A stretch of 35,267 nt of DNA, taken from NCBI GenBank assembly GCA_903834145.1, contig CAILHY010000028.1, positions 30,325-65,591 on the forward strand. Reading direction: 5' to 3'. A program made the position numbers and the translations under genes. This document shows, in pieces, positions 1-35,267 of this stretch; the stretch's first letter is position 1, and every line of letters starts with the position of its first letter. The notes beneath the pieces are model-generated. The model saw only the letters and a program-made list of their open reading frames with translations. It searched no databases and had not been told where the DNA came from. Source of the DNA: an uncultured Actinomycetes bacterium. GTDB taxonomy: Bacteria > Actinomycetota > Actinomycetes > Nanopelagicales > Nanopelagicaceae.

Positions 1-891
1 TCCACGACTGCCACAAGTCTCACAACGCTCTCCACTGGCGTGATGCCCGGAGTGCATGGAATGTTGGGATATACCGTAAGAGTTCCGCGAAGTGGTGGGC
101 GAATCCTCAACTCCATTAAATGGGATGAACGCGTGGATCCCGTCATGTGGCAATCGGTTCCAACGCTCTTTGAAAGAGCCATGAATCAAGGGATTGCAGT
201 TTCGCACGTTGCAGCCAAACGATATGAAAATACGGGATTTACTCAAGCAACATTTCGTGGCGCTGATTACAAAGGTGCCAATGTCCTTTCAGATGTGGTG
301 GCTCAAACCAAACTTGCCCTAAAGACGGCGCCATCTTTTGCTTATGTTTATGTCAATGATCTCGATGTAGCTGGTCATAGCGATGGTGTGGGATCGGAGA
401 AATGGATCGCAGCACTCAAATATGTCGATCACGTAGCGCACATGATTATTTCGCAAATTCCACGGGGAACAAGATTTTGGATTACCGCAGATCACGGGAT
501 GATCAATGTTCAGGAGAAGATTGTTTTAGGTCAAGGAAATCCTTTAATGCACGGTGTTGCATTGCTGGCAGGAGAGCCACGTGCTCGCCACATTTATTTG
601 GATGAAACCTACTTGCCTAAACCAGAATCGATTGTGAATACGTGGCAAGAGTTCTTGGGGGAGCGGGCACAAGTATTAACTCAAGCCGACGCTATTTCCT
701 CGGGACTATTTGGAGCTACTGTGACTTTAGATTCACGTGAGCGGATGGGCGATGTGATCGCTATTGCCCGAGATGGTCTTGTCTTAATAGATCCAGAACG
801 CGAGGCAATGGAGTCATCCATGGTGGGCCATCACGGCGCTATTACAGATGCAGAGCGGTTAATTCCCCTGGGGCTTCTAGAAACTACTTAG
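1..891 (+). CDS. alkaline phosphatase superfamily / type I phosphodiesterase-nucleotide pyrophosphatase, 5' end cut off by window
   Basis: The frame is open from base 1, so the gene starts left of the window. The first visible residues, STTATSLTTLSTG, fit the metal-binding and nucleophile-Thr segment (PSTTA type) of the PF01663 phosphodiesterase family. Numbered from the in-frame GTG at 40, the metal-binding motifs continue as DLDVAGH (107-113), TADHG (149-153) and GHHGA near 263, so the catalytic core is complete apart from its N-terminus. The family hydrolyses phosphodiester or phosphomonoester bonds; the substrate cannot be read from the sequence. The TAG stop (889-891) overlaps the stop of the convergent sepH gene. 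GTG 40 lies inside the catalytic motif and is not a real start. Confidence 0.85.
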   Translation, partial: STTATSLTTLSTGVMPGVHGMLGYTVRVPRSGGRILNSIKWDERVDPVMWQSVPTLFERAMNQGIAVSHVAAKRYENTGFTQATFRGADYKGANVLSDVVAQTKLALKTAPSFAYVYVNDLDVAGHSDGVGSEKWIAALKYVDHVAHMIISQIPRGTRFWITADHGMINVQEKIVLGQGNPLMHGVALLAGEPRARHIYLDETYLPKPESIVNTWQEFLGERAQVLTQADAISSGLFGATVTLDSRERMGDVIAIARDGLVLIDPEREAMESSMVGHHGAITDAERLIPLGLLETT

Positions 892-1697
892 TTCTCGTCA
901 TCCTTTTTTGGTGTGCCAAACATAATCTCATCCCAGCTGGGAACTTTGGCCCGGGCGGTAACGCCATCTTTGGATGATTCTGCATCCGGTGTTTCGCGTA
1001 TCGAAACCAAGCGCGGACCTTCTCGCCCCATGGATGGTTCAGTGATTGGCGAAGTCGTAGATGAAGGAGTTCGACTAGCCGTGGGATGGTTTCCGTAAAT
1101 AATTCCTCGATCCAGCGGTGCACGAGTAGGCGCGACTTCTTCGCCTAACATCCAATGCGCTCCATCATCGAGGGCCGTAAGGGCTTTGCGAGGAAGTTCA
1201 AAACTCCAGTCTGCGCTTCCTACGCCTTCACGATTGGGATATTCAATACGAATAATCCAACTGCCATCCTCTAAACGCCATGTAGTCCATTCAACGGCCG
1301 TCATATCAACATGGCGAGGAGCGAGCCGCGCACTGACGATGTCGCTAAACGTGAGCGCTTCTTTACCGCTTTCCTTTCGAAGGACCACGTTTTGAGCCAA
1401 GCCAATGATGTAAGCGCGCTCTTGGACAATGGGGCCAGCAAATCTTTCAATCTTTTCGAGCGGGCAATCTGCATCGCGGGCAATGGATTGCGCTCGCTCA
1501 CCCGACCGCAATCGAGCTTGAATCTCTCGAACAGAAATGGTTTCGCCCTCATCGGTGCGAACTGCCGAGAGTCGGGGTTGATTCACTTGGGCGCGCAAGG
1601 CATCGCTAATGCGAAGAGTGAATTGGCCTTCGTCCGGGTCGGTGAGTGTCAGATGTGTTCCATCTTCGCTCTTGCCCGTTAATCGCAGTTCGGTCAC
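888..1697 (-). CDS. sepH: SepH, FtsZ-associated septation protein (DUF3071)
   Basis: This 269-residue protein has the actinobacterial SepH layout. An N-terminal DUF3071 domain (about 1-170) contains a helix-turn-helix-like stretch at 53-100 (SVREIQARLRSGE...). A low-complexity Pro/Ser/Thr linker follows, and the protein ends with the conserved PSWDEIMFGTP motif near the C-terminus. In Streptomyces and mycobacteria SepH binds FtsZ and stimulates filament assembly at the division site. The start is GTG, in a 4-nt GTGA overlap with the stop of the upstream MFS gene, so the two are translationally coupled. The stop overlaps the stop of the convergent phosphatase-family gene. A phosphatase-family neighbour is, to my recollection, common for actinobacterial sepH. 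Confidence 0.93.
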   Translation of the reverse strand: MTELRLTGKSEDGTHLTLTDPDEGQFTLRISDALRAQVNQPRLSAVRTDEGETISVREIQARLRSGERAQSIARDADCPLEKIERFAGPIVQERAYIIGLAQNVVLRKESGKEALTFSDIVSARLAPRHVDMTAVEWTTWRLEDGSWIIRIEYPNREGVGSADWSFELPRKALTALDDGAHWMLGEEVAPTRAPLDRGIIYGNHPTASRTPSSTTSPITEPSMGREGPRLVSIRETPDAESSKDGVTARAKVPSWDEIMFGTPKKDDEN

Positions 1698-2905
1698 AGT
1701 TCCGAGCGTAATCTATTCCAGGTGCGAAAGTAGGGAAGAGAGAGCGTTATGGCGCCAACAAGGCAACCCAGGGGAACCCAAAAACCTCGCTCGGCACCGT
1801 AATGATCGATGACCCACCCACCGATAGCGCTAGATACGGCACCACCTAACGGCATTCCTGCAACAACCCACGCGAGAGTTTCTGTGATTTGGGCAGGAGG
1901 GACTGCGGCTTCAGCCACTGCATAGGCAGAAACAATAAGGGGAGCAATAGCCAGACCATTGCAAAAGAGCGCGATAGATAGTGTGATGAGGTTATGGACA
2001 AATAAAAGTGGAACGGTGAGCAAAGTCAGAGCAAAGAGGAAGATCCATAGGCGTTTGGCATAATTAAGTTTCCATTTAATGCTGCCCGCGATGGTTGCAG
2101 CGATGGCACTACCTGCCGACCAAATAGCGAGTATCCATCCCGTGTGTGACATAGCACCACGTTCTTGAGCAAATGCCACCACCACAATTGCGATGGCGTT
2201 GAAAAATCCTCCGAGGAAAAAAGTGACAAGAACAACTGCTTGTACTGAAACATTTCGCATTACGGGCGTATGGCGGACTCCATCTTCGCGAGGATGAGCG
2301 GGCGGTTCAGTTTTTGTTTGAAGGGCGAAATACGTTGAACCGATTGCCATGAAAATTAATCCGACAACTAATCCCGCTGCTGGCGCAATTGAGGCAGCAC
2401 AGGCAGTTGCAATTACGGGTCCAAAAATAAAGACAAATTCATCCATCAAGCCTTCATAGGAATAAGCGGTGTTCACTAAGTCCTTATTATTTCCCAGCGC
2501 CCAGAGCCATCTTCTTCGAACAAAGCCGCCTAAGTTCACCACCGTGGATTCCGCGGCGATAATAGCGAGGAACCATGTCCACCGAGGTGCGTGTAATTGA
2601 ACAAGGAGAATAAATACTGAAACCAGAATCACTCGTGAGGGAATTGCCACCATTAAAGTTTTTCTTTGGCCAATCCGATCAGAAACGCGCGACCATAAAG
2701 GCAAGACCAACGCCATAACCGTGGCAGCCACCGCCGCCAAGGCTCCCGCCAATGTATAAGAGTGGCTAGCGTGAACCACGATAAAAATAAGTGCCAAGGA
2801 GTCCATAGAAATAGACATACGTCCGATAAAAGCGGCGGCCGAGAATCGGAATCCGCCAGGTGTTTGGAAGAGGCGGCGATACGGTGACAACATAGGGTTG
2901 AGCAT
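1694..2905 (-). CDS. MFS family transporter, probable efflux permease
   Basis: A 403-residue, very hydrophobic protein with about 12 predicted membrane segments. The loop after segment 2 reads WSRVSDRIGQRK, the major facilitator signature (G-x-x-x-D-R-x-G-x-R/K). A charged central loop (TKTEPPAHPREDG, near 200-215) divides the two six-helix halves. This is the drug/metabolite exporter form of MFS; the substrate is not evident. It is the first gene of a two-gene minus-strand unit with sepH (GTGA overlap). The start ATG lies 21 nt from the divergent inositol-phosphatase-family gene, so their promoters must overlap. Confidence 0.85.
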   Translation of the reverse strand: MLNPMLSPYRRLFQTPGGFRFSAAAFIGRMSISMDSLALIFIVVHASHSYTLAGALAAVAATVMALVLPLWSRVSDRIGQRKTLMVAIPSRVILVSVFILLVQLHAPRWTWFLAIIAAESTVVNLGGFVRRRWLWALGNNKDLVNTAYSYEGLMDEFVFIFGPVIATACAASIAPAAGLVVGLIFMAIGSTYFALQTKTEPPAHPREDGVRHTPVMRNVSVQAVVLVTFFLGGFFNAIAIVVVAFAQERGAMSHTGWILAIWSAGSAIAATIAGSIKWKLNYAKRLWIFLFALTLLTVPLLFVHNLITLSIALFCNGLAIAPLIVSAYAVAEAAVPPAQITETLAWVVAGMPLGGAVSSAIGGWVIDHYGAERGFWVPLGCLVGAITLSLPYFRTWNRLRSEL

Positions 2906-2914
2906 ATTCCCGAC

Positions 2915-2926
2915 TAGTGTTATCTC
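2915..2926 (+). promoter_or_regulatory. leaderless promoter of the inositol-phosphatase-family gene
   Basis: TAGTGT (2915-2920) matches the actinobacterial -10 consensus TANNNT. Exactly six bases (2921-2926) separate it from ATG at 2927, so transcription would start on the A of the start codon. No Shine-Dalgarno sequence is present in the 21-nt gap between the divergent genes, which fits leaderless translation. No clear -35 is seen. Confidence 0.55.
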
Positions 2927-3712
2927 ATGCCATCCGCTGATTCTCCCGCAGTTGCTCCCGCTGATCTTTTGAGTCTTGCCCTTCGCATTGCCAAGCAGGC
3001 AGGTGAATTACTCATGGACCGCCCTGCTACTTTTGAAATTTCCTCAAAATCAACTGCCATCGACATCGCCACTCAGATGGATCATGCCAGTGAAAAATTT
3101 ATCGTTTCGGCGCTTCTTGCCGCCCGTCCTGGCGATGGAATCATCGGCGAGGAGGGCGCATCTCGTCCATCATCGTCAGGGATTACCTGGGTTATTGATC
3201 CCGTAGATGGCACCGTGAACTATCTGTACGGAGTTCCAGGATGGAACGTCAGCATTGGCGCTAAAGATGAGAGCGGTCGCCTTGTCGGGGTAGTTCATGC
3301 GCCGACGGTGGCCTCCACATGGAGCGCTATTAGGGGAGAGGGTGCTTGGTTTAATGGAGCGCCGATCACCTGCAACGACCCGATTTCACTAGATCGGGCT
3401 CTCATTGGCACAGGTTTTGCCTACGATGTTGGGGCTCGCGTTGAACAAGGCCGAGTCATCGCCTCTCTTTTGCCACAGATCCGAGACCTTCGCCGCATGG
3501 GTTCGGCGGCTGTGGATCTTTGCTATGTGGCGATGGGAACCTTTGACGGATATTTCGAATTAGGGCTCAAGGAGTGGGATAGTGCAGCGGGAGCGCTCAT
3601 TGCCCAAGAGGCTGGGGCGATCGTGAGCGTAACCGCGGGCGATGTCACCATCTGTGCCGGGCCCGCTCTCCATCCTCAATTAGCGCGCGCGATAGCCCCT
3701 GTGGCAAGATAG
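2927..3712 (+). CDS. inositol monophosphatase family protein (SuhB/HisN-like)
   Basis: A 261-residue protein with all signature elements of the Mg-dependent IMPase fold: GEEG (74-77), WVIDPVDGTVNY (88-99, with the metal-binding Asp pair of DPVDGT) and EWDSAAG near 215, the third metal Asp. The family removes phosphate from inositol-1-phosphate, histidinol-phosphate, fructose-1,6-bisphosphate or PAP-type substrates, and sequence alone does not separate these. In actinobacteria, candidates include the histidinol phosphatase HisN and SuhB-type inositol phosphatases. It is a single gene with a leaderless-type promoter. The following 102 nt lead to rplS. Confidence 0.88.
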   Translation: MPSADSPAVAPADLLSLALRIAKQAGELLMDRPATFEISSKSTAIDIATQMDHASEKFIVSALLAARPGDGIIGEEGASRPSSSGITWVIDPVDGTVNYLYGVPGWNVSIGAKDESGRLVGVVHAPTVASTWSAIRGEGAWFNGAPITCNDPISLDRALIGTGFAYDVGARVEQGRVIASLLPQIRDLRRMGSAAVDLCYVAMGTFDGYFELGLKEWDSAAGALIAQEAGAIVSVTAGDVTICAGPALHPQLARAIAPVAR

Positions 3713-3769
3713 GCGCCTCAGCAGAGGGTTCTGGTTACTCCTAGCCATGGACGTACGAATACATATTTG

Positions 3770-3789
3770 GACATATCAACCTATATGTC
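3770..3789 (+). promoter_or_regulatory. inverted repeat in the rplS leader
   Basis: Perfect 7-bp arms, GACATAT (3770-3776) and ATATGTC (3783-3789), flank a 6-nt loop. The segment ACATAT also occurs at 3761-3766, exactly 10 bases before its second copy, so the right arm could pair with either. The element lies 14 nt before the rplS Shine-Dalgarno (GAGGA, 3804-3808). It could be an RNA hairpin that regulates L19 synthesis or a DNA operator; no T-run follows, so it is not a terminator. Confidence 0.45.
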
Positions 3790-3814
3790 TAACGGATCAG
3801 AATGAGGACTCACC

Positions 3815-4258
3815 ATGAACGTGCTTGACGCGGTAGATGCTGCATCACTTCGCTCGGATATTCCAACCTTCCGTGCAGGCGATGAGCTCAAGGTTCACGT
3901 TCGAGTCATCGAAGGTAGCAAGAGTCGTCTCCAGGTTTTCCAGGGAATTGTTATCCGTCGCCAAGGCGATGGTGTTCGCGAAACTTTCACCATTCGTAAA
4001 GTCTCATACGGCGTTGGTGTAGAGCGCACATTCCCAGTACACACACCAGTTATTGAAAAATACGAAGTTGTCCGCAAGGGCGATGTTCGTCGTGCGAAGT
4101 TGTATTACTTGCGCGACCTACGCGGCAAGGCTGCCAAGATTCGCGAAAAGCGCGGAGCACAAGAAGAGGCCAAGGCCGCATCTGCTGCACCGAAAGCCGT
4201 GGTTGTTGAGGCACCAGTAACAGCTGTAGAGGTTGAAGCACCCGCCGAGCAGGCGTAA
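3815..4258 (+). CDS. rplS: 50S ribosomal protein L19
   Basis: Residues 1-115 are a standard bacterial L19 ([41 protein letters not shown]...[31 protein letters not shown]). L19 sits at the 30S-50S interface. The protein is 147 residues long, about 30 more than the usual 115: the extra C-terminal tail is Ala/Val/Glu/Pro-rich and looks unstructured. The start ATG has a good Shine-Dalgarno (GAGGA, 6-nt spacing). It heads the run rplS-lepB-rnhB-yraN-comM-dprA, a conserved actinobacterial order. Confidence 0.97.
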
Positions 4259-4267
4259 CTCACCTTT

Positions 4268-4927
4268 ATGCTGCGCAAAGGATCCGTCCTTCGCGAGTTT
4301 CCCATACTCGTAGTTGTTGCACTCCTTGTATCTCTGATCATCAAGACTTTCTTTGTGCAATTTTTCTATATTCCCTCGGGCTCCATGGAAACAACACTGC
4401 AAATTAAAGATCGTGTTGCCGTCAACAAAGTGCCCTTTATTTCTGGACGCATCCACCGCGGAGACATTGTCGTCTTTCATGACCCCGATCATTGGCTGCC
4501 AGACATTTCTCCCAGTGGAGACCCCATTGTTCTTCAGAAAATTCGTGAAGGGCTGATTGCTGTTGGTGTCTTGCCCGATCCTGCGAAGCAACATCTCGTT
4601 AAACGAGTGATCGGAGTAGCAGGAGATCACGTGGTCTGTTGCGATAACAACAAACTCATCACTGTGAACGGCATACCTATTCACGAGCAGTACATTTATA
4701 AAGGCGACGTTGCTAGCGATATGAATTTTGATGTCGTCGTGCCTGCAGGCAAACTTTGGGTGATGGGCGATCATCGCGGGGCGAGTGCTGATTCGCGATA
4801 TCACATGGATGACATCAATAAGGGCATGGTTCCGGTAAATATGGTTGTTGGCCGCGTTGAAGCGGTAATTTGGCCACTCAAAGACGCAAAAATTGTTCAC
4901 CGAATTGATGTCGTTAACCAGCACTAA
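4268..4927 (+). CDS. lepB: signal peptidase I
   Basis: A 219-residue membrane-bound signal peptidase. One N-terminal membrane segment (about 11-30) is followed directly by the nucleophile motif PSGSMETTL (Ser39). The general-base Lys112 lies in VKRVIGVAGD, and the conserved box WVMGDHRGASADSR follows near 165. It cleaves signal peptides from exported preproteins on the outer face of the membrane with a Ser/Lys dyad. It starts 9 nt after rplS and ends 6 nt before rnhB, as in other actinobacteria. No second lepB copy is seen here. Confidence 0.96.
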   Translation: MLRKGSVLREFPILVVVALLVSLIIKTFFVQFFYIPSGSMETTLQIKDRVAVNKVPFISGRIHRGDIVVFHDPDHWLPDISPSGDPIVLQKIREGLIAVGVLPDPAKQHLVKRVIGVAGDHVVCCDNNKLITVNGIPIHEQYIYKGDVASDMNFDVVVPAGKLWVMGDHRGASADSRYHMDDINKGMVPVNMVVGRVEAVIWPLKDAKIVHRIDVVNQH

Positions 4928-4933
4928 TTTCTT

Positions 4934-5548
4934 GTGAAAGTCATAGAACAGATTCTCAGCGATGCGGGGATTTTTCCTGTCGCCGGAGTTGATGAAGCTG
5001 GACGCGGTGCATGTGCGGGGCCACTTCTGGTTTGCGCCGTGATTTTGAAGGATGCATTTGCACCAGAGTTGGCACCGGTGCGTGATTCCAAAGAACTCTC
5101 GGAAAGTGCGCGCGAAAAGATTTTTGATATCGTCATTGAGCATGCGCTGGCGGTGTCGATTATCGAAATTTCCCCGCAGGAAATAGATGAGCGTGGCGTG
5201 CATGCTGCAAATCTTGATGGAATGCGAAGAGCAGTCCAAGGGCTGAGTTTGGTTCCTACTTATGTTCTCACGGATGGTTACGTTATCCCCGGCATCGGTA
5301 TTGCCTCCCTTGGAGTCTGGAAAGGTGACCAAGTCGTTCACGCAATAAGTGCGGCATCTATTGTTGCCAAAGTAACGCGTGATCGGATCATGCGAAAATT
5401 TGAGGGCATCTACCCTGGATATGGATTTGATCGCCACAAGGGATACATCACTGCAGCCCATACCTCTGCACTCGAGACGTTGGGCGTATTGCCGATACAT
5501 CGCCGTTCATTTTCTAATATCGAGGCGCTTATCAACACTACGCACTAA
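4934..5548 (+). CDS. rnhB: ribonuclease HII
   Basis: A 204-residue RNase HII, which cuts RNA in RNA-DNA hybrids and at single ribonucleotides in DNA. The catalytic DE pair lies in VAGVDEAGRGACAGP (Asp20, Glu21). Further acidic residues are in VLTDG and VTRDR, and the family C-terminal segment YGFDRHKGY is present. The start is GTG, 6 nt after the lepB stop. The usual actinobacterial neighbour DUF2469 is missing between rnhB and yraN; only about 60 nt separate them. Confidence 0.95.
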   Translation: MKVIEQILSDAGIFPVAGVDEAGRGACAGPLLVCAVILKDAFAPELAPVRDSKELSESAREKIFDIVIEHALAVSIIEISPQEIDERGVHAANLDGMRRAVQGLSLVPTYVLTDGYVIPGIGIASLGVWKGDQVVHAISAASIVAKVTRDRIMRKFEGIYPGYGFDRHKGYITAAHTSALETLGVLPIHRRSFSNIEALINTTH

Positions 5549-5609
5549 CCCACACCGACGCCGCAATAACCGATGAAAAGTCGGGATGCACATTTATCGT
5601 GCAAGAACT

Positions 5610-5972
5610 ATGACATCACACAATAAATCTCTGGGAAATTTTGGCGAAAAAGTTGTCGCTGACTTCATTCAAACACGCGGAGCGACAATTCTTGAACGAA
5701 ATTGGCGAATCAAAGAGGGTGAGATAGACCTCGTTGCATTGATGCCTAATGATGTCATTGCCTTCATCGAAGTCAAAACTCGGCGTTCCTATGCATTCGG
5801 ACATCCCCTGGAATCCATCACGCACGATAAAGCACAACGCCTGCAACGCCTTGCACTTGCATGGCTTGTCACGCATAAATGTTTTGGCCGTGAATACCAG
5901 ATCGATTGCGTGGCCGTTTTGATTGCTGAAAATGGTAAGCACTCCATCGAATACAGAGCGAACGTTCTATGA
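5610..5972 (+). CDS. YraN family protein (UPF0102), predicted endonuclease-like
   Basis: A 120-residue protein of the UPF0102/YraN family, which has a restriction-endonuclease-like fold. The hallmark residues are visible: GNFGEKVVADFI at the N-terminus, GEIDLVA (the acidic pair) and FIEVKTRRS (the E-x-K motif). Function is not settled in the family; its place next to comM and dprA hints at DNA uptake or recombination. I prefer ATG 5610 because it gives the usual length; an in-frame ATG at 5586 would add eight residues. A TATCGT hexamer (5595-5600) lies 9 nt before 5610 and could serve as a near-leaderless promoter. The stop overlaps the comM start (ATGA). Confidence 0.85.
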   Translation: MTSHNKSLGNFGEKVVADFIQTRGATILERNWRIKEGEIDLVALMPNDVIAFIEVKTRRSYAFGHPLESITHDKAQRLQRLALAWLVTHKCFGREYQIDCVAVLIAENGKHSIEYRANVL

Positions 5973-7489
5973 CACTTGGCCGCAGTTTGGGAGTTGCGTT
6001 AGTGGGGCTTGATGGACAAGTGGTCAACGTGGAAGCGGACATCGCTGATGGCCTTCCGGGTTATACCTTGCTGGGATTGCCTGATGCGGCGCTGAGTGAA
6101 TCGAGGGATCGAGTGCGATCTGCCTTAGTGAATTCTCAAGAGAGTTGGCCGAATAAGAAAGTGACGGTCTCTTTATCCCCAGCATGGTTACGGAAAAGCG
6201 GATCCGGATTTGATCTTCCCATCGCAATTGCGCTTCTTGCCGCGCATTCACAGCTTCCGATTGATCGAATCGATGGCGTCCTCTTTCTCGGAGAGTTGGG
6301 GCTTGATGGCAGCCTTCGATCCATTAGGGGCGTCTTGCCTTCATTGATTGCCGCGTACAAATCAGGAATTCGAATCGCTGTTGTGCCGTGGGTAAATCGT
6401 CTTGAGGCGCAATTAATGAAGGAAATGGAGATCATCGCCATGGAAAACCTGTCGCAATTGCTGCGATGGTTGCGCCTTGGCGAGCGAGAGATCGCACAAG
6501 AGTTGCCCCTTTCAATACCTACAGATGATGAGATTTTTGATTTCTCTGATGTTGCTGGTCAGAGACAAGCTCGTACCGCTGCTGAAATTTCTGCCGTAGG
6601 AGGCCACCATTTATTATTGATTGGTCCTCCAGGTGCGGGTAAGACCATGATCGCCCAAAGACTTCCCGGTATTTTGCCACCGCTCTCGCGTGAGCAAGCC
6701 CTCGAAGTAACGGCTATACATTCGGTTGCGGGAGGACTGACTCAACGGTCGGCCCTTTCCTCACAAGCACCTTTCGTATCACCGCATCACACCGCAACGC
6801 GTGTTGCCATGGTGGGCGGTGGAGCACATGTGATTCGTCCTGGTGCATGTTCACTTGCACATCGAGGCGTTCTCTTCATTGACGAGGCGCCCGAATGTGG
6901 TCCAGGAGTTTTGGATTCGCTGAGACAACCTTTGGAATCTGGCTCTATCACAATTGCACGAAGCGTTGGCAGCGTCTCCTATCCCGCGCATTTCATTCTT
7001 GTTCTCGCGGCTAACCCGTGTCCCTGCGGAAAATTTACCGGGCGAGGGCGCCATTGCACATGCAGCTCCGGGCAGGTGCGAAGGTACCTGAGTCGTTTAT
7101 CGGGACCGCTTATGGATCGTATTGATCTGCGCGTTCATGTGGATTCACTCAGCAGAGTCGAACTCACTCAAACCGACTTGGGCGAATCGACACAGGTGAT
7201 TCAAGAGCGTGTTCGAATTGCGCGTGAAGTCGCCGCCAAGCGATTTAAAGATTTCCCTTGGAAGATGAATGCTGAGATCCCTAGCCGAGCACTGCGCACA
7301 TCATTTCTACCTGAGCGTTCAGGCATGAATTTCCTTCATGCTGCCCTTGATCGCGAACAAATCACAGCAAGAGGACTACATAAGGTAATGCGAACATCCT
7401 GGAGCATTGCAGATTTAGCACATCACAAAGTTCCGACGCTTGCCGATGTTGAGGTGGCCTTTGGATTACGGGAAGGGTTAGCCTCATGA
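5969..7489 (+). CDS. comM: YifB/ComM family Mg-chelatase-like AAA+ ATPase
   Basis: A 506-residue ComM: an N-terminal Lon-protease-like ChlI domain (1-170), then an AAA+ Mg-chelatase-type ATPase with Walker A GPPGAGKT (219-226), Walker B GVLFIDEAPE near 305 and a Cys-rich CPCGKFTGRGRHCTC segment near 355. The C-terminal helical domain ends at 506. ComM is a helicase that promotes branch migration during natural transformation. Coupling to dprA through an ATGA overlap supports a role in processing incoming DNA. Confidence 0.95.
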   Translation: MTLGRSLGVALVGLDGQVVNVEADIADGLPGYTLLGLPDAALSESRDRVRSALVNSQESWPNKKVTVSLSPAWLRKSGSGFDLPIAIALLAAHSQLPIDRIDGVLFLGELGLDGSLRSIRGVLPSLIAAYKSGIRIAVVPWVNRLEAQLMKEMEIIAMENLSQLLRWLRLGEREIAQELPLSIPTDDEIFDFSDVAGQRQARTAAEISAVGGHHLLLIGPPGAGKTMIAQRLPGILPPLSREQALEVTAIHSVAGGLTQRSALSSQAPFVSPHHTATRVAMVGGGAHVIRPGACSLAHRGVLFIDEAPECGPGVLDSLRQPLESGSITIARSVGSVSYPAHFILVLAANPCPCGKFTGRGRHCTCSSGQVRRYLSRLSGPLMDRIDLRVHVDSLSRVELTQTDLGESTQVIQERVRIAREVAAKRFKDFPWKMNAEIPSRALRTSFLPERSGMNFLHAALDREQITARGLHKVMRTSWSIADLAHHKVPTLADVEVAFGLREGLAS

Positions 7490-8346
7490 ATGACAAAGAG
7501 GCACGCGCAATTCTATTTTCAAGTATCGAAGGAGGCCACGTTTTTTGGTCACGAGAGATTAAATCTCTGGGACCGTGTGCAGTGGTAGAGCGGGTACGTT
7601 CTGGGGGATATGACATTGTTAAGTATGAGAAGACAATCTCGAAGATACGAAATGCGAGTCCCGATTTCATATTCAATGAAATAAATCGAACGCAGTCGTT
7701 TTTCTTAACTCCTGAGGATGAAATGTGGCCACAAACCCTTAATGATCTCGCGTCTCCTCCCATCGCCCTGATTGTCAAAGGTTCCGTCGCGGCGCTACAG
7801 ATTAAATCACTCGCAATTGTGGGGACAAGAAATCCCACCAACTACGGAGTAAGAGTGGCAGGGGATTTTGCTGCTGGTTTTGTGGATCGCGAATGGGCGA
7901 TCGTTAGTGGAGGCGCCTATGGAATTGATGCCGCCGCTCATAAAGGGGCGTTAGTGGCAGAAGGCGTAACCATTGCCGTCGTGGCCGCCGGTATTGACGT
8001 TCATTATCCTGCAGGTCACGCACGTTTATTTGAGGAGATTGCCGAGACCGGAGCGATGGTCTGCGAAGTAATGCCAGGTACTCGAGCAATTCCGGCACGT
8101 TTTCTCACGCGTAATCGCCTCATTGCCGCATTATCGCAAGCAACTCTCGTTGTTGAAGCAGCATTTCGAAGTGGCTCGTTGCGCACCGCTCGCGATGCCG
8201 CCGAACTAATGAGACCCGTAATGGCGATACCTGGACCCATCACATCACCGACCAGCGAAGGTTGCCACCGACTTATTGGTGAGCGAGCGGCAGAAGTCGT
8301 AACTTCCGTAGTAGATGCAGTGGAGTTCGTATCCGCGTTTAAGTGA
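7486..8346 (+). CDS. dprA: DNA-processing protein DprA (Smf)
   Basis: A 286-residue DprA with the Rossmann-like SLOG core: IKSLAIVGTRNPTNYG, IVSGGAYGIDAAAH, VVAAGIDVHYPAGHARLFEEI, PARFLTRNRLIAALSQATLVVEA and a GS...TA segment that follows. DprA binds single-stranded DNA entering the cell and loads RecA. It is clearly shorter than typical DprA (about 360): the N-terminal helical region is reduced and the C-terminal winged-helix domain is absent. It overlaps comM by 4 nt and is followed after 12 nt by era. Confidence 0.94.
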   Translation: MNDKEARAILFSSIEGGHVFWSREIKSLGPCAVVERVRSGGYDIVKYEKTISKIRNASPDFIFNEINRTQSFFLTPEDEMWPQTLNDLASPPIALIVKGSVAALQIKSLAIVGTRNPTNYGVRVAGDFAAGFVDREWAIVSGGAYGIDAAAHKGALVAEGVTIAVVAAGIDVHYPAGHARLFEEIAETGAMVCEVMPGTRAIPARFLTRNRLIAALSQATLVVEAAFRSGSLRTARDAAELMRPVMAIPGPITSPTSEGCHRLIGERAAEVVTSVVDAVEFVSAFK

Positions 8347-8358
8347 GAGACTTGCCCT

Positions 8359-9276
8359 ATGAGTGATTTTCGTTCGGGCTTCGTTGCCATTGTGGGGCGG
8401 CCGAACACAGGCAAGTCAACTTTGATTAACGCCCTCGTGGGAAGCAAGATCGCTATTACATCTGGGCATCCCAACACCACCCGCCACGCTATTCGTGGGA
8501 TCGTTCATAAAGATGACTATCAAGCAATCCTTGTCGATACTCCAGGAATTCATAAGCCTAAAACGCTACTTGGACATCGGCTCAATGCTGTGGTTGGAGA
8601 AAGTTTAGATTCGGTGGACGTCATCATGATGTGCATCCCAGCCGATGAAACTTCTGGTGCCGGAGATGATTTCATTATCGCGGAAATCGCAAAGCATCCT
8701 CGAAGCAAGAAAATCGCAGTCATCACCAAAACAGATCTTGTCAGTAGAACGCATTTGGCAGAGCGCCTGCTGGGCATTGTCGCAATGGCTAAAGATTTTT
8801 CATGGGATGAAATAATTCCCGTCTCTGCGGCTATCCACGATCAAATCGATCTTCTCTCCTCGCTCATTGGAGGCTTACTCAAGCCAGGACCTGAGTTCTA
8901 CCCCAAGGGAACGGTCAGTGATCAGCCTCAAGAGAAATGGATCTGCGAGCTCATTCGCGAAGCTGCTCTTCGAGATGCACGCGAAGAACTTCCGCATTCG
9001 ATCACCGTGACCATAGATGAGATGTCAGAGCGCGATGAAAAGGGAACGCGACCTTTCTACGATATTCATGCAACGATTCACATTGAGAGAGATTCGCAAA
9101 GAGGAATCCTTCTTGGCCATCAAGGCGAGCGATTAAAAGATATTGGTACCCGTGCACGAGCCGACATTGAAAGAATTTTGGATGCTCGAGTTTTCTTAGG
9201 TCTTCACATAAAGGTATCTAAAGAGTGGCAGCGAAACCCAAAGTTGCTTGAACGTCTAGGGTTTGGCGAAAGCTAA
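8359..9276 (+). CDS. era: GTPase Era
   Basis: A 305-residue ribosome-assembly GTPase. The G1 loop is GRPNTGKST (13-21), G3 is DTPG (60-63), and G4 is TKTD. The C-terminal KH domain (about 205-290) carries IHIERDSQRGILLGHQGERLKDIGTRAR and ends in the usual KVSKEWQRN segment. Era binds the 3' end of 16S rRNA during 30S maturation. Actinobacterial era normally sits by ybeY and recO, so its position directly after dprA is a local rearrangement. The TAA stop overlaps the stop of the convergent DMT transporter gene. Confidence 0.96.
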   Translation: MSDFRSGFVAIVGRPNTGKSTLINALVGSKIAITSGHPNTTRHAIRGIVHKDDYQAILVDTPGIHKPKTLLGHRLNAVVGESLDSVDVIMMCIPADETSGAGDDFIIAEIAKHPRSKKIAVITKTDLVSRTHLAERLLGIVAMAKDFSWDEIIPVSAAIHDQIDLLSSLIGGLLKPGPEFYPKGTVSDQPQEKWICELIREAALRDAREELPHSITVTIDEMSERDEKGTRPFYDIHATIHIERDSQRGILLGHQGERLKDIGTRARADIERILDARVFLGLHIKVSKEWQRNPKLLERLGFGES

Positions 9277-10139
9277 ACTTCGCTCGATTTTCTGCTGGCA
9301 AAATAGGATCCAACGAGCACCATAGGTAATCCGATCCCGATTCCAAGAGTCAAGGGCTCGGACAAGAAGAGCACTCCGAGAATGACTGCGAAGGCTGTGT
9401 TGAGATAAGTGACCAGCGAGGCCCGCGCCGCGCCGATTTCGTTCAAGACAATAAAGAAAACAATAAAGGCAAGTGCGGTACATACGACACCTAAAACAAG
9501 CAGGGCGAAAATTGCGCTAAATGCAACGTGATGTTTTGGCCATTGGAGGGCAGCAAACGGGGAGTAGATGACAGCGGTAATCGACATGGCTAGTGCATTA
9601 ATTGCGATCCCTGAAACTCCGGGTAGGGCGCGAGTAACCATAATCACCGCGAAGGCATATCCGATTGCAGAAACCAGTACGAAAGCAATTGCCCATAGTG
9701 GGCTTGTCCCTGAGAAGCTTTCGATGCCAACGAGAGCGATAATCCCGATAAATCCGATGAGTATTCCTGCAAGGCGCTTGGGATGCCAGACTGTTTTGTC
9801 TCCATACATTGCGGTGAAAACTGATGACCAAATAGGTGTTGTTGCCACTAAGAGGCCAGTAAGTCCTGAGGGAATTCTGGTTTCAGCTTTCGTAATGAAA
9901 AACCATGGACCGATCATCTCGCACAGCGCATAGAGGAAAACATATTTAAAGCCTTTGAGCGCCGCTCTAAATGATTTCTGATGCAAGGAGATGGGAATCA
10001 GGATTGCCGCCCCAATGATCACGCGAGCAAAAACAATGAATGCGGGACTGAAATCTCGAACTGCTATGCGAATGAAGAGGTATGGAATTCCCCACATGAG
10101 ACCAGCGCTAAGAAAGAGGAGCCAATTGCGGCGTGACAT
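9273..10139 (-). CDS. DMT superfamily transporter (EamA family)
   Basis: A 288-residue protein with ten predicted membrane segments in two EamA repeats (about 5-135 and 148-282), with PSGLTGLLVATTPIWSSVF and ALVTYLNTAFAVILGVLFL-type repeat ends. EamA proteins export or take up amino acids, purines or drugs; the substrate cannot be told. It lies 21 nt downstream of glgM/glgA on the same strand and may be co-transcribed with it. Its TAG stop overlaps the era TAA. Confidence 0.85.
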   Translation of the reverse strand: MSRRNWLLFLSAGLMWGIPYLFIRIAVRDFSPAFIVFARVIIGAAILIPISLHQKSFRAALKGFKYVFLYALCEMIGPWFFITKAETRIPSGLTGLLVATTPIWSSVFTAMYGDKTVWHPKRLAGILIGFIGIIALVGIESFSGTSPLWAIAFVLVSAIGYAFAVIMVTRALPGVSGIAINALAMSITAVIYSPFAALQWPKHHVAFSAIFALLVLGVVCTALAFIVFFIVLNEIGAARASLVTYLNTAFAVILGVLFLSEPLTLGIGIGLPMVLVGSYFASRKSSEV

Positions 10140-10160
10140 GAAGTGTGATTCCCTTATTCG

Positions 10161-11321
10161 TTACTGCAGGACTTTGGCATAAAGCTCGATGGTTGCAGTT
10201 GCAACGCTTTCCCATCCAAATTCATTTTCGGCGCGTGCTCTTCCGGCTTTGCCGTAACTAGCGAGCAACCCGGGATTTTCCATCAGTCTAATAATTGCCT
10301 GCGTCCATCGCTCTTCTAATGCAACAGCATCAGAGGAGTACGGGATTAGTTCACCAGTAATTCCATCGGCTACGACTTCTGGAATTCCTCCAATTGCTGA
10401 TGCAAGCACGGCGGTTTGACATCCCATCGCTTCAAGGTTGACGATACCCAAGGGCTCATAGATGGATGGGCAGAGGAAGAGATCAGCAGCCGTTAAGACT
10501 GCAGTGAGTTCATCGTGGGGCATCATTTTTTCTACCCACCAAATATTCTTGCGTGTTCGTTGAAGTTCGTGAATCAAAGTCGCAATCTCTTCACCGATTG
10601 CGGGTTCATCAGGGCTTCCCGCAGCGATCACTAGACCGTATTCGCTCGGTACGTTCTGCCATGCGCGCAATAAATGAGCCAATCCTTTTTGGCGAGTAAT
10701 GCGCCCAACGAATAGGGCGAATCGACCCGTGATTCCGTATTTTTCTAGCGCATCGGTGTTCTGATTTGGGGTGAACTTAGATGTATCGACCCCATTTCTT
10801 ATCGTCACCACTTTGCTTGGGTCCACATCAGGATAAGCGGCTAAAACATCCCTGCGCATGCCATCGCTCACAGCAATGACCGCAGCTGCGCTATGGATTG
10901 CAGTCTGCTCGATCCACGATGAAAGTCGATATCCGCCACCGAGTTGTTCGGCTTTCCAAGGACGTAGCGGTTCGAGGGAATGCGCACTCATGACATGGGG
11001 GATTGCATGGAGTTGAGAGGCAAGATGTCCTGCCATATTGGCGTACCAGGTATGAGTATGTACCACGTCAACGCCCGAGAGGGCTTGGGCTATTTCCAAA
11101 TCTGTGCCGATTGCTTGAATGGCTGGGTTCGCCATTGTGAATTCCGAGCGAACGGGGAAACTTTTTGCATCTGCGCGGGGTTCGCCGAAACAGAAAACGT
11201 CGACATTGATATTTTCTTTTTTCGAAAGGGCTTGTGCCAACTGGACTACGTGGACGCCGGCACCGCCATACACATGCGGAGGCCATTCCTTGGTGACGAG
11301 TCCAACGTTAATGAGTGGCAA
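10161..11321 (-). CDS. glgM: GT4 glucosyltransferase, GlgM (alpha-maltose-1-phosphate synthase) / actinobacterial glycogen synthase
   Basis: A 386-residue retaining GT-B glycosyltransferase. It has the N-terminal TKEWPPHVYGGAGVHV acceptor loop, the nucleotide-sugar site FVGRITRQKGLAHLL and the E-x7-E motif in SIYEPLGIVNLEAMG. Length and divergent pairing with glgC match Mycobacterium Rv1212c, first called glgA and later shown to be GlgM, which makes maltose-1-phosphate from ADP-glucose and glucose-1-phosphate. A plain ADP-glucose glycogen synthase role is the alternative; a glgE elsewhere in the genome would favour GlgM. The start is TTG, with GGGGAG 5 nt upstream. Confidence 0.85.
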   Translation of the reverse strand: MPLINVGLVTKEWPPHVYGGAGVHVVQLAQALSKKENINVDVFCFGEPRADAKSFPVRSEFTMANPAIQAIGTDLEIAQALSGVDVVHTHTWYANMAGHLASQLHAIPHVMSAHSLEPLRPWKAEQLGGGYRLSSWIEQTAIHSAAAVIAVSDGMRRDVLAAYPDVDPSKVVTIRNGVDTSKFTPNQNTDALEKYGITGRFALFVGRITRQKGLAHLLRAWQNVPSEYGLVIAAGSPDEPAIGEEIATLIHELQRTRKNIWWVEKMMPHDELTAVLTAADLFLCPSIYEPLGIVNLEAMGCQTAVLASAIGGIPEVVADGITGELIPYSSDAVALEERWTQAIIRLMENPGLLASYGKAGRARAENEFGWESVATATIELYAKVLQ

Positions 11322-11379
11322 GGACTCTCCCCATCTCTTTCTTTTGTAATAAAACCTAGTTTCACGCCTGGGAGAAGGC

Positions 11380-11391
11380 TATCGTTAACCC
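11380..11391 (+). promoter_or_regulatory. leaderless promoter of glgC
   Basis: TATCGT (11380-11385) is followed by exactly six bases (TAACCC) and then ATG at 11392. There is no Shine-Dalgarno in front of glgC. The combined element resembles the crtE promoter (TACCGT-TAACTC-GTG). It lies in the 70-nt gap between the divergent glgM and glgC genes. Confidence 0.6.
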
Positions 11392-12615
11392 ATGGCTCGC
11401 CGTGAACTCCCACTAGGTATCGTTTTAGCAGGAGGCGAAGGCAAACGTTTAATGCCACTTACGGCAGATCGTGCCAAGCCTGCAGTTCCCTTTGGTGGAT
11501 CGTATCGCTTGGTGGATTTTGTACTATCGAATCTCGTTAATGCGCAGATGCTCAAAATTGCGGTTTTGACTCAATACAAATCACATTCTCTCGATCGCCA
11601 CATCACCACAACTTGGCGCATGTCCACCCTGCTGGGGAACTACGTAACACCAGTGCCGGCACAGCAGCGGTTAGGACCTCGTTGGTATACAGGTAGCGCC
11701 GATGCGATTTTGCAGAACTTTAATTTAATTCATGACGAGGATCCTCGACACATATTAGTTTTTGGTGCTGATCACGTGTACCGAATGGATCCCAGCCAAA
11801 TGTTTGATCATCATTTGCAAACAGGCGCAGGGGTGACCGTTGCAGCAATCCGAGTACCACGCGCCGAGGCGAGCGAATTCGGCGTGATCGAATTAGCCGA
11901 TGATGGCGTGACTATCAAAGCCTTTCATGAGAAACCTGCGAACCCACCTGCCATGCCAGGTCATCCAGATTTGTGCTTAGTCTCCATGGGAAATTACATT
12001 TTCAAACGTGATGTTATGGAAGAAGCACTTATTCTAGATTCGGAAGATCTAGAAAGTCGTCACGACCTTGGTGGAAATATTATTCCGATGTTGACGGCCA
12101 ACGGTTCAGCCAAAGTTTATGATTTCGCAGACAACGTCGTTCCTGGTGAAACCTCTAGGGATAAAGGTTATTGGCGCGATGTTGGTTCTATCGATGCCTA
12201 CTTTGATGCTCACATGGATCTGGTATCTATTCACCCGATCTTCAATCTTTATAACCGCGAATGGCCCTTGCTCACAAATCCTCCTTCATTGCCTCCAGCG
12301 AAATTCAGTGAAGGCGGAATAGCGCATGATTCCATTGTTGGGGCTGGTTCCATTATTTCTGGCGGACACCTCAATCGAACTGTTGCCTCCTACGATGTTC
12401 ATGTGGGGACAGGAGCTTCGGTTGAAGGATCTGTTCTTATGCCCTCGGTTCGAATTGGTGAGCGTGCAGTGATTCATCGAGCTATTCTCGATAAGAACGT
12501 GATTGTCGAATCAGGTGCCCAAATTGGTGTGGATATTGAACGCGATCGTGAGCGTTTTACGATTTCTCCCAGCGGCATTGTTGTCGTAGGAAAAGGCGTG
12601 CGCGTAACGCCATAA
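11392..12615 (+). CDS. glgC: glucose-1-phosphate adenylyltransferase
   Basis: A 407-residue ADP-glucose pyrophosphorylase, which makes ADP-glucose from ATP and glucose-1-phosphate for glycogen and capsular glucan. The nucleotide-binding [22 protein letters not shown] motif is at the N-terminus (14-35). Sugar-phosphate-binding segments EFGVIE and FHEKP follow, then the C-terminal left-handed beta-helix (about 300-405) used for allosteric control. Divergent pairing with glgM/glgA supports the pathway role. Most likely translated from a leaderless mRNA. Confidence 0.96.
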
Positions 12616-12681
12616 GCGCATATTTTGGCGAATTGCAGAGCCCTTCGGTAGGCTTGCCAACAGTCAAAGTTGACCACAAAA

Positions 12682-12699
12682 CGGGGCGATATTTGCCCG
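12682..12699 (+). terminator. GC-rich hairpin between glgC and pfkA, possible terminator
   Basis: GGGC (12684-12687) pairs with GCCC (12695-12698) across a 7-nt loop; an alternative register pairs CGGG with CCCG. The short T-rich run ATTTCTT follows. The stem is only four to five pairs, so termination is plausible but weak. It sits 33 nt before the pfkA start, so it could equally belong to the pfkA leader. Confidence 0.3.
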
Positions 12700-12731
12700 A
12701 TTTCTTATGAGAAGCGTTGGAGCTAATCGCG

Positions 12732-13757
12732 ATGCGTATAGGTGTCCTTACTGGTGGCGGAGACTGCCCAGGTTTAAATGCTGTAATTCGTGCTGTTGTC
12801 CGAAAGGGCGTTAAAGAGTACGGCCATGAATTCGTGGGATTCAGAGATGGATGGCGGGGACCGCTTGAAGGTCTGACAATGCAACTAGATATCGCTGCTA
12901 CTCGCGGAATCTTGCCACGTGGCGGAACAATTCTTGGATCCTCCCGAACAAATCCTTTCAAGATTGAAAATGGCGTTGAACGCATCAAGGAAAATCTTGC
13001 GAACGCAGGAATTGATGCTCTGATTGCTATCGGTGGAGAAGACACACTTGGCGTGGCAACCAAGCTAGATGCCCTTGGTGTCAAAGTTATTGGCGTTCCC
13101 AAGACCATTGATAACGATCTCAACAACACTGATTACACATTTGGTTTTGATACTGCAGTAAACATCGCAGTAGAAGCAATTGATCGTTTACACACCACGG
13201 CAGAATCACATCACCGTGCACTGATCGTTGAGGTCATGGGACGTCATGCTGGTTGGATCGCATTGCACTCTGGTTTAGCTGGCGGAGCCGCTTGTATCTT
13301 GATTCCAGAACAGACTTTCTCTATCGAAAAGGTTTGCGAATGGGTTGAATCACGTTTCAAGACAAATTACGCGCCGATCATTGTCATCGCTGAGGGAGCC
13401 ATCCCACAAGAAGGCGATATGGTCGTTAAGGATGCAACTCTGGATTCATTCGGACACGTCAAACTTTCTGGAATCGGCGAATGGCTTGCTCAAGAAATTG
13501 AAGCACGCACAGGCAAGGAAGCACGTACCTCCGTTCTGGGCCACATTCAACGTGGCGGATCGCCAAGCGCCTTCGATCGCGTCCTTGCTACTCGATTTGG
13601 TCTACACGCTATAACTGCTGCTCATGAAGGTGATTGGGGCAAGATGGTTGCCTTGCACGGCACAGATATTGTCCGTGTTCCCTTGATTTCTGCGACAGAG
13701 AAATTGAAGACCGTTGATCCTGCACTCTATAAGGAAGCTGAAATCTTCTTCGGGTAA
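12732..13757 (+). CDS. pfkA: 6-phosphofructokinase, predicted diphosphate-dependent type
   Basis: A 341-residue group III phosphofructokinase-family protein, with GGGDCPGLN (8-16), GGEDTLG (101-107), PKTIDND (123-129), MGRHAGWIA and GHIQRGGSPSAFDR. At the two positions that set the phosphoryl donor, E. coli numbering 104 and 124, it has Asp104 and Lys124. Those mark PPi-dependent enzymes; ATP enzymes have Gly at both. A reversible PPi-PFK would serve both glycolysis and gluconeogenesis. I chose ATG 12732, with GGAG 9 nt upstream (12719-12722); the in-frame TTG at 12717 would place the ribosome site inside the gene. Confidence 0.93.
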   Translation: MRIGVLTGGGDCPGLNAVIRAVVRKGVKEYGHEFVGFRDGWRGPLEGLTMQLDIAATRGILPRGGTILGSSRTNPFKIENGVERIKENLANAGIDALIAIGGEDTLGVATKLDALGVKVIGVPKTIDNDLNNTDYTFGFDTAVNIAVEAIDRLHTTAESHHRALIVEVMGRHAGWIALHSGLAGGAACILIPEQTFSIEKVCEWVESRFKTNYAPIIVIAEGAIPQEGDMVVKDATLDSFGHVKLSGIGEWLAQEIEARTGKEARTSVLGHIQRGGSPSAFDRVLATRFGLHAITAAHEGDWGKMVALHGTDIVRVPLISATEKLKTVDPALYKEAEIFFG

Positions 13758-13809
13758 CCAAAGAACCTAATAAGAAGAAATCACTCTCCGCCAACGACCA
13801 AAAAGTCTC

Positions 13810-13815
13810 TACGCT
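13810..13815 (+). promoter_or_regulatory. possible -10 element of the DAHP synthase gene
   Basis: TACGCT matches TANNNT but lies 8 nt, not 6, before ATG 13824. A start site on or just before the ATG is possible. No Shine-Dalgarno is visible in the 66-nt gap after pfkA, which supports a leaderless or near-leaderless transcript. Confidence 0.35.
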
Positions 13816-13823
13816 AGGACACT

Positions 13824-15185
13824 ATGACTACCTCGCCCGCTTCAAGCATCTTGCAGAATCTCTTCACCCCTGGCCTTGTCGCCGCGCAGCAACCGTCATG
13901 GCCTGGTGGCCCCGAAGGAGAGGCAGTCAGCGCTGCGGTCGCCGAACTCAAATCTCTTCCGCCGTTAGTCTTTGCTGGAGAGTGCGACAATCTCAAAGCG
14001 CGCATTGCCGAAGCAGCCGCCGGTAAGGCATTCTGGTTACAAGGCGGAGATTGCGCAGAAACTTTTGCAGCGGCAAGTGCGGATTCCATTCGTAATCGCA
14101 TTAAGACAATTTTGCAGATGGCAGCGGTATTGCAGTATTACTCCAGCCTTCCCGTTGTAAAAGTGGGACGCATGGCGGGCCAATTTGCCAAGCCACGTTC
14201 CAATGACAATGAAACACGTGGGGATGTAACACTGCCTGCCTATCGTGGAGACGCGGTAAATGGTTTGGAATTCACCGAGCAATCTCGTACTCCAGATCCG
14301 CAACGTTTAGTGAAGGTCTACAACACCTCAGCCGCGACTCTCAATCTTGTTCGTGCCTTCACACAAGGGGGCTTTGCCGATCTTCGACAGGTGCACGAAT
14401 GGAATAAGGGGTTTATCCGCGATTCATCCGTTGGTGAGCGCTATGAAGAGATGGCCAATGAAATTGGTCGCGCCCTTGAATTTATGCGCTCAGCCGGTGT
14501 TGATCCCGCCGCATTTAAAACTGTTGACTTCTTCGCAAGCCACGAAGCGCTAATTCTCGAATACGAAAAGGCGCTCACTCGAATTGATTCGCGTACGCAA
14601 TTGCCCTACGACGTATCTGCCCACTTTGTCTGGATTGGTGAGCGCACTCGTCAGATGGATGGAGCGCACGTAGATTTCGCATCCAAGATTCGAAACCCGA
14701 TTGGGGTAAAACTTGGGCCAAAATCCACCGTTGAAGATGCACTGGCGCTGATCGATAAGTTGGACCCAGATCGCGAACCAGGACGTCTCACCTTTATCAC
14801 CCGAATGGGTGCGGGCAAGATCCGTGAAATTCTTCCAGCACTTGTGGATGGCGTAACAAAATCCGGGGCAGAGGTTCTCTGGGTTTGTGACCCTATGCAC
14901 GGCAATACCTATGAGGCACCTAGTGGTTACAAGACGCGCCGTTTTGAGGATGTGTTGGATGAGGTAAAGGGATTCTTCCAAGTACACAAGCAATTAGGTA
15001 CCCACCCAGGGGGAATACATATCGAACTAACGGGTGACGATGTCACCGAATGCGTGGGCGGAGGCGAGCAAATCTCACATGAGGATTTGGCAACTCGTTA
15101 CGAGAGCGCCTGCGATCCCCGGCTCAATCATTCGCAGTCCTTGGAGCTTGCCTTCCTCGTAGCGGAGATGCTTCGCGATCGCTAA
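13824..15185 (+). CDS. aroG: 3-deoxy-7-phosphoheptulonate synthase, class II
   Basis: A 453-residue class II (plant-like) DAHP synthase, the first step of the shikimate pathway, joining phosphoenolpyruvate and erythrose-4-phosphate. Visible signatures are FWLQGGDCAE, KVGRMAGQFAKPRS, HFVWIGERTR, NPIGVKLGP, VLWVCDPMHGNT and GGIHIELTGDDVTECVGG, which together hold the metal and substrate ligands. Length and type match M. tuberculosis aroG (Rv2178c), which lies near pknL as it does here. It ends next to ogt; the ogt -10 hexamer overlaps the aroG stop codon. Confidence 0.97.
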   Translation: MTTSPASSILQNLFTPGLVAAQQPSWPGGPEGEAVSAAVAELKSLPPLVFAGECDNLKARIAEAAAGKAFWLQGGDCAETFAAASADSIRNRIKTILQMAAVLQYYSSLPVVKVGRMAGQFAKPRSNDNETRGDVTLPAYRGDAVNGLEFTEQSRTPDPQRLVKVYNTSAATLNLVRAFTQGGFADLRQVHEWNKGFIRDSSVGERYEEMANEIGRALEFMRSAGVDPAAFKTVDFFASHEALILEYEKALTRIDSRTQLPYDVSAHFVWIGERTRQMDGAHVDFASKIRNPIGVKLGPKSTVEDALALIDKLDPDREPGRLTFITRMGAGKIREILPALVDGVTKSGAEVLWVCDPMHGNTYEAPSGYKTRRFEDVLDEVKGFFQVHKQLGTHPGGIHIELTGDDVTECVGGGEQISHEDLATRYESACDPRLNHSQSLELAFLVAEMLRDR

Positions 15186-15194
15186 CCTAGCGCC
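15183..15194 (+). promoter_or_regulatory. leaderless promoter of ogt, overlapping the aroG stop
   Basis: TAACCT (15183-15188) begins with the TAA stop codon of aroG and is followed by exactly six bases, then GTG at 15195. The stop codon of one gene thus doubles as the start of the -10 element of the next. No Shine-Dalgarno is seen. Confidence 0.5.
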
Positions 15195-15689
15195 GTGACA
15201 TTAATTTCCACTGCTACTAAAACCCCTGTAGGAACGCTCCATCTGATTTGTGATGAGCACGTTCTTCTTAGTGCAACTTTCGGTGGGATGAATGCTGCGA
15301 TCGCAAGTCTTGAACCTGAAGATGTATCGCGAAAAGTTCTTACAGTGAAAACTATTCCCGTCGTTTCTGATCTCATCACTAGTTATTTTGATGGCGATAT
15401 CGAAGCAATTAATGCCATCGTTGTAAGACAACCTGGCGCAAGTTTTTCACAAGCAGCGTGGAAGGCAATGCGTAAAGTGAAGCCAGGAAAGACGCTGTCT
15501 TATGCTGATCTTGCATCCCGCGCTGGTTCACCTGCTGCAGTTCGCGCGGCGGGAAGTGCATGCGCAAAGAATGCCATTGTGGTTGTCGTCCCTTGCCACC
15601 GGATCGTTAAAACAGGTGGAGCATTAGGTAATTACGCTTACGGATTAGATGCGAAAGAGTGGCTACTTCGCCATGAGGGCGCGCTCTAG
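15195..15689 (+). CDS. ogt: methylated-DNA--[protein]-cysteine S-methyltransferase
   Basis: A 164-residue suicide repair protein that moves methyl groups from O6-methylguanine to its own Cys134 in the VVPCHRIV motif (131-138). The winged-helix DNA-binding part is present (LSYADLASRAGSPAAVRAAG). The C-terminal residues [14 protein letters not shown] are typical. Starts at GTG with a leaderless-type promoter. The last 27 nt overlap the convergent ltaE gene. Confidence 0.94.
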   Translation: MTLISTATKTPVGTLHLICDEHVLLSATFGGMNAAIASLEPEDVSRKVLTVKTIPVVSDLITSYFDGDIEAINAIVVRQPGASFSQAAWKAMRKVKPGKTLSYADLASRAGSPAAVRAAGSACAKNAIVVVVPCHRIVKTGGALGNYAYGLDAKEWLLRHEGAL

Positions 15690-16712
15690 CGCACCTGCCA
15701 AGACTTCTGCTGCATATTCCATTGCCGCGTCATCAATATCTAAATGCGTTACAAGCCGAGCAAATTTAGGGCCGAGCGCGCTGATAAGAACGCCTTCAGT
15801 TTTTACCATTGCAGCAAATTCGGCGGCGGAAATCGGAAGCGCGGTTAAATCTAGTCCGACAATATTGGTATCCACGTGTGCAGGGTCCACCAAGGTAGGT
15901 GAAACGCTGTTGCATCTTTGGGCTAAGAATTGTGCACGCCTATGATCGTGATGCAAAAGCGAGAGATTCGTATCGAGTGCATAGTGACCCGCCGCAGCGA
16001 TGATTCCTACTTGTCGCATTCCTGAGCCGTAGCGTTTTCTCCATACTCGAGCTTTCGTAATATTAGTTTTGGTAGAGAGCATCAATGAACCAATTGGCGC
16101 ACCTAGCCCTTTAGACAGACAAACGCTGATCGTGTCGAAGTACTTGCCGTACTCTGCGAAGGCAACACCGCTTGCGATATGCGCATTCCAAATCCGAGCA
16201 CCATCCAAGTGGAGGGAGAGCCCCATTTCCTTTGCGCCTTTATATAGATCTTGAATTTCGTTGAGCGGTTGCACAGTTCCGCCACCAAAGTTATGAGTGT
16301 TTTCTACAGCGATCGCCGTTGTTGATACCAAATACGGCCCAGAATCTGGACGAGCAATTGCAAGTGCATCGGCTGCGTTAAGAAGCCCACGAGCGGCGGG
16401 CCATGTGCGCGTAGTAATTCCAGAAAAAACGGCAGCGGCGCCAAGTTCTGCTCGAACGATATGTGAATTAGTTTCGGAAATAAGTTCTTCACCCGGCGAG
16501 ACCAACATGCGAATGCCCAGTTGATTGGCAAGAGAGCCCGAGGGAGTGAAGACCGCAGATTCTTTTCCAAACATCGCAGCGACTCGTTCTTCGAGCGAGT
16601 TGACCGTTGGGTCTTCTCCATACACATCATCACCAACAGGAGCTAGTGCCATGACCTCTCGCATTGCCTGCGAAGGAACGGTGACGGTGTCAGAACGGAG
16701 ATCTACGCGCAT
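15663..16712 (-). CDS. ltaE: low-specificity L-threonine aldolase
   Basis: A 349-residue PLP enzyme of fold type I. It opens with the typical [15 protein letters not shown] and [19 protein letters not shown]. The PLP Lys is K201 in [14 protein letters not shown], and [10 protein letters not shown] holds the cofactor Asp. It cleaves threonine or allo-threonine to glycine and acetaldehyde. It is the last gene of the minus-strand run pknL-nfo-eamA-ltaE, 12 nt after the transporter gene. A weak -10-like GATACT lies 6 nt before the ATG, so separate leaderless initiation is possible. Confidence 0.94.
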
Positions 16713-16724
16713 GTCTTTAGTATC

Positions 16725-17573
16725 TCACGCCTCTTGAAGGACTATGAGGTACATAGCGGTGACAACGAGCCCACCACCCAGGCCTACTTGAAGGGTAAGG
16801 CGTTCTCCTCCAAAAATAACGGCAAAGATTGCGGCGAAAACAACTTCCATCGTCAAAATAACGGCGACCTTCGTAGAGGCTATGTGGGCCTGCGCCCAAG
16901 TTTGAATGATGAATGCGAAAGCCGTGGCGAAGAGCGCTGTGAAAAATACAACACCCCACACACCACGATCGGGAGGTGGATGGTAACCAGCGCGAAGAGA
17001 GGCGACCCCAGAGATTGCCGCACATGTTGTCAATTGAACAATGGTGAGAGCATAAGCATCTCGGCCGCTACTCCATCTTTCTAGAGAGATGATGTGCGCG
17101 GCAAAAGCGAGTGCGCTTCCTAAAACGAGAATCTCTCCAGTGCCGACAGACCAGCCGTGCAAGGAGAGAAATGCCAGCCCGACAGTGGCAATGACGATGT
17201 AGAGCCACGTCTTGCGAGTAATTTTTTGGTGGAAGAGTATTGCGGCGATTAAGGGTGTGAGCACGACGTAAAGTCCGGTAACGAATCCCGTTACAGCGGC
17301 ACTCGTGCGAGCAAGTCCGAGTGTTTGCAAAATATAACCCGAGGCGAGAAAGCATCCAGCAAAGAAACCTTTGGAAACTACATCGCGAGATAGATTTCGA
17401 AGAACTCGTGGTTTGAGAAGGACCATAGCAACGACCGCGACAGCAAAGCGAGTAAAGAGGAAACTATTCACATCTTGGCGTTCTATTGCCGCTTTCATGA
17501 GAAAGAAAGTTGCGCCCCAGAGCGCCGCCACAGCTAAGAGTGCACCGGGTGCCAGTCGAAGATGCTTGGTCAT
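16725..17573 (-). CDS. DMT superfamily transporter (EamA family)
   Basis: A 282-residue membrane protein with ten predicted helices and two EamA repeats, containing [26 protein letters not shown] near the N-terminus and [21 protein letters not shown] near the C-terminus. The substrate is unknown. It overlaps the nfo stop by 4 nt and precedes ltaE by 12 nt; an amino-acid or related metabolite would fit that neighbour, but this is a guess. It differs clearly from the DMT protein encoded at 9273-10139. Confidence 0.85.
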
Positions 17574-18427
17574 TTCCGAAGTTTTTTCAGAAGTGCAACT
17601 TCTCGAGAATGCTCTGGCTCTTGTCCCGGAGTTTCAAGAATCAGTGGTGCATGTGCAATAGCGGGATGAGCGATTAACTCTTTGAATGGATCAACTCCGA
17701 TTTCTCCGTCACCAATGTTTTGGTGGCGATCCTTGAGCGCACCGCATACATCCATCGAATCATTGGCATGGATGAGCTGAATGCGATCTGCGCCAGCAAT
17801 AGATATCAGTAGATCCAAAGTTTCTTTCATCCCACCCTTTTTGCTGATGTCGTGACCGGCGGCAAAAACATGGCAGGTGTCCAAACAGATTCCCACTTTA
17901 GGATGGTATTCAAGAGCCTCTAAATAATTGGTGAGATCCTCTAATCTCTTCACAAGTGATTGGCCTTGTCCGGCTGTAGGTTCAAGTAAAAGAGTGGGAG
18001 AGTCATCAGGTAGCGCATTGAGTATGGGCATCATTCCTTCATGAATCTGCTTCCACGCCTTTGTTACATGGTTTACGTCAACAGCAGAACCCGTGTGAAT
18101 TACCACTCCCAGTGCGCCGATCTCTTTTCCTCGACGCAATGAATAGGCAGTACTTGCAAGTGAGTTCTCATACGTTGCCACAGTAGGGGAGCCGAGATTT
18201 ATTAAGAACGGTGCATGGACGTAGGTCGCAATATCTAATTCAGCTGCCTTGCTAGAAAAAGCCGCATCCGCTTGTGCATTCGCTTCAGGCATCGCCCAAC
18301 CTCGAGGGTTTGATGCAAAAACCTGAATCGCTTCGGCTTTAACTTCTAGGGCATAGGCAATCGAGCGCTTTGCCATTCCACCCGAAGTGGGAACGTGGGC
18401 ACCAATACGCGGGCGTGTAGCAGACAT
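17570..18427 (-). CDS. nfo: deoxyribonuclease IV (endonuclease IV)
   Basis: A 285-residue AP endonuclease of the TIM-barrel Nfo family: IGAHVPTSGGM at the start, then EPTAGQG, GICLDTCHVFAAGHD and IQLIHANDSM, together supplying the Zn-binding His, Glu and Asp residues, and ILETPGQ near the end. It cuts DNA 5' to abasic sites in base-excision repair. It lies 4 nt after pknL and overlaps the EamA gene by 4 nt, so the group is one operon. Confidence 0.95.
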   Translation of the reverse strand: MSATRPRIGAHVPTSGGMAKRSIAYALEVKAEAIQVFASNPRGWAMPEANAQADAAFSSKAAELDIATYVHAPFLINLGSPTVATYENSLASTAYSLRRGKEIGALGVVIHTGSAVDVNHVTKAWKQIHEGMMPILNALPDDSPTLLLEPTAGQGQSLVKRLEDLTNYLEALEYHPKVGICLDTCHVFAAGHDISKKGGMKETLDLLISIAGADRIQLIHANDSMDVCGALKDRHQNIGDGEIGVDPFKELIAHPAIAHAPLILETPGQEPEHSREVALLKKLRK

Positions 18428-18431
18428 TTGC

Positions 18432-20363
18432 TTACCCTACTGTGATGACGACCGTACTGCCACGTTTGACCTTGGTTCCTACGGCGGGAGCAACATTAGT
18501 TACAGATTTCACGGTCCGTTTTCCAATTTTCTTGACGACGACTTTTAGATCGAGGTCTTGCAACATCCCTGCAGCTTTTGCTTCTGAGAAGGAATACACA
18601 TTAGGTATGAATACGGATTCAGATCCTTGTGAAACCACCAAAGAAATCTTTGCTCCTTTGGCTGCGGTCGCGCCACCTGCTGGATCTTGACTAATAACTG
18701 CTCCTATAGCAACGGTGTCGCTGTAGGTGTAAGTAGACGAGACATCAAATCCTGCTGTTGTTAATTCATTAAGTGCTTGATCCCCGCTCAGTCCGACGTA
18801 GGAAACCAGCGGAACTTGTTCTTGACCTTGGCTGATCGTAATGTCGATTGAGGAATCCCTTTTTACCAATGTACCGGCAACTGGACTGGAGGCAACGACA
18901 AACCCTTGTGGAATAGTGGCATCAAAGACGGGAGTAACACTTCCCACGGTGAGAGGATTTTTTCCAAGAAGTGCTTTGGCGGCGTCAAGTGTGAGCCCAC
19001 TCAGTTGTGGAATCGTGTATCGCTCGGGACCTTTGGAGACAATGTAGGAAACGATGCCCCCGGGTTTGACGCGCCCTCCGCCGCCTGGCTTTGATTCGAT
19101 AATTCTTCCTGCAGGGATATCTTCATTGAATACTTTCTCTGAAATTGCCGACACCAATCCCAATGGCGCAAGTGACGCGTCGGCATCTTTAATGCTCAGG
19201 CCGGCGACAGAGGGAACAATAATTTTCGTTCCAGGCCCAACAAGTGCATACCAACCGCCTGACAGAATCGCGAGAACAATAAAGATCGCAATCCAACGAT
19301 TTCGGCGAACACGAGCACTTGTCCGTCGACGAATTTCTCGGGTATTTTCACTCGCGATTTCTCGCGTGGGCTTCTTCTCTTTATCAGCAACCATGGCGGC
19401 CACTGTGCCAGAGGTTTGTGTGATTTTCTCCTTAGAAACTCTGGGAGATTTGCGGGATTTATCTCTCACTGGCAGGGGAGGTAGATCCAGTTCCAGACTC
19501 ATTTGGGTCCGTAGTGGGTCGAGTTCGGTTTGAATCAGTCGAAGAGCTTCAAGAAAATCTTGTGCACTCTGCGGTCGCTCATCCGGATTGGGACTCGTAG
19601 AGCTAAAGACAAGTTCATCGAGGGAGGTAGGGATCCCAGATTTTTTAGAGCAGACGTGAGGAACTCGATCATTTACGTGCATGTAGGCAATTTGAATAGG
19701 AGTATCAGCTTCGAATGGCTTCGCGCCGGTGAGCATCTCAAAAGCGAGGATTCCTACCGAATAGAGGTCACTACGAGAATCAGCGATTCCACGTTGGACT
19801 TGCTCAGGAGAAAGGTAGGAGACACTTCCCAAAATAACGCTGGATTCTTGAGTGATTGTCGCTCCCAGCAGCTCACCTCGTGCAAGTCCAAAATCAGCGA
19901 TTTTGATGCGACCAGATTTCGAAATCAAAACATTTTCAGGTTTGATATCGCGGTGGACTATCCCAATGCTATGCGCGGCTGCCAATGCACTCACGATCGG
20001 AATGAGGAATCGGACAGATTCAGCGGGAGTAAGAGTTCCGCGTTCGAACAAGTAATCCCTCAAAGTGTGTCCGTCGATCAATTCCATCACCAAGAATACG
20101 GCAGGGACTCCACTCTGGTTCCAACCTTGGTCTTGCACGGCGACAATATTTGGATGAGATAACGCGGCCGCAGCTTTTGCTTCCTTGATGAATCTATTAA
20201 CGAATTCTTCATCATTGGCCAAGTGTGCATGCATGACTTTCAGCGCAACTTTTCGATCTAAGCGAGTGTCAAGTGCCTCATAGATAGTTGCCATTCCGCC
20301 GCTGGCAACTTGGCGCAGGAGTTCATACCTGCCATCAATGAGTTCGCCGGATAAATCGTGCAC
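18432..20363 (-). CDS. pknL: PASTA-domain Ser/Thr protein kinase (PknL/PknB type)
   Basis: A 643-residue transmembrane kinase. The cytoplasmic kinase domain spans about 13-275, with glycine-rich loop QVASGGMATIYEA, Lys42, HRDIKPEN (137-144), DFG (157-159) and an activation loop rich in Ser/Thr. A basic linker leads to one membrane helix (about 356-375), then four extracellular PASTA repeats (about 380-643). PASTA domains sense peptidoglycan or lipid II; such kinases control growth and division. The neighbourhood (class II aroG, GGPP synthase, metF) matches M. tuberculosis pknL. The start is GTG with a leaderless promoter. Confidence 0.93.
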   Translation of the reverse strand: MHDLSGELIDGRYELLRQVASGGMATIYEALDTRLDRKVALKVMHAHLANDEEFVNRFIKEAKAAAALSHPNIVAVQDQGWNQSGVPAVFLVMELIDGHTLRDYLFERGTLTPAESVRFLIPIVSALAAAHSIGIVHRDIKPENVLISKSGRIKIADFGLARGELLGATITQESSVILGSVSYLSPEQVQRGIADSRSDLYSVGILAFEMLTGAKPFEADTPIQIAYMHVNDRVPHVCSKKSGIPTSLDELVFSSTSPNPDERPQSAQDFLEALRLIQTELDPLRTQMSLELDLPPLPVRDKSRKSPRVSKEKITQTSGTVAAMVADKEKKPTREIASENTREIRRRTSARVRRNRWIAIFIVLAILSGGWYALVGPGTKIIVPSVAGLSIKDADASLAPLGLVSAISEKVFNEDIPAGRIIESKPGGGGRVKPGGIVSYIVSKGPERYTIPQLSGLTLDAAKALLGKNPLTVGSVTPVFDATIPQGFVVASSPVAGTLVKRDSSIDITISQGQEQVPLVSYVGLSGDQALNELTTAGFDVSSTYTYSDTVAIGAVISQDPAGGATAAKGAKISLVVSQGSESVFIPNVYSFSEAKAAGMLQDLDLKVVVKKIGKRTVKSVTNVAPAVGTKVKRGSTVVITVG

Positions 20364-20375
20364 CTTAAAATCTTA
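20364..20375 (-). promoter_or_regulatory. leaderless promoter of pknL
   Basis: On the minus strand TAAGAT (20375 to 20370) is followed by exactly six bases, TTTAAG, and then the GTG start at 20363. It lies in the 64-nt gap after the kinase gene of the pnuT operon, so pknL can be transcribed on its own. Confidence 0.55.
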
Positions 20376-20427
20376 TGCAACGGTAGGGGATTTTGTGGTG
20401 GCGGCGCGCGGCTTCTTGTACAGGGAG

Positions 20428-20979
20428 TCAGATAGTAAAGAGTATGAAGTCCGCATTTTCACGAGTTTTGTCCAATGCGAAGTGCAAATCTTCATCAATT
20501 TGCCATTGACGCATATTCTCGGTAATCGCATCGCCATCGCGCAGGAGTACTCGCGATAGTCCGACTTCTTGGTCAACATCGAGCCAAATAGTGGCAGAGG
20601 CATATTCGCGAACTATTTTCTGTCCGCTTCCGACACCTTCAATAATCAAGAGATCACATGGAGAAATTTCCTTGGATGTACCGAAAGCATGCTCAGACCA
20701 GTTGTAAATAGGTAGCCATGTGGAACGTTGCTGTGAAAGTTCTTCCAACATGGCATGAAGGACGTCAGTGAGAGTGGAGCTCAGTGCGTTATCCCAACCA
20801 TCGTATATTTCATCCAGATGTATAACAGTGACAGAGCGGTCAACTGCCAATGCGAGAAAGAGTTCATGCGCGAGTGTTGTTTTTCCTGAACCTGCGCGAC
20901 CATCTACAGCGATTACATGCGTAGAGCCACAAGACGCTGGTGCCGTGAGTATGTCCTCGATGGCTCCTACTAGATGCAT
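20428..20979 (-). CDS. uridine-kinase-like P-loop kinase, coupled to the thiamine transporter gene
   Basis: A 183-residue small-molecule kinase of the P-loop uridine kinase/nicotinamide riboside kinase type. Walker A is GRAGSGKT (27-34), a Walker-B-like or substrate Asp lies in VIHLDEIYDGW, IIEGVGSG is typical of the family, and the LID-like segment LLRDGDAITENMRQW follows. The start lies 4 nt after the pnuT stop, with AGGAG overlapping that stop, so it is under the same TPP riboswitch. PnuC-type carriers need a kinase to trap their substrate; I infer this one may phosphorylate thiamine or a related compound. A generic AAA or uridine kinase is the conservative call. Confidence 0.8.
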   Translation of the reverse strand: MHLVGAIEDILTAPASCGSTHVIAVDGRAGSGKTTLAHELFLALAVDRSVTVIHLDEIYDGWDNALSSTLTDVLHAMLEELSQQRSTWLPIYNWSEHAFGTSKEISPCDLLIIEGVGSGQKIVREYASATIWLDVDQEVGLSRVLLRDGDAITENMRQWQIDEDLHFALDKTRENADFILFTI

Positions 20980-20983
20980 GCTC

Positions 20984-21568
20984 CTATTGTGCCTTCTTGA
21001 GCCACGTTCGCCAGCCAGCTACGGCAATGCCTACGAAGATGAGATACAAAAGCGAGGTCAGGTATTGACCTCCATGGAAGAATTGATACGTATACACCGA
21101 ATCGACGATAAACCATAAAGGCCAAGCCTCGTACTTTTCTAAAACCATAAATATTTGAGCAATAGCGCTTCCTACGAATCCAAATGCATCTGTTAATGAT
21201 GCTGCAGCGCCTATCTTCTTCAATACCGGATAGAGCAGCCCCCAAGAAAGTACAAAGGCGACAAGCCACATGATGCGCTCCTTGCGTGCCAATTTCGCTG
21301 GAGTCGCACCTTTGGCGCCCCAACCAAACCAACCCCAAACTCCACCGACTATGAAAATAATTTGCAGCGCAGCACTCGCAAAATATTTTTGCTCTAGAAA
21401 GAGAAAGCCATAAAGGGCGCTACTGATATTCCACCAATGCCACGTTTTACGCGGCCCTATGACCGCAAGCCCCACTCCAACGATGGAGGTGAGAAAGGCT
21501 ATGAGTTCAAGAAAGGATAGGTGGTAATTCCAGGCAGTGAAAACTGTGAACATGAGATTTATTTTCAT
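20984..21568 (-). CDS. pnuT: PnuC family transporter, predicted thiamine transporter PnuT
   Basis: A 194-residue PnuC-family membrane protein with about six to seven helices. It has the conserved aromatic-rich segments KTWHWWNISSALYGFLFLEQKYFASAALQ (split over helices 2-3), VWGWFGW, and PLWFIVDSVYTYQFF near the C-terminus. PnuC proteins carry nicotinamide riboside, riboflavin (PnuX) or thiamine (PnuT) by facilitated diffusion. The TPP riboswitch directly upstream strongly favours thiamine. The riboswitch ends about 12 nt before the ATG, with no separate Shine-Dalgarno beyond it. The next gene is a P-loop kinase. Confidence 0.9.
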   Translation of the reverse strand: MKINLMFTVFTAWNYHLSFLELIAFLTSIVGVGLAVIGPRKTWHWWNISSALYGFLFLEQKYFASAALQIIFIVGGVWGWFGWGAKGATPAKLARKERIMWLVAFVLSWGLLYPVLKKIGAAASLTDAFGFVGSAIAQIFMVLEKYEAWPLWFIVDSVYTYQFFHGGQYLTSLLYLIFVGIAVAGWRTWLKKAQ

Positions 21569-21574
21569 TGGTGT

Positions 21575-21660
21575 GATCCATTCCAGATCCGCATTACCGG
21601 ATCGGTCAATCGGTCGACCTGGCGATCAGGTCCTCTCAGCCACGTGGGCTCCCGTGCTTG
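21575..21660 (-). promoter_or_regulatory. TPP riboswitch (THI element)
   Basis: Read on the minus strand, the region holds the conserved TPP aptamer parts in order. P2 5' strand is CGG, then P3 AGCC-CACGT-GGCT. The invariant CTGAGA follows, then a P3a hairpin ACCTG-ATCGC-CAGGT and the P2 3' strand CCG. TTGACC comes next, with the P4/P5 arm GATCCG-GTAATG-CGGATC closed by TGG. GCTGAGA and GGTAATG are the thiamine pyrimidine and pyrophosphate pockets. It ends right at the pnuT start region, so control is probably by hiding the ribosome site: high TPP, low expression. Confidence 0.88.
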
Positions 21661-21661
21661 T

Positions 21662-21668
21662 TACTCTA
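21662..21668. promoter_or_regulatory. overlapping two-way -10 between pnuT and crtYc
   Basis: The 7-bp TACTCTA contains TACTCT on the plus strand (21662-21667) and TAGAGT on the minus strand (21668 to 21663), both matching TANNNT. The minus copy would start transcription about 7 nt later, just before the riboswitch. The plus copy would give crtYc a leader of about 20 nt. A weaker alternative for crtYc is CAGAAT 6 nt before its ATG. Confidence 0.45.
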
Positions 21669-21693
21669 TCAAGAAATTAGGCAGAATAACCTC

Positions 21694-22026
21694 ATGGAGA
21701 AATTCGGCTACTGTGCAATGTTGCTCTTCACCATTGCTGGATCCTTCTGGCTAGAAATTGTTTTGAAAGTTGGAGTTCTGCGCCGAATTAAACGCACATT
21801 TTTGAGCATTCTTCCTGTTGCTGCGCTCTTCCTCTTGTGGGACGCATTTGCAATACATAGTGGGCATTGGCACTTTGATGCGAAGCAGATTCTTGGAATC
21901 TATGGTCCATTTTCAATCCCTGTTGAGGAGTATCTCTTCTTCATCATCGTTCCGATGGCAGCGATCATGACGGTGGAGGCAGTTCGCACCGTGAAGAAGG
22001 ACTGGCTGATGGGGGATGAGAAATGA
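21694..22026 (+). CDS. crtYc: lycopene cyclase subunit, CrtYc type
   Basis: A 110-residue membrane protein of the lycopene cyclase domain family (CarR/CrtYcd type), with three predicted helices and the catalytic-type motif PVEEYLFF (76-83). It pairs with CrtYd to close the ionone rings of lycopene (or of C50 flavuxanthin-type substrates in some actinobacteria). The stop overlaps the crtYd start (ATGA). I chose ATG 21694 because the open frame upstream to 21658 contains only riboswitch-promoter sequence. Confidence 0.88.
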   Translation: MEKFGYCAMLLFTIAGSFWLEIVLKVGVLRRIKRTFLSILPVAALFLLWDAFAIHSGHWHFDAKQILGIYGPFSIPVEEYLFFIIVPMAAIMTVEAVRTVKKDWLMGDEK

Positions 22027-22313
22027 CCTATACAGCAATTGCCTGCATAGCAGTGGCATGTGCAGCGGCTCTGGATTTTCTGATTCTCAAGACGCGACTT
22101 TTAACGCGGAAGGGGTTTTGGACTTCTTACGCAATTATTTTACCTTTTCAATTGCTCACTAACTGGTGGCTTACTTCGCGCAATATCGTGATGTACAACG
22201 AGTCTGCAATTATTGGATTTCGCATTGCTTCGGCTCCGCTAGAGGATTTACTTTTTGGATTCGCCCTTATTCTGAGTGTTCTTTCAGGATGGATTTACCA
22301 AGGGAAGGGATGA
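22023..22313 (+). CDS. crtYd: lycopene cyclase subunit, CrtYd type
   Basis: A 96-residue, three-helix partner of CrtYc, with the second acidic motif PLEDLLFGF (72-80) and a basic N-terminal loop (KTRLLTRKGFW). Both acidic motifs are needed for ring closure in heterodimeric cyclases. The last 19 nt overlap the convergent crtB gene. No UbiA-type C50 elongase is in the window, so beta-ring formation on C40 lycopene is the simpler reading. Confidence 0.87.
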   Translation: MTYTAIACIAVACAAALDFLILKTRLLTRKGFWTSYAIILPFQLLTNWWLTSRNIVMYNESAIIGFRIASAPLEDLLFGFALILSVLSGWIYQGKG

Positions 22314-23209
22314 CGAGCAAGAACAGCCTTACCGTAAGCAGGTGTGGCAACACTCAAACGCCGAGCAATAGAGGTTGAAGCTCTTTTGTTAAAAATGTCG
22401 TAACCAATTTTCTCAACTTCATCAACAATCCCGCAGTAGAGCTCGCTGGCTGCTTGGATACAAGGACGACTTGTTGGGTCAAGAAATTGAATCCCCTTGT
22501 TGGCTTGGCTTTGAAGTTCTCGGACTCGTGCGATCTGTGCTTTGAGGGCTTGCTTTATTTGCGGAGTGAGCACACGTGCTTCGAGCATGGAAGGGTCTAC
22601 TCCATATTCTTGCAATTCATTCAGTGGAAGATATATTCGGCCTCGTTCTAAATCTTCCCCCACATCTCGAATGAAGTTAGCTAACTGGAATGCGATGCCT
22701 AAGGTTTTCGCTGCTGAATACGCTTCATCTGAGAGGGCGCCTAATACTGGAACCATTTCTAAGCCAATGACTGCAGCAGATCCGTATACATACGTCATTA
22801 ATTCGTCATAAGTTTGATAGTGACGAACATGTAAGTCCATTTTCATGGATTCGAGGAACGCTTCGAAATGTTCGTGAGGAATAGAAAATTTGGCAACAGT
22901 GTGGATGAGCGCCTTCGCGACATGATCGTCACTTATTCCAGATTTCAAACTTTCAAGTACGGAGTCACCCCAGGTGGTCAGGTGTTCTTGTTTTTCAGTT
23001 GGGGAGAGCGTCGATGAAAGGTCATCAACAATTTCATCGGCATAACGGGCAAAACCGTAGAGAGCATGAACAAAGGGACGTTTGGCCTTGGGAAGCAATA
23101 ACGTTGCAAGATAATACGTTTTTCCGTGTAAAGAGTTGAGCCTTTTGCACTCTGCGTACGAAGCACGCAATTGCGGATCCATAATTCCTGCAGCTGTTAG
23201 CTCATCCAT
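22295..23209 (-). CDS. crtB: phytoene synthase
   Basis: A 304-residue squalene/phytoene synthase that joins two GGPP molecules. The first Asp-rich motif is YADEIVDD (56-63) and the second is RDVGEDLERGRIYLP (181 onward). The VYGSAAVIGLEMVPVLG segment (141-157) is typical of bacterial CrtB. It is the last gene of crtE-crtI-crtB. Its ATG follows the crtI TAA directly (TAAATG), so it is translationally coupled. The 3' end overlaps crtYd. Confidence 0.96.
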   Translation of the reverse strand: MDELTAAGIMDPQLRASYAECKRLNSLHGKTYYLATLLLPKAKRPFVHALYGFARYADEIVDDLSSTLSPTEKQEHLTTWGDSVLESLKSGISDDHVAKALIHTVAKFSIPHEHFEAFLESMKMDLHVRHYQTYDELMTYVYGSAAVIGLEMVPVLGALSDEAYSAAKTLGIAFQLANFIRDVGEDLERGRIYLPLNELQEYGVDPSMLEARVLTPQIKQALKAQIARVRELQSQANKGIQFLDPTSRPCIQAASELYCGIVDEVEKIGYDIFNKRASTSIARRLSVATPAYGKAVLARHPFPW

Positions 23210-24694
23210 TTACTTCACTGGACCTACGATGCGCTCTGCCGCAAGGCGACCCGAGATGAGAACCATCGGAACTCCAACGCCGGGTTGGGTACCAGACCCG
23301 GCAAAGACGACATTGTCAAAACCTTGAGCAAGGTTGCGGGGGCGAAAGGGTCCAGTTTGAAAGAATGTGTGAGCACTTGCAAAAGGCGCACCACGTTCCA
23401 TACCTTGGGATTGCCAATCCAGGGGAGTGGTCATGGACTCCACTTCAATGGAATCCCCAAAGTCTGTGTAGCCACGAGATTCGAGAATAGAAATCATGTG
23501 CTCGCGATAAGGACGCGCCTGTGTCTTCCAATCGATATCGGCATCCAAGTTCGGTGTTGGGAAAAGTACATAGTATGAATGCTTGCCCGGAGGCGCCAAG
23601 CTGGGATCATCTTTAGATGGAACAGTAACGAGGACACTTGGATCGCTCATCAAAGTTTTCTTGTTTATGAGTTCATCGAATACACCATCCCACGATTCAC
23701 CGAAATGAATGTTGTGATGGGCCACATGGGAATACTCCTTTTTGGACCCAACAAGTAATGTGACACACGACGGTGAATATTTTAGTTTCTTAATTTTCGC
23801 AGGTACTTGGCCGAGCAAATCTCTCCAGGCAACTGGCAAATCCGGATTAAGCACCAAGACATCGCATTCGATTCTTCTATCGGTGTCGGTGACAACTGCA
23901 TGGGCGCGGCCATTGCGGTGCTCGATTTCTGTAACACTGGTGTTGTATATAAATGTGACGCCGTGTTTTTCGGCAGCAGCAGCCAGAGCGCGTGGTAGAG
24001 CGTGCATGCCGCCTTTGGGAAAGAACACTCCGTTGACCGAATCCATGTAGGCGATCACTGCATAAATTGCGAGTGCCTGTTGAGGACTAACGCCAGCGTA
24101 CATTGCTTGGAAAGAGTAAACCTTTTGCAAACGAGGATCCTTGAGGAATTGATTGACCTTTGGCGCCAATCTTCTAAATCCACCGAGTGCAATGAGGCGA
24201 GCAAGGTTCGGGGTTAATAAGTTCAAAGGTGAATCAATGTTGCGATCGATGAAGTCGTTCATTTCATATTTATAGAGCTTCGTAACGAAATCCACGTACC
24301 TGCGGTACCCTTCGGCTTCTGCCGGGCTAACCTTTTCGGCAATCTCTTGCTGCATTTGTTCAGTGTTGGCATGAACATCCAACTGTGATCCGTCAGCGTA
24401 AAAGGCTCTGTACAACGGCGTCACGGGCATGAGCTCAAGCCAATCTTTCAATTCCTCTCCCACGCTATTGAAAGCATCATTAATGAGGCTGGGCATCGTT
24501 AAAACCGTGGGACCAGTATCGAAGGAGTAACCATCCTTCATGAGCAGTCCATTGCGACCTCCGGGAACGCTTTCACGTTCGATAACCGTCACCTTGCGAC
24601 CGGCACCTGCCAATCGAAGGGCAGCGCTGAGACCAGCAAGACCTGCGCCGACAATTACGACATGATCGGTTGGTCCCTTAACTTGTGCCACCAT
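23210..24694 (-). CDS. crtI: phytoene desaturase
   Basis: A 494-residue CrtI-type FAD desaturase. The N-terminal dinucleotide site is VVIVGAGLAGLSAALRLA, followed by SFDTGPTVLTMPSL, the family FFPKGGMHALPRALAAAAE segment, and a C-terminal FAD motif GSGTQPGVGVPMVLISGRLAAE. It introduces the double bonds that turn phytoene into lycopene. Its start ATG immediately follows the crtE TAG (TAGATG). The protein differs clearly from the second CrtI-family enzyme at 27315-28820. Confidence 0.96.
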   Translation of the reverse strand: MVAQVKGPTDHVVIVGAGLAGLSAALRLAGAGRKVTVIERESVPGGRNGLLMKDGYSFDTGPTVLTMPSLINDAFNSVGEELKDWLELMPVTPLYRAFYADGSQLDVHANTEQMQQEIAEKVSPAEAEGYRRYVDFVTKLYKYEMNDFIDRNIDSPLNLLTPNLARLIALGGFRRLAPKVNQFLKDPRLQKVYSFQAMYAGVSPQQALAIYAVIAYMDSVNGVFFPKGGMHALPRALAAAAEKHGVTFIYNTSVTEIEHRNGRAHAVVTDTDRRIECDVLVLNPDLPVAWRDLLGQVPAKIKKLKYSPSCVTLLVGSKKEYSHVAHHNIHFGESWDGVFDELINKKTLMSDPSVLVTVPSKDDPSLAPPGKHSYYVLFPTPNLDADIDWKTQARPYREHMISILESRGYTDFGDSIEVESMTTPLDWQSQGMERGAPFASAHTFFQTGPFRPRNLAQGFDNVVFAGSGTQPGVGVPMVLISGRLAAERIVGPVK

Positions 24695-25780
24695 CTATAT
24701 GCTCCTGCGGATTGCAATTGTGGCAAGTTCTGAAAGTAAGGCATGAGCATTGGCATCGATCTCATCGCGAGTAAGGGCATCAAGTGCAGTCATTGTGAGT
24801 TTCTCGATGAGCGCTTCGACATGGGCTTGTGCTCCTGTGTCGGCGATAATGGTCCGGATTGCTTCAACCCCAGCCATATCAAGATCAGCATCCCCAAAAT
24901 GAGTTGCGATCACTGCCTCTTGATGTTCATTTGCGCGGTCATGCGTCATAGCCATTAACACAGTTCGTTTACCTTCGCGCAGGTCATCACCTGCGGGTTT
25001 GCCAGTTGTTGCAGGATCACCGAAGACGCCCAGAAGATCATCGCGTAATTGAAATGCTTCGCCCAATGGCAAACCAAATTCAGAAAATATTTCCGTCATT
25101 ATTGCCCGATGATGCGAATCTTCACTTGCAATCGCCGCTCCAAAATGGAGTGGTCGTTCAATAGTGTATTTTCCGGATTTATATCGTGCGATTTTTAGCG
25201 ATCGTGCCACGCTTTGTGTTGCAAGTGCTTGTTCGTGGATATCGAGAAATTGTCCAGCCATGAGTTCAACACGCATCTCATCATGGACAGTTAGGGATCG
25301 CAGCAGTGCCGATTGTGAAATTCCTGAACTATGAAACATTTGATCAGACCAGACAAGGGCGAGATCCCCGAGCAGAATGGCCGCGGATTCGCCATAACCT
25401 TGCGCCGAACCGGAAAGTTCTTCGTTGTGATGAACGCTTTCGAAGTGACGATGCATCGATGGTTTCCCCCGACGCGTATCTGAACCATCCATCAAATCAT
25501 CATGAATGAGTGCGCATGCCTGCAAGAGTTCTAAACTTGCCACTGCTTTTACCACCGCGTCATCGTCAGCTCCACCGGATGCGATGTATCCCGCGTAGGC
25601 AAAGAGAGGGCGAAGACGTTTTCCGCTATCGAGAAGAAAGGAACTCATAGCTTCGGCGGCAGGAATGAGTTCCGTGCCTATCTCGCCGAGGTAGCGCGTT
25701 TGAGCAGCGAGAAAATGGGTTAAGTCACCGTGAACCCTCATGCGGATATCGGCGAGGGTGCTTTGCGGGTCAATGATCAC
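24695..25780 (-). CDS. crtE: geranylgeranyl diphosphate synthase (polyprenyl synthetase)
   Basis: A 361-residue trans-prenyltransferase. The first Asp-rich motif is DDLMDGSDTRRG (94-105), the second is QLRDDLLGVFGD (245-255), and GKPAGDDLREGKRT follows (260 onward). The DDxxD spacing plus the two-residue insertion is the type seen in bacterial GGPP synthases. It supplies the C20 precursor and heads crtE-crtI-crtB. It is positioned like M. tuberculosis idsA2, between pknL and a MTHFR gene. I kept the GTG start at 25780 because a leaderless -10 fits it exactly; an ATG thirteen codons later is the alternative. Confidence 0.94.
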   Translation of the reverse strand: MIIDPQSTLADIRMRVHGDLTHFLAAQTRYLGEIGTELIPAAEAMSSFLLDSGKRLRPLFAYAGYIASGGADDDAVVKAVASLELLQACALIHDDLMDGSDTRRGKPSMHRHFESVHHNEELSGSAQGYGESAAILLGDLALVWSDQMFHSSGISQSALLRSLTVHDEMRVELMAGQFLDIHEQALATQSVARSLKIARYKSGKYTIERPLHFGAAIASEDSHHRAIMTEIFSEFGLPLGEAFQLRDDLLGVFGDPATTGKPAGDDLREGKRTVLMAMTHDRANEHQEAVIATHFGDADLDMAGVEAIRTIIADTGAQAHVEALIEKLTMTALDALTRDEIDANAHALLSELATIAIRRSI

Positions 25781-25792
25781 GAGTTAACGGTA
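25781..25792 (-). promoter_or_regulatory. leaderless promoter of the crtE-crtI-crtB operon
   Basis: On the minus strand TACCGT (25792 to 25787) is followed by six bases, TAACTC, and GTG at 25780. It is close to the glgC element (TATCGT-TAACCC-ATG). No Shine-Dalgarno precedes the GTG. Confidence 0.6.
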
Positions 25793-25865
25793 CCCTCACT
25801 CTGCTAGGTAAGCCCGCCCAATAAAGTCACGACAAAAGCGCGAGGAAAGGAGGAGCGAAAAGCCC

Positions 25866-26717
25866 ATGGCAAAGCCCACTATCTCCTTCGAATTCTTCCC
25901 GCCCAAGGATCGGCAGGGGGAGTCGCGTCTGTGGGCTGCCATGATGAATTTGCGCTCTATTGCTCCAGATTTCATCTCGGTTACCTATGGGGCCGGCGGA
26001 TCTACTCGCGATAGCACCATCGAAATCACCACTCACATCACCGAACGCACCGGCATTCCCACCGTCGCTCACTTGACTTGCGTCGGTTCTACGCAAGAGG
26101 AAGTCGGCCAGATTCTCACGCGGTACAGGGATGCGGGAATTAAGAGCATTCTCGCTCTGCGTGGTGACCCAGCAGGTGGCCCGAGTTCTGAGTGGGTTCA
26201 CACTCCTGGCGGGCTTGATCATGCGGATGAGTTAGTGGCCTTAGCCGCAGAATTTGGCGATTTCACAATTGGCGTCGCGGCTTTCCCCGATGGCCATCCA
26301 GCGTCCAAGGGAAATTTTGATCAAGACATCACCGTTCTTTTGCGCAAAGAAGAGTTAGGAGCAAGTTTTGCCACCACTCAATTCTTCTTTGACGTAAATA
26401 AGTGGAGCGCACTTGTGAGGAGATTAAAAGATCGTGGATCCGAACTTCCAATCATTCCTGGCATCTTGCCAATTTCGAGTGTGAAGCAAATTGTGCGAAT
26501 GGCTCAATTAGGCGGGACTCCAATTCCTGATGATATTCACGCGCGATTCTTAGAGATTGAATCCGATGACCTTGCAGTGAAGGCCCTGGGCGTGGAATTG
26601 GCGACAGCTTTGTGCCGAGAACTTCTTGATGCCGGGGCTCCTGGTTTACATTTCTACACCATGAATAGTTCTACTGCGACGCGTGAGATTTGGGAGAATT
26701 TGGGGCTAAAATCCTGA
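25866..26717 (+). CDS. metF: methylenetetrahydrofolate reductase
   Basis: A 283-residue MetF of the canonical flavin type: FEFFPPK (8-14), SVTYGAGGSTRD, AHLTCVG, ILALRGDP, GVAAFPDGHP, TTQFFFD and GILPIS. It reduces methylene-THF to methyl-THF for methionine synthesis. A strong Shine-Dalgarno (AAAGGAGG, ending 12 nt before ATG) marks the start, unlike the leaderless genes around it. The TGA stop overlaps the next ATG by one base (TGATG). Confidence 0.96.
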   Translation: MAKPTISFEFFPPKDRQGESRLWAAMMNLRSIAPDFISVTYGAGGSTRDSTIEITTHITERTGIPTVAHLTCVGSTQEEVGQILTRYRDAGIKSILALRGDPAGGPSSEWVHTPGGLDHADELVALAAEFGDFTIGVAAFPDGHPASKGNFDQDITVLLRKEELGASFATTQFFFDVNKWSALVRRLKDRGSELPIIPGILPISSVKQIVRMAQLGGTPIPDDIHARFLEIESDDLAVKALGVELATALCRELLDAGAPGLHFYTMNSSTATREIWENLGLKS

Positions 26718-27343
26718 TGCTCTCTTTTAATGAATTTGCCGCACAATGGAGTGCCTTGCATGGTGGCGCACAAACCACTGGCATCGTTGGTGGTTGGCTC
26801 CGTATTTCTTTTGCCCTAGCAAAGATATTAGGTGCACTACGAATTTCACCGAATGCCTTAACACTTCTTGGATTGCTTAGCGCTGGTGCAACCGCGTTGA
26901 GTGGAAGACATTGGAGTGCAGGGATATTTCTTCTTTTTTCACTGATGTGTGATGGCGTCGATGGAAGTGTTGCCATCATTCAAAATCGCGCAAGTTCGTG
27001 GGGTGCAACGTTAGACGCCGTTGCAGATCGCATCTCAGAGGCGCTGTGGGCTGTTACCTTCTATCGACTCGGGGTTCCGCTGAGCTGGGTCTTAGCACTC
27101 GCATCCTTAGCCGCTTTTCAAGAGTACTCACGAGCGAAATTGATCTCTGATGGCGTTAAGGAAATTGGACTTGTTACTCCAGCAGAACGTCCTGTGCGAG
27201 CAATTTTTCTCTTCATCGCGATCATCGCTTGGAACATCCATGCCACTCGTGATGGAGTGATTCATATTGCCCAGGCACTTACCGCCCTGCAAGGGATAAG
27301 TTTCGCGATGCTTCTTAAGTTCGCTTACCTGCGATTGCGTTAG
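26717..27343 (+). CDS. CDP-alcohol phosphatidyltransferase family protein
   Basis: A 208-residue membrane protein with about five to six helices. The catalytic motif D-x2-D-G-x2-A-R-x8-G-x3-D-x3-D is present as D79, D82-G83, A86, G96, D100 and D104, so all four metal-binding Asp residues are kept, but the usual Arg after Ala86 is Ile87. The family makes phospholipids such as phosphatidylglycerol-phosphate, phosphatidylinositol-phosphate or cardiolipin from CDP-diacylglycerol; the acceptor cannot be read here. I chose ATG 26717 for its coupling to metF (TGATG). The last 29 nt overlap the convergent desaturase gene. Confidence 0.85.
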   Translation: MLSFNEFAAQWSALHGGAQTTGIVGGWLRISFALAKILGALRISPNALTLLGLLSAGATALSGRHWSAGIFLLFSLMCDGVDGSVAIIQNRASSWGATLDAVADRISEALWAVTFYRLGVPLSWVLALASLAAFQEYSRAKLISDGVKEIGLVTPAERPVRAIFLFIAIIAWNIHATRDGVIHIAQALTALQGISFAMLLKFAYLRLR

Positions 27344-28820
27344 CAACGATCTCCGCGCTTATTCCTACTAGCGGCAATCCACCTCCTGGATGTGCGGAAC
27401 CGCCAACGCAATAAAGTCCCTTTAGCGGTGAACGATTGCGTGCACGCAGAAATGCTGAACGCGCACCGTTGCTAGAGGTTCCATAGATAGATCCACCTGG
27501 TGCCCGCACCTGGGCTTCCAAATCTGCTGGCGTGCGAATCTCCAGTACTTCGAGGCGATCCCGGATAGAAATTCCACGAGACTCGATGAGAGAGATAATT
27601 TTGTTCGCGTATTCGTGTGCAAAGTTCGCATCATTCCAATTCCAACCTGTACCACTTTCAGAATGCGGGGGAGCATTGACAAGCACCGACCAACTTTCAT
27701 GTCCTTGGGTCGGCATCATTGCAGGATCCTTTGGAGAGCATATATAGATGGTCGGATCATCGACAGGTTTCTTTTGCGTGAAGATGGCATCAAACTCATC
27801 ATCGTAATTGACGGGAAACAGAACGGTGTGATGCGCCAACGGCTGAGCTTCGGGCGATGGCTTAAGTCCTAGGAGCAGCGAGAAACCAGCCAATGACGGT
27901 TCTGCTTGAGCAAGAGCTTTGCGAGGCTTTCGAAGGATACGAAGTCTTTCACTGATGAGAGTCGTGTAGACATAGGAAGCATCTGCATTTGCCACAACAA
28001 CATCGGCAAGAATCGTCTCACCTGTAGATAAAACTATTCCAGTTACTGATTTTGCGGTGTGAGAAATCTTTGCCACTGGCGAATCAAGGTGAAAAGTAAC
28101 GCCGCATTCAATGGCTCTTTGATGTACAGCACGTGCCAGCTGACCTATCCCGCCAGAAATATGCCAAGCACCGAATGCTTCTTCAACATAAGCGATGGAT
28201 GCGAGTACTGCCGGCGCTCTACGCGGATCAGATCCACTATAGGTGGCATATCGGTCAATGATGCATTGAAGTCGTACGTCAGTAGTGTATTCCTTCACCA
28301 ATGTTCGCAAAGATTTCCATGGAGCAATAGTCAAGAGATCTTTGAGGAGGGATGCGCGTTTGAGCAGAGATAAAGGTGATGCTAATTCTGATTCGATAAA
28401 TGGTTCGCGAGAAACATCCCACATTTTTTCGGCACGTCTCATGATGGATCGCCACTCATCTTTAGCTTGGCTTCCGAAAGATTTTTCGATTGCCTCTAGA
28501 GTGTCGTAACGCGAAAGATTGACAAACTCCACGTTACTGCCATCGGCAAATCTATAGTCAAAGGAGGGGTTCACTGCTTGGAGGCTCAGGACTTCTTCAA
28601 GAGGTTTGCCAGTCTTAAGGAAAAAATCTTTATAGACAGCAGGAAGTGTTAACAAAGATGGTCCAGTATCAAATGCATACTTACCTACCCATTCGGTGCG
28701 ACATTTTCCACCCACTTCATAAGAAGCTTCGTAGAGGTGCACCGAGTGACCTGCTTTGGCTAATCGAGTTGCTGCGCACATTCCACCGATGCCCGCACCG
28801 ATCACAACCACGTTGCTCAT
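27315..28820 (-). CDS. CrtI-family carotenoid desaturase, CrtD-like
   Basis: A 501-residue FAD enzyme of the CrtI/CrtD family: VVVIGAGIGGMCAATRLA at the start, FDTGPSLLTLPAVY, and HISGGIGQLARAVH. The C-terminal block has GGSIYG, then GLYCVGGSAHPGGGLPLVGISAE, closer to CrtD (hydroxycarotenoid 3,4-desaturase) than to phytoene desaturases. I infer a 3',4'-desaturase acting after CruF. The start ATG 28820 overlaps the glycosyltransferase stop (ATGA) and has GGAAAGG upstream; an in-frame ATG at 28838 is less likely. Last gene of its operon. A ketolase-type CrtO/CrtP role is a less likely alternative. Confidence 0.85.
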   Translation of the reverse strand: MSNVVVIGAGIGGMCAATRLAKAGHSVHLYEASYEVGGKCRTEWVGKYAFDTGPSLLTLPAVYKDFFLKTGKPLEEVLSLQAVNPSFDYRFADGSNVEFVNLSRYDTLEAIEKSFGSQAKDEWRSIMRRAEKMWDVSREPFIESELASPLSLLKRASLLKDLLTIAPWKSLRTLVKEYTTDVRLQCIIDRYATYSGSDPRRAPAVLASIAYVEEAFGAWHISGGIGQLARAVHQRAIECGVTFHLDSPVAKISHTAKSVTGIVLSTGETILADVVVANADASYVYTTLISERLRILRKPRKALAQAEPSLAGFSLLLGLKPSPEAQPLAHHTVLFPVNYDDEFDAIFTQKKPVDDPTIYICSPKDPAMMPTQGHESWSVLVNAPPHSESGTGWNWNDANFAHEYANKIISLIESRGISIRDRLEVLEIRTPADLEAQVRAPGGSIYGTSSNGARSAFLRARNRSPLKGLYCVGGSAHPGGGLPLVGISAEIVANAIAGKRT

Positions 28821-29878
28821 ACCAATCGGCCTTTCCATTGAGTGCGACCCCGCATCATCCAGGAGCGCCCGAGAAGATAGATCAACAGCGCAATGGAGAG
28901 TGGGTGCAAGAGCACATCAAAGATTCGTGCCCGGGTAGCCAGAGCGCTGACAAGACGTGAAGAAATGAGGATGAAGTATCCGAAAACTCCAATGGTTAAG
29001 GGAGCTATCCCTACCGCAATAAGAAATACCACGGCGATGATGGAACCAATGTGCGATCCAAATGCAACCCGTAGCGATTTACTGTAACCCTCTCGCAACT
29101 CTGGCCAGGATGCATACATTCGGCAAGTTGCAATATCAGAGCCATCGATTACCGTCCCTTTAAAACCTTGGCGAAGAAATACTCGGGCCAGTGCGATGTC
29201 ATCGATAATTTCTGACCTCACCGAGGCAAAGCCGCCGACTGCTTCTAAGGCAGATCGTTCAGCTATGAAAAACTGACCATTTGCCACGGCAAAGGCAGGA
29301 TTGCTTGATCGCTCAGCAATTGCAAGTGGCACCGTGGACATCCACGACCATTGCAAAAGAGGTTGGATGAGACGTTCAGACCATGAGATCGCAATTTGAC
29401 GCGGGTAGGCCGAAGCGAAAGCAAGTTTTCTAGATTTCATCAGATTGATCGCGCTTACAAGTGCATCTGCGTGCAGGCGCACGTCGGCGTCAATAACCAC
29501 CACTATTTCGCTGGTCGTTGCTGTGAGCCCTTGATGTAGGGCAAATGGTTTGCCGAGCCAGCCACTAAGTAATGTTTCACCGATTCTTATTGAGAATCGA
29601 GCATCATCTTTAATGGATTCATTAATGAGCTCGAAAGTATTGTCAGTCGAGCCATCATCGATAAATAGGAAAGTTAGATCGGATATTCCCATTTGTTTAC
29701 GTAAAGATTCGACCAATGCAGGAATATTCGCTTCCTCATTGCGGACCGGGAGCAAGACCGCTACGGACCCAGGAAAGAGAGCGGACTCTTTCAGCGGCCG
29801 ACGTAAGGAAAAGAAATTTGCGCAGGAAATAAAGAGTAAGAGAGTGGGTAGTGCAATCACGAGTGCTGCAAGATTCAC
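28817..29878 (-). CDS. family 2 glycosyltransferase, probable carotenoid glycosyltransferase (CruG-like)
   Basis: A 353-residue GT-A enzyme with an N-terminal membrane helix (about 3-22). The nucleotide-sugar motifs are VLLPVRNEE (41-49) and FIDDGSTDN (72-80), with the metal-binding DAD at 130-132, and three C-terminal membrane helices. Set between cruF-like and crtD-like genes, it most likely glycosylates a hydroxyl on the open end of the carotenoid. I prefer GTG 29878: TAAGGA, formed by the cruF stop, gives a Shine-Dalgarno about 7 nt before it. An ATG at 29920 would overlap cruF by 32 nt. Confidence 0.85.
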   Translation of the reverse strand: MNLAALVIALPTLLLFISCANFFSLRRPLKESALFPGSVAVLLPVRNEEANIPALVESLRKQMGISDLTFLFIDDGSTDNTFELINESIKDDARFSIRIGETLLSGWLGKPFALHQGLTATTSEIVVVIDADVRLHADALVSAINLMKSRKLAFASAYPRQIAISWSERLIQPLLQWSWMSTVPLAIAERSSNPAFAVANGQFFIAERSALEAVGGFASVRSEIIDDIALARVFLRQGFKGTVIDGSDIATCRMYASWPELREGYSKSLRVAFGSHIGSIIAVVFLIAVGIAPLTIGVFGYFILISSRLVSALATRARIFDVLLHPLSIALLIYLLGRSWMMRGRTQWKGRLV

Positions 29879-29888
29879 GGCGTAATCC

Positions 29889-30692
29889 TTAAGGTCGCCC
29901 AAGCCAGCGGGTAAATCCATACGGTGCGTAAATGGCTGCGAAGATTAACCCGGCGAAGATACCGATGAGAGGTCGATGAAAGAAGAAGATATTGCCAATG
30001 ACTCCGGCAAAGAATGTCCACACTAGAAAAAAATCTACAACAGTGGATTCTGCCCCACCTTTTCTTCGTTCACGAGGAAGAGCAACATTGAGGAGCGCGA
30101 TGAGTCCCATGCCTGCAAATAGCCAACCTGCTGCATTGGAAATCGGTATCTCTCGTTCAAATGGAATTCCAGATCCGATATCCGACCATATCCATCGATG
30201 AGCACTCACCATTTGCGGATCAAGAAAGAGGTCCCATGCCATAAGGGCTAATCCGCCATAGAGGAAAACCCAATTCTTTGTAATGCGTCTTGCTGCCATC
30301 AAAATCGGGTGTGCCATCATCACCCATGCAAAGGGCACAACCAACGGAACTTTGTAAATTTGGTAGGCCAAACTCGGATCGTAGGAATAGGTTCCAAATG
30401 GCCAACCGGTGCGGACTCCCATTTGTTCGATGGCTAATCCGTATGCGAAGGTGATGAGCAGATACGAAATTGAGTAACGCCAACCATAAGATAAATAAGC
30501 ATGCACCACCATGAGCGAGGCAGCGAAGTAGACCGTCGCCAACGTAACAAGGCGCAATGATTCACCGTGAATGAGCGGGTAACTTATTTGAAGTGCGATG
30601 GAACCTATAAGCAAGAGGGTCAGAAAGAGTTGCGAACGGGGAGAAATCCCACGACGCTTATGCCTGCGGGGAGAGTACTGGCGCATCGACAC
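29889..30692 (-). CDS. cruF: CruF-like carotenoid 1,2-hydratase (DUF422)
   Basis: A 267-residue integral membrane protein with seven to eight helices. Family blocks are visible: GVRTGWPFGTYSYDPSLAY, VPLVVPFAWVMMAHP, WDLFLDPQMV and GIPFER...NAAGW. CruF and haloarchaeal bisanhydrobacterioruberin hydratases add water across the C-1,2 double bond of a psi end group. It lies 34 nt after the crtA-like gene. The start is GTG 30692 or the in-frame ATG 30686; neither has a convincing Shine-Dalgarno. Its stop supplies part of the glycosyltransferase ribosome site. Confidence 0.9.
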   Translation of the reverse strand: MSMRQYSPRRHKRRGISPRSQLFLTLLLIGSIALQISYPLIHGESLRLVTLATVYFAASLMVVHAYLSYGWRYSISYLLITFAYGLAIEQMGVRTGWPFGTYSYDPSLAYQIYKVPLVVPFAWVMMAHPILMAARRITKNWVFLYGGLALMAWDLFLDPQMVSAHRWIWSDIGSGIPFEREIPISNAAGWLFAGMGLIALLNVALPRERRKGGAESTVVDFFLVWTFFAGVIGNIFFFHRPLIGIFAGLIFAAIYAPYGFTRWLGRP

Positions 30693-30726
30693 GGCGCTAA
30701 GTCTGCCCTATTGCCTGGCCTAATTC

Positions 30727-31392
30727 TTACAGATCTCCTCGGATTTCCTTTACTTGGAAACGGGCGAAGAGATCTTCTGTGAACCATTTCTCTCGTGATG
30801 TAGCCATGATGGCCTCTTTATGAGCAGGGGATTTGTACGCAAAGTTTTTCAATGACTCCTGCGAATCCCAGAGGGAGAAAGTGCCCTGCAGGCCAATCGG
30901 TGCTTCACCGACGCCAATTGCTGAGATCAGCCCAGGGGATTGGCGCAAACTGTGTGCGATGGGCGGAACGGATTTCCAAAAAGCTAGATTCTTTCGCCAA
31001 GTAATTCGTGCTCGAGTTATTGCGACAATCTTTGAAGAGAATTCTTGCTCTGGAACGACGACTTTAAAAGGTTCACGTTTGGACCATTGACCATGAGAGG
31101 AGATTGGTTGCATCAGCACGCGGAACTCATCCGATGACCTGCTGCGCCATCGCTGGACTAATGGTGACGAGTCGAATTTCTCCAATTGCGAATCCTCGAT
31201 ACAGATCAACATGCCCCACCGGTGAATATCCGCGTCCGATGGTGTGAATGTTGCACCCTTTCCGCAGCCCAACATTTTCGCAAATGAAATACCTTGTGCG
31301 CTTCGGAGTCGCCTGCGATCCACAGCCATAGACCAGAGAGCAAAGGGAATTACACGAGAAGGGACTTTCCAAAAATATACTGCAGTGATCAC
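30727..31392 (-). CDS. CrtA-like carotenoid oxygenase (spheroidene monooxygenase family)
   Basis: A 221-residue protein with the CrtA family core: GISFAKMLGCGKGATF (34-49), FTPSDADIHRWGML (49-62), a GQWSKREPF segment near 101 and a second half repeating the ferredoxin-like barrel (TRARI, PGLISAIGVGEAPIGLQGTFSLW). CrtA of purple bacteria adds a 2-keto group to acyclic carotenoids. A related flavobacterial enzyme is a 2'-hydroxylase in myxol synthesis. I place the start at GTG 31392, which forms a GTGA overlap with the hydrolase stop and has GGAAAAG upstream. The open frame extends to 31521 only by running into the hydrolase gene. Confidence 0.87.
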   Translation of the reverse strand: MITAVYFWKVPSRVIPFALWSMAVDRRRLRSAQGISFAKMLGCGKGATFTPSDADIHRWGMLICIEDSQLEKFDSSPLVQRWRSRSSDEFRVLMQPISSHGQWSKREPFKVVVPEQEFSSKIVAITRARITWRKNLAFWKSVPPIAHSLRQSPGLISAIGVGEAPIGLQGTFSLWDSQESLKNFAYKSPAHKEAIMATSREKWFTEDLFARFQVKEIRGDL

Positions 31393-32186
31393 GAAACTTT
31401 TCCAGTGGTACGAAGAATTTCCGCAACAACTTCGTTGGGGTGATCCCACATCGGAGCGTGCCCAGAATCGGGAAGGATTATCCAGCGAGAATGATCTGGT
31501 AGCAGAGAGCGCTCCTGGCATGTTGCAGCAGGCAAAGTATTATCTGAGTCTCCGAAGATGACAGTTACAGGAATAGAAACATCAACGCGAGAATCAAATC
31601 TCTTCTTGAGCATTGCATCCCAGGCAGGGTAGTAGCCGGCCGACTTGCCCATGGCATCAGAGGCGTCTTTGCATATTTCATAGGAAAAGTTTCGCCATAG
31701 CGGGCTGACATTTTCAAAACCAATTTTGCGCGCCCATTCGTAATGCATCAATAAAGGTGAAACCACTTTCAAAGAACTTGCCAGCATGCGTGCAATAGCA
31801 GTTCCGGGATATCGCGCCGTAAAGGGTTCAAGCCATAATCCGGCAGGTGCCAGACCAGTTACAGACTTAATCGCAGCAGGTTTCATCGCTGCAATCTCCA
31901 AAGAAATCCACCCACCGAGCGAGTTTCCGACAACATCAAATCGATCAAATCCAAGCTCATGCATCGTTTCCAAAACCGTAATGGCAAGCCCTTTTGGATC
32001 CATCGGTTGGCTGGTATCCATCGGTGTTTCACCGTGTCCAGGTAGGTCAATGGTTATGACAGAAAAATGCTCATTAAGTTGGGCAATGATCGGTTTCCAT
32101 GCCGTAGCCGCCGACCCCATTCCATGGATGAGCAACAAGGGGTCGGGGTGGGCAGTAGACGGATATACCGAGGATGTGAGAAGCAT
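31389..32186 (-). CDS. alpha/beta hydrolase in carotenoid operon
   Basis: A 265-residue alpha/beta-hydrolase fold protein. The oxyanion segment is HGMGSAATAW (21-30), and the nucleophile elbow is GNSLGG (87-92, Ser89). The acid is Asp213 or Asp215 in FGDSDN, and the catalytic His243 lies in DSGHAPMW. The triad is complete, so it is probably an active esterase, lipase or acyltransferase-like enzyme. The substrate is unknown. As the first long gene of the crtA-cruF-GT2-crtD operon, it may act on a carotenoid ester or glycoside acyl group. Its ATG directly follows the TAA of a seven-codon leader ORF. Confidence 0.85.
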   Translation of the reverse strand: MLLTSSVYPSTAHPDPLLLIHGMGSAATAWKPIIAQLNEHFSVITIDLPGHGETPMDTSQPMDPKGLAITVLETMHELGFDRFDVVGNSLGGWISLEIAAMKPAAIKSVTGLAPAGLWLEPFTARYPGTAIARMLASSLKVVSPLLMHYEWARKIGFENVSPLWRNFSYEICKDASDAMGKSAGYYPAWDAMLKKRFDSRVDVSIPVTVIFGDSDNTLPAATCQERSLLPDHSRWIILPDSGHAPMWDHPNEVVAEILRTTGKVS

Positions 32187-32210
32187 TTACGAGCAAGCCA
32201 ACCGGTTCAT
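32187..32210 (-). CDS. seven-codon leaderless leader ORF before the hydrolase
   Basis: On the minus strand an ATG at 32210 opens a micro-ORF encoding MNRLACS, then TAA, and the next codon is the hydrolase ATG (TAAATG). A perfect-looking -10, TACAAT, ends six bases before this ATG, so the transcript would begin on the micro-ORF start. The hydrolase itself has no Shine-Dalgarno, so its translation may depend on ribosomes re-initiating after the leader peptide. Chance occurrence cannot be excluded without comparing relatives. Confidence 0.4.
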   Translation of the reverse strand: MNRLACS

Positions 32211-32222
32211 ACACGGATTGTA
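32211..32222 (-). promoter_or_regulatory. leaderless promoter of the second carotenoid operon
   Basis: TACAAT (32222 to 32217, minus strand) fits TANNNT and is followed by six bases, CCGTGT, and the ATG of the micro-ORF at 32210. This is the only -10-like site found before the five-gene operon. Confidence 0.5.
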
Positions 32223-32237
32223 CATTCCCCGTTAATC

Positions 32238-32259
32238 TTTGCCCGTTAATATGGGCAAA
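32238..32259 (+). promoter_or_regulatory. palindromic operator centred on the -10 of the aquaporin-arsC operon
   Basis: Perfect 7-bp arms TTTGCCC (32238-32244) and GGGCAAA (32253-32259) flank eight bases that contain the -10 hexamer TAATAT (32247-32252). Transcription would start near 32259. A repressor bound here would block RNA polymerase directly. CCCGTTAAT also occurs twice, 14 bases apart (32228-32236 and 32242-32250). No ArsR-type gene is in the window. Confidence 0.5.
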
Positions 32260-32307
32260 TCAGAACGCGCACTTAATCATCAAATTCTGGCACACGGGAA
32301 GGTTCTG

Positions 32308-32973
32308 ATGAAGAAGATTCTTGCAGAATTCCTCGGCACCATGGTCTTAGTTTCCGCGGTTGTTGGATCAGGAATTATGGCGCAGAATCTCACGCGTGAT
32401 GTTGGTCTTCAACTCCTGATCAATGCTTTCTCCACAATTGCGGCTCTGTGGTTGCTCATACTTCTTTTTTCTCCGGTGAGCGGTGCACATTTCAACCCCG
32501 TGGTTACCCTTTCAGAAATATTCTTTAAACGAATTTCATGGTCTCTATCTTTAGCCTATGTAAGTGCCCAATTACTCGGCGGGTTTGTCGGAACAATTAT
32601 GGCAAATGTCATGTTTAAACATCCAGCCATATTTCCATCACACCATATTCGAAGTGGCGCAGGGCTTTTCCTGGGAGAGATCCTCGCCACTGCAGGTCTG
32701 CTTTTCCTGATTCATATGCTGGGATTTCAAGGTAGATCTCATATCACTCCCGTAGCGGTTGCCTTATGGATTGGTTCGGCTTATTTCTTTACCTCCTCCA
32801 CCTCTTTTGCAAACCCTGCCGTTACCTTTGCAAGGGCTTTTAGCAATACATTTTCTGGGATCTCTATCTCCAGCGTTCCTGGATTTGTGTTGGCGCAGAT
32901 CGTAGGAGCAACTATTGGAACAATCGCTGCACTCTACTTTGGAAAAACTTCGACAGGAGAAATTAATGGATAA
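32308..32973 (+). CDS. MIP family aquaporin/aquaglyceroporin, likely arsenic-linked (AqpS-like)
   Basis: A 221-residue six-helix channel with both half-helix signatures: HFNPVVT (61-67), where NPV replaces the first NPA, and FANPAVTFAR in the second half, including the pore Arg. Aquaglyceroporins next to arsC let arsenite, made by arsenate reduction, leave the cell (AqpS in Sinorhizobium). ATG 32308 is chosen for its GGGAAGG 5 nt upstream; the TTG at 32239 lies in the operator. The end overlaps arsC by 8 nt, supporting a joint role. Confidence 0.9.
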   Translation: MKKILAEFLGTMVLVSAVVGSGIMAQNLTRDVGLQLLINAFSTIAALWLLILLFSPVSGAHFNPVVTLSEIFFKRISWSLSLAYVSAQLLGGFVGTIMANVMFKHPAIFPSHHIRSGAGLFLGEILATAGLLFLIHMLGFQGRSHITPVAVALWIGSAYFFTSSTSFANPAVTFARAFSNTFSGISISSVPGFVLAQIVGATIGTIAALYFGKTSTGEING

Positions 32974-33367
32974 GAAACCAACGGTCCTCTTTGTTTGCGT
33001 ACACAATGCCGGACGTTCGCAAATGGCAGCAGGTTTCATGCGCGAACTCTCGCAAGGCGCAGTAGAAGTGCTTTCCGCAGGATCTGCACCAAAAGATTCG
33101 ATTAACCCCGTTGCTGTTGAAGCGATGCTCGAAGTGGGTATAGACATCGCACACTATGTTCCAAAAGTTCTTACCACGGAGGCCGTGCTCGAGTCCGATG
33201 CAGTTGTCACAATGGGGTGCGGAGATGCATGTCCGTTCTATCCTGGCAAGCGTTATGAAGACTGGGTACTGGATGATCCTGCGGGGCAAGGCATTGAGTC
33301 TGTGCGTGTCATACGAGATGACATCAAAGCTCGCGTAGAAAAGTTATTAGCAGAGTTGTTGGCTTAA
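32966..33367 (+). CDS. arsC: arsenate reductase, low-molecular-weight phosphatase type
   Basis: A 133-residue ArsC of the LMW protein-tyrosine-phosphatase fold. The P-loop is CVHNAGRSQ (Cys11, Arg17), and further cysteines Cys85 and Cys89 lie in MGCGDACPFYPGKRYEDW. DDPAGQG is also typical. It reduces arsenate to arsenite, with thioredoxin or, as in Corynebacterium, mycothiol as partner; the sequence does not decide. AGGAG precedes ATG 32966. It is coupled to the aquaporin gene. Confidence 0.93.
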   Translation: MDKKPTVLFVCVHNAGRSQMAAGFMRELSQGAVEVLSAGSAPKDSINPVAVEAMLEVGIDIAHYVPKVLTTEAVLESDAVVTMGCGDACPFYPGKRYEDWVLDDPAGQGIESVRVIRDDIKARVEKLLAELLA

Positions 33368-33376
33368 CTGGTAATA

Positions 33377-33392
33377 GGTGTTGAATAACACC
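33377..33392 (+). terminator. hairpin after arsC, weak terminator candidate
   Basis: GGTGTT (33377-33382) and AACACC (33387-33392) form a perfect 6-bp stem with a GAAT loop, 9 nt after the arsC stop. No T-run follows, so intrinsic termination is doubtful. Confidence 0.35.
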
Positions 33393-33394
33393 GA

Positions 33395-33428
33395 AATAGC
33401 AAGCGTTTGTTTGTGGAGTTCTGCTATT
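33395..33428 (+). promoter_or_regulatory. inverted repeat upstream of the ABC exporter promoter
   Basis: AATAGCA (33395-33401) and TGCTATT (33422-33428) are 7-bp inverted arms 20 bases apart. They end 9 nt before the -10 TAATAT. This could be an operator for a dimeric regulator or simply chance. Confidence 0.25.
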
Positions 33429-33437
33429 CCAAAAGCG

Positions 33438-33449
33438 TAATATGGACGC
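33438..33449 (+). promoter_or_regulatory. leaderless promoter of the ABC exporter genes
   Basis: TAATAT (33438-33443) is followed by six bases, GGACGC, and ATG at 33450. No Shine-Dalgarno is present. Confidence 0.6.
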
Positions 33450-34151
33450 ATGGCAGTAGCGATCGAGTTCGATAAGCTCACAAAAGAATATGACGGCGTA
33501 CTTGCCGTGGATGAGTTGTCTGCGTCTATCGAATCTGGTCGAATCACGGGGTTTCTTGGGCCTAATGGGGCTGGTAAAAGTACGGCTCTGAGATGTTTAT
33601 TAGGTTTGGCCAAACCTACTTCTGGTTCTGCGTTGATCGAAGGTTCGACTTACGGAAGTTTGCTCAAACCACTCCAAAGAGTCGGCGCCGTTATTGATTC
33701 TGCTGGTTTTCATGGGTCACTCAGTGCGCAGAGGAATCTCCTTATTATTTGCGCCGCAGCAGAAATTCCAGATCTGCGAGTGATGGAGGTTCTCACGATG
33801 GTAGATCTTGAAGACTCCGTGAATAAGAAAGTTAAAGAGTTTTCCTTGGGAATGAAGCAGAGGTTATCCCTTGCCGCTGCGCTCTTGAGCGATCCAGATA
33901 TCTTGATATTGGATGAACCAGCCAATGGACTTGACCCCATCGGTATAGCTTGGTTGCGCGATTTGCTGAGAAGTTTGGCGCAATCTGGAAAGACCGTGTT
34001 GGTTTCATCCCATCAGTTGGCTGAAATGCAGAACTCGGTTGATGATGTCCTAGTCATCAATAAGGGAAAACTTATTGTTGCTGGTCAGATTGACGAGGTT
34101 CGTCAGGGACAAAGTCTTGAAGAAGCATTTCTAAGGTACGTGCAACGATGA
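33450..34151 (+). CDS. ABC transporter ATP-binding protein (ABC-2 exporter type)
   Basis: A 233-residue nucleotide-binding subunit with Walker A GPNGAGKST (37-45), signature FSLGMKQRL (131-139), Walker B ILILDEP (151-157) and the switch His in SSHQLAEM. The signature starts SLGMK rather than LSGGQ, usual for bacitracin-type (BcrA-like) exporters. It forms a complex with the permease encoded next, with which it overlaps by 4 nt (ATGA). The cargo is unknown; lipids, peptides or drugs are typical. Confidence 0.93.
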   Translation: MAVAIEFDKLTKEYDGVLAVDELSASIESGRITGFLGPNGAGKSTALRCLLGLAKPTSGSALIEGSTYGSLLKPLQRVGAVIDSAGFHGSLSAQRNLLIICAAAEIPDLRVMEVLTMVDLEDSVNKKVKEFSLGMKQRLSLAAALLSDPDILILDEPANGLDPIGIAWLRDLLRSLAQSGKTVLVSSHQLAEMQNSVDDVLVINKGKLIVAGQIDEVRQGQSLEEAFLRYVQR

Positions 34152-34936
34152 ATCTATTTAAATCAGAGTTACGAAAAGTTTTGTATACAAAGACTTTCCG
34201 GTTATCGATTCTCGGGGCAACTTTTATCTCTTTGCTTTCATCCATACCAAGCCCATATATAACTCAACAAGCAGGTGGCTTGATTCAAAATGCTTCCTTC
34301 ATGAACCCAGAAATCATCAACGGCCTATATTCCAAAGCGCTGGCAGGATATTTATTCAGTGCGATATTTGGCGTGATTTTGATGGCTGGTGAATTCAAGG
34401 AGATGACCGCGGTTCGGACTTTCCTCGCCTCCCCAAAGCGAATTCATGTGGTCTATTCCAAGTTAGTGATTGCTGTTCTTGGCGGGGCCATAATCATGCT
34501 GATCTCGACAACACTCGGAGCGGTAGGTGCCTATTTTGCTTTGAAACATTATCCGCATACAGCGCCAACGAGTTCTATGCTCCCAACGCTTTTAGGGGAT
34601 GCCTTGCTCACCGGGGCTTCCATAGGGGTCTTAGGGTTGGCCGTTGGAACGTTGATTAGAAATCAAAATATTGCAGTAACGGGAACGATCATTTACTTGT
34701 ACATAGTGGAGCGAATGATCGTTCTATTTTGGTCCACTGGTGGCAAGTGGCTACCTTCAGGATTGTTAACCGCGATGATGAACGTCAATGTGAAGATTTC
34801 ATCGAAAATAGGCGGCTTCAACTACGACCCGAGTAATTACCTGAAACCCACTTATGCAGCGATGCTTTTAGTTGGCTATTCGGTTATTGCTGGTGCGATA
34901 GCAATCAAGGTTTCGCTCAGTCGGGATATTGACTAA
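34148..34936 (+). CDS. ABC-2 type transporter permease
   Basis: A 262-residue membrane subunit with about six helices: a first helix near 18-38, an extracytoplasmic loop of about 35 residues (Gln- and Asn-rich), then GYLFSAIFGVILMAGEFKEMTAVRTFLASPKR, which is the coupling segment typical of ABC-2 permeases. It pairs with the upstream ATPase and is its only evident partner. No substrate-binding protein follows. Confidence 0.87.
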   Translation: MNLFKSELRKVLYTKTFRLSILGATFISLLSSIPSPYITQQAGGLIQNASFMNPEIINGLYSKALAGYLFSAIFGVILMAGEFKEMTAVRTFLASPKRIHVVYSKLVIAVLGGAIIMLISTTLGAVGAYFALKHYPHTAPTSSMLPTLLGDALLTGASIGVLGLAVGTLIRNQNIAVTGTIIYLYIVERMIVLFWSTGGKWLPSGLLTAMMNVNVKISSKIGGFNYDPSNYLKPTYAAMLLVGYSVIAGAIAIKVSLSRDID

Positions 34937-34961
34937 AACGTGTAGTTGGCTTTGCTACCGC

Positions 34962-34982
34962 CTCAAAGTTCGTCGATTTGAG
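34962..34982. terminator. weak hairpin between convergent genes
   Basis: CTCAAA (34962-34967) and TTTGAG (34977-34982) form a 6-bp stem with a 9-nt loop in the 58-nt gap between the permease gene and the YbaK-type gene. A short CTTT follows on the plus strand. This is weak evidence for a two-way terminator. Confidence 0.25.
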
Positions 34983-34994
34983 CTTTCATAAGCG

Positions 34995-35267
34995 CTACTC
35001 TCCGACAATCATTGGCTGTGCACCAGTAACTCGAACTAACTCTTCAAAGGTTGTTGGATACACCGCGTGAGGGTGTCCCGCTGCGGCCCACACCACTTCG
35101 TAATCGTTTAACGCTTCATCAATAAGGATTATTTCTGGCTTTGAAATCCACCCTAATGGGCTCACGCCCCCTGTAGTTTCTGAAACCAGAGCCACGAAAT
35201 TATTTCGCACAATTGGCTTGAGCTGTGTAGATATAGCTCTGATTCCATGTGAGGGAAAGTGGTCGTG
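34995..35267 (-). CDS. YbaK/prolyl-tRNA editing domain protein, 5' end beyond window
   Basis: The minus-strand frame stays open to the last base, so the gene begins right of the window. The visible 90 residues match the C-terminal part of the YbaK/ProX deacylase fold: ETTGGVSPLGW, then PEIILIDEAL, VVWAAAGHPHAVYPTTFEELVRVTGA. These enzymes remove wrongly attached amino acids from tRNA (Cys or Ala from tRNA-Pro). Which substrate applies here cannot be told. The GTG at 35210 is internal. Confidence 0.85.
   Translation of the reverse strand, partial: HDHFPSHGIRAISTQLKPIVRNNFVALVSETTGGVSPLGWISKPEIILIDEALNDYEVVWAAAGHPHAVYPTTFEELVRVTGAQPMIVGE

Follow-up and report, generated by a model that had tools for sequence, protein, structure and literature searches.

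A two-gene operon in the window, the 35,267-nucleotide stretch of Nanopelagicales DNA analyzed here, very probably encodes a thiamine uptake-and-trap system that is repressed by TPP and in which a P-loop kinase has the predicted activity of making TMP for ThiL. Thiamine would enter the cell through PnuT by facilitated diffusion, as characterized PnuT proteins suggest, and the kinase, with thiamine as its presumed substrate and TMP as its presumed product, would trap it. The TMP would then feed ThiL, which makes TPP, and plentiful TPP would bind the leader RNA and lower the expression of both genes, probably at the level of translation. Sequence comparison shows the aptamer with its covarying pairs, the two genes as a consistent pair, an intact ThiL, the lack of ThiE and TPK, and a kinase that recurs beside other thiamine transporters. 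This comparative evidence argues strongly for the kinase being a thiamine kinase (thiamine to TMP).

Both genes lie on the minus strand, with 4 nt between pnuT and the kinase gene. According to the ORF list, the PnuC-like carrier is encoded at 20984–21568 (194 aa) and the kinase at 20428–20979 (183 aa); the coordinates, the spacing, and the identification of a PnuC-type carrier and a P-loop kinase in the initial annotation were all correct by the ORFs, PF04973, and PF00485. The carrier matches PF04973 in Pfam (E 8e-35) and passes TIGR01528 (70.6 bits against a cut-off of 42.45), and its AlphaFold model (pLDDT 92.2) has seven helices. That it is a thiamine facilitator is predicted from its TPP control, seen also in the sibling leaders, and from the auxotrophy of the lineage. 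The kinase matches PF00485 (PRK/uridine kinase, E 1e-11); PF04263, the ThiN/TPK catalytic domain, is absent from its Pfam matches, and it is a PF00485-type P-loop protein rather than one with the ThiK-type APH domain PF01636. Its best NCBIfam family, as for all 59 Nanopelagicales kinases, is PRK06547 (NF005115), titled "hypothetical protein," although the window kinase falls below the equivalog cut-off (105.7 versus 173 bits). Against the uridine kinase model TIGR00235 it lies far under the equivalog cut-off (50.1 versus 220.3 bits). The prediction of thiamine kinase activity draws on these families together with the AlphaFold model, the distribution of the gene, and its context. Elsewhere in the window (32239–33367), an aquaporin-like gene adjoins a gene for an ArsC-type low-molecular-weight phosphatase fold, possibly an arsenic detoxification pair.

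The leader of the operon is a TPP aptamer without the closing helix P1 (21563–21665, minus strand), composed of P2, P3, P3a, P4, and P5, overlapping the start of pnuT and carrying a probable ribosome-binding stretch in its 3′ strand; TPP binding is predicted. The initial annotation had read an aptamer directly from the letters and proposed a check against Rfam. The outcome of that check is mixed: at the gathering score of RF00059 (54.3 bits) there is no match in the window, but in a permissive Rfam search RF00059 is the best match, at full length, with 26.4 bits and an E value of 0.0033. The siblings indicate that this match is not due to chance. TPP was the sole RNA match at E < 0.5 in all 17 sibling loci searched across the order (31–45 bits), the leader motif is present in each of the 58 sibling loci with complete upstream sequence, and both sides have changed in 13 of 21 base pairs among 59 leaders. 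In a structural alignment of these 59 leaders, 95.9% of cells are paired, compared with 20–40% in slid controls. The conserved TPP core (CTGAGA, GGTAATG) and helices P2, P3, P4, and P5 are all present, and the GCTGAGAG and TAATGC columns of the alignment (A1) are invariant. A covariance model built from the clade itself (R1) scores the window leader at 96.8 bits, as the single match in its genome. The claim of a TPP aptamer is thus borne out by the siblings and the covariation.

The low Rfam score of the aptamer is likely explained by the absence of P1. At eight offsets tried, the complementarity of the flanks was no higher than in mismatched-pair controls, and a −10 promoter-like box, TAGAGT (21663–21668, minus strand), located 7 nt before P2, leaves no room for the closing helix that RF00059 includes. 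A TANNNT box ends 6–9 nt before P2 in all 57 sibling leaders, at 7 nt in 36 of them, whereas shuffling left such a box in 7.5 leaders on average and in 18 at most. From this position, the transcript should start at P2. The ATG is preceded, at a distance of 8 nt, by a probable ribosome-binding stretch, GGAATGGA (21577–21584, minus strand), which belongs to the 3′ end of the aptamer, as judged from the sequence and the alignment; in most relatives it reads GGAAGGAG or GGAAAGGGG (alignment A1). The Shine-Dalgarno-like GGAAGGAG within the 3′ strand of the aptamer suggests that the ribosome site would be occluded directly. The leader is therefore a candidate for a natural minimal TPP aptamer. A literature search for TPP switches lacking P1 found none, and, being poorly targeted, it says little. 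Several other TPP switches of the clade, located before thiB and cytX, resemble the window leader on their 5′ side. In the thiB leaders (L138–L143), the P2 strand CACGGG has a possible downstream partner, a CCCGTG-like stretch, and pairing of the two would likely make a switching helix.

The AlphaFold model of the kinase (pLDDT 96.9) has an intact P-loop and catalytic Asp. Among solved folds, the closest are uridine-cytidine kinase 2 (UCK2; VIA-align Z 18.8, rmsd 2.4, 164 residues) and, at Z 18.6 with rmsd 2.4 over 179 residues, pantothenate kinase (PanK); NRK1 scores lower (Z 12.4, rmsd 3.1, 140 residues). Invariant in the family are the P-loop, D56, Y59, E114, arginines, W62, and W94. The family profile contains nothing equivalent to the uridine-kinase stretch NYDHPDAFD (DHPxAFD), which aligns to it as an insertion. 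In UCK2 this stretch carries the ribose-binding Asp. Its absence fits a kinase that no longer binds a nucleoside; the shared fold does not itself show function.

Nanopelagicales (acI), which are auxotrophic for thiamine, rank among the most abundant bacteria of fresh water. In a sample of 121 genomes of the order, mostly MAGs, a PnuC of the window type is found in 110, and in every one of these the kinase follows directly downstream on the same strand. The initial annotation had suggested looking for thiN, thiL, and thiE in relatives, and the answer is clear: TPK (PF04263) occurs in none of the 121 genomes, ThiL in 119, and true ThiE in five, leaving 116 without it, the window's own genome included (weak PF02581 matches, at 18–30 bits and confined to the C-terminal part, were left out of the ThiE count). 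ThiC is present in two. The ThiL of the window's genome, encoded elsewhere in that genome, is an intact 317-aa ORF above the TIGR01379 cut-off. ThiL needs TMP. Where ThiE is lacking, the cell could obtain it only by phosphorylating thiamine or by importing TMP itself, which is not an expected cargo of PnuC-type facilitators. On this distribution and pathway gap, the proposal that the kinase acts on thiamine or a precursor is judged to be supported as a predicted activity. APH-family (ThiK-type) proteins are present in 96 genomes, that of the window among them, and in genomes carrying one such a protein could be the thiamine kinase. They are absent from 25 genomes, complete ones among these, and all 20 of the 25 that were checked individually have the P-loop kinase. 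A second, distant PnuC gene stands behind an FMN riboswitch (92.9–96.9 bits) in the window's own genome (L284 2133–2260, contig C22) and at loci L098 and L099; it corresponds to the PnuX noted for strain A4 in the passages found of Kang et al., 2017 (PMC5301498).

Exchanges of genes within the order offer natural experiments. The kinase is missing from only three genomes, all of one genus and all among the five with ThiE; the chance figure for this overlap is 3.5e-5 with relatedness ignored, and because there is a single kinase-less genus the relation reflects few evolutionary events. In G034, the one kinase-less genome examined at the locus (L097 9473–12759), the site between crtB and a Ser/Thr kinase gene (pknB), occupied by pnuT and the kinase gene in relatives, holds thiE and thiO-thiG together with a canonical TPP switch. 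Judged by gene order, the site is an in-place exchange of thiamine strategies. Members of this genus (g8) have a TPP-controlled CytX-like permease with ThiE, ThiO, and ThiG, and no PnuT. Six genomes from three genera have kept the kinase and lack PnuT, ThiC, and ThiE. A TPP switch precedes thiB in all six, followed by thiP in the five whose contig reaches that far, with one thiB-thiP pair confirmed by family search. ThiB-ThiP is a thiamine ABC transporter unrelated to PnuT. The two genomes with ThiC also carry ThiE and the kinase, and they are without PnuT.

Outside the order, the kinase profile matches 196 of 297 Actinomycetes-class genomes, about two thirds of a set to which the order itself contributes some genomes. 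Most sampled homologue loci there have neutral neighbors with no adjoining thiamine gene, and a TPP switch or PnuT near the kinase was absent at nearly all first-sampled loci, so some members of the wider family may act on other substrates. The full pnuT-kinase unit with the same TPP leader also occurs in one other family, not of the order (G248). Seven Micrococcales genomes, Aurantimicrobium sp. Ww43 and six others, have a TPP switch, ykoE, ykoD, ykoC, and the kinase gene in a row on one strand, and four of the switches score above the Rfam gathering cut-off. The six appear from sequence to share the family of Aurantimicrobium, Microbacteriaceae, and the arrangement spans at least three genera, provided that Aurantimicrobium is distinct from the two genera sampled. 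The Aurantimicrobium kinase exceeds the PRK06547 cut-off (184.7 versus 173 bits). The pnuT, thiB-thiP, and ykoEDC contexts indicate that the kinase accompanies three unrelated thiamine transport systems. With regard to the concern that it might occur mostly away from pnuT, the pairing in all 110 cases speaks against this within the order, but elsewhere the gene is often free-standing, or ends ykoEDC operons as in these seven Micrococcales. The claim for the class is less secure than that for the order, because most homologues elsewhere stand alone and the Nanopelagicales and Micrococcales kinases share only about 30% identity. Class-wide PF04263 matches are short (positions 6–44) and lie in ORFs of about 410 aa, which we take to be SteA-like rather than TPK; an anti-correlation of TPK and kinase is uninformative here. 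Such partial TPK_catalytic matches can mislead automated pipelines into annotating a thiamine pyrophosphokinase.

The reading of the kinase as making TMP has to be weighed against others. The lack of TPK in all 121 genomes, and the established pairing of PnuT elsewhere usually with TPK, would be in keeping with a kinase that converts thiamine to TPP in one step in place of ThiN/TPK. This is improbable, as it leaves unexplained why ThiL is retained in 119 of 121 streamlined genomes when ThiE is gone from 116, and enzymes of this fold superfamily (uridine kinase, PanK, PRK) produce monophosphates. The initial annotation also listed HMP and hydroxyethylthiazole as substrates, and transporters for HMP and thiazole are likewise found under TPP switches, so PnuT might import one of these precursors for the kinase to phosphorylate. 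Without ThiE, which is absent from 116 of 121 genomes including that of the window, the two halves cannot be joined; ThiC is absent from 119, and genus g8, which likely salvages HMP, has a CytX-like permease and ThiE/ThiO/ThiG in genomes that have neither PnuT nor the kinase. We regard import of a precursor as extremely improbable, and these two substrates as unlikely.

That the kinase is merely co-transcribed and acts on another salvage substrate, such as uridine or cytidine, nicotinamide riboside, or a pantothenate-like compound, would agree with its nearest solved folds, the uridine-cytidine and pantothenate kinases, and with the many homologues of the class that lie away from thiamine genes. 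It does not sit easily with the TPP switches that govern the gene in two orders alongside different transporters, with the missing NYDHPDAFD stretch in the family alignment, or with a score of 50 against a uridine-kinase cut-off of 220 bits. The kinase is, moreover, retained alongside ThiB-ThiP and replaced where ThiE exists, and we give another substrate little chance. Phosphorylation of thiamine to TMP remains the preferred reading.

How acI activates imported thiamine was unexplained, with ThiN/TPK missing and an APH-type ThiK impossible in a fifth of the genomes. The candidate kinase very probably carries out the first step from imported vitamin B1 to the active cofactor and would fill this gap in acI, possibly also in many other actinobacteria. 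If it is a thiamine kinase, a large family of "hypothetical proteins" found in about two thirds of the sampled Actinomycetes genomes could be annotated. The broadest form of the proposal, that P-loop proteins of the PRK06547 type are class-wide thiamine kinases and the main thiamine activators of Actinomycetes, which would lack TPK, and that Nanopelagicales combine one with a P1-less minimal TPP switch carrying its own ribosome-binding site, has in our view an even chance of holding.

One half of the finding, the transporter and its riboswitch, was already known, since PnuT under a THI element had been proposed in four acI genomes (Kang et al., 2017; PMC5301498, in the passages found): the lineage, transporter, riboswitch, and thiamine auxotrophy are the same. 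Those passages do not mention the adjacent kinase and leave thiamine activation unexplained. The suggestion that the pairing was undescribed therefore applies to the kinase, for which the literature search found no description of a P-loop thiamine kinase, and not to a carrier under a TPP switch; what is new, as far as found, is the proposed kinase role, which would make this a new enzyme family for a known activity. The PnuT of Shewanella woodyi and that of Bacteroides with TPK are likewise TPP-controlled PnuC-family carriers paired with a thiamine-trapping enzyme. Their partner is a one-step pyrophosphokinase, whereas here it is a candidate P-loop monokinase together with ThiL. The ykoEDC thiamine/HMP ECF operons are a further case of TPP-controlled B1 transport, and the seven Micrococcales versions end in the kinase. 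With the superfamily of uridine-cytidine kinase, phosphoribulokinase, and pantothenate kinase, the enzyme has in common the fold, the P-loop, the catalytic Asp, and the LID arginines, but it is only ∼20% identical, lacks DHPxAFD, and has invariant W62 and W94 instead. The NCBIfam family matched by all 59 Nanopelagicales kinases carries no functional name. Published reconstructions name ThiK, ThiM, and ThiN as salvage enzymes (PMC6593275). ThiK (E. coli YcfN) has the activity predicted here, thiamine to TMP with ThiL acting next, but its APH/protein-kinase-like fold is unrelated to the P-loop, uridine-kinase-like fold of the Nanopelagicales enzyme.

Follow-up and report, generated by a model that had tools for sequence, protein, structure and literature searches.

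A predicted leaderless micro-ORF abutting the first gene of a carotenoid tailoring operon is probably lineage-specific and either incidental or a passive ribosome loader

Does a seven-codon reading frame that ends exactly where a carotenoid gene begins help to translate that gene, or did it arise by chance at a promoter placed close to the start codon? The question is raised by the window, a stretch of 35,267 nucleotides from the genome of an uncultured freshwater actinobacterium (G000). On the minus strand of the window, the -10-like element TACAAT (32222-32217, within GATTAACggggAATGTACAATC at 32216-32237) is followed by the 6-nt spacer CCGTGT (32216-32211), the micro-ORF ATGAACCGGTTGGCTTGCTCGTAA (32210-32187) and, at 32186, the ATG of the hydrolase. 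In the frame of the hydrolase, the micro-ORF encodes MNRLACS, and its TAA (32189-32187) abuts the hydrolase ATG with a gap of 0 nt. Overlaps or very short gaps are described as a requirement of translational coupling (as outlined in PMC10666635), and the pair matches the geometry expected of genes coupled by termination-reinitiation. The sequence-only reading had described this arrangement letter for letter, and had proposed that the hydrolase could depend on the micro-ORF and that the micro-ORF might act as a cysteine attenuator.

The hydrolase is an alpha/beta hydrolase of 265 amino acids (31389-32186, minus strand; Pfam Abhydrolase_6, 1.1e-23). Orthologs in the genus begin at the same residue and have N-termini of equal length, which supports the assigned start. 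The shared start residue also rules out that the micro-ORF is a mis-called N-terminal extension or the outcome of a recent nonsense mutation, and both ideas are further opposed by the genome G009, where an in-frame TAA likewise lies just before the hydrolase start. Downstream of the hydrolase are genes for a CrtA-like monooxygenase, a CruF-like protein (PF04240), a CruG-like glycosyltransferase and a CrtI/CrtD-family desaturase (27315-31395, minus strand). The name carotenoid tailoring operon, headed by the hydrolase, is therefore fair by homology, with NCBIfam scores of the carotenoid genes below the equivalog cut-offs and TIGR02734 as the sole exception. The proposed absence of a Shine-Dalgarno sequence before the hydrolase was borne out, the best pairing to the 3' end of the 16S rRNA being -3.6 kcal/mol at CGGTTGGC.

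Background rates were taken from a 738-kb sample of G000 (42% of the genome, which comprises 1.75 Mb on 33 contigs; GC 0.487 in the first sample), drawn as stretches and annotated with a simple gene caller. TANNNT occurs 6 nt before 66 of the 626 called starts in these 738 kb and 7 nt before another 24, compared to about 5 at other spacings. This accumulation indicates that leaderless starts are common in G000, as they are reported to be in Actinobacteria generally (PMC9581028). The 6-nt spacing between TACAAT and the micro-ORF ATG coincides with the leaderless peak of the genome. The pattern GATTAACNNNNAATGTACAATC was found once in G000, once in G009 and nowhere else among 21 genomes of the genus, and its distance to the hydrolase start is 30 nt in both. 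The TACAAT promoter, which among relatives only G009 keeps, is probably real because the 30-nt distance is identical. The uniqueness of GATTAACNNNNAATGTACAATC and its fixed position in G009 tie the promoter to the hydrolase start and not to the micro-ORF. The leaderless geometry is thus supported by both the genome-wide spacing signature and the promoter conserved in G009, and the -10 spacing predicts that transcription begins at A32210 or an adjacent base.

The region between the operon and its divergent neighbor has additional features. The conserved core AATGTACAATC (32216-32237) is nearly symmetric and carries -10-like hexamers on both strands, TACAAT on the minus and TACATT on the plus strand, and may therefore drive transcription in both directions, toward the hydrolase and toward the aquaporin gene. 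The latter encodes a MIP-family channel (32308-32973, plus strand) with a GGAAGG Shine-Dalgarno sequence and is followed by an arsenate reductase gene (32969-33367). A perfect inverted repeat, TTTGCCC-8-GGGCAAA at 32238-32259, lies just upstream of the promoter together with a direct repeat, ATTAACGGG, and is a possible operator; the inverted repeat is not kept in G009. TGTACA was considered as a regulator site, but its count in the window is close to expectation (6 against 4.0) and the longer conserved motif occurs at this locus only, so that a regulon is not supported. The slot from the carotenoid operon to the gene at 34995 (32187-34995) holds an arsenic cassette whose efflux gene differs between genomes, the cassette consisting of a MIP channel and arsC in G000, G009 and G007, and of an ACR3-type permease and arsC in G020; an ACR3-type permease also occupies the slot in G013. 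An ABC transporter pair (33450-34936 in G000) is absent from G009. The gene at 34995 resembles a YbaK-type deacylase by eye and had no NCBIfam match.

We suggest that the locus is most likely a promoter with a short leader in which the transcript happens to begin with ATG, and that the lineage-specific micro-ORF is either incidental or a passive ribosome loader. Transcription of the operon from TACAAT, which lies 30 nt upstream of the hydrolase start, would give a leader of about 24 nt. For leaderless initiation, mycobacteria require an RTG at the transcript 5' end, which is also sufficient (PMC4633059). The AUG would therefore very likely be used if the transcript starts at A32210, and the micro-ORF is probably translated. 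70S ribosomes would probably initiate at the 5' ATG, read MNRLACS and stop at TAA. Because reinitiation is possible where a stop and a start abut, some hand-over of ribosomes is plausible, and a fraction might restart at once on the hydrolase ATG through termination-reinitiation. Other ribosomes would probably begin directly at the hydrolase ATG, which has no Shine-Dalgarno sequence and would be unstructured; the leader is less structured than shuffled sequences (z +1.95). The micro-ORF would not be under selection as a peptide or sensor, and would provide passive ribosome delivery at most. In Mycobacterium tuberculosis, 28.8% of leaderless RTGs open unannotated ORFs (PMC4633059), and translation of such ORFs is pervasive and mostly without purifying selection (PMC9094748).

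Genome-wide counts are consistent with an incidental origin. In the G000 sample, 310 genes have 60 nt or more of same-strand space upstream. Leaderless upstream ORFs show no excess among them, unlike in mycobacteria, the RTGs of upstream ORFs following TANNNT at spacings 6 and 7 in 7 and 8 cases, respectively, against about 6.4 per spacing. The co-occurrence of micro-ORF and promoter is hence at chance level. Three look-alike sites in the sample (L133, L058 and L129) were rejected as micro-ORFs because they have no stop before the called start, and they are interpreted as leaderless starts that were mis-called. A further possible leaderless upstream ORF of the same genome lies in L067, where TAGAGT-7-GTG before the gene at 9952-10911 opens VMGVK, which ends 4 nt inside the next gene.

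Relatives retain the promoter in part and the micro-ORF not at all. In G009, whose hydrolase is 75% identical and has the same divergent aquaporin-arsC neighbors, an ATG 7 nt after the -10 element opens MRAGVGCKCD, an out-of-frame ORF that extends 10 nt into the hydrolase. The hydrolase of G009 starts with GTG and is preceded by a Shine-Dalgarno sequence, AGGGGTGG (-9.6 kcal/mol). A hand count without gaps gave 14 of 30 matching positions between the 30-nt leaders of G000 and G009, with the upstream ATG shifted by one base. In G007, which shares the divergent layout, TATGAT-6-GTG opens MLADLLCIFASRCS, which overlaps the hydrolase start (L009, 50 bases before 1449); this TATGAT lies at a different distance from the hydrolase and is one of several competing TANNNT sites. 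The two closest hydrolase orthologs, G013 (84% identical) and G020 (79%), have TAGAAT nine bases before the hydrolase ATG and the ACR3-type permease instead of the aquaporin upstream of the hydrolase. In both, the hydrolase start is retained without the micro-ORF, a combination that the sequence-only reading had itself named as speaking against its proposal. In other members of the genus, the hydrolase mostly lies behind other genes, without such a structure. No TAA-abutting micro-ORF precedes the hydrolase in the family-level divergent loci L102-L104. The 114-bp upstream region has no DNA relatives in the genus beyond its own genome, the other matches being at chance level (E 0.16 or worse), and no match was found among viral contigs. 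Peptide, frame and stop position of the micro-ORF are not conserved in any ortholog examined. Of the -10/ATG/TAAATG pattern proposed for comparison across relatives, the promoter is thus kept in G009, and the abutting in-frame micro-ORF in none. Conservation of the leaderless upstream ORF architecture, a mark of function if not a strictly defining one, was likewise not observed in these relatives. In all three genomes of the genus with the divergent layout (G000, G009 and G007), an RTG lies at the 5' end predicted for the transcript and opens an ORF with at least one Cys codon.

The main alternative is that the leaderless micro-ORF was selected to recruit 70S ribosomes and to hand them over at TAA|ATG, with the hydrolase dependent on this supply. 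The combination of leaderless spacing, a stop-start gap of zero and a missing Shine-Dalgarno sequence fits such a role, and the exact abutment would also fit selected coupling as a counterpoint to the incidental reading. A parallel is provided by M. tuberculosis, in which leaderless small ORFs that end at the next start are in excess, their architecture being conserved and their peptide not (PMC4633059). However, the closest orthologs do without the micro-ORF, leaderless upstream ORFs are not enriched genome-wide, and the ORF in G009 overlaps the hydrolase instead of abutting it and precedes a good Shine-Dalgarno sequence. Starts that are neither leaderless nor preceded by a Shine-Dalgarno sequence make up 306 of 625 in the G000 sample, a class inflated by start errors of the crude caller. 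Such starts are common without any upstream ORF, so by that argument the hydrolase needs no special help. Dependence of hydrolase translation on the micro-ORF is hypothetical, also given that G009 combines the same promoter with its own Shine-Dalgarno sequence, and we regard selected loading as a possible but rather unlikely explanation. The RTG at the predicted 5' end in G009, and possibly in G007, is a further counterpoint to the incidental reading, and some selection for a 5'-terminal RTG is possible. Carotenoid-operon promoters of this freshwater lineage might keep such an RTG for leaderless loading while peptide, frame and stop drift, the stop in G000 now abutting a Shine-Dalgarno-less gene that depends on reinitiation. 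This extended scenario appears improbable to us.

It is similarly doubtful that the transcript starts elsewhere and that the micro-ORF is an internal run of triplets that never forms a 5' end. Upstream of TACAAT, no -35 element matches TTGACA (three of six positions at 17 nt, read by eye), and the operon may have a distal promoter within the aquaporin gene. Yet the leaderless promoters of the G000 sample also have no TTGACA signal, and the 130 nt preceding the hydrolase contain no TANNNT other than TACAAT, whose distance is the same in G009. A cysteine-responsive attenuator like the mycobacterial polycysteine leaderless small ORFs is highly implausible: the Cys codon near the end of the micro-ORF (ACS before the stop) and the two Cys codons in each of the ORFs of G009 (GCKCD) and G007 (LCIFASRCS) would suit it, but the Cys codon of MNRLACS is single where contiguous ones would be expected, no stable hairpin forms (z +0.5 to +1.95, the leader folding less than shuffled sequences), no spacer separates stop and start to hold a structure, the operon is of carotenoid genes with no cysteine- or sulfur-related gene, and the closest orthologs have no micro-ORF, so the attenuator proposal fails on geometry, structure and context.

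With these alternatives weighed, the incidental or passively loading micro-ORF has several partial counterparts among known systems. The leaderless small upstream ORFs of mycobacteria (Shell et al. 2015, PMC4633059) share the predicted 5' RTG, the tiny ORF ending at an annotated gene start and the actinobacterial host. They differ in having an RTGA overlap where G000 has an abutting TAA|ATG, and the case described here is a sequence-based prediction, is not enriched in its genome and is absent from its closest relatives. Polycysteine leaderless attenuators (Canestrari et al. 2020, as cited in PMC9031893) are alike in placing a short, leaderless, Cys-containing ORF before an operon, whereas the present ORF has one non-contiguous Cys, no structured spacer and a carotenoid operon downstream. 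The 5'-terminal AUG of E. coli ptrB (Beck and Janssen 2017, as cited in PMC9031893) is comparable because a 5' AUG in the leader could recruit ribosomes for the downstream gene; here, the predicted 5' AUG starts a complete ORF of seven codons that abuts the gene. Gene pairs with termination-reinitiation (as outlined in PMC6728339 and PMC10666635) likewise have an adjacent stop and start on one mRNA, whereas in G000 the first ORF has just seven codons and the coupling is putative.

If the dependence of the hydrolase on the micro-ORF were true, the locus would represent a very short natural ribosome-loading ORF. It would also show that the coupling of leaderless upstream ORFs, known from mycobacteria, occurs in streamlined freshwater actinobacteria as well. 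For now, the locus mainly illustrates how frequent leaderless starts are in this genome and how a 5'-terminal ATG can originate by chance at a promoter.
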